53,598 nucleotides of DNA from Synergistaceae bacterium. GTDB lineage: Bacteria; Synergistota; Synergistia; Synergistales; Synergistaceae. Shown here piece by piece: positions 1 to 53,598 of the stretch. The notes beneath the pieces were generated by a model. That model ran no database searches and was not told the DNA's origin. It saw only the letters and a list, made by a program, of their open reading frames with translations. Both the position numbers and the translations under genes were made by a program. The DNA lies in contig JAISYM010000029.1 of NCBI GenBank assembly GCA_031269875.1, forward strand, positions 1 to 53,598. The letters are read 5' to 3'. The first letter of the stretch is position 1; each line of letters opens with the position of its first letter.

Positions 1-426
1 GAGGTGACGCGCCACACGCGTTTGACGGACAGGCTGTGTCTGCATTATTTCGAGCTTCCGAAGCTGCCGGAAGAAGTGCGAGCGGATGACGAATTACGTC
101 TTTGGCTAAAATTGTTCGACGCGGAAACGGAAGAAGAACTCAGTCAAATCGAAGCATTGGGGGCGGAGGTAATGAACCAGGCAATCGAGGCATACCGCAG
201 CATAACGGCGACGGAAGAATTTCGGACCCTAGAACGGATGCGCACCGACGCCCGTCACAACGAAGCGGCGGCGTTGCAGAATGCCCGTCGCGAGGAAAGC
301 GAAAAGTGGCAAAAAGTTGTCGAAAAAAAGGACGCCGCTCTTGCGGACAAGGAAGCCGCCCTTGCGGATAAAGATGCTGAAATAGAGCGCCTTCGCAAGT
401 TGCTTGATGAGGACAAACATATATAG
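1..426 (+). CDS. Rpn-type PD-(D/E)XK nuclease/transposase, C-terminal part (5' end outside window)
   Basis: The reading frame is open from the left edge, so this is the 3' part of a larger gene. The visible 140 residues begin with a segment typical of the C-terminal half of PD-(D/E)XK family transposases (Rpn, recombination-promoting nuclease): LTDRLCLHYFELPKL followed by an acidic helical stretch. The last 50 residues form a charged coiled coil with a near-perfect internal repeat (AALADKE/AALADKD). The catalytic nuclease core would lie upstream and cannot be seen. A GTG at position 4 is in frame but has no reason to be the true start. The stop codon is followed directly by a GC hairpin (428-444) and the repeat region. 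Rpn genes are usually mobile and often multicopy. The family call rests on the C-terminal pattern only. Confidence 0.65.
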   Translation, partial: EVTRHTRLTDRLCLHYFELPKLPEEVRADDELRLWLKLFDAETEEELSQIEALGAEVMNQAIEAYRSITATEEFRTLERMRTDARHNEAAALQNARREESEKWQKVVEKKDAALADKEAALADKDAEIERLRKLLDEDKHI

Positions 427-790
427 GGGCGCGACCGCGCGTCCGTCATCATCCCCGCCAATATCGGCGGATATGTCGTGAATTTCCGTAGGGGACGCCG
501 CCCACGGCGTCCCGTTGTTGCGCGGCGTTTTCGGGGGGGCAGGTGCGTGGATGGGCGAACACGGTCGCGCAATGCGTGCCCCGCAACCATATCGGCGGCG
601 TTTTCGGGTGTGAATTGCGCGTCCGGCGTGATCCGGCATGACGGCATATTACCCGGTTTATCGTAGGGGACGCCGCCCACGGCGTCCCGTTGTTCGGCGG
701 CCTTTTCGGGGGGGACGGGCGTGGGCGTGGTAGGTGGTCGCGCAATGCGCGCCCCGCAACCATATCGGCGGGGTTTTCTGGGGCGCGATG
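427..790. repeat. GC-rich hairpin repeat array, two long units about 175 bp apart plus a partial unit
   Basis: Two related units start at 488 and 663. Each opens with GTAGGGGACGCC and a perfect 9-bp stem with a CCCA loop (492-500/505-513 and 667-675/680-688). After a G-rich spacer each carries a second shared block, GGTCGCGCAATGCG, running into GCCCCGCAACCATATCGG (563-600 and 737-773). A shorter analogue with a GGCGCG/CGCGTCC hairpin sits at 428-444, straight after the stop codon of the nuclease gene. No good ORF covers the region and codon structure is absent. The arrangement resembles REP/BIME-like or MITE-like palindromic repeats. Whether it depends on the adjacent Rpn nuclease is unknown. 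Confidence 0.7.
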
Positions 791-820
791 TGCGGCCATA
801 CACAACCGTGTTGGCGGCGC

Positions 821-848
821 TTGCGCTTTCGGGAAAACATTATATAAT
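821..848 (+). promoter_or_regulatory. Promoter for rpmE operon
   Basis: TTGCGC (821-826) and a perfect TATAAT (843-848) are separated by 16 bp, about 45 bp upstream of the rpmE start. An AGGTGTGAACAG ribosome-binding region follows before the ATG at 896. This is the only good sigma-70-type site in the gap. Confidence 0.5.
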
Positions 849-895
849 TGCTGATGTTGCTGATAAGATATTGTTAGCATTGGAGGTGTGAACAG

Positions 896-1129
896 ATGAA
901 AAAGGACATACATCCGAAATATGAGGATTGCACTATCACCTGCTCTTGCGGCAGCAGCTTTACGACCAGGTCGACAAGGCCCGACATGAAAGTGGCGGTG
1001 TGCAGCGCTTGCCACCCTTTTTATACCGGCAAGAAGGGACGGGTCATAGAGGCCGGCAGACTGGAGAAGTTCCGCAGAAAGTACGCCGGCGTCGATTACG
1101 GGCAGAGGACAAAGGACGCGGAGGCATAG
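896..1129 (+). CDS. rpmE: Large ribosomal subunit protein bL31 (zinc-binding form)
   Basis: The 77-residue product is bL31, a small protein of the 50S subunit that bridges to the 30S head. It begins MKKDIHPKYEDCTITCSCG, the family signature. Cys16, Cys18, Cys36 and Cys39 form the zinc site of the C+ type, as opposed to the zinc-free paralogue made under zinc starvation. The conserved HPFYTGK motif follows. The C-terminus is slightly longer than usual and charged. An AGGTG ribosome-binding site precedes the ATG. In many bacteria rpmE lies just ahead of a DUF1385 gene, prfA and prmC, and the same order is seen here with thyX inserted. Confidence 0.95.
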   Translation: MKKDIHPKYEDCTITCSCGSSFTTRSTRPDMKVAVCSACHPFYTGKKGRVIEAGRLEKFRRKYAGVDYGQRTKDAEA

Positions 1130-1245
1130 CGTTTGGCGCGTCTCTGTGTTATGTTACAGAGGACAGAAGATCTCTTATATCTCCATACCATCGGATGATG
1201 TAAGGGATTTTTTTATTTTTCGGCTTTCCTGAGAGGTGTTGAGGC

Positions 1246-1962
1246 ATGGTCTGCGAGGTTCATCTTATAGCGTACACGCCGCAGCCGGCTCGTGTGGTCG
1301 CCTCCGCGGCGAAACTCTGTTACAGCCCGTCAAGGGCGTCTGATATTTTTGGTGAGTTTGGCGGGTTTGACGGGTTAGACGACGCGGCGGTGCGGGGTTT
1401 TTTGAAAAAGCTCAGATCGGTGGGCCATCTGTCGCCGTTCGAACACGCATCCTTCACGTTCGCGGCGGATGGATTGAGCCGCGTCGCCTCTCATCAGTTG
1501 GTCAGGCACCGCATAGCGAGCTTTTCCCAACAGAGCCAGCGATATGTGAGGATGAGCGTCCCGGAGGCAGTAACGCCCCCTTCGATCTCCGCCATACCGG
1601 AGGCCGCCTCTGTCTTTGAATCCCAGGTAAAATCCGCCGCGGACGCTTACGAGCGCCTTATCTCGCTGGGCGTCCCGAAAGAGGACGCGCGGTTTATCCT
1701 GCCGCATGGCGCTAAGACGAGCCTGATTATGACCATGAACGCGCGGGAACTGCACCACTTCTTCGCTCTGAGGCTCTGCCGCAGGGCGCAGTGGGAAATA
1801 CGCGGCCTGGCCGGGAAGATGCTCGCTCTCGTAATAGAAGCGGCGAGGGAACTTTTCGACCCCGCCGGCCCTCCCTGTCTTTCAGAAGGGCGATGCAGGG
1901 AAGCGCAGAGCTGCGGAAGGCCGTTTAGAGCCGTCGAAGATATTCTATCGGAGAATTTATAG
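1246..1962 (+). CDS. thyX: FAD-dependent thymidylate synthase ThyX
   Basis: ThyX makes dTMP from dUMP using methylene-tetrahydrofolate, FAD and NAD(P)H, so it frees the cell from ThyA and the associated dihydrofolate recycling. The 238-residue length fits the family. The diagnostic motif RHRX7S is present (Arg87-His88-Arg89 ... Ser97, within RHRIASFSQQSQRY). An upstream HLSPFEHASFTF segment and a downstream NARELHHFFALRLC segment are also typical of ThyX. A GAGAGGTG ribosome-binding site lies ahead of the ATG. Only 5 nt separate its stop from the DUF1385 gene, so the two are probably co-transcribed. Confidence 0.95.
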   Translation: MVCEVHLIAYTPQPARVVASAAKLCYSPSRASDIFGEFGGFDGLDDAAVRGFLKKLRSVGHLSPFEHASFTFAADGLSRVASHQLVRHRIASFSQQSQRYVRMSVPEAVTPPSISAIPEAASVFESQVKSAADAYERLISLGVPKEDARFILPHGAKTSLIMTMNARELHHFFALRLCRRAQWEIRGLAGKMLALVIEAARELFDPAGPPCLSEGRCREAQSCGRPFRAVEDILSENL

Positions 1963-1967
1963 CGAAA

Positions 1968-2996
1968 ATGAATGTTAAACGAGAAAATATTTCAATAAAT
2001 AACCTTTTGCTGACGATCGCGGCAGGGATTGCGTCACTCTGGATCGAAGAGTCCAAGCGGATACCGGTAGGCGGGCAGGCCGTGATCGAAGGCGTCCTGA
2101 TGAAGGGGCCCGAACACTGGGGACTCGTCGTGCGCGAGCCGGACGGATGTCTCTGGAGCAAGTCATGGCTCGGCTCCGAATGGTTAAAGAGGGGCGCGTG
2201 GAAATGGCCGGTCATACGGGGCTTCGCCTCTATGGCCGACATGATGAAAATTGGTATGAAAGCCCTTTCGATTTCAGCGGAACGCGCTCTCGGAGAGGAA
2301 GATAATTTTTCGGCAGCGGAACTCGTGATCTCCGTGACCGTCGCGCTGCTGATGGTAGCCGGGCTTTTTATCGCCCTCCCCGTCTGGCTGTCCGACCATC
2401 TCGCGCCAGGATTCGGCGCGTCTTACGCGGTCAAAAATCTGCTGGAGGGGCTGATCCGCTGTTCGGTGTTCGTAGCCTACATAGCTGTCATCGGCGTGTG
2501 GAAGGATATCAGGCGCGTATTCTCCTATCACGGCGCGGAACACAAGACTATCAACGCGTATGAAAGCGGCGGGAAGCTCTCCCCGGAGGCGGTGGCCTCC
2601 TGCTCTCGGATTCACCGCCGGTGCGGCACGTCCTTCCTTCTGGTGGTGGTCGCCGTGAGCATCTTCGTATTCTCCTTCTTTGGGGACGGGCCGCTCTGGT
2701 ATCGCGCCGCCGCCAGGGTATTGCTCCTTCCGCTCGTGATCGGCCTGTCGTATGAGGTCATAAGGGGCGCATCTAAATCAGAGACGTGGGGAAAATATCT
2801 GATAATGCCGGCGCTCTCCCTGCAGTACCTCACGACACGGGAGCCTGACGTTTCCATGCTGGAGGTCGCGATAAGGTCTCTGGAAATAGCGCTCGACCCG
2901 AGCGCAGCGCTCACCGGCATAAACGAAAAAGACGAACAAGACGGAAAAACAGCCGGGAAATTTGACGAGGTGACGGAACATGGATCTTTGGAATAA
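1968..2996 (+). CDS. DUF1385 family membrane protein (YqhQ-like)
   Basis: A 342-residue predicted membrane protein of the DUF1385 family, whose biochemical function is not known. The family hallmarks are [17 protein letters not shown] near residue 32 and [15 protein letters not shown] near residue 187, the latter rich in possible metal or catalytic residues. About four hydrophobic segments lie around residues 118-138, 155-178, 220-240 and 245-265. The first 30 residues, before the conserved core, are poorly conserved and the ribosome-binding site (GGAG at 1950) is 14 nt from the ATG, so the true start may be slightly downstream. The gene overlaps prfA by 17 nt. Synteny with prfA and prmC is common for this family, but it does not reveal a function. 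Confidence 0.85.
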
Positions 2997-4056
2997 ACTC
3001 GAGGAAGTCGAGCGGACATATAAAGAGGTCGAGTCCCGCATGGCGGCGCCGGACATCGCGACGAACCCCTCCGAGATGCAGGCGCTCGGCAAAAAACACG
3101 TCGAGCTCGAACCGATAATAACCGCTTTTGGCGAGTATAAGAGAGTGACGAGGGAAATAGAGGAGTCGAGGCAGATAATCGCCTCCGAGACGGACGAAGA
3201 TATGCGCGTCATGGCCAAGGAAGAACTCCTCTCTCTCGAAGATCGCCTTCCGGCACTCGAAAAGGACATCCACGTCCTCCTTCTCCCAAAGGACAGGGAC
3301 GACGACAAGAACGTAGTGATCGAGATTCGCGGTGGAACGGGCGGCGAGGAAGCGGCTCTATTCGCGGCCGATCTCTTTCGCATGTACACCCGCTTTGCCG
3401 AGCGTGAGAGATGGAAGATCGAGATATTGGACGCGAACGAGACCGGAATCGGTGGCTACAAGGAGATAGTATTCCGCGTCGAGGCGGTGGGGGCGTTCAG
3501 TAAGCTGAAGTTCGAGAGCGGCGTTCACCGGGTTCAGAGGGTTCCGGTCACGGAAGCGGGCGGCAGGGTGCACACGTCCGCCGCAACGGTCGCCGTACTT
3601 CCCGAGGCCCTGGACGTGGACGTCGATATCCGCACGGAGGATCTGAAGATCGACACGTACCGCTCCGGCGGCGCGGGCGGCCAGCACGTCAACATGACGG
3701 ACTCCGCCGTCCGTATTACGCACCTCCCGACCGGAGTCGTTGTCACCTGCCAGGACGAGCGCTCCCAGATAAAGAACAGGGCTAAGGCGATGCAGTTTCT
3801 CCGCACAAAGCTCTACGACTTAGAGCTTCGCAAACGGCAGGACGCGATGGCCGCCGACCGCAAGGGACAGGTCGGCTCGGGCGACAGATCCGAGCGCATC
3901 CGCACGTACAACTTTCCGCAGAACCGTATCACAGACCACAGGATCGGCCTGACGCTGCACAAGCTGGACCAAGTTATAGAGGGCGATCTGTACGAGCTGA
4001 TAGAGGCCCTGACACTGGCGGATCAGGCCGAAAAGATGAAGCACTTCGCGGCCTGA
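2980..4056 (+). CDS. prfA: Peptide chain release factor 1
   Basis: RF1 recognises UAA and UAG in the ribosomal A site and triggers peptide release. The 358-residue length is normal. The universal GGQ motif lies at residues 233-235 ([10 protein letters not shown]), and its glutamine is the methylation target of PrmC, encoded next. The sequence [20 protein letters not shown] carries the PxT tripeptide of RF1 (Pro189-Val-Thr191) rather than the SPF of RF2. Translation is probably coupled to the DUF1385 gene, because the ATG lies inside it behind a GAGGTGA ribosome-binding site. Confidence 0.97.
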
Positions 4057-4074
4057 CGCCGAGGGGCGCATGTC

Positions 4075-4946
4075 ATGGACTCCGGTTCAGTACGGGCTGC
4101 CGTAAAAAAAAACTCTCGGGCGTCGTTTCATCGGCCAATTTTGAGGCCGACCAGATAATCTGCGACGCGCTCGGCGTCAGTCGCGCCTGGCTCCACGCGC
4201 ACTCCGAGGCCGCGGTGAGCGCGGAAAAAGGGAGAGCGATAATGGAGATGACGGACAGGCGCGTCTCGGGCGAACCCTTAGCGTACGTTCTCGGGAGCGC
4301 TCTTTTCTGCGGGAGGACATTCATAACGGCGCCGGGAGTTCTCATCCCAAGGCCTGAAACAGAAATTATGACGGAAATCGCGCGCGGCTTGATGGAGCGC
4401 ACACCGCCGGGCGGTGAAAAATGTTTTGCGGACTGGTGTACCGGAAGCGGCTGCATAGCGATAACCCTCGTCCTCGAAAATCCGGGCTGGCATTGCTGGG
4501 CGTCGGATAAAAGCGCGGAGGCGATTGAAATAGCCCGCCGAAACGCCGCCATTCATGGCGTAGAGGATCGAATAAATTTCATCTTAACAGACAGCCCGTC
4601 CGACGCACGACAGATCATTCCGCCCAGGTCGCTCGACTTCATAGTCTCAAACCCTCCGTACATACCCACCGGCGATATTCCGTATCTGGAAGATCAGGTC
4701 GCCCTATACGAACCGCGCGCGGCGCTCGACGGCGGCGCGGACGGGCTCGACATTTACCGGATGCTCCTCTCCGAATTGCCGGTATTCATGAAACCGGGCG
4801 CGGAACTCCTTCTCGAGACGGGTGGCGCAAAACAGGCTGACGATGTGGCGCGTCTCGGGGAAGGGTCGTTTGAACTTGCGCGTAAATTCGAAGATCATCG
4901 TGAAATCAGTAGATTTGTGCTACTAAAAATTCCACGCTCAGTTTAA
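4075..4946 (+). CDS. prmC: Release factor glutamine methyltransferase PrmC, with an apparent -1 frameshift at an A9 run
   Basis: PrmC methylates the glutamine of the GGQ motif in release factors, using SAM. The catalytic part is intact: a GEPLAYVLGSALF segment, IPRPETE, and the NPPY motif (SNPPYIP). The N-terminal domain is split. From ATG 4075 (GAGGGG ribosome-binding site) the frame reads MDSGSVRAAVKK, then enters nine A residues (4104-4112) and stops at 4156. The -1 frame continues at once with LSGVVSSANFEADQI and the rest of PrmC, and has no start codon of its own before GTG 4215. Joined, the protein would be about 290 residues, the usual length. The zero frame reads A_AAA_AAC, a classic -1 slip heptamer, and A9 also favours RNA polymerase slippage. 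A one-base sequencing or assembly error in the run is the simplest alternative. Confidence 0.85.
4104..4113 (+). other. A9 run with A_AAA_AAC heptamer, candidate frameshift or slippage site in prmC
   Basis: Nine consecutive A residues followed by C lie at codons 10-13 of prmC. In the frame set by ATG 4075 the last seven bases read A_AAA_AAC, and a -1 shift leads exactly into the frame that encodes the rest of PrmC. One extra A would have the same effect. Confidence 0.55.
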
Positions 4947-4981
4947 AATGGTTTCAACAAAAAACCAAATGGGGTGAGTTT

Positions 4982-6184
4982 ATGGAAAAAAGACAACTCG
5001 TGATCATAGGTTCGGGCCCGGCCGGCTTAACGGCGGCTATATACGGCACACGTTCTGGGCTGGACACGCTCATCCTCGAAAGCGGCTTGTGGGGCGGGCA
5101 GGTAAACAACACAGCGGAGATAGAGAATTACCCGGGGATTAAAACGATCAGCGGCATGGATTTGGCGACGGCGATGCGCGAACACGCCGAGGACCTCAAG
5201 GCTGAGTTTCGCAATTGCGAGGTCGAATCGCTCTTTCTTGACGGGGACAGCAAGATCGTGCGCACCGACAAAGGCGACATATCCGCCGACGCGGTCATCA
5301 TAGCGACGGGTTCGACCAACCGCAAGGCCGGCTTCAAGGGCGAAGACGAGCTCGCGGGACGAGGCGTCACGTACTGCGCGGTCTGCGACGGCCCCATGTA
5401 TCAGGACGCGTCCGTGGCTGTAATAGGCGGCGGCAACACGGCCGTCGAGGAGGCGGATTACCTCACTCAGTTCGCCTCGAAGGTATACATCATTCACCGC
5501 AGGGAGGAGCTTAGGGCTAACAACATGGCCACAGAGCGCGCGCTGCTTAACCCCAAGATCGAAATGCTCCTGGGGTGGGTGACCGAGGAGATATCCGGGC
5601 AGGACGCGGTACAGGGCGTGAAGATTCGTAACCTGAAAAGTGGGGACAGAAAGGAAATTGCAGTCGAAGGAGTCTTTGTATTCGTCGGGACAAAGCCGAA
5701 CGTAGATTTCCTGAAAGACGACGCCGTCAAGAGAAGTCCTAACGGCTGGATCGAGACCGACGAAATGATGGAGACATCAGTAGAGGGAGTCTTTGCCGCT
5801 GGGGACGTGCGCGATAAATTCCTTCGCCAGGTCGTGACCGCGGCCGGCGACGGGGCGACCGCGGCTATGGCGGCATACGATTACATTTCGAATCAGCACT
5901 TTTTGAAATCGGCGCTCTTTGAACCGGAGCGCGCGGTGGCTCTGTTGATATCGAGCATCGAGGGCGATCATCTGGCGCTCGCCAGGGAAGCTGAGGATTG
6001 GGCAAAATCCGGCGGCGCACGGATAGTGACTATCGACGGTCACCGCAACCTGCGCATCAAAGAAAAGCTGGGCGTGAGGGAACTGCCCGCGATTGTGGAG
6101 ATTAGAAGCGGGCGCAAGACCCGCGAGGCCAAACCGTCGTCTGTCGGAGATATAAAGGATTTCTGCCGCGGTTTAGGCGCGTAA
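4982..6184 (+). CDS. trxB: Thioredoxin-disulfide reductase with a C-terminal thioredoxin-like extension
   Basis: A flavoprotein that passes electrons from NADPH to thioredoxin. FAD binding is shown by GSGPAG (residues 10-15) and the AAGDVRD motif (272-278). The redox pair is Cys132-Ala-Val-Cys135 followed by Asp136, and NADPH binding is shown by GGGNTAVEEA with a downstream HRREELRA. Standard TrxB ends near residue 310. Here about 85 residues follow (317-400) that resemble a thioredoxin fold, with a hydrophobic first strand, a helix, IVTIDG, then RELPAIVEIRSGRK where Pro369 sits at the cis-Pro position. This domain has no CxxC, only a lone Cys395. An AT-rich 35-nt gap and a GGGGTGAG ribosome-binding site precede the ATG. 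The extension may dock a partner but is unlikely to be redox active. Confidence 0.93.
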   Translation: MEKRQLVIIGSGPAGLTAAIYGTRSGLDTLILESGLWGGQVNNTAEIENYPGIKTISGMDLATAMREHAEDLKAEFRNCEVESLFLDGDSKIVRTDKGDISADAVIIATGSTNRKAGFKGEDELAGRGVTYCAVCDGPMYQDASVAVIGGGNTAVEEADYLTQFASKVYIIHRREELRANNMATERALLNPKIEMLLGWVTEEISGQDAVQGVKIRNLKSGDRKEIAVEGVFVFVGTKPNVDFLKDDAVKRSPNGWIETDEMMETSVEGVFAAGDVRDKFLRQVVTAAGDGATAAMAAYDYISNQHFLKSALFEPERAVALLISSIEGDHLALAREAEDWAKSGGARIVTIDGHRNLRIKEKLGVRELPAIVEIRSGRKTREAKPSSVGDIKDFCRGLGA

Positions 6185-6186
6185 CG

Positions 6187-6209
6187 AAAAAACGGGCGCG
6201 GCCGCCGCG
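6187..6209 (-). terminator. Intrinsic terminator of the ABC-F gene
   Basis: Read on the minus strand, a GC stem (GGCG/CGCC within GGCGGCCGCGCC) is followed by CGTTTTTT. It lies in the 73-bp gap between convergent trxB and the ABC-F gene. Confidence 0.45.
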
Positions 6210-6257
6210 TTTCCAGGCAGGTCTTGCGGCATTCGCGGCGATTTACTATCGGCTGAC

Positions 6258-7766
6258 CTATGAAAAACCGGCGTAATCCCACAGCGGTCCCTCGAAGGTC
6301 TTGATTTTTCTTTCCTTGATAATAAGCAGTCTGTCGCCGGTCGCTTCGGCGAGTCTGCGGTCGTGCGTTACGAGGAGCAGCGTGCCCTTCCAGGCCATGA
6401 GGAGGTCTTGCAGCGACTCTGCGGTGTAGAGGTCGATATGGTTGGTGGGCTCGTCCAAGATAAGGGTGTTGAGGTCGGAGGCGAAAAGCGCCGCGAACGC
6501 GGCCTTCGCCCGTTCTCCGCCGGAGAGCGGGCCGCATTTTTTATGCGCTTCATCGCCTTTGATCCAGAGCCGCGCTAAGATAGTCCTTACCTCGTGCTCC
6601 GGAAGGATTGAACCCAGTCTCGCGTTCTCGAGGATTGTGCGCGCCGGGTCAAGTGTCTCGTGATTCTGCCGGAAGAAGCCGATCCTCGTGCCGGGGGCGA
6701 TTTTCACCGGCGCGGCGCCTCTCGCTATGAGGTCCAAAATCGTGGTCTTGCCGCTGCCGTTCGGGCCGAGGAGAATCGTTCGCTTTCCCGTCGGAATCTC
6801 AAAATCCGCGTTATCCAGCAGGACGCGATCCCCAAAATAGACGGAGAGCCCGGACGCCCTTATCGTGACGGGCGACGCGACGCGGGACGAGACGCCGAGC
6901 GCCATCTTTATCTCTGGCAGGTCGGACGGACGCTCCTTTTTTTCGAGCATCGACGCGCGCTTCGATATGGCTTTGGCGTTTGCCCGGACAGCGGCCTGCC
7001 CGATCTGACCTTTGTCGGGGTTTATACGCGCTTCGGAGGGCGACATCCGGGACGGCGGTTTGAGGCATTTCTTCGAACGCTCGTTCAGCTTGCGCGCCGC
7101 CTCGCGGAGGCGTTTTCCCTCTCGCCTGTACGCGTCGTACTCGAACAGAGCGAAGTCTCGCTCGCGGGCGCTCTGTTCGAGCCATGCCGTGTAGCTGCCC
7201 GGGAAGGTTCTGATATGGCCTCCCTCTAAATGCCATATCTCGCCGCATACGGCGTCAAGGAGCGCCCTGTCATGTGAAACGAGGACGATCGCGCCGCGAA
7301 ACGCGCGTAATTCACCCTCGAGGCGCCTTATTCCATCCATGTCGAGGTTAGTGGTCGGCTCGTCCGCGAAAAGGATATCCGGCCTTGCCTTAAGCGCCGC
7401 GTCTATGGCGGCTCTGGTCAGTTCCCCTCCGCTTGGATTTTGTGAAAGCGGTCCCGGCGAGAAGGCGCGCCTTTCCCTTTGTGCAGTGTCGCTGCGCTCC
7501 GCGCGCAGCAATCCGGAATCCTGGCTCTGACGTATGACCGATATTATCCCGCTGCGCTCCGTTCTGCCGCAGTCCGGCTCGATACTCCCGGCCAGCACGG
7601 CCATAAGCGTGGACTTGCCGGCCCCGTTCTGTCCGACAAGCCCTATTTTCGACCCGCCGTAAAGCGCGAGAGAGTCTATATCGAGGATGACCCTATCACC
7701 GTAGCTTTTCCGAATATTGAACGCTCTCAGCAGACAGGAAGCACACGAAAAACTAGAAAAACTCAT
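6258..7766 (-). CDS. ABC-F family ATPase (ribosome-associated, possible antibiotic protection type)
   Basis: A 502-residue protein with two ABC domains and no membrane segments, the layout of ABC-F translation factors that act at the ribosomal E site. Domain 1 has Walker A GQNGAGKST and signature NPSGGE with LFADEPTTNLD. Domain 2 has GPNGSGKTT, LSGGE and LILDEPTNHID. The linker (about residues 195-300) is long, basic and helical (KRLREAARKLNERSKK), as in the interdomain element that reaches into the ribosome. The length and divergent N-terminal domain fit the resistance subgroup (Vga/Msr/Lsa-like) better than housekeeping EttA or Uup, but sequence alone does not prove that. The long structured leader fits inducible ABC-F genes. 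Confidence 0.88.
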   Translation of the reverse strand: MSFSSFSCASCLLRAFNIRKSYGDRVILDIDSLALYGGSKIGLVGQNGAGKSTLMAVLAGSIEPDCGRTERSGIISVIRQSQDSGLLRAERSDTAQRERRAFSPGPLSQNPSGGELTRAAIDAALKARPDILFADEPTTNLDMDGIRRLEGELRAFRGAIVLVSHDRALLDAVCGEIWHLEGGHIRTFPGSYTAWLEQSARERDFALFEYDAYRREGKRLREAARKLNERSKKCLKPPSRMSPSEARINPDKGQIGQAAVRANAKAISKRASMLEKKERPSDLPEIKMALGVSSRVASPVTIRASGLSVYFGDRVLLDNADFEIPTGKRTILLGPNGSGKTTILDLIARGAAPVKIAPGTRIGFFRQNHETLDPARTILENARLGSILPEHEVRTILARLWIKGDEAHKKCGPLSGGERAKAAFAALFASDLNTLILDEPTNHIDLYTAESLQDLLMAWKGTLLLVTHDRRLAEATGDRLLIIKERKIKTFEGPLWDYAGFS

Positions 7767-7815
7767 AAAAACACCCCCGGAATAACAGTATGCCGCTGTC
7801 GTCCGGAGGGTTTTT
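7767..7815 (-). promoter_or_regulatory. Attenuator-like hairpin covering the ABC-F ribosome-binding site
   Basis: On the minus strand the arms are AAAAACCCTCCGGA (7802-7815) and TCCGGGGGTGTTTTT (7767-7781). They pair over 14 bp with one G-U pair and one bulge, around a 20-nt loop that itself contains ACAG/CTGT. The 3' arm holds the GGGGGTG ribosome-binding site and the TTTTT directly before the ATG at 7766. The structure could work as a transcription terminator, as a ribosome-binding-site block, or as both. Confidence 0.6.
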
Positions 7816-7853
7816 ATACCAAATAGAACCAGCTCTTATAAATCACTCACGCG

Positions 7854-7892
7854 TTACTTGAAGTTATAATCGCTAACCGACCGAACGAGCAT
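7854..7892 (-). CDS. Possible 12-codon leader peptide ahead of the ABC-F gene
   Basis: Minus-strand ATG at 7892 opens MLVRSVSDYNFK and stops at 7854, about 40 nt before the attenuator hairpin. Leader peptides whose stalled translation opens a downstream hairpin are known for inducible ABC-F and Erm genes. No convincing ribosome-binding site lies at the right distance (the nearest, GGAGGAGG, is about 36 nt upstream), so this remains speculative. Confidence 0.25.
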   Translation of the reverse strand: MLVRSVSDYNFK

Positions 7893-8015
7893 GGCGGGAA
7901 AAAACAGGCCGCCGTGATTAAAAACGACGCCTCCTCCAGACTCGCAAATTATTCGGCCGTTAGTTCTTCATTTCAGTCAGTATCCCCCGCGATTAAAGAA
8001 TTTTTTTACGACAAA

Positions 8016-8044
8016 AAAGTACAACGCTTCGCCGCTATTGTCAA
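8016..8044 (-). promoter_or_regulatory. Promoter of the ABC-F gene
   Basis: On the minus strand a perfect TTGACA (8039-8044) and TACTTT (8016-8021) are separated by exactly 17 bp. The predicted start lies near 8009 and gives an untranslated leader of about 240 nt before the ABC-F ATG. The site lies downstream of the lrp-type gene, so the ABC-F gene can be expressed on its own. Confidence 0.65.
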
Positions 8045-8071
8045 GCGGCTTCACTCGGTCTAACGCGCCGC

Positions 8072-8542
8072 CTATTCCAGGACGGGCGCGCCGAAACGGT
8101 CGAGCGCGCGTGAGGTAACCGGCGTCGACAGAACCATAGCGGTTGTGGTGGCGCCGCACTCGCCGACGCGGTCGATTACGGACTCGAGATGATCCATCGA
8201 GGCGATAGCGACCTTGAGCATGAGCCCGTACTCGCCCGAGAGATGATATGCCTCCGTGACCTCGGGTATCCCTCTGATAATTTCACGGGCTTCATGTACC
8301 TTCTCGCCGTTCACGTCGACACTCACAAAAACGGTAATGGGAAAGCCCAGCTTTTCCTGGTTTACGATTGTCTTGTAACCCATGATATAGCCGGCCTCCT
8401 CCATACGGCGCACCCTCTCCGCAACGGCCGGCGATGAAAGACCTACCATCCTTCCAAGCTCGCTGAAAGAAACCCTTCCGTTCTCCTGCAGTGTTCTCAA
8501 AATCTGCCGGCCGATATTATCCATCAACTTCTCTCCATTCAT
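8072..8542 (-). CDS. Lrp/AsnC family transcriptional regulator
   Basis: A 156-residue Lrp-type regulator. The N-terminal winged helix-turn-helix (about residues 8-60) contains GRQILRTLQENGRVSFSEL and the recognition helix LSSPAVAERVRRMEEAG. The C-terminal RAM domain (about 70-150) begins VFVSVDVNG and includes the ligand-binding turn EAYHLSGEYGLMLKV. Such proteins form dimers to octamers and respond to amino acids, which would suit a peptide-fermenting organism. The start is ambiguous. ATG 8542 follows GGGAGGG by 9 nt, while ATG 8524 gives MDNIGRQIL, closer to the family norm, and has GGAGAG upstream. The target is not evident; the next gene is an ABC-F factor with its own promoter. Confidence 0.93.
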   Translation of the reverse strand: MNGEKLMDNIGRQILRTLQENGRVSFSELGRMVGLSSPAVAERVRRMEEAGYIMGYKTIVNQEKLGFPITVFVSVDVNGEKVHEAREIIRGIPEVTEAYHLSGEYGLMLKVAIASMDHLESVIDRVGECGATTTAMVLSTPVTSRALDRFGAPVLE

Positions 8543-8993
8543 ACACTATCGCCCTCCCTGCTTAGACTTTTTACTCAAAAACATGAGTCCAGCGATGCAT
8601 TTGCCGCCTTCGGAGCCTTTACCGGAAAACCGGATAACATAAAGCGTTTAAGGGTCAAGATATACAGAAACGCGACGTCCCCGGTACTGATAAGTAAAAT
8701 TCAGAATTCTTTTTATGTTAAGCAGTCTATCACATAACCCTTAATTTGTCATCACTTTCTGTGGAGTTACAACTTCATACGTTGCGCATTAAAGGCGATA
8801 AGCATAAAAGCATATTTGTGCGCCGAAAAATCATTTGTTATTTCGCCGTCAACCGTGTTTCTGTAAATCACGTAACCAAAGTATTGGCATGGTATAATTA
8901 CAATAATGTTTGCGAGTAAAATCTGTATTTTTAAGGCTATCCGCTTATGTCGGGTTCGTTACCTCACGGAGGCTGGGAGGTTTGGTTTAGAGA
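8543..8993. other. AT-rich divergent intergenic region between lrp-type gene and response regulator
   Basis: This 450-bp gap holds no credible gene. Towards the left a minus-strand promoter candidate for the lrp-type gene has TTGACC (8653-8658) and TATCCG (8631-8636), 16 bp apart. An 8-bp inverted repeat, TTAAGGGT (8648-8655) and ACCCTTAA (8737-8744), flanks the region upstream of it. The right side carries the response-regulator promoter. The composition is clearly more AT-rich than the genes around it. Confidence 0.4.
8890..8898 (+). promoter_or_regulatory. Extended -10 promoter for the two-component operon
   Basis: TGGTATAAT is a consensus extended -10 element (TGnTATAAT). No good -35 lies at the expected distance, as is usual for extended -10 promoters. 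The start would be near 8905, about 90 nt before the response-regulator ATG. Confidence 0.45.
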
Positions 8994-9731
8994 ATGGAAT
9001 CGCCTGCTGCGAGCGGGAATGCCGCTAAAATCCTCATTGTAGAGGACGAGATAAAGATCGTGGAGGCGCTGTCCGCCTATCTCCGCAGCGCCGGTTACGA
9101 TGTGTCGGCCGCCCGCGACGGCGAATCCGGCCTTGCGGCTTTCAACGCGTCGAACCCGGACCTCGTCATCCTCGACCTGATGCTTCCTAAAATAAGCGGT
9201 GAAAAACTCTGTACCGAGATACGCCGCGTGTCGCGGGTTCCCGTGATCATGCTCACCGCGAAGAGCGGGGAGGATGACAAAGTCGCCGGATTTGCCCTTG
9301 GAGCGGACGACTACGTCACAAAGCCCTTCAGCCCAAGGGAGCTCACGGCCCGCGTCAGGAGCGTGCTGCGGCGCTCGGCGGACGGCGTCTCGCCTCTGTT
9401 CAGCAGAATGAGCTGGAACAACGGAGACCTGGAGATAGACCTCGAATCGAGGACGGTCTGGAAGAACGGCTCTCCTGCCGCGCTCACTCCAAACGAATAT
9501 AAGATACTGGCGCGGCTGGTCAAGCACCCGAACAGGGCGTTCAGCCGGGAGGAGCTGATAGATACCGCGCTTGGCGAGAATTTCGGCGGCTTCGATAGAA
9601 CTATAGACTCCCATATAAAGAACCTGCGCGGCAAGATAGAGGACGACACCGCAAACCCGGTGTATATTCTGACCGTCCGGGGCGTCGGTTACAAGTTCGG
9701 CCGGCCTGAAAAAATGGAAACCGAACATTGA
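8994..9731 (+). CDS. OmpR/PhoB family response regulator
   Basis: A 245-residue two-domain regulator. The receiver domain (about residues 11-125) has the acidic pair VEDE, phospho-acceptor Asp61 in VILDLMLPK, and Lys110 in VTKPFSPREL. The C-terminal winged-helix DNA-binding domain (about 145-240) contains LTPNEYKILARLVKHPNRAFSREELI split by a short turn and ends VYILTVRGVGYKF, typical of the OmpR family. Its stop overlaps the TTG start of the kinase gene (TTGA), so the pair is translationally coupled. The regulated genes are not identifiable; the EamA gene downstream may simply be co-transcribed. Confidence 0.95.
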   Translation: MESPAASGNAAKILIVEDEIKIVEALSAYLRSAGYDVSAARDGESGLAAFNASNPDLVILDLMLPKISGEKLCTEIRRVSRVPVIMLTAKSGEDDKVAGFALGADDYVTKPFSPRELTARVRSVLRRSADGVSPLFSRMSWNNGDLEIDLESRTVWKNGSPAALTPNEYKILARLVKHPNRAFSREELIDTALGENFGGFDRTIDSHIKNLRGKIEDDTANPVYILTVRGVGYKFGRPEKMETEH

Positions 9732-11137
9732 GACTCGCTCTCAAGACCAGGCTCGTTCTCTCATACGCGGCAGTGGCGTTTTTTCTGGTCGCCTCGCTCC
9801 TTGCCGTCTCGAATTATTACCTCCGAAAGCAGTTTGAAATCTACGTCCGGCACAAACAGGACATGAAGAACATGGAGATAGTCGAAGCTGTGTCGGAAAA
9901 CTACGCCGTAAACCTCGAGAGTTCGGACGCCGCGTTCGGGAATTTTTTGACCGGCTACGGCGATTCGCTCCTCGGTCAGGGGATTACCCTGATGGTCTTT
10001 GACGCCGCCGGTTCCATGATATACTGCGCCGCTGACGATTACATGAGTTGCAGCCACCCGCCGTACTTGACCGGCTTGCCCGGCTCGTCAAAAAACTCCG
10101 CCGATCCGTGCCAGGAGATCGACGGCGCGTACTCGCGGAGTTCGTTCGACATAGTGCTTCGCGATAAGGTCGCGGGCACGATACAGCTTGGTTATCACAG
10201 CCCGTTTTACGACAACGAGAGCGCGCAGAGTTTCCTCTCCGCCTTCAGCCGTGTCTTTTGGGGCACGTCGGCGCTCTTTTTCGCGGCGTCCGTCGCGATA
10301 GGCCTCGTAATGGCCGGGCTTATCGTGCGCCCGATTATGACGGTCACGGAAAGGACAAAACGTATAGCGGCGGGCGAATATTCCGGAGATTTCGCGGAAA
10401 CGGGCGCCGCCGAGATAGACGAACTCTCCCGAAGCGTAGATCAGCTCGCGCGAAGCCTCGAAACGCAGTATATGCTGAAAAAGCGGATGGCAAGCGCTTA
10501 CTCGCACGAGTTCCGCACGCCCCTCACGGTATTGCAGAGCAACCTCGAAGCGATGATAGACGGCCTGTGGACGCCGACAAAGGAGCGTTTAGAGAGCCTT
10601 TTAGCGGAGATTTTCCGTATGTCGCGCATGGTGTCGGAGGTCGATAACCTCGTCCGGGCGGGGAACCCGGAGTCGGCGCTGGAAAAAACTCCGTCCGACC
10701 TCTCCCTGCTGGCTGGGAGCGTCCTGCGCGGTTTCGAGGCCAACATAGCGGCAAAGGGGATTTCGCTCCATTTTGACGGCGCGCCCTGTCCAGCGGACGT
10801 GGACAGGGACAAATTCAGCCAGATCATCGTCAACCTCGTGTCCAACGCGCTGAAATACACCGACCTCGGCGGCAATATATGGGTAAGGACATATCAGAAC
10901 GACGGACGCGCCGTTCTCTCAGTGGAGGATGACGGCATCGGTATAGCGGAATCCGATATGCCGTTTATATTTGAACACCTGTACAGGACGGACGAGTCGC
11001 GCGCGCGGGACTCCGGCGGAAACGGCATAGGCCTGTCCGTCGCCCGGGCCATAGCCGAGTCGCACGGCGGGACGATAGCGGCAAAGAGCCGGCCGGGCAA
11101 GGGCAGCGTGTTCACTGTTTCAATACCGGCCGAATAA
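9728..11137 (+). CDS. Membrane sensor histidine kinase
   Basis: The 469-residue partner of the response regulator. Membrane segments at about 8-28 and 177-200 flank an extracytoplasmic sensor of about 150 residues with Cys100, Cys108 and Cys128. HAMP covers 201-250. The dimerisation helix carries His260 in AYSHEFRTPL, and the ATPase domain has VNLVSNALKY, DDGIG and GGNGIGLSV. The start is TTG, set by the 4-nt overlap with the regulator gene; there is no strong separate ribosome-binding site, as expected for coupling. The stimulus cannot be read from the sequence. The three cysteines in the sensor could allow a redox or metal signal, which is speculation. Confidence 0.94.
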   Translation: MRLALKTRLVLSYAAVAFFLVASLLAVSNYYLRKQFEIYVRHKQDMKNMEIVEAVSENYAVNLESSDAAFGNFLTGYGDSLLGQGITLMVFDAAGSMIYCAADDYMSCSHPPYLTGLPGSSKNSADPCQEIDGAYSRSSFDIVLRDKVAGTIQLGYHSPFYDNESAQSFLSAFSRVFWGTSALFFAASVAIGLVMAGLIVRPIMTVTERTKRIAAGEYSGDFAETGAAEIDELSRSVDQLARSLETQYMLKKRMASAYSHEFRTPLTVLQSNLEAMIDGLWTPTKERLESLLAEIFRMSRMVSEVDNLVRAGNPESALEKTPSDLSLLAGSVLRGFEANIAAKGISLHFDGAPCPADVDRDKFSQIIVNLVSNALKYTDLGGNIWVRTYQNDGRAVLSVEDDGIGIAESDMPFIFEHLYRTDESRARDSGGNGIGLSVARAIAESHGGTIAAKSRPGKGSVFTVSIPAE

Positions 11138-11164
11138 ACGCTTCTCCAGGGGAGGGTATGTTGA

Positions 11165-12055
11165 ATGGCAAGCGCTTTCTGGGCACAGAACAAGAAAAAA
11201 ATTTATCCGTTCATGATTCTGCTGATGGGAGTGGTTGGAGTGTCGACCGGCTCCATATTCGCCAGGCTTGCCCAGGCGCACCCGTTAGTGAAGTCGGCTT
11301 ACAGGCTCTCGCTAGCGTTGATCATATTGTGGCCCGCCGCGCTTTTGCTGCACAAGGATGAATTCAAGAAGCTCGGCAGGCGCGATCTCGCTGTCACGAT
11401 GCTGTCCGGCGTGTTTCTCGCGCTGCACTTCGCGACGTGGATGAGTTCCCTTGACTACACCACCGTTGCCTCGAGCGTCATGCTCGTAAACACGATCCCT
11501 ATCTGGATAGCCCTTCTAAACGCGGCCTTGGGCAAAGGGTTTCCTTCGTTCTCAATGTGGCTCTGCATGTTATGCGCGACTGTCGGAGCCTCTATCGTCG
11601 GGTACGGCGACCTCTCGTTCAGCGGGGAAGCCCTGTGGGGCGACGCGCTCGCGTTAGCGGGCGGCATCGCGGCGGCCGCTTACATTATCTGCGGCGGCGA
11701 GGTGCGGGCCAAGCTCAGCCTCCTGCCTTACACCGCGCTCTGTTACGGCACTGCCGCGCTCATCATCTGGTGTGCCGTGCTTCTCATGGATCTGAAAGTG
11801 ACGGGCTTCGGTACCGAGACGTGGCTGGCGTTTACAGGCATGGCCTTTCTCTCGCAGGTCATCGGGCACAGCTCCTATAACTGGGCGCTTCGTTACTTCA
11901 GCACCGGTTTTGTCGCGATAGGGCTCTTGGGAGAGCCCATAGGCGCGGCGGTGCTCGCGTATTTTCTCTTTGACGAATATCCCTCCGGTTTCAAACTCGC
12001 CGGCCTGGTCATACTTCTCGTCTCGATAGTCATCGCGGCCAAGAGCGAAGGATGA
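11165..12055 (+). CDS. EamA/DMT family transporter
   Basis: A 296-residue integral membrane protein with about ten hydrophobic helices arranged as two EamA repeats, the layout of drug/metabolite transporters such as RhaT or amino-acid exporters. The first repeat starts GVVGVSTGSIFARL, the second about residue 155. The conserved LLGEPIGAAVLAYFLFDE element lies near the end of the second repeat. A GGGGAGGG ribosome-binding site lies upstream of the ATG. It follows the kinase gene by 27 nt and may belong to its operon, so efflux of a metabolite sensed by the kinase is possible. The substrate is unknown. Confidence 0.9.
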   Translation: MASAFWAQNKKKIYPFMILLMGVVGVSTGSIFARLAQAHPLVKSAYRLSLALIILWPAALLLHKDEFKKLGRRDLAVTMLSGVFLALHFATWMSSLDYTTVASSVMLVNTIPIWIALLNAALGKGFPSFSMWLCMLCATVGASIVGYGDLSFSGEALWGDALALAGGIAAAAYIICGGEVRAKLSLLPYTALCYGTAALIIWCAVLLMDLKVTGFGTETWLAFTGMAFLSQVIGHSSYNWALRYFSTGFVAIGLLGEPIGAAVLAYFLFDEYPSGFKLAGLVILLVSIVIAAKSEG

Positions 12056-12373
12056 GCGAATAGTCAAGGCCAGTACCGCCGGCCCATATAGATAGAAAGA
12101 GTATGTCAAGCATTTGATTTCATACCAATTCGCGGCAAACGGGCTGTTTTTGATGTGGCTTAAAGGTTGTCCGGACTGGTTTTAACGCTTCACCCTTTAG
12201 GCCTTTGATTTCAAATTGGCATTGCGGTTTCCGGCAGATGGCTTTGTCATCGGCGGGTTTGTCACTGATGAATGGCACATTCTTCGATCCGCGTTTCCAT
12301 AAATTCCCAATAGGCTTTATACTATGCGATAGAGTATGTAGTATTCCAATCCTCTGAAGGGAGGGACTGTCCG
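12056..12373. other. Intergenic region holding a dispersed repeat and a possible promoter
   Basis: This 318-bp gap has no credible gene. Its left half is repeat copy A (12122-12226). The right half includes TATACT (12319-12324) with TTTCCA (12294-12299) upstream at a long 19-bp spacing, a weak promoter candidate for the dipeptidase gene. Confidence 0.35.
12122..12226. repeat. Dispersed repeat, copy A
   Basis: About 105 bp closely matching 43760-43860. The two copies share ATACCAA near the left end, an identical GGCTGTTTTTGATGTGGCT, GGTTGTCC, AACGCTT and an identical CCCTTTAGGCCTTTGATTT. The ends ATACCAATT and AATTGGCAT are imperfect inverted repeats. No transposase lies within it. It is probably a MITE-like or other genome-specific repeat. 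Confidence 0.8.
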
Positions 12374-13909
12374 GTGACAATTTTTTTGATGGCTGCGGCG
12401 GCGGTTATTTTGTTATCCTACCTGTTTTTTGATTGCGGGACGGCTGAGGCGTGTTTCGTCGTCGCGGCGGGGCGCGAAGCGAGTTCTACCGGCCGGGTGC
12501 TCATTGGGCACAACGAGGATAACAGCGGCAAACTGATAATGAGGCATCATTACGTGAAACCTGACGACGGAAGGGGCGGCATTCTCTCGTTCGAAGATGG
12601 GAGCGCGCGGGTGCCGACAGTGTCCCCCACTCTCGGTTTCTTCTGGACGGAGACGCTTCGTCCGGCGCCCGGCGAGTCCTTTGGGGATTCGTTCGTAAAC
12701 GAGCGCGGCGTCGTGGTGGTGAGCAACACATGCTGCAAGTCAAAGGAGGACGCCCCGGAACTTACGGACGGGGGCGTCGGGTGGGGTTTGCGCTGGACGG
12801 TCGCGTCGCGGGCGCGTTCGGCCAGGGACGCGGTAAGGATAGCGTCCGATCTTGTCCTGACATACGGTTACAGGGATTCCGGGCGCTCTTACACCTTCGC
12901 TGACGCTCGCGAGGCTTGGGTCTTTCAGGTGGTGAACGGAAAACATTTCGCCGCTCGGAGAGTGCCGGACGATCACGTCATGGTCAACCCGAACCACTAC
13001 TCCATCAGGGAGATGTGCCTGGACGAGCCGTATGAGTTTTTGGCCTCGCCCGGCCTGATAGAGTATGCCATAAAGCGCGGCTGGTACACGCCGGAACGCC
13101 CGGGCCGCCATAGTGATTTCGACTTCGCCAAGAGCTTTCAGCATCCGGATTACATGATGGCACCGATCAATACGGCAAGACACGCCTTTGGACTAGCTAT
13201 GGCGGCTGGAGTGAGGATAGACCTCAAACAGCGCGGCGCGCGCCCCCCATTTTCCGTCCTTCCGATTGAGCCGCTTGGGGTAAAGGGGGTTCGCAAGACG
13301 CTCTCCTGTCACTGCGATCGCCCGGAGGACTTTACCGAACTCGCGGAGCTTGGCGGAGAGGGCGCGTGGCGAATCAGCCCGCACGAGGGAGGCGGCATAA
13401 TGCCGGAGGAAAACAAAAAGGACGCTTACACGAGAATATGCAACGGCAGCAACAGGGAGAGCCTTATCGTCGATCTTCACGAGAACAGCGACGAGACGGT
13501 CATCTGGTCATGCTTCGGCAATCCGTGTATCCTTCCGATGACGCCGTTTCACCTTGGAGCGCGCGCGATTCCGGAATATTTCGCCGGTCCCGGCCCATCG
13601 GAGTTGATACAGGAGACGGACGAGCTGATCAGGCTTCACTTTAACGCGACGTGCCAGGATGTGGACGCCGCCGCCGGAGAAGCGTGGAGGCTGTCACGGA
13701 AGCTGGTCGAATGGTGCGGCCAGAGCTACTCCGAGAGAATGGCGGCGATAGCGGACAGAGTTACGGGTCTGCGGAGAAAGATCGCTGAATCGGGTGAAGA
13801 ATTTGAATCCGAATCCGGCCCCAGAACGACCGAGATGCTGCTGATGAAGGCGTCTGAACAGGCCGGGGTATTTGTGGAGGCCATGCGCGGCCTTGTGGGG
13901 GAGGTGTAG
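12374..13909 (+). CDS. Secreted C69 family dipeptidase
   Basis: A 511-residue member of peptidase family C69 (PepD-like, N-terminal nucleophile fold). Residues 1-26 form a signal peptide with a hydrophobic core ([14 protein letters not shown]), and TAEA precedes Cys27. The family's catalytic cysteine is exposed as the first residue by processing, so cleavage here would both export and activate the enzyme. [19 protein letters not shown] and HNEDN follow, as is typical. Later motifs include [12 protein letters not shown] and [10 protein letters not shown]. The GTG start has GGGAGGGA 7 nt upstream. It probably splits dipeptides outside the cytoplasmic membrane, feeding peptide uptake. glgB follows after 2 nt. 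Confidence 0.9.
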
Positions 13910-13911
13910 AT

Positions 13912-15840
13912 ATGTCCGCCGGTAGCGTTGTACACGGCATAAGCCTGATGCAGGAGAAGGATATTTATTTTTTCCGAGAGGGCAATCATACGAAGCTATA
14001 CGAGATATTAGGGTCACACGTAATAACCGTAAATGGCGTCAGCGGAACGCTCTTTTCGGTATGGGCGCCTAACGCCGGGAGCGTGTCCGTCATCGGGGAT
14101 TTCAACAACTGGGACACGGAAGCGCACCCGCTTGCGGTCAGGTGGGACAGTTCCGGCGTGTGGGAGGGCTTTGTGCCAGGCACGGGGCACGGAGACCTCT
14201 ATAAATATAGCATCGTCTCAAACGTCGGAGGACGGAAGATGGAAAAGGGCGATCCGTTCGCCTTCTGGTGGGAGACTCCTCCGCGCAGCGCCTCGTGCGT
14301 GTGGGACCTCAGCGGCTTTGAATGGAGCGACGGGGAATGGATGCGGGGCCGTCGCGAGCGCAGCGTCACAAACGCCCCACAGTCAATTTATGAGGTACAC
14401 CTCGGCTCATGGCGTCATGTCCCGGAGGAGGGCAGCCGCTCCCTCTCGTATCACGAGCTGGCTGATAAGCTGGTGAATTACGTGCGGGACACTGGCTTCA
14501 CCCATGTGGAGTTCCTGCCGATTATGGAGCATCCGTTTTATGGCTCGTGGGGTTATCAGACGCTCGGTTATTTCGCGCCGAGTTCGCGCTTCGGAACGCC
14601 GCACGAGTTCATGGAGCTGGTAGACGCGCTCCACCGGGCAGGAATCGGCGTCATCCTAGACTGGGTGCCGTCTCACTTCCCCAAGGACGATTACGGGCTC
14701 GCGAATTTCGACGGAACCTGCCTGTTCGAACACGCCGACCCGAAAAAGGGGTATCACCCGGATTGGAAGAGCGGCATATTCAACTACGGGCGCAGCGAGG
14801 TTCGCAGCTTCCTGCTCTCGTCCGCGCGCTTCTGGGCCGACAAATATCACTCGGACGGCCTGCGCGTCGACGCGGTGGCCTCGATGCTCTACCTGGATTA
14901 CTCCCGCAAAGAAGGCGAGTGGATACCGAACCAGTATGGCGGGAAGGAGAACATAGAGGCGATAGAGTTTCTCCGCAAGATGAACGAGATATTGTACATC
15001 GATTTTGACGGTATCCAGACAACGGCCGAGGAGTCCACGGCATGGCCGATGGTCTCCCGCCCCGTCTACGTCGGGGGCCTCGGTTTCGGCTTCAAGTGGA
15101 ACATGGGCTGGATGCACGACACTCTGCACTATATGGGAATGAGCCCGATCTTCAGGAAGTATCACCAGAACGAGCTGTCGTTCGGCATGTGGTACGCCTA
15201 CAGCGAAAACTTCGTCCTGCCGCTGTCGCACGACGAGGTCGTACACGGCAAGGGATCGCTTTTCGGAAAGATGCCCGGGGACAAATGGCAGAAGGCGGCC
15301 AACCTTCGGGCGCTTCTGGGCTGGCAATTCGGCCACCCCGGCAAAAAACTCCTGTTTATGGGCGGCGAGTTCGGACAGGTATCGGAGTGGAATCATGACG
15401 TAAGTTTGAGCTGGCACGAGCTGGACGACCCCTTTCACAACGGCATCCTGGCCTGGGTTACCGCACTCAACAAATTTTACAGGGACACCCCGGCGTTCTG
15501 GGCGGGCGACTTCGAGAGGTGGGGATTCGAGTGGATCGACTGCAGCGACGCGGATTCGAGCGTATTCTCCTTCCTTCGCCGCGACAGCGGCGGGAACGCG
15601 TTCCTCTGCGTGGGGAATTTTACCCCCGTCCCCAGGATGGACTACAAGATTGGAGTTCCGGAAGGCGGTCACTGGCGCGAGGTACTAAACAGCGACAGCG
15701 CCGAGTTCAGCGGGAGCAACTGCGGCAACATGGGCGGCAAGGACGCCGGGGGCGGCCGGATGCACGGGCGGCCGTATTCTTTGAACCTCACGCTCCCACC
15801 GCTTTCATTCTTGGTGTTCGAACATGCCTCGGCGGACTGA
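13912..15840 (+). CDS. glgB: 1,4-alpha-glucan branching enzyme
   Basis: GlgB cuts alpha-1,4 chains and re-attaches them as alpha-1,6 branches in glycogen. The 642-residue protein has an N-terminal CBM48 domain (about 40-140, with [17 protein letters not shown]), a GH13 barrel and a C-terminal beta domain. Catalytic residues are Asp320 in [16 protein letters not shown], Glu373 in TAEESTAWP and the Asp of [26 protein letters not shown] ribosome-binding site overlaps the end of the dipeptidase gene. No glgA, glgC or glgP is present here, so glgB is isolated from the rest of the pathway. The same operon seems to carry the GNAT and helicase genes. Confidence 0.96.
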
Positions 15841-15854
15841 GAGAAAGGGATCTG

Positions 15855-16331
15855 ATGGAACCCGACGGACCTCATATACGCGCCGCAAAGTTTGACGAGG
15901 CTGAACTGCTCTCTCATATATGTTTTCGCGCGAAGTCGTACTGGGAGTACCCCAGGGAGCTGATGGGCTATTGGCTCGAATCCGGCGCGCTGTCGGTCAA
16001 CCCGGAGGCGATCGAGGAGTTCTTGACGTGCGTAGCTCAGGACGAGGAGGGGGAGGTCTTGGGCTTTTATTCGCTCGAAATCGCGGGAGACGAGTCCAAC
16101 CTTCGGAACCTGTGCGTACTGCCTGAGTTTGTCGGCACGGACATCAAGGCGACGCTATTCCTGCACGCCTGCGCGACAGCTGAGGAATCCGGCGCGAAGT
16201 CTCTTTCCGTCGTCTCCGACTCGCTCGAGAGCGGTTTTTACGAGGAGATGGGGGCTGAACTCATCGGCCAAAGGATTGACAGTACTCCCGTCGGGGAGAG
16301 GCTAATGACCATATTCAGGATGAACCTGTAG
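15855..16331 (+). CDS. GNAT family N-acetyltransferase
   Basis: A 158-residue protein with a GNAT-like pattern: an N-terminal IRAAKFDEAELLSHICFRAKS, a central strand GEVLGFYSLEI, then LRNLCVLPEFVGTDIKATLF in place of the acetyl-CoA loop, and a C-terminal SGFYEEMGAELIG, the common FYEKxGF element. The acetyl-CoA loop is less canonical than Q/RxxGxG/A (VGTDIK). The start ATG 15855 follows GAGAAAGGGA. A longer reading frame runs upstream into glgB but is only its shadow. Substrate unknown. It lies 14 nt after glgB and 9 nt before the helicase gene. Confidence 0.8.
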   Translation: MEPDGPHIRAAKFDEAELLSHICFRAKSYWEYPRELMGYWLESGALSVNPEAIEEFLTCVAQDEEGEVLGFYSLEIAGDESNLRNLCVLPEFVGTDIKATLFLHACATAEESGAKSLSVVSDSLESGFYEEMGAELIGQRIDSTPVGERLMTIFRMNL

Positions 16332-16340
16332 GGGCGGCGG

Positions 16341-17912
16341 ATGTTTTACGACTGGCAGGATAGGGCAATAGCGGCGATATCGGGGAAGAACGGGATACTC
16401 TCCGCCCCCACCGGAAGCGGCAAAACATGGGTGGCGTACAGATGGGCCGGACTGATGGACGAAAACGGAAGTCCAGTAATGCCCGGCTGGCGGGTTATCT
16501 TCACGGCCCCGATAAAAGCGCTCTCCAACGAGCGATATCTTGACCTCCGCCGTATGGGTTTCGACGTCGGGCTGGAGACCGGGGATTTCAAAAAAAATTC
16601 GAACGCGGCCGTCCTCTGCTGCACTCAGGAGATATACACGCTCAAGTACGCGCACATACCCTCTCAGCGCGTCATAATCGACGAGTTCCACTTCATCTTC
16701 TCGTCCGCGGAGCGCACGAGGGCCTACATTGACGGCATACGCGGCACAAGCCCCGATTCCATGATGCTCGTTATGAGCGCGACCTTCGGCGACCCGCAGA
16801 CCGTCCGGCGCTACCTGGAAGAGATGGGCAGGCGCGACTTTGAGCTCTTCGAGACGCGCGAGAGGGTGACGAAGCTCGTGTTCCGCAAGAAGGGCACGCA
16901 CTATTCGCGCATACGCGACGCGCTCGTCTTTGTATTCTCGCGGCGTGGAGCGGATTACATCGCGAAGCAGATAGCGCGGACGAGAAAAAAAATCGAACGC
17001 CAGGACAGGGCCAGACTGCGCGAGATGGGGGAAATACTGGAGGTTCAGCGTATGCCGGAGATGATGATCTACGGCGTCGGCGTCTACTACGGCAGTCTTT
17101 TTCCCAAGGAAAAGCTCTTAGTCGAGATGGCCTTCCGCGAAAGGATACTCGACGTAGTTGTCGGTACCGACGCGCTGTCCCTTGGAGTGAACCTGCCGGC
17201 GGAGAGCGTGATCTTCGGCCAGATGGCAAAGTACGTGGACGGCCCGCTCTCGCGCAACGAATTTTTGCAGATGTCCGGCCGGGCTGGGAGAAAGGGTTAT
17301 TTCGATACCGGCTACGTCTCGTTTATACCGAAGAGCAAGGCGGAACATTACGACTTCGACACGGAGACGCTCTACCGCGAAATCATGGACAAGGAGAGTG
17401 AGCCGGCGCGCATCTCGATACAGCCGGCGGTGGGCCGCCTCTTGAAGCATCGCGTGACGGAGGAGCAGGAAGCGCGGATGATAGCGGACTGTTCGCTGCC
17501 TCGCGTAGCGTACGAGATGGCGCTCTCCGACGTGCGCGACCTTCTGCTTCTGATCAACCGCACTTTAGGCCTGATAAAGGACAGGAGGGAGCGGGAAAAA
17601 TTGCGCGAGACGCTGGCCGATCTGTGGTTTGACGAGATGAGCCTGACGAGCAATATGGCCGTCGCGAAGCTGTTCGTGACAAAGGGCGAGCCGGACGCGA
17701 TGCAGGCGGCGGAACTCCTGGCCCAGGAGGAACGCAACTATCTCCAAGCGCTCCTGAAGGTCAAGCGTTACGCTAATAGGATGCCGGACGGCTACAAGTT
17801 CTCCAATATGGAGCGCATCGACGCTACCGTGGAGCGCATCGACGCCACGGTATTCGGCTTCGAGGAAAAGATCCGCCAATTGGACCTGACCGAGGACAGC
17901 TGGTCGTTTTAA
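16341..17912 (+). CDS. DExH-box helicase, Ski2-like
   Basis: A 523-residue superfamily 2 helicase. Motif I is APTGSGKT (22-29), motif II DEFH (114-117), motif III VMSAT, and motifs V and VI are GTDALSLGVNLP and QMSGRAGRKG. The DExH box, NLPAE and GRAGRKG place it with Ski2/Mtr4/Hel308-like enzymes that act on RNA or DNA. It lacks the long C-terminal arch of Mtr4 and ends in a helical region rich in charged residues. Near the C-terminus a 21-bp tandem duplication gives ERIDATVERIDATV. No known partner nuclease lies nearby. A GGGGCGGCGG stretch serves as a weak ribosome-binding site. Confidence 0.9.
   Translation: MFYDWQDRAIAAISGKNGILSAPTGSGKTWVAYRWAGLMDENGSPVMPGWRVIFTAPIKALSNERYLDLRRMGFDVGLETGDFKKNSNAAVLCCTQEIYTLKYAHIPSQRVIIDEFHFIFSSAERTRAYIDGIRGTSPDSMMLVMSATFGDPQTVRRYLEEMGRRDFELFETRERVTKLVFRKKGTHYSRIRDALVFVFSRRGADYIAKQIARTRKKIERQDRARLREMGEILEVQRMPEMMIYGVGVYYGSLFPKEKLLVEMAFRERILDVVVGTDALSLGVNLPAESVIFGQMAKYVDGPLSRNEFLQMSGRAGRKGYFDTGYVSFIPKSKAEHYDFDTETLYREIMDKESEPARISIQPAVGRLLKHRVTEEQEARMIADCSLPRVAYEMALSDVRDLLLLINRTLGLIKDRREREKLRETLADLWFDEMSLTSNMAVAKLFVTKGEPDAMQAAELLAQEERNYLQALLKVKRYANRMPDGYKFSNMERIDATVERIDATVFGFEEKIRQLDLTEDSWSF
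17811..17852 (+). repeat. 21-bp tandem duplication inside the helicase gene
   Basis: Two adjacent 21-bp units (17811-17831 and 17832-17852) differ only in their last few bases and both encode ERIDATV. The duplication keeps the frame and probably lengthens a C-terminal helix by two turns. Confidence 0.85.
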
Positions 17913-17937
17913 TTGTAAAATTTGCCATAACGCCGCG

Positions 17938-20022
17938 TCACTCAGCATCGCGTTTGCGGTTTTTGGGGAGATACGCGCGCAGTTTGGTAAATACGTCCTC
18001 TACTTTCAATGGCTTGCCGAGGTGGTCGTTCATGCCGGCCGCCAGGCATTTTTCCACGTCCTCGCGGAACACGTTTGCGGTCATGGCGACGATCGGCACG
18101 GTCGAGGCGTTCGGGAAGCCGGACGCGCGGATTCGCCGCGTGGCTTCGTATCCGTCCATCTCCGGCATCTGTAAATCCATGAAAACGATGTCATAGGCGT
18201 CAGGCGATTCGCTGAACATATCGAGCGCCTCCTTGCCGTTCTTCGCGCAGTCGATCGAAAGGGCGGTCGGTTCGAGGATAGATGTCATTATCTCTCTGTT
18301 TATCTCCACGTCCTCCGCCAGGAGCATTCGGTACCTCTCGAAACTGCAGGTTTCGGACAGATCGCTTTCCTCCGTGAAAGCGTCGCCGTCTCCGAAGAAC
18401 TCGCTCAAGCAATCGGACACGTCGCACGGAAAGATGGGTTTGCGCAGGAACTTACACACCCCGGCCGCCTTCGCCTCCTGTTCTATGAAGCCCCACTCGA
18501 CGGCCGACATCATAACGATGACGGCGTCTGGGGCAAAATTCTCCTTTATCCGGCGCGAGAGCTCTATCCCATTCATTCCAGGCAGTTTCCAGTCGACGAA
18601 AAATATGTCGTAACCGTTCCGCCCGATCATCTCGCAGACATCCTCCCCGCTCGCGGCAAATTCGCAGCGGACACCTAGAGTGTCAGTGATATCCTTGAGG
18701 TATTCCCTCACCTCAGCCGCGTCGTCCACGATGAGAGCGCGAACGCTGCTCAGGTTTTTGGCCGATTCCGGGGCGTGCCGGCCGGGGGCGCGCCTTGCCC
18801 TTATTGTGAATGTGAAGGTGGAACCGCGCCCGAGTTCCGATTCTATCCATATCTTGCCGCCCATCATGTCCACTATGCGCTTTGAGATGGCCAGGCCAAG
18901 GCCGGTTCCGCCGAACTTGCGGGAGGTGCTGTTGTCCGCTTGCGCGAAGGAGCTGAAAAGTTTTGCCTGCTGCTCCTCGCTGATACCGATTCCGGTGTCG
19001 CTCACGCCGATTTGGATAGTGCAGACGCCGTCTTTCTCATCTGCCAGATGCGCGCTCAATCTCACAGAGCCGCCTTCCGGCGTGAACTTGACTGCGTTGG
19101 AAAGCAGATTCGTCACGACCTGAGCCAGCCGCTGGTCGTCGCCGTCGAGACAGCGCGGGATGTTCTTGTCGATGTACACGCCGAGATTCAGCCGTTTTTC
19201 ATCGACGCGGAAGTTGATCACGTCCACGACCTTCTTAAGCGCCTTCTCGAAGTCAAACTCCACAAACGAGAGCTCCAGCTTGTTCGCTTCTATCTTCGAC
19301 ATATCCAGTATATCGTTGATGATGCCAAGGAGGTGCGTCGACGCCTCCTCTATCCTGTTGATGCAGTAAATCCTCTTATCGGCGTCCGGCGAGGATTTGG
19401 CAAGCACCGTCATGCCTATGATCGCGTTCATGGGCGTGCGTATTTCGTGACTCATGTTGGACAGAAATTCCGACTTCGCGATACTGGCGCGGTCAGCCTC
19501 CTCGCGGGCGCGGGTGAGCTCCGTCACGTCGTTCATCACTACGACGACTCCTCTGCACGAGCCGTTTTTCTCCGCCGCCGGCGTAACCGAAACCTGAAAG
19601 GCCGTTTCCTCGCGGCCGCAGGGCGTCACATTTTCGTCGTACCTGAGCGAAATATTGTTTCGGATTACTTCTACGCATCGCTCTGTTGTCTTTGATATCC
19701 ATTCGGAAGGCATTATTCCGGTAAAGAGTGTTCCAAACGGCACCCCTACGATTTCGCGCATCTCGTCATATCCGAGAAACGAGACGGTCTTATCGCTCCC
19801 AAGGACGAAGCGGGTTTCAAGGTCCAGCATGAACGTGATACCGGGCGTGTTTTTAAGCAAAAGGCGGTTATAGAAGTTCGACAACTCCTTGGCCGTCTCG
19901 TTCGAGCTCTGCAGGCGCACTGTCTGCTCGTGCATAAGGGAGAGCGCGCGGTAGTCCCGCTCGAGTTTTTTGAACTGTCTGGTCAGTTGTTTATATTCTT
20001 TTTCTGCGTCGTCGGGAAGCAT
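17938..20022 (-). CDS. Soluble hybrid sensor histidine kinase with two receiver domains
   Basis: A 694-residue kinase without membrane segments. In order: an N-terminal coiled coil (about 5-55), a PAS domain (about 55-170), a dimerisation helix with His192 in NMSHEIRTPMNAIIGM, an ATPase domain (about 295-410, with SDTGIGI and GGTGLGLAIS), receiver 1 (about 428-545, Asp477 in FFVDWKLPG) and receiver 2 (about 565-690, Asp616 in VFMDLQMPEMDG). No phosphotransfer (HPt) domain or DNA-binding output is present, so a separate HPt partner is expected. It follows the FIST gene by 19 nt in the same direction. FIST is a proposed small-molecule sensor, so the pair probably forms one cytoplasmic signalling unit. 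Confidence 0.93.
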   Translation of the reverse strand: MLPDDAEKEYKQLTRQFKKLERDYRALSLMHEQTVRLQSSNETAKELSNFYNRLLLKNTPGITFMLDLETRFVLGSDKTVSFLGYDEMREIVGVPFGTLFTGIMPSEWISKTTERCVEVIRNNISLRYDENVTPCGREETAFQVSVTPAAEKNGSCRGVVVVMNDVTELTRAREEADRASIAKSEFLSNMSHEIRTPMNAIIGMTVLAKSSPDADKRIYCINRIEEASTHLLGIINDILDMSKIEANKLELSFVEFDFEKALKKVVDVINFRVDEKRLNLGVYIDKNIPRCLDGDDQRLAQVVTNLLSNAVKFTPEGGSVRLSAHLADEKDGVCTIQIGVSDTGIGISEEQQAKLFSSFAQADNSTSRKFGGTGLGLAISKRIVDMMGGKIWIESELGRGSTFTFTIRARRAPGRHAPESAKNLSSVRALIVDDAAEVREYLKDITDTLGVRCEFAASGEDVCEMIGRNGYDIFFVDWKLPGMNGIELSRRIKENFAPDAVIVMMSAVEWGFIEQEAKAAGVCKFLRKPIFPCDVSDCLSEFFGDGDAFTEESDLSETCSFERYRMLLAEDVEINREIMTSILEPTALSIDCAKNGKEALDMFSESPDAYDIVFMDLQMPEMDGYEATRRIRASGFPNASTVPIVAMTANVFREDVEKCLAAGMNDHLGKPLKVEDVFTKLRAYLPKNRKRDAE

Positions 20023-20041
20023 TTGCCGCGCTCTCTTCGCG

Positions 20042-21232
20042 TTATATCATACAGAATGTTATCGAGCAATTATGGAACCTATTCGACGCTTCTCCATCCT
20101 TATAGCTGGTGGGGCATATCTCACCCAAGCAGTACATTCCGGCTAGCGAGATGTTACGAGGCAGATTCTCCGACAGAATACGCCCCTCCGCGCCCGAATC
20201 GGACCCCAGGATCATCGCCCGGCCGCAGCATGACACACAGAATATCGCGGAATACTCGTATCCCTCAGCGCGGGCCGCCTCATCGAGAAGGGCGTTCATG
20301 GACTCACGGCAAGCCGTTAGGATGTCGTCCTTCCCTATGAGACAGATGTTAGCCAGCGTTCCCGCCGGAACGTCTCCGAAAAAGACGCCGGAGCCGTCGG
20401 AGTGGTTCAGGGCTTGGATGTGACGCATGAGAGGAGTCTCGTCATTGCCCTCCCGCGTCAGCATCATCGGGTACGACGTAAAGGCCAGCAGCGGATCATC
20501 AACGTCGGTCTTGAGGCCAAAGCCCTCCAGATATTCTATGAAGGTTTCATCACCAACTTTATACACAATATTACCTTCCGCGACGACTACCCGCCGTATG
20601 CGCTCCGCAAATCGCGAGGTGACGTGACGCAGGGCGAAGGACGGCTTCGCGTTACCCCAAACGCTCACGGCGACCATCGCGTCTTTGTATTCGTTCCCGG
20701 AGAGGAATACCCTGGCGCGCTCGTAGTCGTAATCGTCCGACGCCACGCCGCCCATTAACGGAACGCCGGCGCTCTCCTCGGACAGGACGTTCGGGTACAC
20801 GTCGCCCGAGAAGGACATGCCGGAAGGACAGAGGGTGAATATGAGCTTGGGCTTGGCGTCAGGTTCCGCCTCATCGATCGTGATTTTCCGAAACGCTTCT
20901 CTTATCTTGCTCTCGTGTTCATCTCCCGAGAGGGAATCCGAGACCACGGTTTTAAACGAGCAGTCATCTGCCGAGAGGACGATCAGCACCGCCGCGGCTT
21001 CGTGATGGCCGTCCGGGTCGAGAGTGGCGAGCGTAGTCATTCCGGCAATGCCGATACCGAGCAGATTTTCGAGCTCACGCGTCACGCCCGCGCCGTCCGT
21101 ATCCGCGTCGCAGAACAGGAAGCCGACAGAGTTTTCCCCCATTATCAGTTTTTCCCCGATCGCCCCCGCAAGTTCACCCGCCATTTGGACAGCGTCTTCC
21201 AATTCATAGCTGATAGCAACCGCGCTTTTCAT
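20042..21232 (-). CDS. FIST domain protein (proposed small-molecule sensor)
   Basis: A 396-residue protein matching the FIST_N and FIST_C pattern. The N half contains GFLFCDADTDGAGVTRELENLLG and GVPLMGGVASDD, and the C half has the SFALRHVTSRFAERIRRVV segment and a final SLAGMYCLGEICP followed by HNCSITFCMI. FIST domains occur in signalling proteins and were proposed to bind small ligands such as amino acids. It is cytoplasmic, with no signal peptide. A GGGGAGGGGCG ribosome-binding site precedes the ATG. It is the first gene of a two-gene unit with the hybrid kinase, which suggests it supplies the signal input that the kinase lacks. Several cysteines cluster near the C-terminus. Confidence 0.88.
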   Translation of the reverse strand: MKSAVAISYELEDAVQMAGELAGAIGEKLIMGENSVGFLFCDADTDGAGVTRELENLLGIGIAGMTTLATLDPDGHHEAAAVLIVLSADDCSFKTVVSDSLSGDEHESKIREAFRKITIDEAEPDAKPKLIFTLCPSGMSFSGDVYPNVLSEESAGVPLMGGVASDDYDYERARVFLSGNEYKDAMVAVSVWGNAKPSFALRHVTSRFAERIRRVVVAEGNIVYKVGDETFIEYLEGFGLKTDVDDPLLAFTSYPMMLTREGNDETPLMRHIQALNHSDGSGVFFGDVPAGTLANICLIGKDDILTACRESMNALLDEAARAEGYEYSAIFCVSCCGRAMILGSDSGAEGRILSENLPRNISLAGMYCLGEICPTSYKDGEASNRFHNCSITFCMI

Positions 21233-21368
21233 TAACGCCCCTCCCCGATGTGATTTTAGGACCGCCCATCCGCGCCATGCGTCTTTAATAATAAATCTTA
21301 CGATGATAATGACATTTTATCACGTGAAAGACTCGATCGTCACGTAAGTTCCAATGAACATGAATTTG

Positions 21369-21377
21369 TGGTACTAT
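21369..21377 (+). promoter_or_regulatory. Extended -10 promoter for the mre-mrdA-min-rodA run
   Basis: TGGTACTAT fits an extended -10 element (TGnTACTAT) about 60 nt upstream of the mreB ATG, in the gap divergent from the FIST gene. An overlapping TATACT lies at 21375-21380. No clear -35 is present. Confidence 0.4.
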
Positions 21378-21437
21378 ACTCGGCACGGAGTCAGGTGTCT
21401 CCGCTGGTTGATCTGTGCGGAAAGCGAGGCAATATGG

Positions 21438-22493
21438 ATGTTCAAGTTTTTATCCGGTCTTTTCAGCCGGGATATTGGAATAGATTTAGGCAGCGCGAAT
21501 ATCGTCGTTTACGTTAAGGGCAAGGGCATCACGATAGACGAGCCCTCCGTGCTCGCCGTGAGGAAAGTTGGCAGAAAGGGCAAGAAGGAAGTAATCGCCT
21601 TTGGACATCCGGCAAAGAGGATGATCGGCAAGACCCCGCTGGGCATAGAGACAGTGCGCCCTCTCCAACACGGGGTTATAGCCGACTTTGACATGACGGA
21701 GCAGATGGTTGGGCATTACATGTCCGGCGCGAACCAGAAGCGCCGCCTGCTCGCGCATCCCAGGGTCGCGATCTGCGTTCCCGCCTGCGTCACAGAGGTG
21801 GAAAAGCGCGCCGTAGTCGACGCGACGCTTGGCGCGGGCGCAAGAGAAGCCTTCGTCGTCGAGGAGCCGCTGGCGGCGGCGCTCGGAACGGGGCTTCCGA
21901 TAAACGAGCCGCGCGGCAACATGGTCGTGGACATAGGCGGGGGCACGAGCGAGGTCGCGGTGCTGTCGCTTGGGGGGGTCGTCATCAGCAACTCGCTTCG
22001 CACCGCAGGAGACGACCTCGACAACGCCATAATCGCGATGATGCGCCAGAACTACACCCTCTCGATCGGGGACAGCACCGCCGAAGAGGTCAAATTCAAC
22101 ATCGGTTCCGTCATACCGCTCGATGAGGAGTTGGAGATGGAGGTCAAGGGACGTGACCTCATGGACGGTCTGCCGAAAGTGGTCAAAGTCTCGTCGGCTG
22201 AGGTGAGGGAGGCCATCGAACCCATTATCCTTCGCATAGAAGATATGCTTCGTTATGCTGTAGAACAGACGCCCCCGGAACTCGTCAAGGACATAGTCGA
22301 CCAGGGACTCATGCTCACCGGAGGCAGCTCTCAGCTTAGAGGCCTCAGCATCCGCTTTTCGGAGGTAATGAACGTGCCGGTTCATATGGCTGAACAACCC
22401 CTCTATTCGGTTGCGATTGGTCTCGGCAAACTTTTGGAGACTGTCGACAAGGGGGATAAAATAGCCATTACCGTCGATCACTCGACGGTGTAG
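21438..22493 (+). CDS. mreB: Rod shape-determining protein MreB
   Basis: MreB is the bacterial actin that guides lateral wall synthesis from under the membrane. From the chosen start the 351-residue product opens MFKFLSGLFSRDIGIDLG, with a hydrophobic amphipathic N-terminus, and continues with the actin phosphate 1 motif GIDLGSANIVVYVKG and phosphate 2 motif DIGGGTSEVAVLSLG. EEPLAAALG and MLTGGSSQLRGL are also typical. The reading frame runs upstream to 21354, but the ATG at 21438 has GAGG at 21426 and matches the family start. It heads the run mreB-mreC-mreD-mrdA with gaps of 13 nt or overlaps. Confidence 0.97.
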   Translation: MFKFLSGLFSRDIGIDLGSANIVVYVKGKGITIDEPSVLAVRKVGRKGKKEVIAFGHPAKRMIGKTPLGIETVRPLQHGVIADFDMTEQMVGHYMSGANQKRRLLAHPRVAICVPACVTEVEKRAVVDATLGAGAREAFVVEEPLAAALGTGLPINEPRGNMVVDIGGGTSEVAVLSLGGVVISNSLRTAGDDLDNAIIAMMRQNYTLSIGDSTAEEVKFNIGSVIPLDEELEMEVKGRDLMDGLPKVVKVSSAEVREAIEPIILRIEDMLRYAVEQTPPELVKDIVDQGLMLTGGSSQLRGLSIRFSEVMNVPVHMAEQPLYSVAIGLGKLLETVDKGDKIAITVDHSTV

Positions 22494-22506
22494 GAACACT
22501 CGCCTT

Positions 22507-23295
22507 ATGGTGAGCAAACTCAACCCAATCCTCGTAAATACGCTTCTCGCTTTTTTATGCGGTTTATTGTTGATTTGGTCGTCGTCCGCGTTTCCCGGGT
22601 TCGTTCGCGCAATGGTGGATAAGTGGGGGGCGGCGCTCTATCTTCCGGAAGTTCCCGCCCTAGAGCTGAGGACGCTGGTGCAGGCGACGGGTAACTGGGT
22701 GATGGAAAGAAAGAGCCTCCAGGATCGCAACAGTGAACTGGAACTCGAAAACCTGGCGCTCCGCACGGCTCTTCAGCAGGAGCTTGCTCCTGAGCCGCAG
22801 GACTCTTCGGAGATGATCGGGGCAAGGGTAACGCTCCGGTATCCTGACGCGTGGTGGAAGGAGATACGGATCGACAGGGGCTCGAAACATGGCGTTCGCT
22901 CCGGCGCTCCGGCGCTTTCGGACGGTTTTATCATAGGGAAAGTCGCAAGCGTGGGAGAGGACTACGCGTGGGTCGAGCTCGTCACGTCGTCGTCCTTCAT
23001 GCTGGCCGCCGTAGTCGATGACACGTGGGATCTCGGGGTTATAAACGGCGACGACAGGGGGAATATCTGGCTGCTCTATACCCCCCCGGAGAAGGAGTTC
23101 CAGCGCGGCATGATTATCTCGACAGCCCTTGTCGGCGACTACCTCCCGCCTGGGATACCCATAGGGAAAATTTGGGGCGAGGGAGACCTGCGGGACGGTT
23201 TCATGCCCCAAAAGGTGGTCTCGGGAGCTCACCTTACCCAGCTCTACAGCGTTCAAATACTCCGCACGGGCGGCGCGGGAGGCGGCGCGGATTGA
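22507..23295 (+). CDS. mreC: Rod shape-determining protein MreC
   Basis: MreC is a membrane-anchored periplasmic scaffold that activates PBP2-RodA. The 262-residue product has one N-terminal membrane helix (about 9-30), a coiled coil (about 62-95, ERKSLQDRNSELELENLALR) and the double beta-barrel domain, with ARVTLRYPDAWWKEIRIDRGSKHGVRSG (residues split by the barrel start) and a terminal GIPIGKIWG. The C-terminus is short compared with proteobacterial MreC. Its stop overlaps the TTG start of mreD, so translation is coupled. Confidence 0.93.
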   Translation: MVSKLNPILVNTLLAFLCGLLLIWSSSAFPGFVRAMVDKWGAALYLPEVPALELRTLVQATGNWVMERKSLQDRNSELELENLALRTALQQELAPEPQDSSEMIGARVTLRYPDAWWKEIRIDRGSKHGVRSGAPALSDGFIIGKVASVGEDYAWVELVTSSSFMLAAVVDDTWDLGVINGDDRGNIWLLYTPPEKEFQRGMIISTALVGDYLPPGIPIGKIWGEGDLRDGFMPQKVVSGAHLTQLYSVQILRTGGAGGGAD

Positions 23296-23762
23296 TTATC
23301 TCGTCGTTTGTCTGGCTCCTTCAGGATTTCTTGCAGGTTCTCGTCACGAGATTGATCTTAGCGCCGGAAATTTTCCTGCTGGCCGCGCTCTATAAGCTCA
23401 TCTCCGGGCCTCAATCGCCCCGGCGCGCGGCAAAGTGGATATGGTTTGTCTTCTTTGGGGGGGTGCTGTGGGATCTCCGTTGGGCCTCCGTTCCGGGAAT
23501 GAGCGGACTTTTGAACGTCGCGGCGCTCGCGTCCGTTTACTGGATATGGGACAGAACCCCGACCGCGGGCCGCAGCGCGCTGCTTTTCGCCGCAATTGCG
23601 GGCGGCGCTCACCTGTTCTCCGGCGTAATACATTACCTCGCCTGGGCTTTGCCCGGACAAGCGGCAATGCGAACCTTCGCCATTCAGCAGCTGCTTATGA
23701 TACCCGTGCTGGCGCTCCTCTGCGTGATATACGCGTTTAAGGCTTCGAATACGCATGTATAG
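23292..23762 (+). CDS. mreD: Rod shape-determining protein MreD
   Basis: A 156-residue polytopic membrane protein with four to five hydrophobic helices, in the usual place after mreC. The start is taken as TTG 23292 (MIISSFVWLLQDFLQ), which overlaps the mreC stop as TTGA. No methionine lies in a better place, and the upstream open frame only shadows mreC. MreD sequences are poorly conserved, so the call rests on size, membrane pattern and position between mreC and mrdA. It overlaps mrdA by 8 nt. Confidence 0.85.
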   Translation: MIISSFVWLLQDFLQVLVTRLILAPEIFLLAALYKLISGPQSPRRAAKWIWFVFFGGVLWDLRWASVPGMSGLLNVAALASVYWIWDRTPTAGRSALLFAAIAGGAHLFSGVIHYLAWALPGQAAMRTFAIQQLLMIPVLALLCVIYAFKASNTHV

Positions 23763-25491
23763 CGGACTCGAACGTCTCGACCTGGATAAAAGGCTCCTTT
23801 ACGTCCGCAATATACTCATTTTCTCCCTCTCGTTTCTCATCGTGGGTCTCGTATATTTTCAGCTTGTAAGGGCCGACGAATACGTTGAACTGGCGTCGGG
23901 AAACAGGCTCAGAATGATCCGGCTCCTGCCGCCCAGGGGCAACATATACGACGCGAACGGGGTTCCTCTCGCGGTGAACGTCCGCACGTTCGATATCAAG
24001 AGCTATCCGATGAATTTAAGGAACGATGAGGATTTCGAGGGCGTTGCTTCGCTTTTTGCCAGGCATGGAATCCCAATGACTCCTGAGGGGCTGAGGGAGA
24101 GCATTGAAAAACAGTACGTCGCTCCGTACCGCGCGGTTTCCTTGGCGACGAACCTGACGCTGGCTCAGGTCTCCGATCTGGTCATGGATCCCGATTTCCA
24201 GCACGCGCTCTTTCCGTCGCCGGTCTGGCGCAGAATTTACCCGGGCGGCTCGCTGATGGCGCACGTAATCGGTTATGTCGGCGAAATTACTAGGGAGGAT
24301 TTGGAGACACAACGCGACCTGTATTACCAGGGCGGAGATATTGTCGGCAAGAGCGGCGTGGAGGCTGTGTACGAGGAACAGCTGCGAGGAGCGGTCGGAG
24401 ATCAGGTCGTGGAGGTGGACTCGCGCGGGCGGAAACTCCGGGACGTAAATTACAACGATCCTCTCAAGGGCAACGACTTGAAACTTACGATCGACATGGC
24501 GACGCAGAGGGAAGCCGCCCGGATTATGGAGGGAAAGCGCGGCGCGCTGGTCGCTATGAACGTTCGCGACGGCGCTGTGAAGGCATTCTTCTCCTCACCG
24601 ACCTACGACCCGAACCCGCTGACGTGGGGGATATCGAGCAAGGAGTGGTCGGCCCTCCTGGACGACGAAAATCGGCCCATGATGAACAGGGCCATGAGCG
24701 GTTCGTATCCGCCCGGTTCTCCGTTCAAGGTCGTCACGGCGACCGCCGCCCTCATGGAGAATGTCGCGGACACGAGGACTTCGTTCTTTTGCCCGGGACG
24801 CTTTCAGCTCGGCAACCAGACGTTCCGCTGCTGGAAGAGGAGCGGGCATGGGCGTGAGACTTTGATCGGCGCCATCCGGGACTCCTGCGACGTCTATTTC
24901 TATCAGGTCAGCGTCAAGATCGGCATCGACAAGCTCATAAAATGGGCAAAAGAGCTGGGCGTAGGCGAGCGGACCGGGATCGACCTGCCGGGCGAGTCGC
25001 GCGGCACCATCGCGGGCAGGGAGTGGAAGCGCGCGCGCCGTAAGGAAGCGTGGTATCAGGGCGACACGGTAAACTACTCCATAGGGCAGGGCTTCCTCCT
25101 GATGACTCCGCTCCAGCTCGCCAGGATGTACGCCGCCTTTGCGAACGGGGGCAGACTCGTTACGCCGCGCCTGAACTCGGAAAAGCCGCCCGAGTCAGTC
25201 CAGCTCAGGATTACGAAGGCCCACATGGATTCTATACGGACCGGTCTGCGCGAGGTCGCGCGAGCCGGGACGGGACGCGTGGCGGGGAGATATGGGGTCG
25301 AGGTGGCGGGTAAGACGGGCACGGCGCAGAACCCACACGGTGAGGATCACGCGTCGTTTGTCGGTTACGCGCCGGCGGACGATCCTGAATACGTCGTGGC
25401 TGTGCTGGTCGAGGCGGGCGGATCAGGATCGTCGGTCGCGGGTCCTCTCGCCGGGCAGATGCTGGCGTACCTGGTCGAACACGGGAAATAA
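23755..25491 (+). CDS. mrdA: Penicillin-binding protein 2 (elongation transpeptidase)
   Basis: PBP2 cross-links peptidoglycan with RodA during rod elongation. The 578-residue product has one N-terminal membrane helix (about 18-37), the PBP dimer domain with LPPRGNIYDANG (58-69), and a transpeptidase domain. The catalytic SxxK is Ser322-Pro-Phe-Lys325 in YPPGSPFKVVTA, where many PBP2 proteins have STFK. SCD lies in DSCDVYFYQ and the KTG motif in VAGKTGTAQNP. It overlaps mreD by 8 nt and is followed after 30 nt by minC, so shape and division-site genes share a run. Confidence 0.95.
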   Translation: MYSGLERLDLDKRLLYVRNILIFSLSFLIVGLVYFQLVRADEYVELASGNRLRMIRLLPPRGNIYDANGVPLAVNVRTFDIKSYPMNLRNDEDFEGVASLFARHGIPMTPEGLRESIEKQYVAPYRAVSLATNLTLAQVSDLVMDPDFQHALFPSPVWRRIYPGGSLMAHVIGYVGEITREDLETQRDLYYQGGDIVGKSGVEAVYEEQLRGAVGDQVVEVDSRGRKLRDVNYNDPLKGNDLKLTIDMATQREAARIMEGKRGALVAMNVRDGAVKAFFSSPTYDPNPLTWGISSKEWSALLDDENRPMMNRAMSGSYPPGSPFKVVTATAALMENVADTRTSFFCPGRFQLGNQTFRCWKRSGHGRETLIGAIRDSCDVYFYQVSVKIGIDKLIKWAKELGVGERTGIDLPGESRGTIAGREWKRARRKEAWYQGDTVNYSIGQGFLLMTPLQLARMYAAFANGGRLVTPRLNSEKPPESVQLRITKAHMDSIRTGLREVARAGTGRVAGRYGVEVAGKTGTAQNPHGEDHASFVGYAPADDPEYVVAVLVEAGGSGSSVAGPLAGQMLAYLVEHGK

Positions 25492-25521
25492 CAAACCAGC
25501 CTTTTATAAGGGGGGCGCGCT

Positions 25522-26208
25522 TTGATAAAATTAAAGGGTATGTACGACTCGATGTTAAGGTGTATTATATCGGAGGATATGGACGCTGTGGATTTTGTGA
25601 AGGAGTTTGACGAGGTGCGCGGCAAGGGCAAGCGATTTTTGCCCGGCGCGAAGGTGGTGCTGGATTTCGGTGCCCGCCCTCTGTCAGAGGAACTCATACG
25701 CGATATTATGTCGGATCTCGTCTGGTCCTCGGGGATGTACGTGGCGGCGTGGATAACCTATGACGCGGCAACACAGGACCTCCTCAAGAGGATCGGCCTC
25801 CCGACGTCGGAGCCGGCGCCCAGCGCGCGGACGAACGAGCGGGCGTTGGGCGGAACGCTGCTCTTGCAGAGATCCCTCCGGTCCGGGCAGCGGGTGGAAC
25901 ACGCCGGTGACGTAATAGTGGCGGGACACGTGAACGACGGCGCCGAGGTTCTCGCCTCGGGGCACGTGACGGTGCTTGGCCGTCTCAACGGCCTCGTTCA
26001 CGCCGGCAACAACGGAGACGAGACCGCGTCGGTCATCGCGAGGTCGATGGAAGCGCTCCAGGTTAGAATAGGCACTAAGATAGGTTCTTTGGACAGGGAC
26101 GAGCGCTGGTGGGGTAAAATGGTGATCGTTCGGGTGAGCGAAGGATCGGTGTTCATAGATTATTGGCCTGCCGTAAAGAGCGAAAATCGCGATGAAAACG
26201 CGGGCTGA
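25522..26208 (+). CDS. minC: Septum site-determining protein MinC
   Basis: MinC blocks FtsZ assembly away from mid-cell. The 228-residue product has a divergent N-terminal FtsZ-binding domain (about 1-100). Its conserved C-terminal beta-helix domain contains RSGQRVEHAGDVIVAGHV and GHVTVLGRLNGLVHAG, with a MinD-binding surface. The start is TTG 25522 behind GGGGGG. The next gene is minD, 39 nt away. Confidence 0.93.
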   Translation: MIKLKGMYDSMLRCIISEDMDAVDFVKEFDEVRGKGKRFLPGAKVVLDFGARPLSEELIRDIMSDLVWSSGMYVAAWITYDAATQDLLKRIGLPTSEPAPSARTNERALGGTLLLQRSLRSGQRVEHAGDVIVAGHVNDGAEVLASGHVTVLGRLNGLVHAGNNGDETASVIARSMEALQVRIGTKIGSLDRDERWWGKMVIVRVSEGSVFIDYWPAVKSENRDENAG

Positions 26209-26247
26209 AATGTTAAATATTTTCGACTTTACCAGGGAGGAGTATTG

Positions 26248-27051
26248 ATGACGGCACGAGTAATTGTAGTGACCTCCGGAAAGGGCGGGGTCGGAAAGAC
26301 GACGGCCACGGCGAACCTGGCCGCCGCTCTGGCGAACATGGGCAAAAAGGTAGTGGCTGTCGACGGGGATGTCGGGCTCAGAAATCTGGACGTGATAATG
26401 GGTCTCGAAAATCGCATAGTGTATACGCTTATAGACGCTTTAGACGGAACATGCAGGCTCAATCAGACTTTTATCCGCGATAAGCGCATCGAGAACCTTT
26501 TCATGATACCGACAGCGCAGTCCAGGACAAAGGACGCCGTCACGGCCGAACAGATGATCGAGGTTTGCGACGAGCTGCGCCGTGAGTTCGACTACGTACT
26601 GGTTGACAGCCCGGCCGGCATAGAGGCCGGTTTCAGGAACTCCGCGGCGGGTGCGGACGAAGCGCTGGTCGTAACGACGCCGGAGGTGTCGGCGGTGCGC
26701 GACGCCGACAGGATAATCGGGCTTTTGGAATCAATGAACAAATCTCCGATCCGCCTCATCGTGAACAGGATACGCCCGCACATGGTCAAGAAGGGCGATA
26801 TGCTGGGAGTCTCCGACGTGCTGGACATTCTCGCCATAGACCTGATAGGGATGGTGCCGGACGACGAGGCGGTCGTCACCAGTTCCAACAAGGGAGAGCC
26901 TCTGGTTCTCTCGTCTGCGCCGCCCGCCGCCCGCGCGTTCAGGAACATAGCCTCCAGAATAGCCGGCAGCGACGTGCCATTTATGAACCTTGAACTGCCA
27001 GACTCAGGAAGCTTGTTTGGGAAAATAAGACGCGCCATTTGGGGCCACTAA
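26248..27051 (+). CDS. minD: Septum site-determining ATPase MinD
   Basis: MinD is the membrane-cycling ATPase that carries MinC and is displaced by MinE. The 267-residue product has the deviant Walker A motif GKGGVGKTT (11-19) with the signature lysine, DGDVGLRNLD near residue 39, and DSPAGIE around residue 118. It ends in an amphipathic membrane-targeting helix, LFGKIRRAIWGH. The ATG at 26248, 5 nt after GGGAGGAG, is preferred to the TTG one codon earlier. Confidence 0.97.
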   Translation: MTARVIVVTSGKGGVGKTTATANLAAALANMGKKVVAVDGDVGLRNLDVIMGLENRIVYTLIDALDGTCRLNQTFIRDKRIENLFMIPTAQSRTKDAVTAEQMIEVCDELRREFDYVLVDSPAGIEAGFRNSAAGADEALVVTTPEVSAVRDADRIIGLLESMNKSPIRLIVNRIRPHMVKKGDMLGVSDVLDILAIDLIGMVPDDEAVVTSSNKGEPLVLSSAPPAARAFRNIASRIAGSDVPFMNLELPDSGSLFGKIRRAIWGH

Positions 27052-27065
27052 AGGGGGAGGATCAA

Positions 27066-27338
27066 ATGGGTTTTTTTACAAACCTCTTCGGCGCTCACAA
27101 CTCTGGGAAAATCGCTAAGAATAGGCTCCAGATCGTACTCATGCACGACAGGAGCGATATCTCTCCCGAGATGATGGAGAATCTGAGGAAGGATATAATC
27201 GCGGTCATAAAAAATTATGTCGAGATAGACGAAAATCGCATAGAACTGGACCTCGAGAGAGAGGACAGTTCTGTAGCGCTTGTCGCCAACATCCCTGTAA
27301 TGACGGTGAGAAGGCAGAGGAGGGGAAACGAGCGATAG
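27066..27338 (+). CDS. minE: Cell division topological specificity factor MinE
   Basis: A 90-residue MinE. The N-terminal MGFFTNLFG membrane-targeting stretch is followed by the MinD-stimulating segment AKNRLQIVLMHDRSDISPE and the dimerisation domain ending in VALVANIPV. MinE displaces MinD from the membrane and creates the pole-to-pole pattern. The open frame begins upstream at 27039, but ATG 27066 with GGGGGAGG upstream matches the family. It lies 14 nt after minD and 1 nt before rodA. Confidence 0.96.
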   Translation: MGFFTNLFGAHNSGKIAKNRLQIVLMHDRSDISPEMMENLRKDIIAVIKNYVEIDENRIELDLEREDSSVALVANIPVMTVRRQRRGNER

Positions 27339-27339
27339 T

Positions 27340-28464
27340 ATGCTTGCCGAAACCAGCTATAGTTGGGGTGAAATTCGCAAGGGCCTTGACTGGTCTATGT
27401 GCGCCGTTATTCTTCTTCTCTTTGTTCTTGGTCTCATATCGATATACAGCGCGGGAGCGGGCGCCAGGCGCTCTACAGCGGACTACGCGATAAGGCAGCT
27501 CGTATGGGGAGGAGTCAGCCTCCTGGCTTATGTCGCGGTACTCCGGATCGGTTACCAGAGCTTTTTGCGGTGGGCCTATACGATTTACGCCTTGGCTTTC
27601 TTGATGCTCTGCGTGCTTTTGGCGCTTGGCACGGCAACCAGGGGCGCGCTGAGCTGGTTCCGTTTGGGGTCTGTCGGCTTTCAACCGGCCGAGTTTGGGA
27701 AGGCCGCTCTCATCTTATTCCTCTCCAGATTTTGCACGCGCTATCCCCCGGACATACCTAAGCACCTGTTCCTGGCGCTTCTTTTGTCCGGCGTCATGGT
27801 CGCGATGATCCTCCTTCAGCCTGATCTGGGAAGCGCGTTGGTTTACGGGGCGATTATCTTCGCGATTCTCGCGGCGGCGGACACGCCGCCCAAATACCTC
27901 GGCGGCATCACCGCGACCGGGATTGCGGCGCTGCCATTTTTCTGGAACAGCCTCAAGGCATATCAAAAACTCCGGCTCGTCGTCTTCCTCGACCCATACG
28001 TCGATCCGCAGGGCGCCGGCTATAACGTCATTCAATCGCGAATAGCGGTAGGGTCGGGCGGACTGTGGGGCAAGGGTTTTTTGCAGGGCACGCAGGGGAG
28101 GCTGCACTTCCTGCCGGAGCCTCACACGGATTTTATTTTCAGCGTTTACGCTGAGGAGTTTGGTTTCGTGGGCGGGGTGATCGTCATACTGCTCTTCGCT
28201 TTTTTGTTCTGGCGTCTCCTGCGCGCCGCCTTCCGGACAAAGGACGCGAGGGCAAAGTTGTTGTGCGTTGGCGTGTCGGTATGGCTTTGGTTTCAGCTCA
28301 TGGAGAGCGTCGCGATGAGCATGGGGCTTGCCCCGATAACAGGCCTTCCGATGCCGCTTTTCAGTTACGGGGGAAGTTCGCTTTTGATGGAGTTTGTCGG
28401 ATTGGCGCTGGCGCAGAGTGTGGCGATTTCTCCGGTTCGTGATAAATTAGAGTCGATAACGTGA
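27340..28464 (+). CDS. rodA: Peptidoglycan glycosyltransferase RodA (SEDS family)
   Basis: RodA polymerises glycan strands with PBP2 during elongation. The 374-residue product has about ten membrane helices of the FtsW/RodA/SpoVE family. Typical motifs are GSVGFQPAEFGK, LLQPDLGSALVY, the long loop with YNVIQSRIAVGSGGLWGKGF and LPEPHTDFIFSVYAEEFGFVGG (parts of one conserved stretch), and the terminal GLPMPLFSYGGSSLL. RodA is preferred to FtsW because of its linkage with mreBCD, mrdA and minCDE. The start is 1 nt after the minE stop. Confidence 0.95.
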   Translation: MLAETSYSWGEIRKGLDWSMCAVILLLFVLGLISIYSAGAGARRSTADYAIRQLVWGGVSLLAYVAVLRIGYQSFLRWAYTIYALAFLMLCVLLALGTATRGALSWFRLGSVGFQPAEFGKAALILFLSRFCTRYPPDIPKHLFLALLLSGVMVAMILLQPDLGSALVYGAIIFAILAAADTPPKYLGGITATGIAALPFFWNSLKAYQKLRLVVFLDPYVDPQGAGYNVIQSRIAVGSGGLWGKGFLQGTQGRLHFLPEPHTDFIFSVYAEEFGFVGGVIVILLFAFLFWRLLRAAFRTKDARAKLLCVGVSVWLWFQLMESVAMSMGLAPITGLPMPLFSYGGSSLLMEFVGLALAQSVAISPVRDKLESIT

Positions 28465-28486
28465 CGGTACGAAGGGAATAATTTCA

Positions 28487-30283
28487 ATGATAGAAGAGAT
28501 GAAGGGCGAGCTATGGCCGCTTCTTACAAAGGTTAAGCGCCCCGTCCGGTACGTGGGCGGCGAGTGGGGCGGCAGTTCGTTCAAGACGGACCGTTCAGGG
28601 TCTTTGGTTCGCATGTGTCTGGCGTTTCCCGACGTATACGAGGTCGGTATGAGCTATCTCGGTTTCCAGATACTCTACGCGCTGGTAAAGACGCTGGATT
28701 TCGCCGACGCCGAGAGGGTCTGCTGTCCCTGGACAGACATGGAGGAGGAGATGAGGGCTCAGTCGGCACCGCTCCGCTCCTTCGAGAGCGGCCGGCCGCT
28801 TTGCGATTTCGATGTGGTCGGCGTTACGCTTCAATACGAGCTGTGCAGCACTAACATACTGACGATGCTTGATCTTGGCGGTATTCCGATAAGAAGCTCC
28901 CGGCGCGGCGACTCCGACCCGCTCGTGATCGGCGGCGGGCCAGGGGCTCTCGCTCCGGGGCCAGTCGAAAAATTCTTCGACGCCTTCTGTTTAGGCGACG
29001 GAGAAGCCGTGCTTCCGGCGGCGCTTCGCGCCCTGAGCGAGGTAAAGGGGCGGGACAGGTCTTCGCGGCTTGACGCCCTCGCCCGCGTCCCCGGGGTTTA
29101 TATCCCGGGAAAGAGCGGCGCGCCCGTTCGCCGCGGAATCGTGGAGCGTCTGGACGAGGACTTCGTCCACCGTACTATGATAGTGCCGAACGGCGGTGTC
29201 ATTCACGACAGGGTGGCCGTTCAGGTTTTCAGAGGATGTACGAGAGGCTGCCGCTTCTGTCAGGCCGGGATGACGGACAGGCCGTTTCGGGAGCGGAGCT
29301 GTGCTTCGGTGGCCCTTCAGATAGAGGAACTGCTGAAGTACACGGGATGGGAGGAGGTTGGCCTTCTCTCTCTCGCGACGTGCGATTGGAGGCCGCTTGG
29401 CGAGCTGCTCGACCGCCTTGGGCCGATATTGGCGCCGGGTGGAATAAAAGTGAGCTTGCCGAGCCTCCGAATGGACGCTTTTTCAGTGGAGCTTGCCTCG
29501 CGCCTGGAGGGTATGAGGCGCGGCGGGCTGACCTTCGCGCCGGAGGCGGGCAGCGAACGCCTCCGAAGGGTGATTAACAAAGGCATCGATTCATCGGACA
29601 TAGCGGACGCGCTCGACGCGACGTTCAAACACGGCTGGGACAGGGTCAAGCTGTACTTTATGATGGGCCTTCCGACAGAGACGGATCAAGACCTGGAAGG
29701 AATAATCGAGATAGCGAACGAGGCGGCCCGACGCGCGAAAGCGCACAAAAGACGCGGAGACGTGTCCGTATCACTCGCCGGCTTTGTCCCCAAGCCTCAC
29801 ACCCCATTTCAGTGGGAGGCGCAGGCTTCGAGGGAGGAGTTGCGGGAGCGGGGCCGGTCGGTAAAGAGCAGGATAAAGAGCAAAAAAATTTCGCTGTCGT
29901 ATCACGAGCCGGATCAGACATTTTTGGAAGGCGTATTCGCCAGGGGGGATTCCTCCCTGGGCGACGCGATAGAGGAGGCGTGGAGGCGGGGCGCTCGATT
30001 CGACGGCTGGACAGAGTGCTTTGACTTCGGGCGCTGGATGGACGTATTCCGCGATCTTGGGATGGACCCGGAAAGTTACGCCTCAAGGGAGCGTTCCCTG
30101 GACGAAGCGCTCCCTTGGGACGTAATAGACACCGGCGTCACAAAAAATTTTCTGGCAAGGGAGCGCAGGCGGGCCAAACTGGGTGAGACGACAGGCGACT
30201 GCCGGAGCGGCGATTGCAACGCCTGCGGGTGGAACGCGCCCGATGGGGCCGCTGGGAGGTGCTGCGGACAATGGCGCGCGTAA
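28487..30283 (+). CDS. Radical SAM protein, TIGR03960-like (B12-binding-type N-terminus)
   Basis: A 598-residue radical SAM enzyme. The N-terminal half (about 30-200) resembles a B12-binding-type domain, with LAFPDVYEVGMSYLGFQILY and IGGGPGALAPGPVEKFFDAF (parts), and a radical SAM core follows. The 4Fe-4S cysteines are Cys251, Cys255 and Cys258 in RGCTRGCRFCQAG. GLTFAPEAGSERLR and the proline-containing FVPKPHTPFQW are family landmarks. A cysteine cluster near the C-terminus (CRSGDCNACGW, then CC) could bind another metal. It overlaps the next gene by 13 nt. Paired genes of this kind occur next to rng and rplU in many bacteria. The reaction is unknown to me; a role in modifying tRNA, rRNA or a ribosomal protein is often proposed. 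Confidence 0.88.
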   Translation: MIEEMKGELWPLLTKVKRPVRYVGGEWGGSSFKTDRSGSLVRMCLAFPDVYEVGMSYLGFQILYALVKTLDFADAERVCCPWTDMEEEMRAQSAPLRSFESGRPLCDFDVVGVTLQYELCSTNILTMLDLGGIPIRSSRRGDSDPLVIGGGPGALAPGPVEKFFDAFCLGDGEAVLPAALRALSEVKGRDRSSRLDALARVPGVYIPGKSGAPVRRGIVERLDEDFVHRTMIVPNGGVIHDRVAVQVFRGCTRGCRFCQAGMTDRPFRERSCASVALQIEELLKYTGWEEVGLLSLATCDWRPLGELLDRLGPILAPGGIKVSLPSLRMDAFSVELASRLEGMRRGGLTFAPEAGSERLRRVINKGIDSSDIADALDATFKHGWDRVKLYFMMGLPTETDQDLEGIIEIANEAARRAKAHKRRGDVSVSLAGFVPKPHTPFQWEAQASREELRERGRSVKSRIKSKKISLSYHEPDQTFLEGVFARGDSSLGDAIEEAWRRGARFDGWTECFDFGRWMDVFRDLGMDPESYASRERSLDEALPWDVIDTGVTKNFLARERRRAKLGETTGDCRSGDCNACGWNAPDGAAGRCCGQWRA

Positions 30284-30888
30284 GGATTCATTTTGCGAAA
30301 AGCGGCTATGCCTGTTTCATATCGCACGTAGACATGCCGATGATCTTCGCGCGCGCCGCGCGGCGCGCCGGCCTTGTGCCGGAACTGACGCAGGGTTTTT
30401 CGCCGCGCGCGCGGCTTGCGCTCTGCCCGCCGCTTCCGGTCGGGGTTGTCGGCGCAAACGAACCGGCGGACTTCTGGTTCGCGGAGTGGGGACGGGACTC
30501 CCTCGAACGATGGAACGCTTTTCTTCCCCGAGGGATGTATATCACGGACGCGCGCGAGGTGATGGGATCAGACGCTCCGTCGCTCAACAAACTATGCTCC
30601 GCTGCGTCCTATCTGTTTGAACCGCTGAGGGGCGCCGATCCCGCCGCCATAGCGGATTTCATCGAGTCCGATCTGCGCGGGGAGGGAGCTTTTCTGGCGG
30701 CGTCTGTAACGGACGCCTCCGTCTCTGTCGTGTCGAGCGACCTCGAGCGGTGCGGTCCATCCTTTATGGTGAAACGCCTTGTCGAGCGCGGCGTCATCTC
30801 AGGGTGGAACAGCTTAGCGATAACGAGGACGGCCGTCGGCCGCTGGAACGCAGAGACCGGACGCGTCATTTCTTTGACGGAGGGGTAA
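30271..30888 (+). CDS. DUF2344 / TIGR03936 radical SAM-linked protein
   Basis: A 205-residue protein starting MARVRIHFAKSGYACFISHVD, the usual N-terminus of this family, followed by RAARRAGLVPELTQGFSPR. It is thought to act with the radical SAM protein encoded just upstream; in some genomes the two are fused. The ATG at 30271 lies inside the upstream gene behind GGGAGG (30254-30259). The open frame continues 57 nt further upstream without family resemblance. Function unknown; rng follows after 5 nt. Confidence 0.88.
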   Translation: MARVRIHFAKSGYACFISHVDMPMIFARAARRAGLVPELTQGFSPRARLALCPPLPVGVVGANEPADFWFAEWGRDSLERWNAFLPRGMYITDAREVMGSDAPSLNKLCSAASYLFEPLRGADPAAIADFIESDLRGEGAFLAASVTDASVSVVSSDLERCGPSFMVKRLVERGVISGWNSLAITRTAVGRWNAETGRVISLTEG

Positions 30889-30893
30889 GGAGC

Positions 30894-32402
30894 ATGGGCG
30901 TTAAGAACGGAGAAATGAAGCTCGTAGTGAACGTGATCGACCCCGAGGAGATGCGAGTGGCTATCCTCGACGAGCGAGGAAGGCTGGACAACCTTTACGT
31001 GGAGAGGATGCTGGAACGTCAGCGGGCCGGCGAGATATACAAGGCGAGGGTGGACAGCGTCCTGCCCGGCATGAACGCGGCGTTTCTCAGCCTTGGAGAC
31101 GGGCGCAACGGTTTCCTTTATTTGAACGACGTGAGGGGCGTCAGCGTAAAGGCCGGAATGGATATGGTCGTGCAGGTGCTTAAGACGGCGAGGAGGGGCA
31201 AGGGCGCGCGCGTTTCACCCAGAATTTCCCTGGCAGGCAGATATTTCGTTCTCGTTCCTTCGAGCAGCGACGTCGGCGTCTCTAAGAGGATAGAGAATGA
31301 CGATGAGAGATCTCGTCTTCGCGCGCTCGCCCGGAAACTGCGCCCAGAGGGGTGCGGCGTCATCGTGCGCACCGTAGCCGAATATGGCGACGAGGAGAGT
31401 CTCTCTCGCGATGTGGCCGAGCTGATGGAGGAGTGGGAAGATGTTTTGCGCAACGCCAAAAAAAACAGCGCGCCCTGTCTGCTCCACAGGGACATAGGGC
31501 TCGTTGAGCGGATTTTGCGCGATGAGCTTACCGAAAGCATCGGTGAGATTATCGTCGACTCGCCGGAGGAGCATGAGAGCATAGGCGCCTTCCTCGAACG
31601 GTTCACGGAGGATGAGCGCCCGGAGCTGACGTTCTATAAGGGCAGCATGCCCGTCTTCGAGGTCTACGGCGTCGAGCGCGCCATAGACGAGATGCACGAC
31701 CGCAAGGTCTGGCTTCCAAGCGGGGCGTACCTGGTCATCGATCAGACGGAGGCGCTTACCGTCATCGACGTGAATACCGGAAAATATATCGGGTCGAAGG
31801 ATCTTCAGGACACCGTATACCACACGAATTTCGAGGCCGCCGAGGAGATAGCGAGACAGCTTCGCCTTCGCGCGATAGGCGGAATCGTCGTCATCGACTT
31901 TATCGACATGGATAGCCAAGAATACAAGGATCGTCTTGTGAGCCAGCTTCAGGAACTTTTCAAGGGCGACAGATGCAAGGCTCGGGTATACGGCGTGACG
32001 GCGCTCGGGCTTGTCGAGATAACCCGCAAACGGGCGAGACTGGACATGAGGACGATAATGAGCCGCGGATGCCCGTTTTGCGGAGGACTCGGCTGGGTGG
32101 ACAGGGAGGAAACTGTCGCCATGAAGGTAAAGCGCTTCATTCGCAGGGCCGTTCTCGGCTCTCGCTCCGAGGCCTTTCTTGTGGAGCTTCACCCCGCTAT
32201 CGCCAGATATATAGCGGAAACGTATCTCGCGATGTGGGAGGAGGAGTTCGAGAGGAGGTTCTATCTCGTAGAGCGGCCGGAGTACGTGTGGGATAAATTT
32301 AAGATAGACTTCCAAGGCGCGGCCGCAAGCGTAGCGCATCGCGTCGAGGTCATGGAAAAGCGGGAGGACCGCGTAGTTGTACATAGCACGACTCCAGCTT
32401 AA
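30894..32402 (+). CDS. rng: Ribonuclease E/G family endoribonuclease
   Basis: A 502-residue single-strand endoribonuclease of the RNase E/G family, lacking the long C-terminal degradosome scaffold of RNase E, so RNase G is the better name. An S1 domain is at about 45-125 (GEIYKARVDSVLPGMNAAFLSLG, interrupted by the barrel turn). The catalytic metal is held by Asp292 in IDVNTGKYIG and Asp335 in VVIDFIDMD. The zinc-link motif Cys393-Pro-Phe-Cys396 (CPFCGGLG) joins the dimer. The true ATG is 30894, after AGGGGTAAGGAG; an open frame upstream shadows the DUF2344 gene. It overlaps smc by 26 nt. Confidence 0.94.
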   Translation: MGVKNGEMKLVVNVIDPEEMRVAILDERGRLDNLYVERMLERQRAGEIYKARVDSVLPGMNAAFLSLGDGRNGFLYLNDVRGVSVKAGMDMVVQVLKTARRGKGARVSPRISLAGRYFVLVPSSSDVGVSKRIENDDERSRLRALARKLRPEGCGVIVRTVAEYGDEESLSRDVAELMEEWEDVLRNAKKNSAPCLLHRDIGLVERILRDELTESIGEIIVDSPEEHESIGAFLERFTEDERPELTFYKGSMPVFEVYGVERAIDEMHDRKVWLPSGAYLVIDQTEALTVIDVNTGKYIGSKDLQDTVYHTNFEAAEEIARQLRLRAIGGIVVIDFIDMDSQEYKDRLVSQLQELFKGDRCKARVYGVTALGLVEITRKRARLDMRTIMSRGCPFCGGLGWVDREETVAMKVKRFIRRAVLGSRSEAFLVELHPAIARYIAETYLAMWEEEFERRFYLVERPEYVWDKFKIDFQGAAASVAHRVEVMEKREDRVVVHSTTPA

Positions 32403-35400
32403 GGGTTTCAAGAGCTTCGGCGGCACGCACGACCTGCCCTTTTCTCCGGGCATGACGGCTATCGTCGGCCCGAATGGAAGCGGAAAGAGCAATCTTCTGG
32501 ACGCTATGCGATGGGTGCTTGGGGACAGTCACGCGTCAAAGCTCCGTATATCCAGGCAGAGCGATCTCCTTTTTCAGGGTTCAGTCTCCCTCTCCGGGGC
32601 GGCGGAGGCCGAGGTGTTGATACAGATGAGGGAGGAGACGAGAATCTGCACGATAAAGAGACGCGTCTCGGAATCCGGCGCGCTCTGCTTCGTCGATGGT
32701 TCGCGTGTCACGCTCTCCGAGCTGGATGAGGCAAAAGCGCGCTGGCAGCTCTCCGGTGACCGCTTCGCGTTTATAGGGCAGGGAGACGTGACGGAGGTCA
32801 TTCAGCAGCGCCCGCAGGCGCGCAGAATACTGCTGGAATCCCTTTTCGGTATCGACGCTTACCGCAAGCGGCGCACGGAGGCTTCCGACAGGCTCGCCGA
32901 GGCCAGGGAGGAGTACGGAAGGCTCCGAAACTTCTCGGCCGAACTATCCGCCCGCAGGGATGAAATAGCGCCCGCCGTCGCAAAAGCCGCCGCGGCGCGG
33001 GAGATTTTGGACGCGCTGGAAGAGGAGCGCCGAACGCTGTACTGGGTCCGCAGAGCCCAGGGCGAGAGATTGGCGGACGCCTCGGAGGCCGAATTGAAGA
33101 TGCTGTCGGCCGATCTGCGCCGGAAGGAATCATGGCGCGCGCGCTGGGAACACTCACTCGCCTTCGTGGAGGGCAATTTGGCCGAGATGTCGGAGGCGCG
33201 GCGAAGTCAGGTTCGCGAGCTAGACGAAGCTAAAAATTCCCTCGCTAATTTCACGAGAACCGCCTACGGTTTCGGGGCGTCCTTCACCTCCTCGAAAAAG
33301 AGATTGGCCCAGATAGGCGTCGACAGGGCAGTCCTCGCGGATAGAATCGGCAGTTTGCGGGCGGATAAGGAAGCATCCGACAAGGAGGCGGCGTCGCTCT
33401 TGAGGGAGCTGGACGCCGGCGGGAAATCATTGGCCTCCGCCAGGAAAAAATACGAGGAGCGCCAGGAGGCCCTTCGCCAAGACAGGGAGCGCAGGGAGCG
33501 TCTCAACGGCGCGCGCGGCGAGATAGAGGGGGAGATGACGGCCCTCAGGGGACGCATCAGGTTTACCGGCTCGTCGCTCAAAGAACTGTCGGAAAGATCC
33601 GCCGATGATTCCGGCGGCGCGGACGCTTCCCGCGCCATAAAGAAGGAGCTGGATGCGCTTGAAAAGCGCCACGCGGCGCTGCTTATAGAACAAGAGGAGG
33701 CATCTTCTAGACACCGCGATATTTATGCCGCCCTTCAGGACGCCGCCATGAACCTTCAAAAGAGCAGGAGGGAGGCGTCCAAGCTCTCCGGACGCCTCAT
33801 TGAGCTTCAAGAACAGGCCCAGGCGGAAGTTTACCCGCGCCCGGTTCAGCATGTCCTCTCATCCGCCAAGCTCGGCAGGCTCGACGCGAAGCCGTGCGCG
33901 GTGATAGACGCGTTCGCCTGTCCCATTGAATTGGCCTCGGCGATGGAGGCGTTTCTGGGCGGCCGTCAGTTTTGGATACTGGTCGAGACGATGGATGAAG
34001 CGGGGCGCTGTATCGATCAGCTGAAGAAAAACCAGGCCGGGCGCGCCACGTTTTTGCCCCTCGAACGAAGCCGCCCCAGGAGGCGCGACGAGTCGTACAG
34101 ACTGCCGCCGGACGGTGTGGTCGGCTGGGCGATGAAGCTCATAAGCCCGGAGAAATATTGGCTCCCCGCGCTCGAACACCTGATGGGGGATCTTCTTATC
34201 GTTGAGGATTACAAGCTCGGCCAGCGGCTTGCCGGCGGCGGCTTCTCCTCCCCCATCGCCACCCTGGACGGGGACGTCTTTCAGCCGTCCGGCAGCGTCT
34301 CGGGCGGGCGTACGCAGAAGTCAGGCAGGGCGATAGAGATAAAGTCGGCGATAGTCGCGATGGAGCGGCAAGCGGACGAGGCCAAAGGTCAGGTCGACGC
34401 GCTCACGTCCCGGCTTGCCGGGCTGGAGGCGCAGGAGACGGCCGCCGCATCTAAAAAGGAGGAAATCTCCTCCGCCATTAGAGATATGGCGAGGGACCGC
34501 AGCGCGCTCGACGCACGCAGGGAGGAGATAGCCCGCGAACGGGCAAGGGCTAAAAACGAGAGGGATGGCATGAAGGCCTCTCTGAAGCAGGATGCCGATA
34601 GGTTCGCAGAGCTTTACAGGGAGAAAAAGTCCCTCGATCAGGAACTGCGCCGGTTCGGCGATTCCCCGGACGCCCCTGACGAGGACGCGAGGCTTTTCAG
34701 AGATATAGAGCGCCTTGGGAGTAAGGTCGCGCTGTTGGGGGAGAAACAGCGCTCCGCGTTTGTGCTGTCGGAGCGCATCGTCTCGGATCTGCGCTCGGCG
34801 GAGCGTTCGCTCTCGGATATGGACGCGGAGTACTCGTCATGTGAGCAGGATATTATAGCGAACAGGGCGAACTTGACCAGGCTTGCCCGCAGAGTCTCCG
34901 AGGTCGCGGCGAGGAAGCGGGCCCTCGTCGCCGGAATGGCCGAGTTTGGCGAGCGGTACGAGCTTATCTCCGCCCGCAGGGAGCGGAGGATTGCGCGCAT
35001 GGAGACAGCGAGAGCCGCGCACGCCAAAATTTCGGAAGATATCGCGCTCTGCGAGTCGAAATTGGAGCTTTTGCGGCGCGAGAGGTTGGAATTGATTCAG
35101 ACCTGGGATGAGCAGTATCCATACGCGGGACCGCAATCCGTAAGCGGGTTGGGAGACGTCAACCCGGACGATCTGCGGAGGGTAATCAGGGAGCGGGACA
35201 GGGAGTTAAAGGCGTTGGGAGAAGTGGATTTGGGCGCTCTGTCGGAGGACAGGAGCCTCCGCGACAGGCTGGCGTACCTCGGAGACCAGCTCGACGACGT
35301 CGGGGACGGCATCGTCGAGCTGGAGAGGCTCATCTCCGATGCCGATGAACAAGCGAGGACGATATTCACCGACGCTATGGAGGAGATAGATAAAAAATTC

Positions 35401-35817
35401 GACGCCCTGTTTGGACAGCTATTCGGTGGCGGCGACGCAAAGCTCGACTTCATAGAAGGCGCCTCGCTTTGGGACAGCGGCGTCGACGTAGTGGCGCGCC
35501 CGCCGGGGAAACATCCGCAAAGCATAGCGCAGCTCTCCGGTGGCGAACAATCCCTTGCCGCTATAGCCCTTCTCTTTGCGTCCCTCGAGGTCGCGGGCTG
35601 TCCGATTGCCGTTCTGGACGAGGTTGACGCGGCCCTCGACGAGGTGAACTTGAGGCGCTTCGCGGACTTGGCAAGAGAAGCAGCCGGAGCCCGCCAGATT
35701 TTTGTGATGACGCACAGGCGCGTCACGATGGAGCGCGCGGACGTGCTGTACGGCGTGACGCTTGCCGAGCCGGGCCTCTCGCAGGTTATCGGCGTGCGCG
35801 TCGAGGACTGGGCGTAA
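32377..35817 (+). CDS. smc: Chromosome segregation protein SMC
   Basis: SMC is the ATP-driven DNA-loop extruding core of bacterial condensin with ScpA and ScpB. The 1146-residue length fits. The head has Walker A GPNGSGKSNLLDA (31-43) and, at the C-terminus, the LSGGEQSLAAIALLFA signature and Walker B PIAVLDEVDAALDE. Between them are two coiled-coil arms (about 165-500 and 655-1000) and a hinge near 505-650 containing GGGFSSPIATLDGDVFQPSG (part). The TTG start is 9 nt after GGGAGG inside rng, so translation is coupled. scpA, scpB and ftsY are not in the window. Confidence 0.96.
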   Translation: MYIARLQLKGFKSFGGTHDLPFSPGMTAIVGPNGSGKSNLLDAMRWVLGDSHASKLRISRQSDLLFQGSVSLSGAAEAEVLIQMREETRICTIKRRVSESGALCFVDGSRVTLSELDEAKARWQLSGDRFAFIGQGDVTEVIQQRPQARRILLESLFGIDAYRKRRTEASDRLAEAREEYGRLRNFSAELSARRDEIAPAVAKAAAAREILDALEEERRTLYWVRRAQGERLADASEAELKMLSADLRRKESWRARWEHSLAFVEGNLAEMSEARRSQVRELDEAKNSLANFTRTAYGFGASFTSSKKRLAQIGVDRAVLADRIGSLRADKEASDKEAASLLRELDAGGKSLASARKKYEERQEALRQDRERRERLNGARGEIEGEMTALRGRIRFTGSSLKELSERSADDSGGADASRAIKKELDALEKRHAALLIEQEEASSRHRDIYAALQDAAMNLQKSRREASKLSGRLIELQEQAQAEVYPRPVQHVLSSAKLGRLDAKPCAVIDAFACPIELASAMEAFLGGRQFWILVETMDEAGRCIDQLKKNQAGRATFLPLERSRPRRRDESYRLPPDGVVGWAMKLISPEKYWLPALEHLMGDLLIVEDYKLGQRLAGGGFSSPIATLDGDVFQPSGSVSGGRTQKSGRAIEIKSAIVAMERQADEAKGQVDALTSRLAGLEAQETAAASKKEEISSAIRDMARDRSALDARREEIARERARAKNERDGMKASLKQDADRFAELYREKKSLDQELRRFGDSPDAPDEDARLFRDIERLGSKVALLGEKQRSAFVLSERIVSDLRSAERSLSDMDAEYSSCEQDIIANRANLTRLARRVSEVAARKRALVAGMAEFGERYELISARRERRIARMETARAAHAKISEDIALCESKLELLRRERLELIQTWDEQYPYAGPQSVSGLGDVNPDDLRRVIRERDRELKALGEVDLGALSEDRSLRDRLAYLGDQLDDVGDGIVELERLISDADEQARTIFTDAMEEIDKKFDALFGQLFGGGDAKLDFIEGASLWDSGVDVVARPPGKHPQSIAQLSGGEQSLAAIALLFASLEVAGCPIAVLDEVDAALDEVNLRRFADLAREAAGARQIFVMTHRRVTMERADVLYGVTLAEPGLSQVIGVRVEDWA

Positions 35818-35851
35818 TTAAAAGAGTGGGGAGAGCTGGTTCCTTGCCGGG

Positions 35852-35875
35852 CGCGGGCAGCGTCCGCGGTTTTTT
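35852..35875 (+). terminator. Terminator after smc
   Basis: CGCGG (35852-35856) pairs with CCGCG (35864-35868) and six T residues follow (35870-35875). A second CCGCGG at 35878-35883 can pair with the first arm's partner and form an alternative hairpin. The site ends the long mreB-to-smc run ahead of the MATE gene. Confidence 0.4.
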
Positions 35876-35913
35876 CTCCGCGGTTCGGATGGTATGGTTT
35901 GGAGGTCTTTATT

Positions 35914-37317
35914 TTGGGCGATCCAGATAAGTTCGATGTGTACTCTCACCCGCTCGCTTCAGCCGGCATAGGCGGTCTTATCATAAAATACGGGCTGCCG
36001 AGCATCGTTGCGATGCTCGTTGGGGCGCTATATAACATAGTCGACCAGATATTCATAGGCCATAAGGTGGGAATGTTCGGCAACGCCGCTACAAACGTCG
36101 CCTTCCCTCTCGGGGCGGTATGTATGTCCATAGCGCTTCTTCTCGGTGTCGGTGGAGCGTCCAACTTCAACCTGGAGATGGGCAGGGGGAACAGGGAGAA
36201 CGCGGGACGAATTGCCGCCAACGCCGTAACCTTTATGGGATTGTTCGGGCTTGCCGTTTTTATCCTCGTCCGCCTCTTTCTCGTCCTGATCTTGGAGGCG
36301 TTCGGCGCGACGCCGGAGGTTATGCCGTACGCTCTCACCTATACGTCTATCATATCCTTGGGCATACCCTTTATGATAATGTCCATAGGCTGTACGCACC
36401 TGATACGGGCGGACGGAAGCCCAAGGTATTCCATGATATGCAACGTCACCGGGGCTGTGATGAACGTCATACTCAACTCAGTCCTCATGTTCGGACTCGA
36501 TATGGGCATAGCCGGCGCCGCGTGGGGTACCGTAATATCGCAGTTCATATCATGGCTTATGGCCGTTCGTTATATATCGGGGTATAAGTCGGCGCCGCTC
36601 GTAAAAAACTACTTCATCCCCAGACTTTCAAAGCTCGCGAAAATCGCGTCGCTTGGCGCGGCCGCCTCTTTTAACCAACTTTCGATGATGTGCGTACAGG
36701 TGACGCTGAATAACGTTCTCACACACTACGGCGCTCTGTCGGCGTATGGGGCCAATATTCCGCTCGCGGCCTCAGGCATCATCACGAAGGTGAATATGGT
36801 TTTCATCTCGGTGGTCGTCGGACTCGCGCAGGGAGGACAGCCGATAATCGGTTTCAACTATGGGGCGCGCAACTACGCGAGGGTCAAACGGACTTTCAGG
36901 ATTCTGATAAGCGTCTCCACCGGCCTCTCGTTTGTGGTTTTCGTATGCTTCCAGCTCTTTCCGACCGGGATAATAAGCCTGTTTGGAAGCGGAAGCGGCG
37001 AATACTATCGTTTTGTCGAGCGCTATTTCAGGATTTTTCTGTTTATGACCGTGGCAAACGGGGTTCAACCCTTGACGTCCAATTTTTTTACGTCGATAGG
37101 AAAAGCGACGAGGGGAATTTTTATATCGCTGACCAGGCAGATAATATTTCTTCTTCCTCTCGTGATAATCTTTCCGCGCTTCTGGGGCGTCGACGGAGTC
37201 ATGTACGCCGGGCCGGCCGCAGACGCGGCGGCGGTCTGTGTGGCCGCCGTCTTTTTATTCCGCGAATTTCGGGAGATGAGGGTTCTGGAGGAAGGACAAA
37301 CCGCGCGCAAGCGGTGA
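35914..37317 (+). CDS. MATE family efflux transporter
   Basis: A 467-residue membrane protein with about twelve helices in two homologous halves, typical of MATE pumps that exchange cationic drugs or metabolites for Na+ or H+. Landmarks are LPSIVAMLVGALYNIVDQIFIG in the first helices (split by the loop), GVGGASNFNLEMGRGN and LAQGGQPIIGFNYGARNY. The pattern is closest to the MepA-like group. The start is taken as TTG 35914, 8 nt after GGAGG; an in-frame TTG at 35899 lies before that ribosome-binding site. The exodeoxyribonuclease gene follows after 22 nt. Confidence 0.93.
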   Translation: MGDPDKFDVYSHPLASAGIGGLIIKYGLPSIVAMLVGALYNIVDQIFIGHKVGMFGNAATNVAFPLGAVCMSIALLLGVGGASNFNLEMGRGNRENAGRIAANAVTFMGLFGLAVFILVRLFLVLILEAFGATPEVMPYALTYTSIISLGIPFMIMSIGCTHLIRADGSPRYSMICNVTGAVMNVILNSVLMFGLDMGIAGAAWGTVISQFISWLMAVRYISGYKSAPLVKNYFIPRLSKLAKIASLGAAASFNQLSMMCVQVTLNNVLTHYGALSAYGANIPLAASGIITKVNMVFISVVVGLAQGGQPIIGFNYGARNYARVKRTFRILISVSTGLSFVVFVCFQLFPTGIISLFGSGSGEYYRFVERYFRIFLFMTVANGVQPLTSNFFTSIGKATRGIFISLTRQIIFLLPLVIIFPRFWGVDGVMYAGPAADAAAVCVAAVFLFREFREMRVLEEGQTARKR

Positions 37318-37339
37318 TATCGCAAGAGGAGGGATTATC

Positions 37340-38128
37340 GTGGGTGCTGTAAAAGTGGCTTCTTTCAACGTGAACTCGCTTAAGGCGAGGCTTCCGGTCG
37401 TTCTGCGATTTTTACGGGAGGAGTCGCCGGACATGGTCTGTTTCCAGGAGACGAAGTGTCAGGACGCCGACTTTCCCCTGGATTTTTTCGCCGATTTAGG
37501 ATACAGCGCCGCGTTCAAGGGTATGAAGTCCTACAACGGGGTTGCTATCGTGTCGCGGAGGCCGCCTGACGAATGTTCCTTCGGCTTTCAGGATGGGGAG
37601 GACAACGAACAGGACTCATCGAGGCTCGCGGCGGCTCGTTTTGGCTCGCTCTTACTGGTAAACTCCTATGTGCCGCAGGGCAAATCGATGGAACTGCCCG
37701 ATTTCGGGTATAAAATTCGCTTTTTCGAGCGTCTGAAACTGCTATTCCAGAGGCGTTTTTCCCCATCCGATCTATTGCTCTGGACTGGGGACATCAATGT
37801 TGTCCCGACCGATATCGACGTAACGCACCCGGAGAACAAGCGCGACCACGTCTGTGTCTGCCGGGAAGCGAGGGACGCGCTCGCCTCCGTTTTGGAGTGG
37901 GGCCTTGTTGATGTGTATCGCAAGCACCGGCCGGATCCAGGAGAGTTCTCGTTTTGGGATTACAGGGTCAAGGACGCGCTGTCCCGGAATATAGGATGGC
38001 GCATCGATCACTTTTTCGCGACCGCCGCGCTTGCCGCGCTCTCCAGGGATGCGCACACCGCGAGAGAGCTTCGCGCGATGGAGCGCCCCTCGGATCACAC
38101 GGCCATCGTAGCCGAATTCGATCTTTGA
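37340..38128 (+). CDS. xth: Exodeoxyribonuclease III (AP endonuclease)
   Basis: A 262-residue enzyme of the Xth/ExoA family, which cuts at abasic sites and degrades DNA from 3' ends during base-excision repair. Motifs: ASFNVNSLKAR at the N-terminus, FQETKCQD with the metal-binding Glu, SYNGVAIVSRR, LWTGDINVVPTDIDV, WRIDHFF, and a final ERPSDHTAIVAEF with the catalytic Asp-His pair. The GTG start follows GAGGAGGGA. It is probably co-transcribed with the MATE gene. A GCCCCG/CGGGGC hairpin without a T tail lies downstream at 38134-38166. Confidence 0.95.
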   Translation: MGAVKVASFNVNSLKARLPVVLRFLREESPDMVCFQETKCQDADFPLDFFADLGYSAAFKGMKSYNGVAIVSRRPPDECSFGFQDGEDNEQDSSRLAAARFGSLLLVNSYVPQGKSMELPDFGYKIRFFERLKLLFQRRFSPSDLLLWTGDINVVPTDIDVTHPENKRDHVCVCREARDALASVLEWGLVDVYRKHRPDPGEFSFWDYRVKDALSRNIGWRIDHFFATAALAALSRDAHTARELRAMERPSDHTAIVAEFDL

Positions 38129-38218
38129 CGTTCGCCCCGCGGTTTCGCCGCCCGTATTTCCGGGGCAGGGCTATGGCCCAATAGAGATTTTGAGGTTCTC
38201 CTATGTTTGTTCATAATG

Positions 38219-38247
38219 TATAATGGCGTCAGTGCATAATCTATGCA
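38219..38247 (+). promoter_or_regulatory. Promoter and candidate operator of the peptide-transport operon
   Basis: A perfect TATAAT (38219-38224) is followed by a perfect 6-3-6 inverted repeat, TGCATA-ATC-TATGCA (38233-38247), just where transcription would start. Such a position suits a repressor operator. The -35 is weak (TTCTCC at 38196). No regulator gene lies next to it. Confidence 0.45.
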
Positions 38248-38290
38248 TGACACCATGTACGTAACAACTAAATACAGGAGGGGTGCGTCA

Positions 38291-39952
38291 ATGTCAAAGT
38301 CTCGCGTCGTCATTATTGCCCTGGTTGTAATCGTTATTGCGTTCATAAGCATATCCATGCAGAAGAAGACCGAGCCTCAAAACGACGTGGCATCGTCGGG
38401 TTCATCTGAGCCGAGTGAGGAACACATCCTTCGCGTCGGCTGGACGGCTGAGGCCGACATACTCAATCCGCTGACCTCGTGGAGTACCGAGGCCATGCAG
38501 ATCACGTACCTCGTTTACGAACCCCTCATCGGATACAACACCGATCTCGAGATCGTCGGTAAGCTCGCCCGAAGTTTCGAGACGAGCGAAGACGGACTCA
38601 CCATCACATACAAACTGCGCCCCAACGCGAAATGGCACGACGGCGAACCTGTTACAGCGGATGACGTCATCTACACGCACGACATCATCCGCGAGACAGG
38701 CTACACGAACGTCGCTCAATTCGCGGAGTTCTGGGAGAGCGTCACCGCGGCGGACGATCATACAGTCGTCGTGAAGCTTACTCAGCCCCTCGCGTTCAAC
38801 TACGCGTGCCTCATGCCGATCATGCCCAAGCACATATGGGACGGCAAGGACGGCGACGAGATCGCGCTCTTCGCCAATGAGGAGCCGATCGGCTCCGGGC
38901 CGTACCGTTTTGTCAAATGGGAGAAGGGCTCGACGATATCCCTCGTCCGCAATACGGATTACGACGGCACACAGCCTGGTCCAGACGGCGTGCTCTTCGT
39001 ATTGTATGGCAACGAGGATGTAGCTGTACAGGCGCTTAAGGCCGGCGAGCTGGACGTCATTATGGAGGTTCCGCCGACGGTGTGGGAGGGAATTAAGGAT
39101 GTTGCCAACGTCAAGGCAATCTCGCTCGACTCGTACTCGCTGCACGAGATAGGCATTAACGTCGCAGCCGAAAGCTATTCCAAGGGGCATCCGTTCCTGC
39201 GCGACATCGCGGTCAGGCGGGCGATGCGGCACGCGCTGGACACGAAACAGATGGTCGAGATAGTGCTCGGCGGTCACGGTGACGAAGGGGATAGCTTGAT
39301 CCCGTTCGGCCTCAAAGAGTGGCACTACGAATTTAAGCCCGGTGAGCGCATGGGCTTCGATCTCGAAAATGCGAATAGAATTCTTGATGAAGCTGGTTAC
39401 AAAATGGCTTCCGACGGTGTGCGCGAGAAAGACGGCAAAAAGATGGAGTTCCGGCTCATGGCTGTCGAGGCGAATGCGACAGACGTGCGCGGCGCGCAGC
39501 TCTATCGCGATGCCTGCGCGAAGATCGGCATAAAGCTGACTCTGTCTACGATGGACGAGAACACGATGGGCGACATCGTCTACAACAAAGACGCGCCGGA
39601 CTGGGACGTCTTCATGTGGGCGTGGGACTCCGACTATCCCGACCCGGCTTACATGCTCGGCGTAATGCTGACGAGCCAGATCGGCGTGGGCAACGAAGTC
39701 TACTACTCCAACCCAAAGTACGACGACCTTTATAAGCAGCAGCTCGCGGAACTCGATCACGACAAGCGCAAGGCGATAATCGACGAGATGCAGAAGATGT
39801 TCTACGACGATAACTGCTTCCTCGTCACGTGGTATCAGGACAAGCTCCAGGCTTACAGGACCGACACCTTCACCGGCTGGAAAGAGGTTACTGGCGGCAT
39901 AATCTACGGCGTGACCTACGATAACTACATCGACATACAGCCAGTGAAGTAG
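38291..39952 (+). CDS. Peptide ABC transporter substrate-binding protein (family 5)
   Basis: A 553-residue solute-binding protein of the OppA/DppA family (SBP_bac_5). The mature part begins LRVGWTAEADILNPLTSWS and includes AKWHDGEPVTADDVIYTHDI (part), GSGPYRFVKWEKGSTISL and a late PDWDVFMWAWDSDYPDPAY. The N-terminus has a positive MSKSR and one long hydrophobic segment (about 6-24) but no cysteine, so there is no lipobox. It is either a free periplasmic protein or stays anchored by an uncleaved helix. The start ATG 38291 is set by a strong AGGAGG (38277); the open frame before it overlaps the promoter. First gene of a five-gene transporter. Confidence 0.93.
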   Translation: MSKSRVVIIALVVIVIAFISISMQKKTEPQNDVASSGSSEPSEEHILRVGWTAEADILNPLTSWSTEAMQITYLVYEPLIGYNTDLEIVGKLARSFETSEDGLTITYKLRPNAKWHDGEPVTADDVIYTHDIIRETGYTNVAQFAEFWESVTAADDHTVVVKLTQPLAFNYACLMPIMPKHIWDGKDGDEIALFANEEPIGSGPYRFVKWEKGSTISLVRNTDYDGTQPGPDGVLFVLYGNEDVAVQALKAGELDVIMEVPPTVWEGIKDVANVKAISLDSYSLHEIGINVAAESYSKGHPFLRDIAVRRAMRHALDTKQMVEIVLGGHGDEGDSLIPFGLKEWHYEFKPGERMGFDLENANRILDEAGYKMASDGVREKDGKKMEFRLMAVEANATDVRGAQLYRDACAKIGIKLTLSTMDENTMGDIVYNKDAPDWDVFMWAWDSDYPDPAYMLGVMLTSQIGVGNEVYYSNPKYDDLYKQQLAELDHDKRKAIIDEMQKMFYDDNCFLVTWYQDKLQAYRTDTFTGWKEVTGGIIYGVTYDNYIDIQPVK

Positions 39953-39956
39953 CTTC

Positions 39957-40931
39957 ATGTCGAGAACAGTCTATGTGGCGAGGAAGGCCGGCCAGCTCTT
40001 TGCGACACTGTTCTTTATAGCCGCGTTCAACTTCTGTCTGTTTAGAATCCTTCCGGGCAGCCCGCTCACGCTGCTCGCCCGGAAGGGCAATTTGTCCGCT
40101 GACGTCGTAGCGCGCTTGACGTCACTCTTCGGCCTCGATAAACCCCTTTGGCAGCAGTTTCTCATCTATCTGCAAAATCTTGCCACTGCCGAGTTCGGGA
40201 TATCCATGACCTTCCGCCGCCGGGTTATAGATGTGATAAGCGAACGTCTCGTCAATTCATTCATGCTGCTTGCGCTCGCGTCGGTCTTCGTTATCGCGAT
40301 CGGGATATCGTGCGGCATCGTAGCGGCGATGCGGCGAGGAACCGCGCTCGACCGGACGATAGTCGTGTCGTCGATGGCGGGCTGGAGCTTTCCGACGTTC
40401 TGGACAGGGCTGATTGCGATCATCGTGTTCGGCACATATCTGCACATGTTCCCGATATCCGGCATCGTCACGCCAGGTATGAGGTACGCGACCTCGTGGG
40501 CTGAAACGGTGGATATTTTGCGGCATTTATTTTTGCCGACGTTGACGCTGATAATCGTCGACACGGCACAGTTCTCGCTCGTGACGCGAAGCGCGCTGGT
40601 CGACGTGTTTACGGAAGATTACATACTGACAGCGCGGGCGAAGGGGCTGTCCGAGAACCAGGTGCTATCCCGCCACGCTATGCCGAACGCGATGCTGCCG
40701 ATAATGACTACGACGGCGCTATACGTAAGCCTCCTGATCGGAGGGGCGATAGAGGTCGAGACGGTCTTTTCGTTTCCGGGCATGGGGAAGCTGATGTACG
40801 ACTCCGTGCTGTTGCGAGACTATCCGATTCTTGAGGCGAGTTTTTTCCTCTTCGCCGCGTTTACCGTCTTCGCGAATTTCGTCACTGACGTCATGTACAT
40901 GATAGTCGATCCGAGGGTGAAAAGTCTGTGA
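39957..40931 (+). CDS. Peptide ABC transporter permease (OppB/DppB type)
   Basis: A 324-residue inner-membrane permease with about six helices. The N-terminal signature FRILPGSPLTLLARKGNLS is typical of DppB/OppB. The EAA loop that docks the ATPases is DYILTARAKGLSENQVLSRH with a following AMPNAMLPI. It starts 4 nt after the binding-protein gene and overlaps the next permease gene by 4 nt (GTGA). Confidence 0.95.
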   Translation: MSRTVYVARKAGQLFATLFFIAAFNFCLFRILPGSPLTLLARKGNLSADVVARLTSLFGLDKPLWQQFLIYLQNLATAEFGISMTFRRRVIDVISERLVNSFMLLALASVFVIAIGISCGIVAAMRRGTALDRTIVVSSMAGWSFPTFWTGLIAIIVFGTYLHMFPISGIVTPGMRYATSWAETVDILRHLFLPTLTLIIVDTAQFSLVTRSALVDVFTEDYILTARAKGLSENQVLSRHAMPNAMLPIMTTTALYVSLLIGGAIEVETVFSFPGMGKLMYDSVLLRDYPILEASFFLFAAFTVFANFVTDVMYMIVDPRVKSL

Positions 40932-41794
40932 ACGCCCGAGGTGAACGCCTCGCGGAAATTTTTTCGCGCATCTGGGCGGACTCCTTCGGGCGCGCCGGGC
41001 TCGTGCTGCTCACTCTGATAATCGGTATCAGCATACTAGGGCCGATCATTTTCCCGTTCGACCCGCGCGAGGTGGCGACGTCGGCGTCGAAAATTTTCGC
41101 GCCGCCGACCGCGCAGCATTGGCTCGGCACGGACGAAATGGGGCGAGATATCTTCCGCTCGACGCTCGCGGGGGCTAGAATATCGCTTCTGGTCGGTATC
41201 ACAGCGAGTGCGATTTCGATAGTCATCGGCGCCTTTGTCGGATTGTTCTCGGGCTATTATCATGGACTGTTCAGCAACCTGCTGATGCGAGTCACTGATT
41301 TTTTCCTCGCGTTGCCGGTGACGCCGCTGATTATCGTCCTCGCGTCCGTATTCGGGCAGAATTTATTGATAACGATAATGGTCATAGGCATGACGAGCTG
41401 GCCGTCGACCGCGCGGATTGTACGCTCGCTGGTGCTGAGCATCCGTGCGCGGCAGTTCGTGGAGCGTGTGAGGGCGATAGGTGCGAGCGACGCGCGGATT
41501 CTCTGCGTCCATATTCTCCCCAATGTTATGCCGCTGATCTACGCCAACACCGTACTCGTTATCGCGGGTTCCGTGCTTGCGGAGGCGACTCTTGCGTTCC
41601 TCGGCCTAGGCGACCCGGTGCGGGTGTCGTGGGGCACGATGCTCCACTATGCCTTTGTTTCCGGCGCGGCCGGGCGCGGAGTTTGGTGGTACTTGCTGCC
41701 TCCGGGTATCGGGATCGTGCTGCTGGTACTCGGTTTCACGCTCGTCGGCAACACGCTCGACAAGATTCTCAATCCAAGATTGAGGGAGTTCTAG
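40928..41794 (+). CDS. Peptide ABC transporter permease (OppC/DppC type)
   Basis: A 288-residue permease, partner of the upstream one. One N-terminal helix is followed by the family marker HWLGTDEMGRDIFRSTLAGARIS (split across a turn) and five more helices. The EAA loop is FVERVRAIGASDARILCVHI followed by LPNVMPLI. The start is GTG, overlapping the upstream stop, so the two permeases are translated in a coupled way. Confidence 0.95.
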   Translation: MNARGERLAEIFSRIWADSFGRAGLVLLTLIIGISILGPIIFPFDPREVATSASKIFAPPTAQHWLGTDEMGRDIFRSTLAGARISLLVGITASAISIVIGAFVGLFSGYYHGLFSNLLMRVTDFFLALPVTPLIIVLASVFGQNLLITIMVIGMTSWPSTARIVRSLVLSIRARQFVERVRAIGASDARILCVHILPNVMPLIYANTVLVIAGSVLAEATLAFLGLGDPVRVSWGTMLHYAFVSGAAGRGVWWYLLPPGIGIVLLVLGFTLVGNTLDKILNPRLREF

Positions 41795-41796
41795 CA

Positions 41797-42786
41797 ATGC
41801 CTCTGCTCGATGTAAGGAACCTTCGGGTAGATTTCAGGACGGTCGCGGGCATCGTGCATGCGGTGGACGGCGTCTCGCTGTCGCTAGAAAAAGGCGAGAT
41901 AATGGGCATAGCGGGAGAATCCGGCTGTGGCAAGACGACGATGGCGCTCGCGGTGCCCGGGCTTTTGGCCCGCAATGCGACGGTGCCCGGCGGTCAAATA
42001 ATTTTCGATGGAGAGGACCTGATCTCAAAGAGTGAGGACGAGATGAGGACCATCCGCTGGAGGCGCGTCTCTGTTATCTTCCAGGGCTCGATGAATGCGA
42101 TGAACCCGCTCAAGACAGTCGGCAGCCAGATCGTGGAGCCGATTCTGCTGCATGAACCCAGAACACCGCGCAGAGAGGCCGAGGCTCGGGCCGAAAAATT
42201 GCTCGATAGCGTCGGCATTTCGAAAAAAAGATTTTCGAACTACCCTCACGAGTTCTCTGGCGGTATGAGACAGCGCGCGATGATCGCGATGTCTCTTGCG
42301 TGCGGGCCGGACCTCGTCCTCGCGGATGAACCCGTTACGGCGCTTGACGTGATGATACAAGCGCAGATTTTGGAGCTTATCAAGGTTCTTTGTTCGGAGC
42401 TTGGGCTTTCGTTGATTATGATCTCGCACGATCTGTCGGTGCTTGCCGAACTGTGCGACACGCTCGTCGTCATGTACGCCGGACGCGTCGTTGAGCACGG
42501 CAGATCCGCCGACGTATTCCGCGAACCGGCACACCCCTACTCGGCGCGGCTGATGAACGCGTTTCCGGACATATACGGCGAACGCGTGTTCACGTCGGGC
42601 ATACCTGGATATCCGCCGAACCTTATAGCCCCGCCAGTGGGCTGCGGCTTCTATGAACGCTGTCCCGAGCGTTTGGCGGGCTGCGAGAGCACGAGGCAGG
42701 AACTGTCTGAAACATCTCCCGGCCACTGGTGCTCGTGCCTGTATCCACGAAGGGACAAAGAGGGAGGCGGCATAATAAATGGCTGA
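41797..42786 (+). CDS. Peptide ABC transporter ATPase (OppD/DppD type)
   Basis: A 329-residue ATPase. Walker A is GESGCGKTT, the signature FSGGMRQR and Walker B LVLADEPVTALD. The C-terminal oligopeptide-transporter extension contains the cysteine set seen in DppD-type proteins (CGFYERCPERLAGCE, then CSC), proposed to hold a 4Fe-4S cluster. ATG 41797 follows GAGGGAG by 8 nt and the upstream stop by 2 nt. A longer open frame reaching into the permease gene is a shadow. It overlaps the next ATPase gene by 8 nt. Confidence 0.94.
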   Translation: MPLLDVRNLRVDFRTVAGIVHAVDGVSLSLEKGEIMGIAGESGCGKTTMALAVPGLLARNATVPGGQIIFDGEDLISKSEDEMRTIRWRRVSVIFQGSMNAMNPLKTVGSQIVEPILLHEPRTPRREAEARAEKLLDSVGISKKRFSNYPHEFSGGMRQRAMIAMSLACGPDLVLADEPVTALDVMIQAQILELIKVLCSELGLSLIMISHDLSVLAELCDTLVVMYAGRVVEHGRSADVFREPAHPYSARLMNAFPDIYGERVFTSGIPGYPPNLIAPPVGCGFYERCPERLAGCESTRQELSETSPGHWCSCLYPRRDKEGGGIING

Positions 42787-43846
42787 CCTCATGACGATTG
42801 ACGAACTCAGCGTTCACTACGAGCGGCGAAGGATGGGCGGCTGCGGGCGGAAGGTACGCGCGGTAGACGGAGTGTCGCTCAGCATCAGGCGAGGGGAGAT
42901 TCTCTCCGTCGTCGGCGAGTCCGGCTGCGGCAAGACGACGATGGGAAAGGCCATTCTGAATATCACGCGCGCGACTTCGGGACGCATCATTTACGACGGG
43001 ATAGACCTCGCGAAAATCAGCGGCGCGGAACTTCGTGCGATGCGCCGAAAATTCCAGATGATCTATCAAGACCCTTACGAGTCCCTCGACCCGAGGCAGA
43101 GCATATACGATACGCTGCTCGAACCGCTCCTGATACACAGGCGCGATCTTTCGTCCGTTCAGAAGCGTGATCTCGTTATGTCGCACCTCGAAGCTGTCGG
43201 CCTCCGTCCCGCCGAGATGATCGCGGCGAGGTATCCGCATCACCTCTCGGGAGGGCAGAGACAGCGCGTCGCTATCGCGGCGGCGATAATTCTCGAGCCG
43301 GATTTCATCGTCGCTGACGAACCGGTCTCAATGCTCGACGTCTCCGTGCGCTCCGAAATATTGAAGCTCATGCTGGATCTGCAAAAGGACAAAGACCTCA
43401 CCTACATGTTCATAACGCACGACCTCTCGCTCGCGTGGATGATCTCGCACAGAATCGCAGTCTTCTACCTCGGCAGGATGGTCGAGATTGGCGGCACGGA
43501 GGAGGTCGTCCATCGTTCGACGCACCCGTATACGAACGCGCTCGTCTCTGTCATACCCACCGTCGGCAAAAAAATGCGCGGTGAACGCCATATACTTGCC
43601 GGAGAGACGCCATCAGCCTCCGAAATACCAGGTGGATGCAGATTTCACACCAGATGCTGGCTCTATCACGACGAGGGAGAGCCGGAGATATGCAGGAACA
43701 GCGAACCCGAGCTTGCCGAGGTGGCGGACGGACACATGGCGGCGTGTCATTTCAAATTGATACCAAGTCGCGATCAACAGGCTGTTTTTGATGTGGCTGA
43801 GCGGTTGTCCAAACCGGCTCCAACGCTTAACCCTTTAGGCCTTTGA
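42779..43846 (+). CDS. Peptide ABC transporter ATPase (OppF/DppF type) with a repeat-derived C-terminus
   Basis: A 355-residue second ATPase of the transporter. Walker A is GESGCGKTT, the signature HLSGGQRQR and Walker B FIVADEPVSMLD. The C-terminal extension has the usual cysteines (GCRFHTRCW, EICR, AACHF). Family members normally end close to MAACHFK. Here about 29 extra residues follow (from LIPSRDQQAVFDVAERL to the stop), encoded almost wholly by dispersed repeat copy B (43760-43860), which also supplies the stop codon. The catalytic parts are complete, so the protein should work. The gene is followed after 35 nt by the M20 peptidase gene. Confidence 0.93.
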   Translation: MADLMTIDELSVHYERRRMGGCGRKVRAVDGVSLSIRRGEILSVVGESGCGKTTMGKAILNITRATSGRIIYDGIDLAKISGAELRAMRRKFQMIYQDPYESLDPRQSIYDTLLEPLLIHRRDLSSVQKRDLVMSHLEAVGLRPAEMIAARYPHHLSGGQRQRVAIAAAIILEPDFIVADEPVSMLDVSVRSEILKLMLDLQKDKDLTYMFITHDLSLAWMISHRIAVFYLGRMVEIGGTEEVVHRSTHPYTNALVSVIPTVGKKMRGERHILAGETPSASEIPGGCRFHTRCWLYHDEGEPEICRNSEPELAEVADGHMAACHFKLIPSRDQQAVFDVAERLSKPAPTLNPLGL

Positions 43847-43860
43847 TTTGAAAGCGGCAT
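43760..43860. repeat. Dispersed repeat, copy B, overlapping the 3' end of the OppF-type gene
   Basis: About 100 bp matching 12122-12226, with identical stretches GGCTGTTTTTGATGTGGCT and CCCTTTAGGCCTTTGATTT and about 80 % identity between them by eye. It begins right after the codons for the conserved end of the ATPase and carries the stop codon. Confidence 0.8.
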
Positions 43861-43881
43861 GACCTGACAAGGAGAGAGATT

Positions 43882-45036
43882 ATGAGTTACAGCGGCAAAA
43901 TTGTGGATCTCATAGGCGCGCTTGTGGCGATAGACTCCTCGAACGCATTTTTGATACCGGGCAGCCCTGGAGAGCGCAAGGTTCAGGAATTTATTCTCGG
44001 CTATCTCACGAAACTCGGCCTCGAGGCAAAAATTGAACCGACTAACGACGGACATACGAATCTTGCGGCGTGCTTCAAGGGCATCGGCGGCGGGAAAAAC
44101 ATCACGCTTTACGCTCACGCTGACACCGTTGGATATGAACTTTGGCGCGACCGCGCGCTCAAACTCGATCGCAGGGGCGACACGCTGGTCGGCCTCGGCG
44201 CCGCTGACGACAAGGGGCATTGCGCGGCGGCCATACTCGCTGTCGAGCGCCTCATCGAGGAAGGCTGCCGTCCAAGAGGCGACGTGAACCTCGCCTTCGT
44301 CGCCGACGAAGAGGGACGATCCGCGGGGGCGTTCGGCTACGTTCGGGACCACACGCCGGAGACCGCACTGATACTCGAATCCGCGCCTGTGGAAAGGATT
44401 AACGTGACTCACCAGGGCTTCGGATGGCTTGATATAACAGTGAAGGGGAAAGCCGCGCACGGCTCCGCGCCGGGTGAGGGGCGCGACGCGATTGCGCGGA
44501 TGGCGGAGATAATTGTCCGCTTGCAGAAACTCGCCCGCGAAAAATACGCGGCGCACTCGCATCCGCTGAACGGCGAGACCGTTTACCATACCGGCACGAT
44601 AACAGGCGGCACGGACTATGGCACGTACCCGGAGCATTGCAAGCTTGGCATAGAAATCGGCACACAGCCTGGCGAGACCATAAAGAGCAGAGTGGACGAG
44701 ATCGAAGAAATCTTCGAGCAGGTGCGGACGATCTATCCCGACCTCGATGCGTCGGTCGGCGTCACGATAGCTCGCGATCCTTTCGAGGCGCGTGGCCACG
44801 AGGAGATTTACGCGGCTTACGAAAAAGCGCTGGCGAAAGTGACGGGCAAGACTGCCGTCGCTGTGGGCGAGAACTCGTGGGGTGACGCGCAGATATTCCA
44901 GGACGCCGGTTTCCCAACGATAGGCGTAGGTGCCGACGGCGGCAATCTCCACGCCCCCGACGAGTGGGTCTCGCTCTCCGAGTTGGAGGAGCTCGTAGAA
45001 GTAGTGGCCGAGACGATAAAGGATTACTGCGGGTAG
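43882..45036 (+). CDS. M20 family metallopeptidase
   Basis: A 384-residue zinc peptidase of the M20 family (carboxypeptidase G2/ArgE/DapE-like, YgeY-related). The metal and catalytic residues are in YAHADTVG, GLGAADDKGH, FVADEEGRSAG (catalytic and metal Glu pair) and the C-terminal NLHAPDEWV histidine. The dimerisation domain spans about 185-295 and includes KAAHGSAPGEGRDAI. A GGAGAGAG ribosome-binding site lies upstream. Its place after the five-gene transporter suggests it hydrolyses the imported peptides or acylated amino acids. No membrane segment or signal peptide is present, so it is cytoplasmic. Confidence 0.93.
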   Translation: MSYSGKIVDLIGALVAIDSSNAFLIPGSPGERKVQEFILGYLTKLGLEAKIEPTNDGHTNLAACFKGIGGGKNITLYAHADTVGYELWRDRALKLDRRGDTLVGLGAADDKGHCAAAILAVERLIEEGCRPRGDVNLAFVADEEGRSAGAFGYVRDHTPETALILESAPVERINVTHQGFGWLDITVKGKAAHGSAPGEGRDAIARMAEIIVRLQKLAREKYAAHSHPLNGETVYHTGTITGGTDYGTYPEHCKLGIEIGTQPGETIKSRVDEIEEIFEQVRTIYPDLDASVGVTIARDPFEARGHEEIYAAYEKALAKVTGKTAVAVGENSWGDAQIFQDAGFPTIGVGADGGNLHAPDEWVSLSELEELVEVVAETIKDYCG

Positions 45037-45046
45037 GAACTGTCAA

Positions 45047-45071
45047 CGTGCGTGCGGCGCACGCCTTCTTT
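45047..45071 (+). terminator. Terminator of the transporter/M20 operon
   Basis: A perfect 6-bp stem CGTGCG/CGCACG with a TGCGG loop (45047-45063) is followed by CCTTCTTT. It lies in the 33-bp gap between the convergent M20 and aminotransferase genes. Confidence 0.5.
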
Positions 45072-46449
45072 AGAGAAGTTTTTTCTCGACGGCGGTGACG
45101 GCTTCCTCCGCTGCAGCTAGTGTTTTTTCTATGTCCGAGTCGGTGTGGGCCATCGAGACGAAGAGATTCTCGTAGTAATGGGGATGGAAGAGCACACCGC
45201 GGAAGAGCATCTCTTCCCACCAGAGATAGAAGACGTGCTCGCTCGCTAGGCGCGCCGCGTCGCGGTAGTTCTCAATCGGGCTGTCGGCGAACCAGACTTG
45301 GAAGAGTGGGCCGATGCCAACTACGTGCGCGGGGATTTTCGATTTTCCCCACAGCGCGGCTAAGCCCTTCTGAAGTTTTTCGGATTTACGGTAGAGCTCC
45401 TCGTACATGCCGGGTTTGCGCAGTTCGTCGAGCGTCGCGGACGTTGCCGCCAGAGCCACTCCGTTGCCGCTGTAAGTGCCTGCTATCGAAACCTTGCCGA
45501 CGTCGGCGAGGTTCATTATGTCCGTCCGTCCGCCGAGGGACGCGACCGCGAAGCCTCCGCCCATGCCCTTGGCGAATATCGAAAGGTCTGGTTTTATGCC
45601 GAGCTTGCCCTGGGCACCCGAGAGGCCGACGCGAAAGCCAGTTATGACCTCGTCGAAGATCAAAACGATGCTGTGCTTCGTGCAGAGTTCGCGCATTTTC
45701 TCAAGATATCCCGGTTTCGGTAGTATGCACCCGGTGTTGCTCATGATCGGCTCGGTGATGACAGCGGCGATTTCATGCGCGTGCTTCTCTATCGTGCGCT
45801 CCAGTTTTTCGGGTGCGTTCCAGTCGAGAATTATCAGACTCTCGGCTATGCCGGCAGGCAGACCGGGCCCCTGGGCCTCCGGGATGTGGTTCTCGTCGGC
45901 GTCGAGTTCGGCGCCCGACGGGTGTTTGCTCCAATAGATGCCGTCAGAAAAGCCGTGATACATCCCCTCGAAGCGGATGACCTTCTGTCGTCCGGTGAAC
46001 GTGCGGGCGAGCCGCAGCGCGTAGGTCACGGCCTCTGTGCCGGAGTTGCTCAGACGCACTCGCTCGACGCTTGGCACGCACTCGGTCATCTTACGGGCAA
46101 CTATCGTGTCCATCTCCGAGGCGAGCGCAAAGCTCGTGCCGACCTCGGATATGTGTTTTATAACGGCGTCGGTGATCGTCTTGGGCCTGTGGCCGAGGAA
46201 CATAGGGCCTAGACCGATCAGATAATCAATAAACTCGTTGCCGTCGACATCAAACACGTGCGAGCCCTCGCCGCGTTCCACGAACAGTGGGTAGGGCTTC
46301 CAGCCGGACCAGACTGCTCGCGCCGTGCTGTTCACCCCGGCTGGCATATATTTCCTAGCTTCCGCGAACATCTCCTTACTCTTTGGGAACCGCCGCTCGT
46401 ACTCCGCGATACTTCTGATGTTCTTCGCTTTCTCGTCCATGGCGTTCAT
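45070..46449 (-). CDS. Class III aminotransferase, glutamate-1-semialdehyde aminomutase-like
   Basis: A 459-residue PLP enzyme of aminotransferase class III, in the branch that includes HemL. Landmarks are RYMPAGVNS-like ARKYMPAGVNSTARAVW, LSNSGTEAVTYALRLAR, MYHGFSDG, ITEPIMSNTGCILP, FDEVITGFRVG (Asp266 contacts the PLP nitrogen) and the PLP lysine Lys294 in SIFAKGMGGG. It is longer than HemL (about 430 residues) and no haem genes lie nearby, so a catabolic aminotransferase or aminomutase is more likely than 5-aminolevulinate synthesis. It follows the FGGY kinase by 21 nt in one unit. Substrate unknown. Confidence 0.9.
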   Translation of the reverse strand: MNAMDEKAKNIRSIAEYERRFPKSKEMFAEARKYMPAGVNSTARAVWSGWKPYPLFVERGEGSHVFDVDGNEFIDYLIGLGPMFLGHRPKTITDAVIKHISEVGTSFALASEMDTIVARKMTECVPSVERVRLSNSGTEAVTYALRLARTFTGRQKVIRFEGMYHGFSDGIYWSKHPSGAELDADENHIPEAQGPGLPAGIAESLIILDWNAPEKLERTIEKHAHEIAAVITEPIMSNTGCILPKPGYLEKMRELCTKHSIVLIFDEVITGFRVGLSGAQGKLGIKPDLSIFAKGMGGGFAVASLGGRTDIMNLADVGKVSIAGTYSGNGVALAATSATLDELRKPGMYEELYRKSEKLQKGLAALWGKSKIPAHVVGIGPLFQVWFADSPIENYRDAARLASEHVFYLWWEEMLFRGVLFHPHYYENLFVSMAHTDSDIEKTLAAAEEAVTAVEKKLL

Positions 46450-46470
46450 TAGATATCGACATCCTTTCCT

Positions 46471-47934
46471 TTACAGTACGCGCGCGTTTTGTGTCGTTTT
46501 TACATATATCCGATAGTGTGCGTCATAGAACTTTTTTATATTGTTTTCAGGGGTGAAAACCTTTTCTGTTTTTTTGCCGCGTTCTCTCAAGCGCCCGGCT
46601 CCGGCCGTCAAAGCGGCTCCGATGGCAGAAGCGTCGCGTACGTCCGAGGCCACAACGGGGCTTCCCGTCACGTCGGCGATCAATTGCATGAAGAAAGGGT
46701 CCTCCGCCGCTCGCCCGGCCGCCGCGAGCCTTCCGGGCTCGAAGCCCGACTCGGCGAAAGCCGATACGCATCTCCTGATTTCGCAGACGACGCCTTCGTA
46801 ATGAGCTCTCGCAATATCGGAGGGTGATGAATAGAGCGACAGTCCGGCTATGGTACCCGAGAGCGATGAATCCCACAATACCCCTTGTTCTCCTCCGAAC
46901 AGATATGAATAAAAAATGACGCCCTTCGCCCCCGGGGGCGATTCCCGTGCGAGCCGCGAGAGATCTGCTGGCGTCGAAACACCCAACAGGCGGGCGGTCC
47001 ACGCGGCGGCGGAACCCGTCGACAGGATATCGGCTTCGAGCGCGAATATCCCTCTCGAAGCCGATGGCGACACTAAGTATTTCATGTCCGGGCTCAAGAG
47101 CGGCCTGTCGCAGAGGGCGACAACAGCCGTACTCGATCCGAAGATCATGCAGACCTCGCCTCGCTCAGCCACCCCGGCGCCGAGAACGCCCGCCATCGAG
47201 TCAGCCACGCCAAGTGCCACCGGAGTGTCAGCGGCGAGGCCAAGTTCTCTTGCCGCCTCGCGCGTGAGCATGCCTGGTTTTTCGTGCGACTCGTAGATTT
47301 GCGGGAGTGCGCCGGTAGGCACGCCGAACTCCGCACAGAGTTCCGCGTCGAAATTTTTTTCCGAGAGTGAATAGAGTCCGAAGCCGGAAGCGGTGGAAGG
47401 ATCGGTGGCCGCTATGCCAGTGAGCCAGTGATATAAAAAGTCCTTGGCCGAGAGGATCATGTGACTGTCGGTCAAGAACTCTGGGTGATTTTCGGCTATC
47501 CATCCGTACATCGGGGCGAGATATCGGCCGTCGAGCACAACGCCGGTTATCGAGTAGTGCCGTTCAGGAGAGGCTTTTTCTCTCATAGCGGTCCCAATCG
47601 CGTCGGCGCGCGCGTCACACCAGGTAATCGCCGGATAGGTGGGTGAACCGCGTCCGTCCGTGAGCACGAGGGTCGGGATCTGCGCGGAGAGCCCGATAGC
47701 CGCGACGTCGCTCGGTGCGGCTCGCGAACTCGAAAGCGCTTCTCGGACAGAGTGCGTTATAGCGCGTTTCCAGTCGTCTGGGTTTTGTTCGAAAAAACCA
47801 GGCTTTCCGGTCAGGAACGGGTATTCGGCTCCGGCTGAGGCGACTAGTCCGCCGTCACGCTCTAAAATCACGACTTTGACCATCGACGTACCAAGATCTA
47901 TTCCGAGATAGAGTTCCTTCTTCACGTCATTCAT
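46471..47934 (-). CDS. FGGY family carbohydrate kinase (xylulokinase-like)
   Basis: A 487-residue sugar or polyol kinase of the FGGY family. The N-terminal ATPase fold begins YLGIDLGTSMVKVVI, then QNPDDWKRAI, ITWCDARAD and GVADSMAGVLGAGV near residue 240. The C-terminal half has IFGSSTAVV and AAAGRAAEDPFFMQLIADV where xylulokinases have GGGAKSPLWRQI-type residues; the usual GG(G) is AAG here. The substrate cannot be assigned. Pairing with a class III aminotransferase rather than an isomerase or aldolase is unusual and suggests an amino-sugar, amino-polyol or other hydroxylated substrate. Confidence 0.9.
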   Translation of the reverse strand: MNDVKKELYLGIDLGTSMVKVVILERDGGLVASAGAEYPFLTGKPGFFEQNPDDWKRAITHSVREALSSSRAAPSDVAAIGLSAQIPTLVLTDGRGSPTYPAITWCDARADAIGTAMREKASPERHYSITGVVLDGRYLAPMYGWIAENHPEFLTDSHMILSAKDFLYHWLTGIAATDPSTASGFGLYSLSEKNFDAELCAEFGVPTGALPQIYESHEKPGMLTREAARELGLAADTPVALGVADSMAGVLGAGVAERGEVCMIFGSSTAVVALCDRPLLSPDMKYLVSPSASRGIFALEADILSTGSAAAWTARLLGVSTPADLSRLARESPPGAKGVIFYSYLFGGEQGVLWDSSLSGTIAGLSLYSSPSDIARAHYEGVVCEIRRCVSAFAESGFEPGRLAAAGRAAEDPFFMQLIADVTGSPVVASDVRDASAIGAALTAGAGRLRERGKKTEKVFTPENNIKKFYDAHYRIYVKTTQNARVL

Positions 47935-48290
47935 TAGCCGCCCACTCCGAATTTCGATTATTTTAGCCGAACCGAAGTCCCTGCGCTATTATAACTCAAA
48001 TCACCATGACGCTCAGAGTAAAGAATAAAACCTAGCCCTGACCTTTACACTATTATTTTTAATGGTGGTAAATATGCTCAAAAAAGACAAGAAAATGCAC
48101 TCGATAAAGTCCTGTGAAGTCATGGTTTCAAGGGATTTTGCCTTTTCTCTTTCTGTAAAAGTCAGGCCGTTCATATTCCAAGCGGAACACGCACTGCCGC
48201 GGGCCGAACATCTTCAATTTACAGGATACTAAATAATGTTATAATAATAATCGCAAGAGGAAGTGCGTTTATTCGATATGGAGGCCAATC
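47935..48290. other. Divergent intergenic region between FGGY kinase and zinc-ribbon gene
   Basis: This 356-bp gap is AT-rich. A minus-strand TATAAT (47988-47993) is a -10 candidate for the kinase gene, without a clear -35. A plus-strand promoter for the zinc-ribbon gene lies at 48218-48245. A 56-codon open frame at 48062-48232 lacks a ribosome-binding site and is not called. Confidence 0.4.
48218..48245 (+). promoter_or_regulatory. Promoter of the zinc-ribbon membrane protein operon
   Basis: TTTACA (48218-48223) and a perfect TATAAT (48240-48245) are 16 bp apart, about 45 bp before the ATG. GGAGG (48280-48284) serves as the ribosome-binding site. Confidence 0.6.
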
Positions 48291-50177
48291 ATGAAGATAT
48301 GCAGTCGTTGCGGCAATAATCTAACTTGGAACAGGTCATTCTGTCCTCTGTGCGGCGGTTTTCTTGTGGAAAAGCCGGACGACGCCGTGTTCGCGCAAAG
48401 CATGGATTATGCGCCTCAGGCCGCCAGGCAGGAACCTGCGCCGACAGTTCAGCCTCAACAGACGCTCCCTCCTGATGTGAGCCCGCTGGATGAGGCGGCT
48501 GCTTTCGTTGGTTCGGATGGCGCACAGGCGGCGCAGAGCGCTCCGCCGATATACGATTACCCTCCGGCGGACACCACGCCGCCGGTTATTCCGACGCCGC
48601 AGCCGATATATGATTACCCGCCGGCAGACGCCGCGCCGCCCGCGCCAAAAGTGCCGGATGCCCCCGCGAGGCTTCAGAGTGATGAGCCGCCGCGGATGCC
48701 GTCCTTCGGACAGGAAAATCTGCCGGGTGCCGCGAAAGAGTTCAACCTTGACGCGCCTTTATCCGCTCCGCGATTGGACTCGTTCACCGGCGCGAATGAA
48801 CCGGAGCCCGTCCGACAGCCTCCGAAACCTACGGCGGCCGAACCATTTTTGGGCATTATGAAAGGTTCCTCTGGCGGCAGGGTGGATATGATTCCGCAGA
48901 AAGAGCAGAGAGAAACGCAACCGGCGCAGCACGCGGGCGACGGTACTTTTGAGCGGATTGGCGCGCCTGAAGATATAAAGGCTTATTCAAACGCCCCTAA
49001 TGTGGATATGTTCAGCAGAAAAAAGGAGAGTTTAATACCTCAATCACAGCCCGGTATTCAGGCTGCCGAGCAGCTCGGCAGCCGTCTGAAACCCGGCGTC
49101 GCTGATTCTCAGAGGGTGGTGGGGTTTACGGTGCCGGTTCCCGCTCCACAAGGCGCCGGAACGCCGGTTCCATCAGTGCCGCCATTGCCTCCGACGGAGG
49201 AGATTCCTCGGCTTTTTTCCGAGGCGGCCACGCAGCCGCCGGTTCCCTCAGTTCCGATAAGGACGACACCTCCGGCATTTATTCCGCCGTCGCTGGCGGC
49301 AGAACCCGCCGCTTCTCCGCCGCCGGCGGTTCCCATTATGCCGGCGGCGCAAGCGATGCCGATAATGCCGCCGCCCGGCGTAACGCCCGTACAACCTACG
49401 GTGGTACAGACACATCCGACGGATCCGTTTTTTGGCGTCATGCCGCCACCGCCGATACAGGCTCAACCAACGCCGGAGTGGACGTCTGGCGCTACGCCGC
49501 CGCCGCTTCCGACGCCGCCAATACCACAGCCTCTCGATATGACGCAGGCGCAGCCGCTTGGCGGCACGCCGCTTCCGACGCCTACAACCCTGACGCCTCC
49601 TCTTGGCGCCACGCCGCCGCCGCTTCCAATACCGCCGCAACCGGTACAGCAGGCGCAACCACAGCCGCCGCAGGTTTCGCAGCAAGCGCCCCTGCCGGCG
49701 CCGCAACCGGTACAGCCTCCGCAGGCACAACCACTGCCGCCGCAAGTTTCGCAGCAAGCGCCCCTGCCGGCGCCGCAACCGGTACAGCCTCCGCAGGCGC
49801 AACCACAGCCGCCGCAGGTTTCGCAGCAAGCGCCCCTGCCGGCGCAGCAACCGGTACAGCCTCCGCAGGCGCAACCACTGCCGCCGCAGGTTTCGCAGCA
49901 AGTGGCTATGCCGGCGCAGCCTCCGGTACAGCAGGAGCTGCAAGACTCTCAGCCGTTGCCCCAACAGGTGTCGCCGCCGACCGTTCAGCCGGCTATGTCA
50001 AGGTTCGCGGAGCTAATCCCCAAATCGCAGCCGCCCCTGGAAACATCGGGACAGCCCCAACTCCCGGAGCAGCCGCCAACAGCAGCTCCAGTACAGCCGG
50101 CAGACAAAGCGGACAACTTCCAGCCGTTCCATTCGGGGGAATTTTTAAAAATGTTCCCCGAGGCGAAGCCGGATTAG
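48291..50177 (+). CDS. Zinc-ribbon protein with a long proline/glutamine-rich region (zero-frame product)
   Basis: I do not recognise a named family. The 628-residue product begins with a zinc ribbon (Cys4, Cys7, Cys18, Cys21: [10 protein letters not shown] and FCPLCGG). Almost all the rest is low-complexity sequence rich in Pro, Gln and Ala, including YDYPPAD repeats near residue 85-110 and four copies of a 24-residue unit ([20 protein letters not shown] core). The final residues are [16 protein letters not shown]. No membrane segment is present. Codons 618-620 read TTT TTA AAA, and a -1 slip there would join this protein to the membrane domain encoded in the overlapping frame, giving about 934 residues. 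The neighbouring paralogue (51087) has zinc ribbon and membrane part in one frame, which supports a fusion. A strong promoter and GGAGG ribosome-binding site precede it. Confidence 0.8.
49645..49935 (+). repeat. 72-bp tandem repeat, about four copies
   Basis: The marker CAGGTTTCGC (CAAGTTTCGC in copy 2) recurs at 49671, 49743, 49815 and 49887, exactly 72 bp apart. Units differ by a few bases and the last one is the most diverged. Each encodes 24 Pro/Gln-rich residues in the gene's frame and an Ala/Thr/Gly-rich stretch in the -1 frame, which is why that frame stays open. Confidence 0.92.
50144..50150 (+). promoter_or_regulatory. Candidate programmed -1 frameshift site, T_TTA_AAA
   Basis: In the zero frame the bases read GAA TTT TTA AAA ATG, so T_TTA_AAA forms a perfect X_XXY_YYZ heptamer. 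A -1 slip continues AAT GTT CCC in the frame of the downstream membrane protein. The zero-frame stop is 25 nt further on. A GGGGGA tract sits just upstream (50135-50140) and a short stem-forming CCGAGGCGAAGCCGG lies a few bases downstream. The T5A5 run would also permit transcript slippage. Confidence 0.55.
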
Positions 50178-51094
50178 GAAAAACCGAAGATCGCGAAGAA
50201 AGTAAAGAAAGCAGAGAAAGAGTCTCGATTTTTAAGTTGCACGAGGTTCCGTCCGATTGGGCCGACGATCCCACGAGCGTAGGCGAGTGGGGTGCTTGGC
50301 CGCCGCTGCCGACGAGGTATAAAGTCCCCGCTCGGAGCGTCGTGCATCGGCGCAGGGGGATGTCTCTCCTTCTTTATATTCTTTTCTGGCCAATTCTCTT
50401 TGCGGTATCTACGATCAGCTTTGTCGCCAGGAGGTGCTTTGCGCTCGCGCGGGGCGCTTTTTCCAAGGCTCGGGCAGATTCGCCTAAAGCGCCGGCCGTA
50501 TTGGGTTATATTCCGGTCGAACTCTATGCGGCGCTCTCTGTTCTGACGTGCGGCCTTTACCCGTTCTCCTGGCTGTGGTCCAATTCCGCGGCATTTACTA
50601 ATCTGTGCGCCAACAGGTTTCAGGAGAAACGATTGCGTCTTTACGCGGTCACTGGTTTTTGTGTACAGCTCCTGCTTCCTGTTTCACTTGCGCTCTTTCT
50701 GGCGTCGCGCTTTACGGACTCGCTCCGGTTTGAGTATTTCGCCCCGCGCTTCCTGCTGCTCTATGCCGCCTCTTACCTTCTCCTTGTTTTCCCGCAGAGG
50801 TGCTATCACTTCTTTGATCTGCGCTGGAACATTCGGCGCGCGGTGGAGGCGTGGGATAAAGACGGAGTCATGATCAGCCGGACGATGAAGTCGTGGTTCA
50901 AACTTTTTACATTTGGATCGGCCTATATACAGTTCCATATCAATAGGCTCATCGGACTAGGTATGCCTGGTTTCGTGGGTCAGGACGAGATAATGAGGGA
51001 ATTTTCCGTCAAGAACTGGCTCAATGAATACGTGATTATAAAAAAGCGCGGAGTCAGGATATCGGACGAGCCCGGAGAGATTCAAGATGGCTGA
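50150..51094 (+). CDS. DUF4234-like membrane domain, probably expressed as the -1 frameshift fusion
   Basis: From the slip site this frame encodes 314 residues. A charged linker ([16 protein letters not shown]) leads into HEVPSDWADDPTSVGEWGAW and about four membrane helices. The second helix region, VLTCGLYPFSWLW, matches the GxYxxxW pattern of DUF4234-like proteins. A conserved AYIQFHINRLI lies near the end and matches PYLQFHLNEIV in the adjacent paralogue. The frame is open back to 49478, but that part is only the shadow of the tandem repeats. Independent starts are poor: TTG 50237 has no ribosome-binding site, and ATG 50360 has its G-run directly abutting and would delete the linker. Translation by frameshifting from the upstream gene is therefore favoured. 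It overlaps the next gene by 8 nt. Confidence 0.7.
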   Translation, partial: NVPRGEAGLGKTEDREESKESRERVSIFKLHEVPSDWADDPTSVGEWGAWPPLPTRYKVPARSVVHRRRGMSLLLYILFWPILFAVSTISFVARRCFALARGAFSKARADSPKAPAVLGYIPVELYAALSVLTCGLYPFSWLWSNSAAFTNLCANRFQEKRLRLYAVTGFCVQLLLPVSLALFLASRFTDSLRFEYFAPRFLLLYAASYLLLVFPQRCYHFFDLRWNIRRAVEAWDKDGVMISRTMKSWFKLFTFGSAYIQFHINRLIGLGMPGFVGQDEIMREFSVKNWLNEYVIIKKRGVRISDEPGEIQDG

Positions 51095-51866
51095 GGAGGG
51101 GCTTTATTGCGAGAGTTGCGAGAGCGTGATGGCGCCGGATTGGTCTCTGCCGTACTGTCCTGTGTGCGGAGGCAAGGTTGGCCATAAAATCCTAGACAAG
51201 CCGGAAAGCGCCGCGGCGGCCGATTCCGCTTCTAAAAAGCGGGATAAGCCACAAGACGCGAAGCTCAATGAAGACAGCGGCGAAAACGACGCTAAAAACT
51301 CAGAACAGCTTCGCTCCGAGGCGTTCGACGAGCTGAAACAAGCCTCGCCTGTGAGTATTTTTACGGCGGATATACTGACGCTGGGTCTGAGATCGACGCT
51401 GTGGATGCTGCGCTGGATGGGTTCGCTCGAAGGTATGGCAAGGCAGGACGAACGTCATGGCAGACGCGCTCTTTATCTCTGTTTCGTCCTTTACACGGCG
51501 GTGATGGCGCTCATAGCCCTCACCTGCCGCGAGCTTTACGGGGCGGGATGGAATAATTTTTGGTCTTTGGATTTTTGGGGGCTTGGGGGCATGTTTGGGG
51601 ATTCGATTTTTCCGCGTGCCGCCGCGTGTCTTTTCCCACTGTTTTTCCTTATGAACAGGCATATCCTCTTTTGGGCGCGCGAAGTAATAGCGGACGCGAT
51701 TCAGATGGAAAACGCGGACACAATTAACACTAAGACGGAATCCTTCGCCCCATCGCCGTTCCTGCTATGGTTTATAGGCGTCCCATATCTCCAGTTTCAC
51801 TTAAACGAAATAGTGAGGGCGCGCAATCTCGCGAATTTCAAATCGTCAAAACGCCGCCCGTCCTGA
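51087..51866 (+). CDS. Zinc-ribbon membrane protein, paralogue of the upstream frameshift fusion
   Basis: A 259-residue protein. The N-terminal zinc ribbon has Cys8, Cys11, Cys24 and Cys27 (YCESCES and YCPVCGG). A charged linker (about 35-85) and a membrane domain with roughly four helices follow. ILTLGLRSTLWML and the late PYLQFHLNEIV correspond to VLTCGLYPFSWLW and AYIQFHINRLI of the upstream membrane domain. The gene starts 8 nt before the upstream stop, so the two are coupled. This protein shows the intact zinc-ribbon plus membrane layout in one frame. Function unknown; the zinc ribbon would face the cytoplasm. Confidence 0.82.
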   Translation: MAEEGLYCESCESVMAPDWSLPYCPVCGGKVGHKILDKPESAAAADSASKKRDKPQDAKLNEDSGENDAKNSEQLRSEAFDELKQASPVSIFTADILTLGLRSTLWMLRWMGSLEGMARQDERHGRRALYLCFVLYTAVMALIALTCRELYGAGWNNFWSLDFWGLGGMFGDSIFPRAAACLFPLFFLMNRHILFWAREVIADAIQMENADTINTKTESFAPSPFLLWFIGVPYLQFHLNEIVRARNLANFKSSKRRPS

Positions 51867-51895
51867 GCGGGACGAGGCGGCGAAAATTTAAGCCC

Positions 51896-52378
51896 TTACT
51901 TTAAACGTAATCTCAAGGTATAGTTTGAACCGGATGCGCTCCCGCTGTAACCGCCGTCCGCGTGCTGTTGCACGAATTTGTCCAGCGCGTCCGCCAAACT
52001 CGAGTCGGCATGGAAGTTCTCAAAGGCGACGAGCAGTCTGTCATTGTCATCCGCGTCTCGTGTAAGCAAAGCCAACCGGTCGGCGGGCAGCGGATTGTCG
52101 AGGATATCGTTGACAGCGGCCGTAAAGGTGTTCTTATTATTGACAAGAGCCGCAAGCGGGTTGTTGTTCCTCGTTCTGTTCTGGTTTTCATACGAAAGCG
52201 CGGCCTGCTTTACCGACTCCAAGTCGGCCGCGATCTTCGTCGCCCTGGCTTTTTCGGTCGAGCCTCCGAATATCAGTATTATAAAGCCTGCCAAAATGCC
52301 GAGCATAACACACACCACAAGCATCTCGGTCAAAGAGAAAGCCTTCGATCTATGCGAAATCAACCTCAATTTCGGCAA
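51896..52378 (-). CDS. Type IV pilin-like / pseudopilin protein
   Basis: A 160-residue protein with a class III prepilin leader: a basic 12-residue start, then Ala13 followed by FSLTEMLVVCVMLGILAGF. The mature N-terminus would be Phe14, with Glu at +5 (Glu18) and a long hydrophobic helix, as in type II secretion pseudopilins and type IV pilins. The residue before the cleavage site is Ala rather than the usual Gly, which is less common. The globular part contains RTRNNNPLAALVNNKN and ends GSNYTLRLRLK. No other pilus or secretion genes are in the window. It lies 93 nt after the lytic transglycosylase gene on the same strand. Confidence 0.85.
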   Translation of the reverse strand: MPKLRLISHRSKAFSLTEMLVVCVMLGILAGFIILIFGGSTEKARATKIAADLESVKQAALSYENQNRTRNNNPLAALVNNKNTFTAAVNDILDNPLPADRLALLTRDADDNDRLLVAFENFHADSSLADALDKFVQQHADGGYSGSASGSNYTLRLRLK

Positions 52379-52471
52379 CCCCCCGAATACAGATATTCAC
52401 ACTCCGAACTATATCACTCCCGGGACTCACGGTAAAGGAGACTATAGAACTAAATGTTGCGTTACTCTGTT

Positions 52472-53314
52472 TTAATTCGTTCGCGTTGCCAGTTCCGCCT
52501 CGTGGTTCATAATGCTGGCGATGTTGCTGTTGACCTTTCGCAGATATGACGCCGAACCGCCTCCGCTGTAACGGTTCATCGCGAGTTGAAGCGACCCGTA
52601 AGCTCTCAGGTATCGTGAGAGCAAGAGGCATCCCGCCGCGATGGCTTTTTCGGGATCGGAAAGGGGGTTCGCGCCTGACGCCGCGTATATTCCGTTAGAA
52701 TTCAAGAGCCCTTTGTGAATTTTCCACATTACCTGCATCACTCCAGACGCGCCCTTGGGGCTGACGGCGTCCGGGTTGAACGTGCTTTCCGCTTTGGCTA
52801 CGGCAGTCGAGAGCGCGAAAGGCACGCCGTATTTCGCGCTGTAGTGGACAAGCGCCGCGGCTTCGCGCCACGCTGTTTTCGCGTCGATCTTCGGATTTGT
52901 CTTCCTGATGAAAAGCGCCGTCGACGCCACGTTCCGCTGCGTGGCGGACGACATAAAGCGGATGCGGGCAAGCGCCGAATCGGGGTGTTCTTCCAGCCAC
53001 GCGCCGAAATGATCGAGGACGAGGTTCATCTCCCTGACGGCGCGAAGCACTGACGCGTCATATCCTATCTGAGCGTTTTGAGCGAGCGGAAGGGCGCTCT
53101 TTTCGGAAACAGGGCGAACAGGGCGCGCGAACGCCGGATTGCCGCCGCCGGACGGCATGAAAACCGTGTAAGCGGAGTTATTTCTCTTTTCGGCAACAAT
53201 GCCATTTGACACAAGTACAAATGGTAGTATTATGAATGGAAGAACCGCAAGGACGAAACACAATACCATCCTTGCCGTGAGGTCCACGGTTGAACCCGTG
53301 AATTTGTTGAACAT
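52472..53314 (-). CDS. Lytic transglycosylase (SLT domain)
   Basis: A 280-residue protein with an N-terminal membrane helix (about 15-40) and a C-terminal SLT domain (about 160-265). The catalytic glutamate is Glu176 in AVAKAESTFNPDAVS, followed by the GVMQVM element and a late NRYSGGG. Such enzymes cleave glycan strands to 1,6-anhydromuropeptides and often open the wall for secretion or pilus machines, which fits the pseudopilin gene downstream. An AGAGGTGG ribosome-binding site and a very strong promoter precede it. The middle region (about 85-155) is helical and not recognised. Confidence 0.88.
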   Translation of the reverse strand: MFNKFTGSTVDLTARMVLCFVLAVLPFIILPFVLVSNGIVAEKRNNSAYTVFMPSGGGNPAFARPVRPVSEKSALPLAQNAQIGYDASVLRAVREMNLVLDHFGAWLEEHPDSALARIRFMSSATQRNVASTALFIRKTNPKIDAKTAWREAAALVHYSAKYGVPFALSTAVAKAESTFNPDAVSPKGASGVMQVMWKIHKGLLNSNGIYAASGANPLSDPEKAIAAGCLLLSRYLRAYGSLQLAMNRYSGGGSASYLRKVNSNIASIMNHEAELATRTN

Positions 53315-53380
53315 TTTGTAACCACCTCTGAGCAGGAAACAAACATTTCGTAAATTTTTTCACAACCCAGGTCAGCTGAA

Positions 53381-53394
53381 CTTACCAGGGTAAG
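53381..53394 (-). promoter_or_regulatory. Candidate operator at the transglycosylase transcription start
   Basis: CTTACC-AG-GGTAAG is a perfect inverted repeat placed just downstream of the -10 box of the transglycosylase promoter, where a repressor would block transcription. Confidence 0.4.
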
Positions 53395-53396
53395 AT

Positions 53397-53424
53397 ATTA
53401 TACAATAATATGGGCGATTGTCAA
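53397..53424 (-). promoter_or_regulatory. Promoter of the lytic transglycosylase / pseudopilin unit
   Basis: On the minus strand TTGACA (53419-53424) and TATAAT (53397-53402), both perfect consensus, are separated by 16 bp. The leader to the ATG at 53314 is about 75 nt. Confidence 0.7.
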
Positions 53425-53539
53425 AGTGATGAAAACGTGATAACACGGCCGTTTCATAAATTTGCTGTAAATATTTTCTAGTATGATAAAGTGAGTAATG
53501 AAGAAATAAGAAACGGAAAAAAGAGGGAGGGATTTATTT

Positions 53540-53598
53540 TTGGATATCCAGGCTAGATTTGAAATTATTGAAGACCCTCGGCATCCAGGTTATATCGA
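53540..53598 (+). CDS. ISAs1-type transposase, 5' end only (cut by window edge)
   Basis: TTG 53540, 8 nt after GGGAGGGA, opens DIQARFEIIEDPRHPGYI and runs off the edge. The FxxIEDPRxxxYI pattern is the typical N-terminus of ISAs1-family (H-repeat associated) DDE transposases. Only 19 residues can be seen, so the call is tentative. The left end of the element, if present, would lie in 53425-53539, but no terminal repeat can be recognised from one side. Confidence 0.5.
   Translation, partial: MDIQARFEIIEDPRHPGYI

Follow-up and report, generated by a model that had tools for sequence, protein, structure and literature searches.

A probable -1 frameshift would link a zinc-ribbon protein to a membrane domain across a long two-frame coding region in gut-type Synergistaceae

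How is a membrane domain translated when it has no convincing start codon of its own and its reading frame runs for about 1 kb in the -1 frame of the preceding gene? This question is raised by a contig from a draft genome of a Synergistaceae bacterium, analyzed here over its whole stretch of 53,598 nucleotides (the window). In our judgment the locus is best explained by programmed -1 frameshifting at 49214-49217 in the window's genus, with a probability of about 0.83. The features of the locus are as follows.

48291 to 50177, + strand: zero-frame open reading frame (ORF) of 628 amino acids by translation, with a zinc ribbon, a Pro/Gln-rich disordered region and a conserved C-terminal tail
49103 to 49105, + strand: TGA, the final -1-frame stop before the long open -1 frame, at the same position in locus L015
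49217 to 50174, + strand: dual-coded segment, Pro/Gln-rich in the zero frame and a stop-free Ala/Gly/Ser/Thr-rich linker in the -1 frame
50138 to 50177, + strand: codons and stop of the conserved EFLKMFP-type tail
50144 to 50150, + strand: heptamer T_TTA_AAA singled out in the preliminary description, in phase and conserved in no relative
50178 to 51094, + strand: part read in the -1 frame only, with a conserved SIFKLHEVPxDW segment and a DUF4234-like membrane domain, lacking a conserved start codon
51087 to 51866, + strand: downstream gene with zinc ribbon and membrane domain in a single frame, a remote paralogue

The preliminary description of this DNA had proposed a programmed -1 frameshift at the heptamer, giving two products, one of them a fused form of about 934 residues. 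Comparison among genomes gives good support to the frameshift, the two products and the length of the fused form, but the location of the shift and the elements that would direct it had to be revised.

The zero-frame protein does appear to begin with a CxxC/CxxC zinc ribbon, followed by a long Pro-rich part as originally described. Pfam matches to the ribbon are weak (best 15 bits versus a cut-off of 25, PF13240/PF13248), and its CSRC...CPLC pattern (CxxC...CxxC) is invariant in four aligned N-termini. The -1 frame indeed encodes a membrane domain through to 51094, overlapping the downstream gene by 8 nt. However, it does not begin at the heptamer as had been thought: in the window it is open already from 49106, which gives an overlap of about 1.07 kb with the zero frame. 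This membrane domain matches DUF4234 (PF14018) with an E value of 2.7e-4 and 21.4 bits. Since the score is under the gathering cut-off of 25.3, whereas the relative at locus L010 scores 47.2, we call the domain only DUF4234-like. An AlphaFold model of it (pLDDT 66) had no significant match among solved structures, and nothing relevant was found in the literature on DUF4234 or on frameshifting in the phylum Synergistota. The single-frame layout of the gene at 51087-51866 is as first reported, but its membrane domain, described as matching, is only a remote relative of the -1 domain (profile comparison, E 5e-5, probability 67%). The operon's neighbors on the minus strand, at 51896-53314, are an SLT transglycosylase and a protein bearing a prepilin-type N-methylation motif; both are also present in L015.

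A search with the membrane domain provided full or partial copies of the locus from three congeners (L014, L015 and L016 in genomes G001, G002 and G003, respectively), together with remoter family members; the sister-genus loci are L042 and L043, in genomes G015 and G063. The preliminary description had suggested aligning homologues to see whether the -1 overlap is conserved, and it is: a -1 membrane ORF with a long overlap is found in six genomes, namely, four species of the window's genus, G015, and G063 in one of its two copies. In the membrane-domain tree these six genomes, from three genera, form one clade (support 100/98), so one origin is enough. The two-frame layout is real and conserved among a few gut-type Synergistaceae, and the sister genera have the same arrangement. 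Most other relatives encode the membrane protein in a gene of its own downstream, at variable spacing, in any of the possible relative frames and, in several cases, with a clear ATG start. Because the parts are separate genes in most other members, a fused single frame is not the family's usual form, contrary to the earlier view that it is the natural one; the exception is L010, from another Synergistaceae genus, which encodes a distant zinc-ribbon-DUF4234 protein in a single frame. Genome G063 has both versions of the locus, L043 (C13) with the -1 overlap and L044 (C15) with a separate, ATG-started membrane gene. In G001 (C56/C111: L014, L066) and G003 (C130/C8: L016, L067), the contig breaks inside the dual-coded repeats of the zinc-ribbon gene (gene 1), which is split between contigs such that the full -1 frame is visible in neither genome. 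Automatic annotation would therefore record two incomplete genes and miss the layout.

The zero frame ends in a tail that reads (G/S)EFL(K/R)MFP(E/D/G)A in most relatives and GEFL(K/R)MFP(E/D)A(K/R)P(D/E)-stop within the six genomes. A DNA pattern for this tail has at most one match per genome, at the gene-1 locus. Retention of EFL(K/R)MFP across many Synergistaceae, on a disordered protein that is hard to align, suggests a binding peptide.

Is the -1 frame selected as protein upstream of the zero-frame stop, which lies at 50175-50177 in the window? Ahead of that stop, the four complete copies of gene 1 have 356, 322, 396 and 494 codons of uninterrupted -1 frame, and terminal open runs of this length occurred in 0 of 500, 2.4%, 0 of 500 and 0 of 500 synonymous shuffles, respectively. 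The terminal -1 open run in relatives with separate genes is 0 to 43 codons. Past the slip site or candidate site, the same four genes have 0 -1 stops versus 3.8, 2.3, 7.0 and 7.7 expected. Protection is strongest in G015 and G063, and for L015 taken alone the post-slip openness has a p value of 0.07. No stop depletion was seen in the +1 frame over the same stretch. Control genes show a mild -1 stop depletion (74 observed versus about 96 expected, a ratio of about 0.77), which is insufficient to explain the absence of stops in gene 1.

The substitutions point in the same direction. Between G001 and G002, the closest pair, zero-frame third-position changes go from 125 of 349 codons upstream of the slip to 20 of 129 in the sampled overlap (p 1e-5), and first-position changes, which are second-position changes in the -1 frame, are the rarest within the overlap. 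This is the pattern expected of dual coding; it comes from the closest pair, the repeats being uninformative in divergent pairs. Around the stop, substitutions in the last 14 zero-frame codons fall on zero-frame third positions, and from about 54 nt past the stop they fall on -1-frame third positions; both frames are therefore protein-coding there. The products of the dual-coded DNA are Pro/Gln- or Pro/Thr-rich in the zero frame and Ala/Gly/Ser/Thr/Asp-rich in the -1 frame. Since the -1 openness arises rarely or never in shuffles and is missing in separate-gene relatives, and given the dual-coding pattern, we place the shift about 1 kb upstream. We considered the conserved CCG GAN TAR stop as the place of a shift or of reinitiation but dropped it, because protection of the -1 frame extends about 1 kb upstream of it.

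A cassette of three elements is found near the 5' edge of the open -1 frame.

49196 to 49202, + strand: GGAGGAG, a Shine-Dalgarno (SD)-like stimulator, 11 nt upstream of the tetramer
49214 to 49217, + strand: shift-prone tetramer U_UUU within CTT TTT, the proposed -1 slip site
49223 to 49240, + strand: hairpin GGCGGC-CACGCA-GCCGCC, 5 nt past the tetramer, with an invariant stem and a variable loop

The cassette, about 930 nt upstream of the heptamer in the window, is at the homologous place in 4 of 4 species of the window's genus, 18 to 36 codons past the last -1 stop. At the position of GGAGGAG the congeners have the SD-like sequences GGGGGTG, GGAGGTA and GGAGGGG; the encoded amino acids differ, and the SD duplex energies of the four species are -9.5 to -11.5 kcal/mol. 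CTT TTT is identical in all four and is followed by 5 nt, NCCGA, and then by GGCGGC-N6-GCCGCC, a 6-bp all-GC stem. Because the stem is invariant in the four sequences, covariation is absent; the folding z-scores range from -2.0 to 0, which is modest. The slip region has identical codons at 7 of 8 shared residues versus 27 of 89 elsewhere (p 0.0025) and is the most synonymously conserved of 51 alignment windows in the aligned upstream part of the gene. Across 53 family genomes, the sequence pattern of the cassette is found once in each congener and nowhere else. By explicit criteria, which were fixed only after the site had been seen, a complete cassette arises in 1 to 8 of 300 synonymous shuffles per gene, and neither strand of the 53.6-kb window has a second instance. 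For -1 shifts, the published spacing of an SD stimulator is 9 to 14 nt (PMC5009743), and stimulatory structures lie 5 to 8 nt downstream of the shift site (PMC4066793); the spacings of the cassette fit these rules. U_UU.U is counted among the shift-prone Z_ZZ.N tetramers in E. coli, where U_UUU is weak, reaching the percent range at most, given a strong stimulator (PMC4066793). Comparative sequence evidence bears out the conservation of the cassette, selection on the -1 frame and the two C-termini.

Other slip sites were also considered. A site at RVVGF with GGG-TTT, in the window and L015, offers poor re-pairing, and CTT TTT was preferred after the 5' halves of the gene from G001 and G003 were found. 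In L042 and L043 the same criteria gave no cassette. Two possible candidates at these loci, GAT TTT TC(G/A) at RV(V/L)DFS and (A/G)AT TTT AC with a long GC stem, CCGCCGGC...GCCGGCGG, behind it, are not picked up by those criteria.

The membrane domain could instead be translated on its own, with ribosomes reinitiating close to the zero-frame stop at a non-standard start (ATT for the window's genus, ATA for L042 and GTG for L043), which we regard as improbable. This would agree with the clear -1-frame constraint past the stop, with the tight packing of the family's operons and with the sequence GGAG-TAAAG-GTG, which L043 carries directly past the stop. However, the six genomes do not agree on a start: they have no NTG in common ahead of the conserved -1 peptide, L014 and L016 have none near the stop, and the first NTG of the window is a TTG within the conserved peptide (I/V)F(K/R)LHEVPxDW itself. 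Reinitiation also leaves unexplained the 320- to 490-codon openness of the -1 frame, the dual-coding pattern and the upstream cassette. We rejected two further kinds of start: the non-AUG codons ATT, ATA and CTG have no position common to the six genomes, and for an internal start the -1 frame has at most one NTG per hundreds of codons, none of them common.

A slip at T_TTA_AAA (50144-50150) that would fuse the whole Pro-rich protein with the membrane domain, as the preliminary description had it, is very unlikely. The motif is present as reported (TTTAAAA in phase, 25 nt before the zero-frame stop), and U_UUA_AAA is plausible as a slippery heptamer. But none of the five relatives that share the layout (L014, L015, L016, L042 and L043) has it; being confined to the window, it cannot be the mechanism common to the six genomes. 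The F-L-K/R codons are TTT TTA AAA in the window, TTC CTG AAA in two congeners and TTT CTA AGA in the other, and TTT TTG AAG and TTT TTG AAA in the sister genera. The heptamer thus reflects a synonymous codon choice within a conserved F-L-K(R) peptide, with about a 1% expectation from local codon usage. A slip at this site would also leave the roughly 1 kb of stop-free -1 frame and the upstream cassette unexplained. Across the heptamer, at 50135-50158 of the window, lies a near-perfect palindrome, GGGGAATTTTTAAAAATGTTCCCC, which is not kept as such in relatives.

We give an equally small chance to transcriptional slippage at the T5-T6 run, in which an extra base in the mRNA would produce the same fusion as ribosomal slippage at 49214-49217. 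The site is a homopolymer, T6 in the window, but only T5 in 3 of 4 congeners, and transcriptional slippage usually needs runs of eight or more, or two shorter ones combined (PMC3711429). It also gives no role to a conserved SD-like sequence and hairpin at ribosome-type spacings. Finally, a gene simply broken, as a pseudogene or by an assembly indel, is refuted by the comparison of genomes, even with draft assemblies, several of them named as metagenome assemblies, and two congeners whose contigs break in repeats: the frame relation is identical in six genomes, both frames are under purifying selection, the T runs at the slip site differ in length through a substitution and not an indel, and sequencing error is excluded because separate assemblies of several species have the same layout.

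Under the preferred reading, -1 slippage at U_UUU, ribosomes on the zinc-ribbon gene would arrive at CUU UUU (49212-49217), where GGAGGAG, 11 nt upstream, would pair with 16S rRNA and the GC hairpin would begin 5 nt downstream, and a minority of them would slip one base back on U_UUU. The unshifted product would be the protein of 628 amino acids, with zinc ribbon, Pro/Gln-rich region and conserved tail. The shifted product would have 934 amino acids (308 codons up to and including CTT, one Phe from the slip and 625 more), consisting of the shared first 309 residues, an Ala/Gly/Ser/Thr-rich linker of about 320 residues, the KLHEVP segment and finally the DUF4234-like membrane domain. Since the shift is placed at 49214, the -1 linker would take the place of the second half of the Pro/Gln-rich region, and the EFLKMFP tail would be lost. 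We infer slippage itself and its frequency, and its efficiency is probably in the percent range. With less certainty, we infer that slippage may serve to fix how much of the zinc-ribbon protein is soluble and how much is tethered to the membrane, which is the simplest option.

The proposed site resembles known systems in part. Like E. coli dnaX, it combines an SD-like stimulator, a shift site and a stem-loop in a chromosomal, non-mobile gene whose two products share an N-terminus (PMC5009743). It differs from dnaX in its tetramer, U_UUU instead of A_AAA_AAG, and in what follows: the dnaX shift terminates one codon on, whereas here ribosomes would read on for about 625 codons, membrane domain included, and the dual-coded overlap is long. 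With transposases of the IS3/IS911 family it shares the Z_ZZ.N tetramer class, a 5-nt spacer to the structure and the fusion of two ORFs, and the SD stimulator found here is frequent at their -1 sites as well (PMC4066793). Unlike in those elements, there is no mobile element here, the parts fused would be a zinc ribbon and a membrane domain, and the overlap is about 1 kb. The carboxysome scaffold gene csoS2 (Cso2A/Cso2B) is likewise chromosomal and encodes a disordered, repetitive protein with two C-terminal forms made by a -1 shift (PMC5009743), but it belongs to another protein and pathway, with no reported SD stimulator and no membrane anchor. In L010 and the gene at 51087-51866, one polypeptide combines zinc ribbon, linker and membrane domain, as predicted for the shifted product, but in a single reading frame, with a short linker and no frameshift.

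It is likely that about 1 to 1.5 kb of chromosomal DNA encodes two selected low-complexity linkers in overlapping frames and that a programmed -1 slip at its 5' edge picks either a soluble tail or a membrane anchor. Few conserved -1 frameshifts are known in non-mobile chromosomal genes (PMC5009743). This locus would add a case in which the shift toggles a protein between soluble and membrane-tethered forms, as well as an unusually long bacterial two-frame coding region. With its cassette built on a tetramer, it belongs to a kind of site that heptamer-based genome searches would overlook, and its low-complexity sequence would make dual coding possible at low cost.
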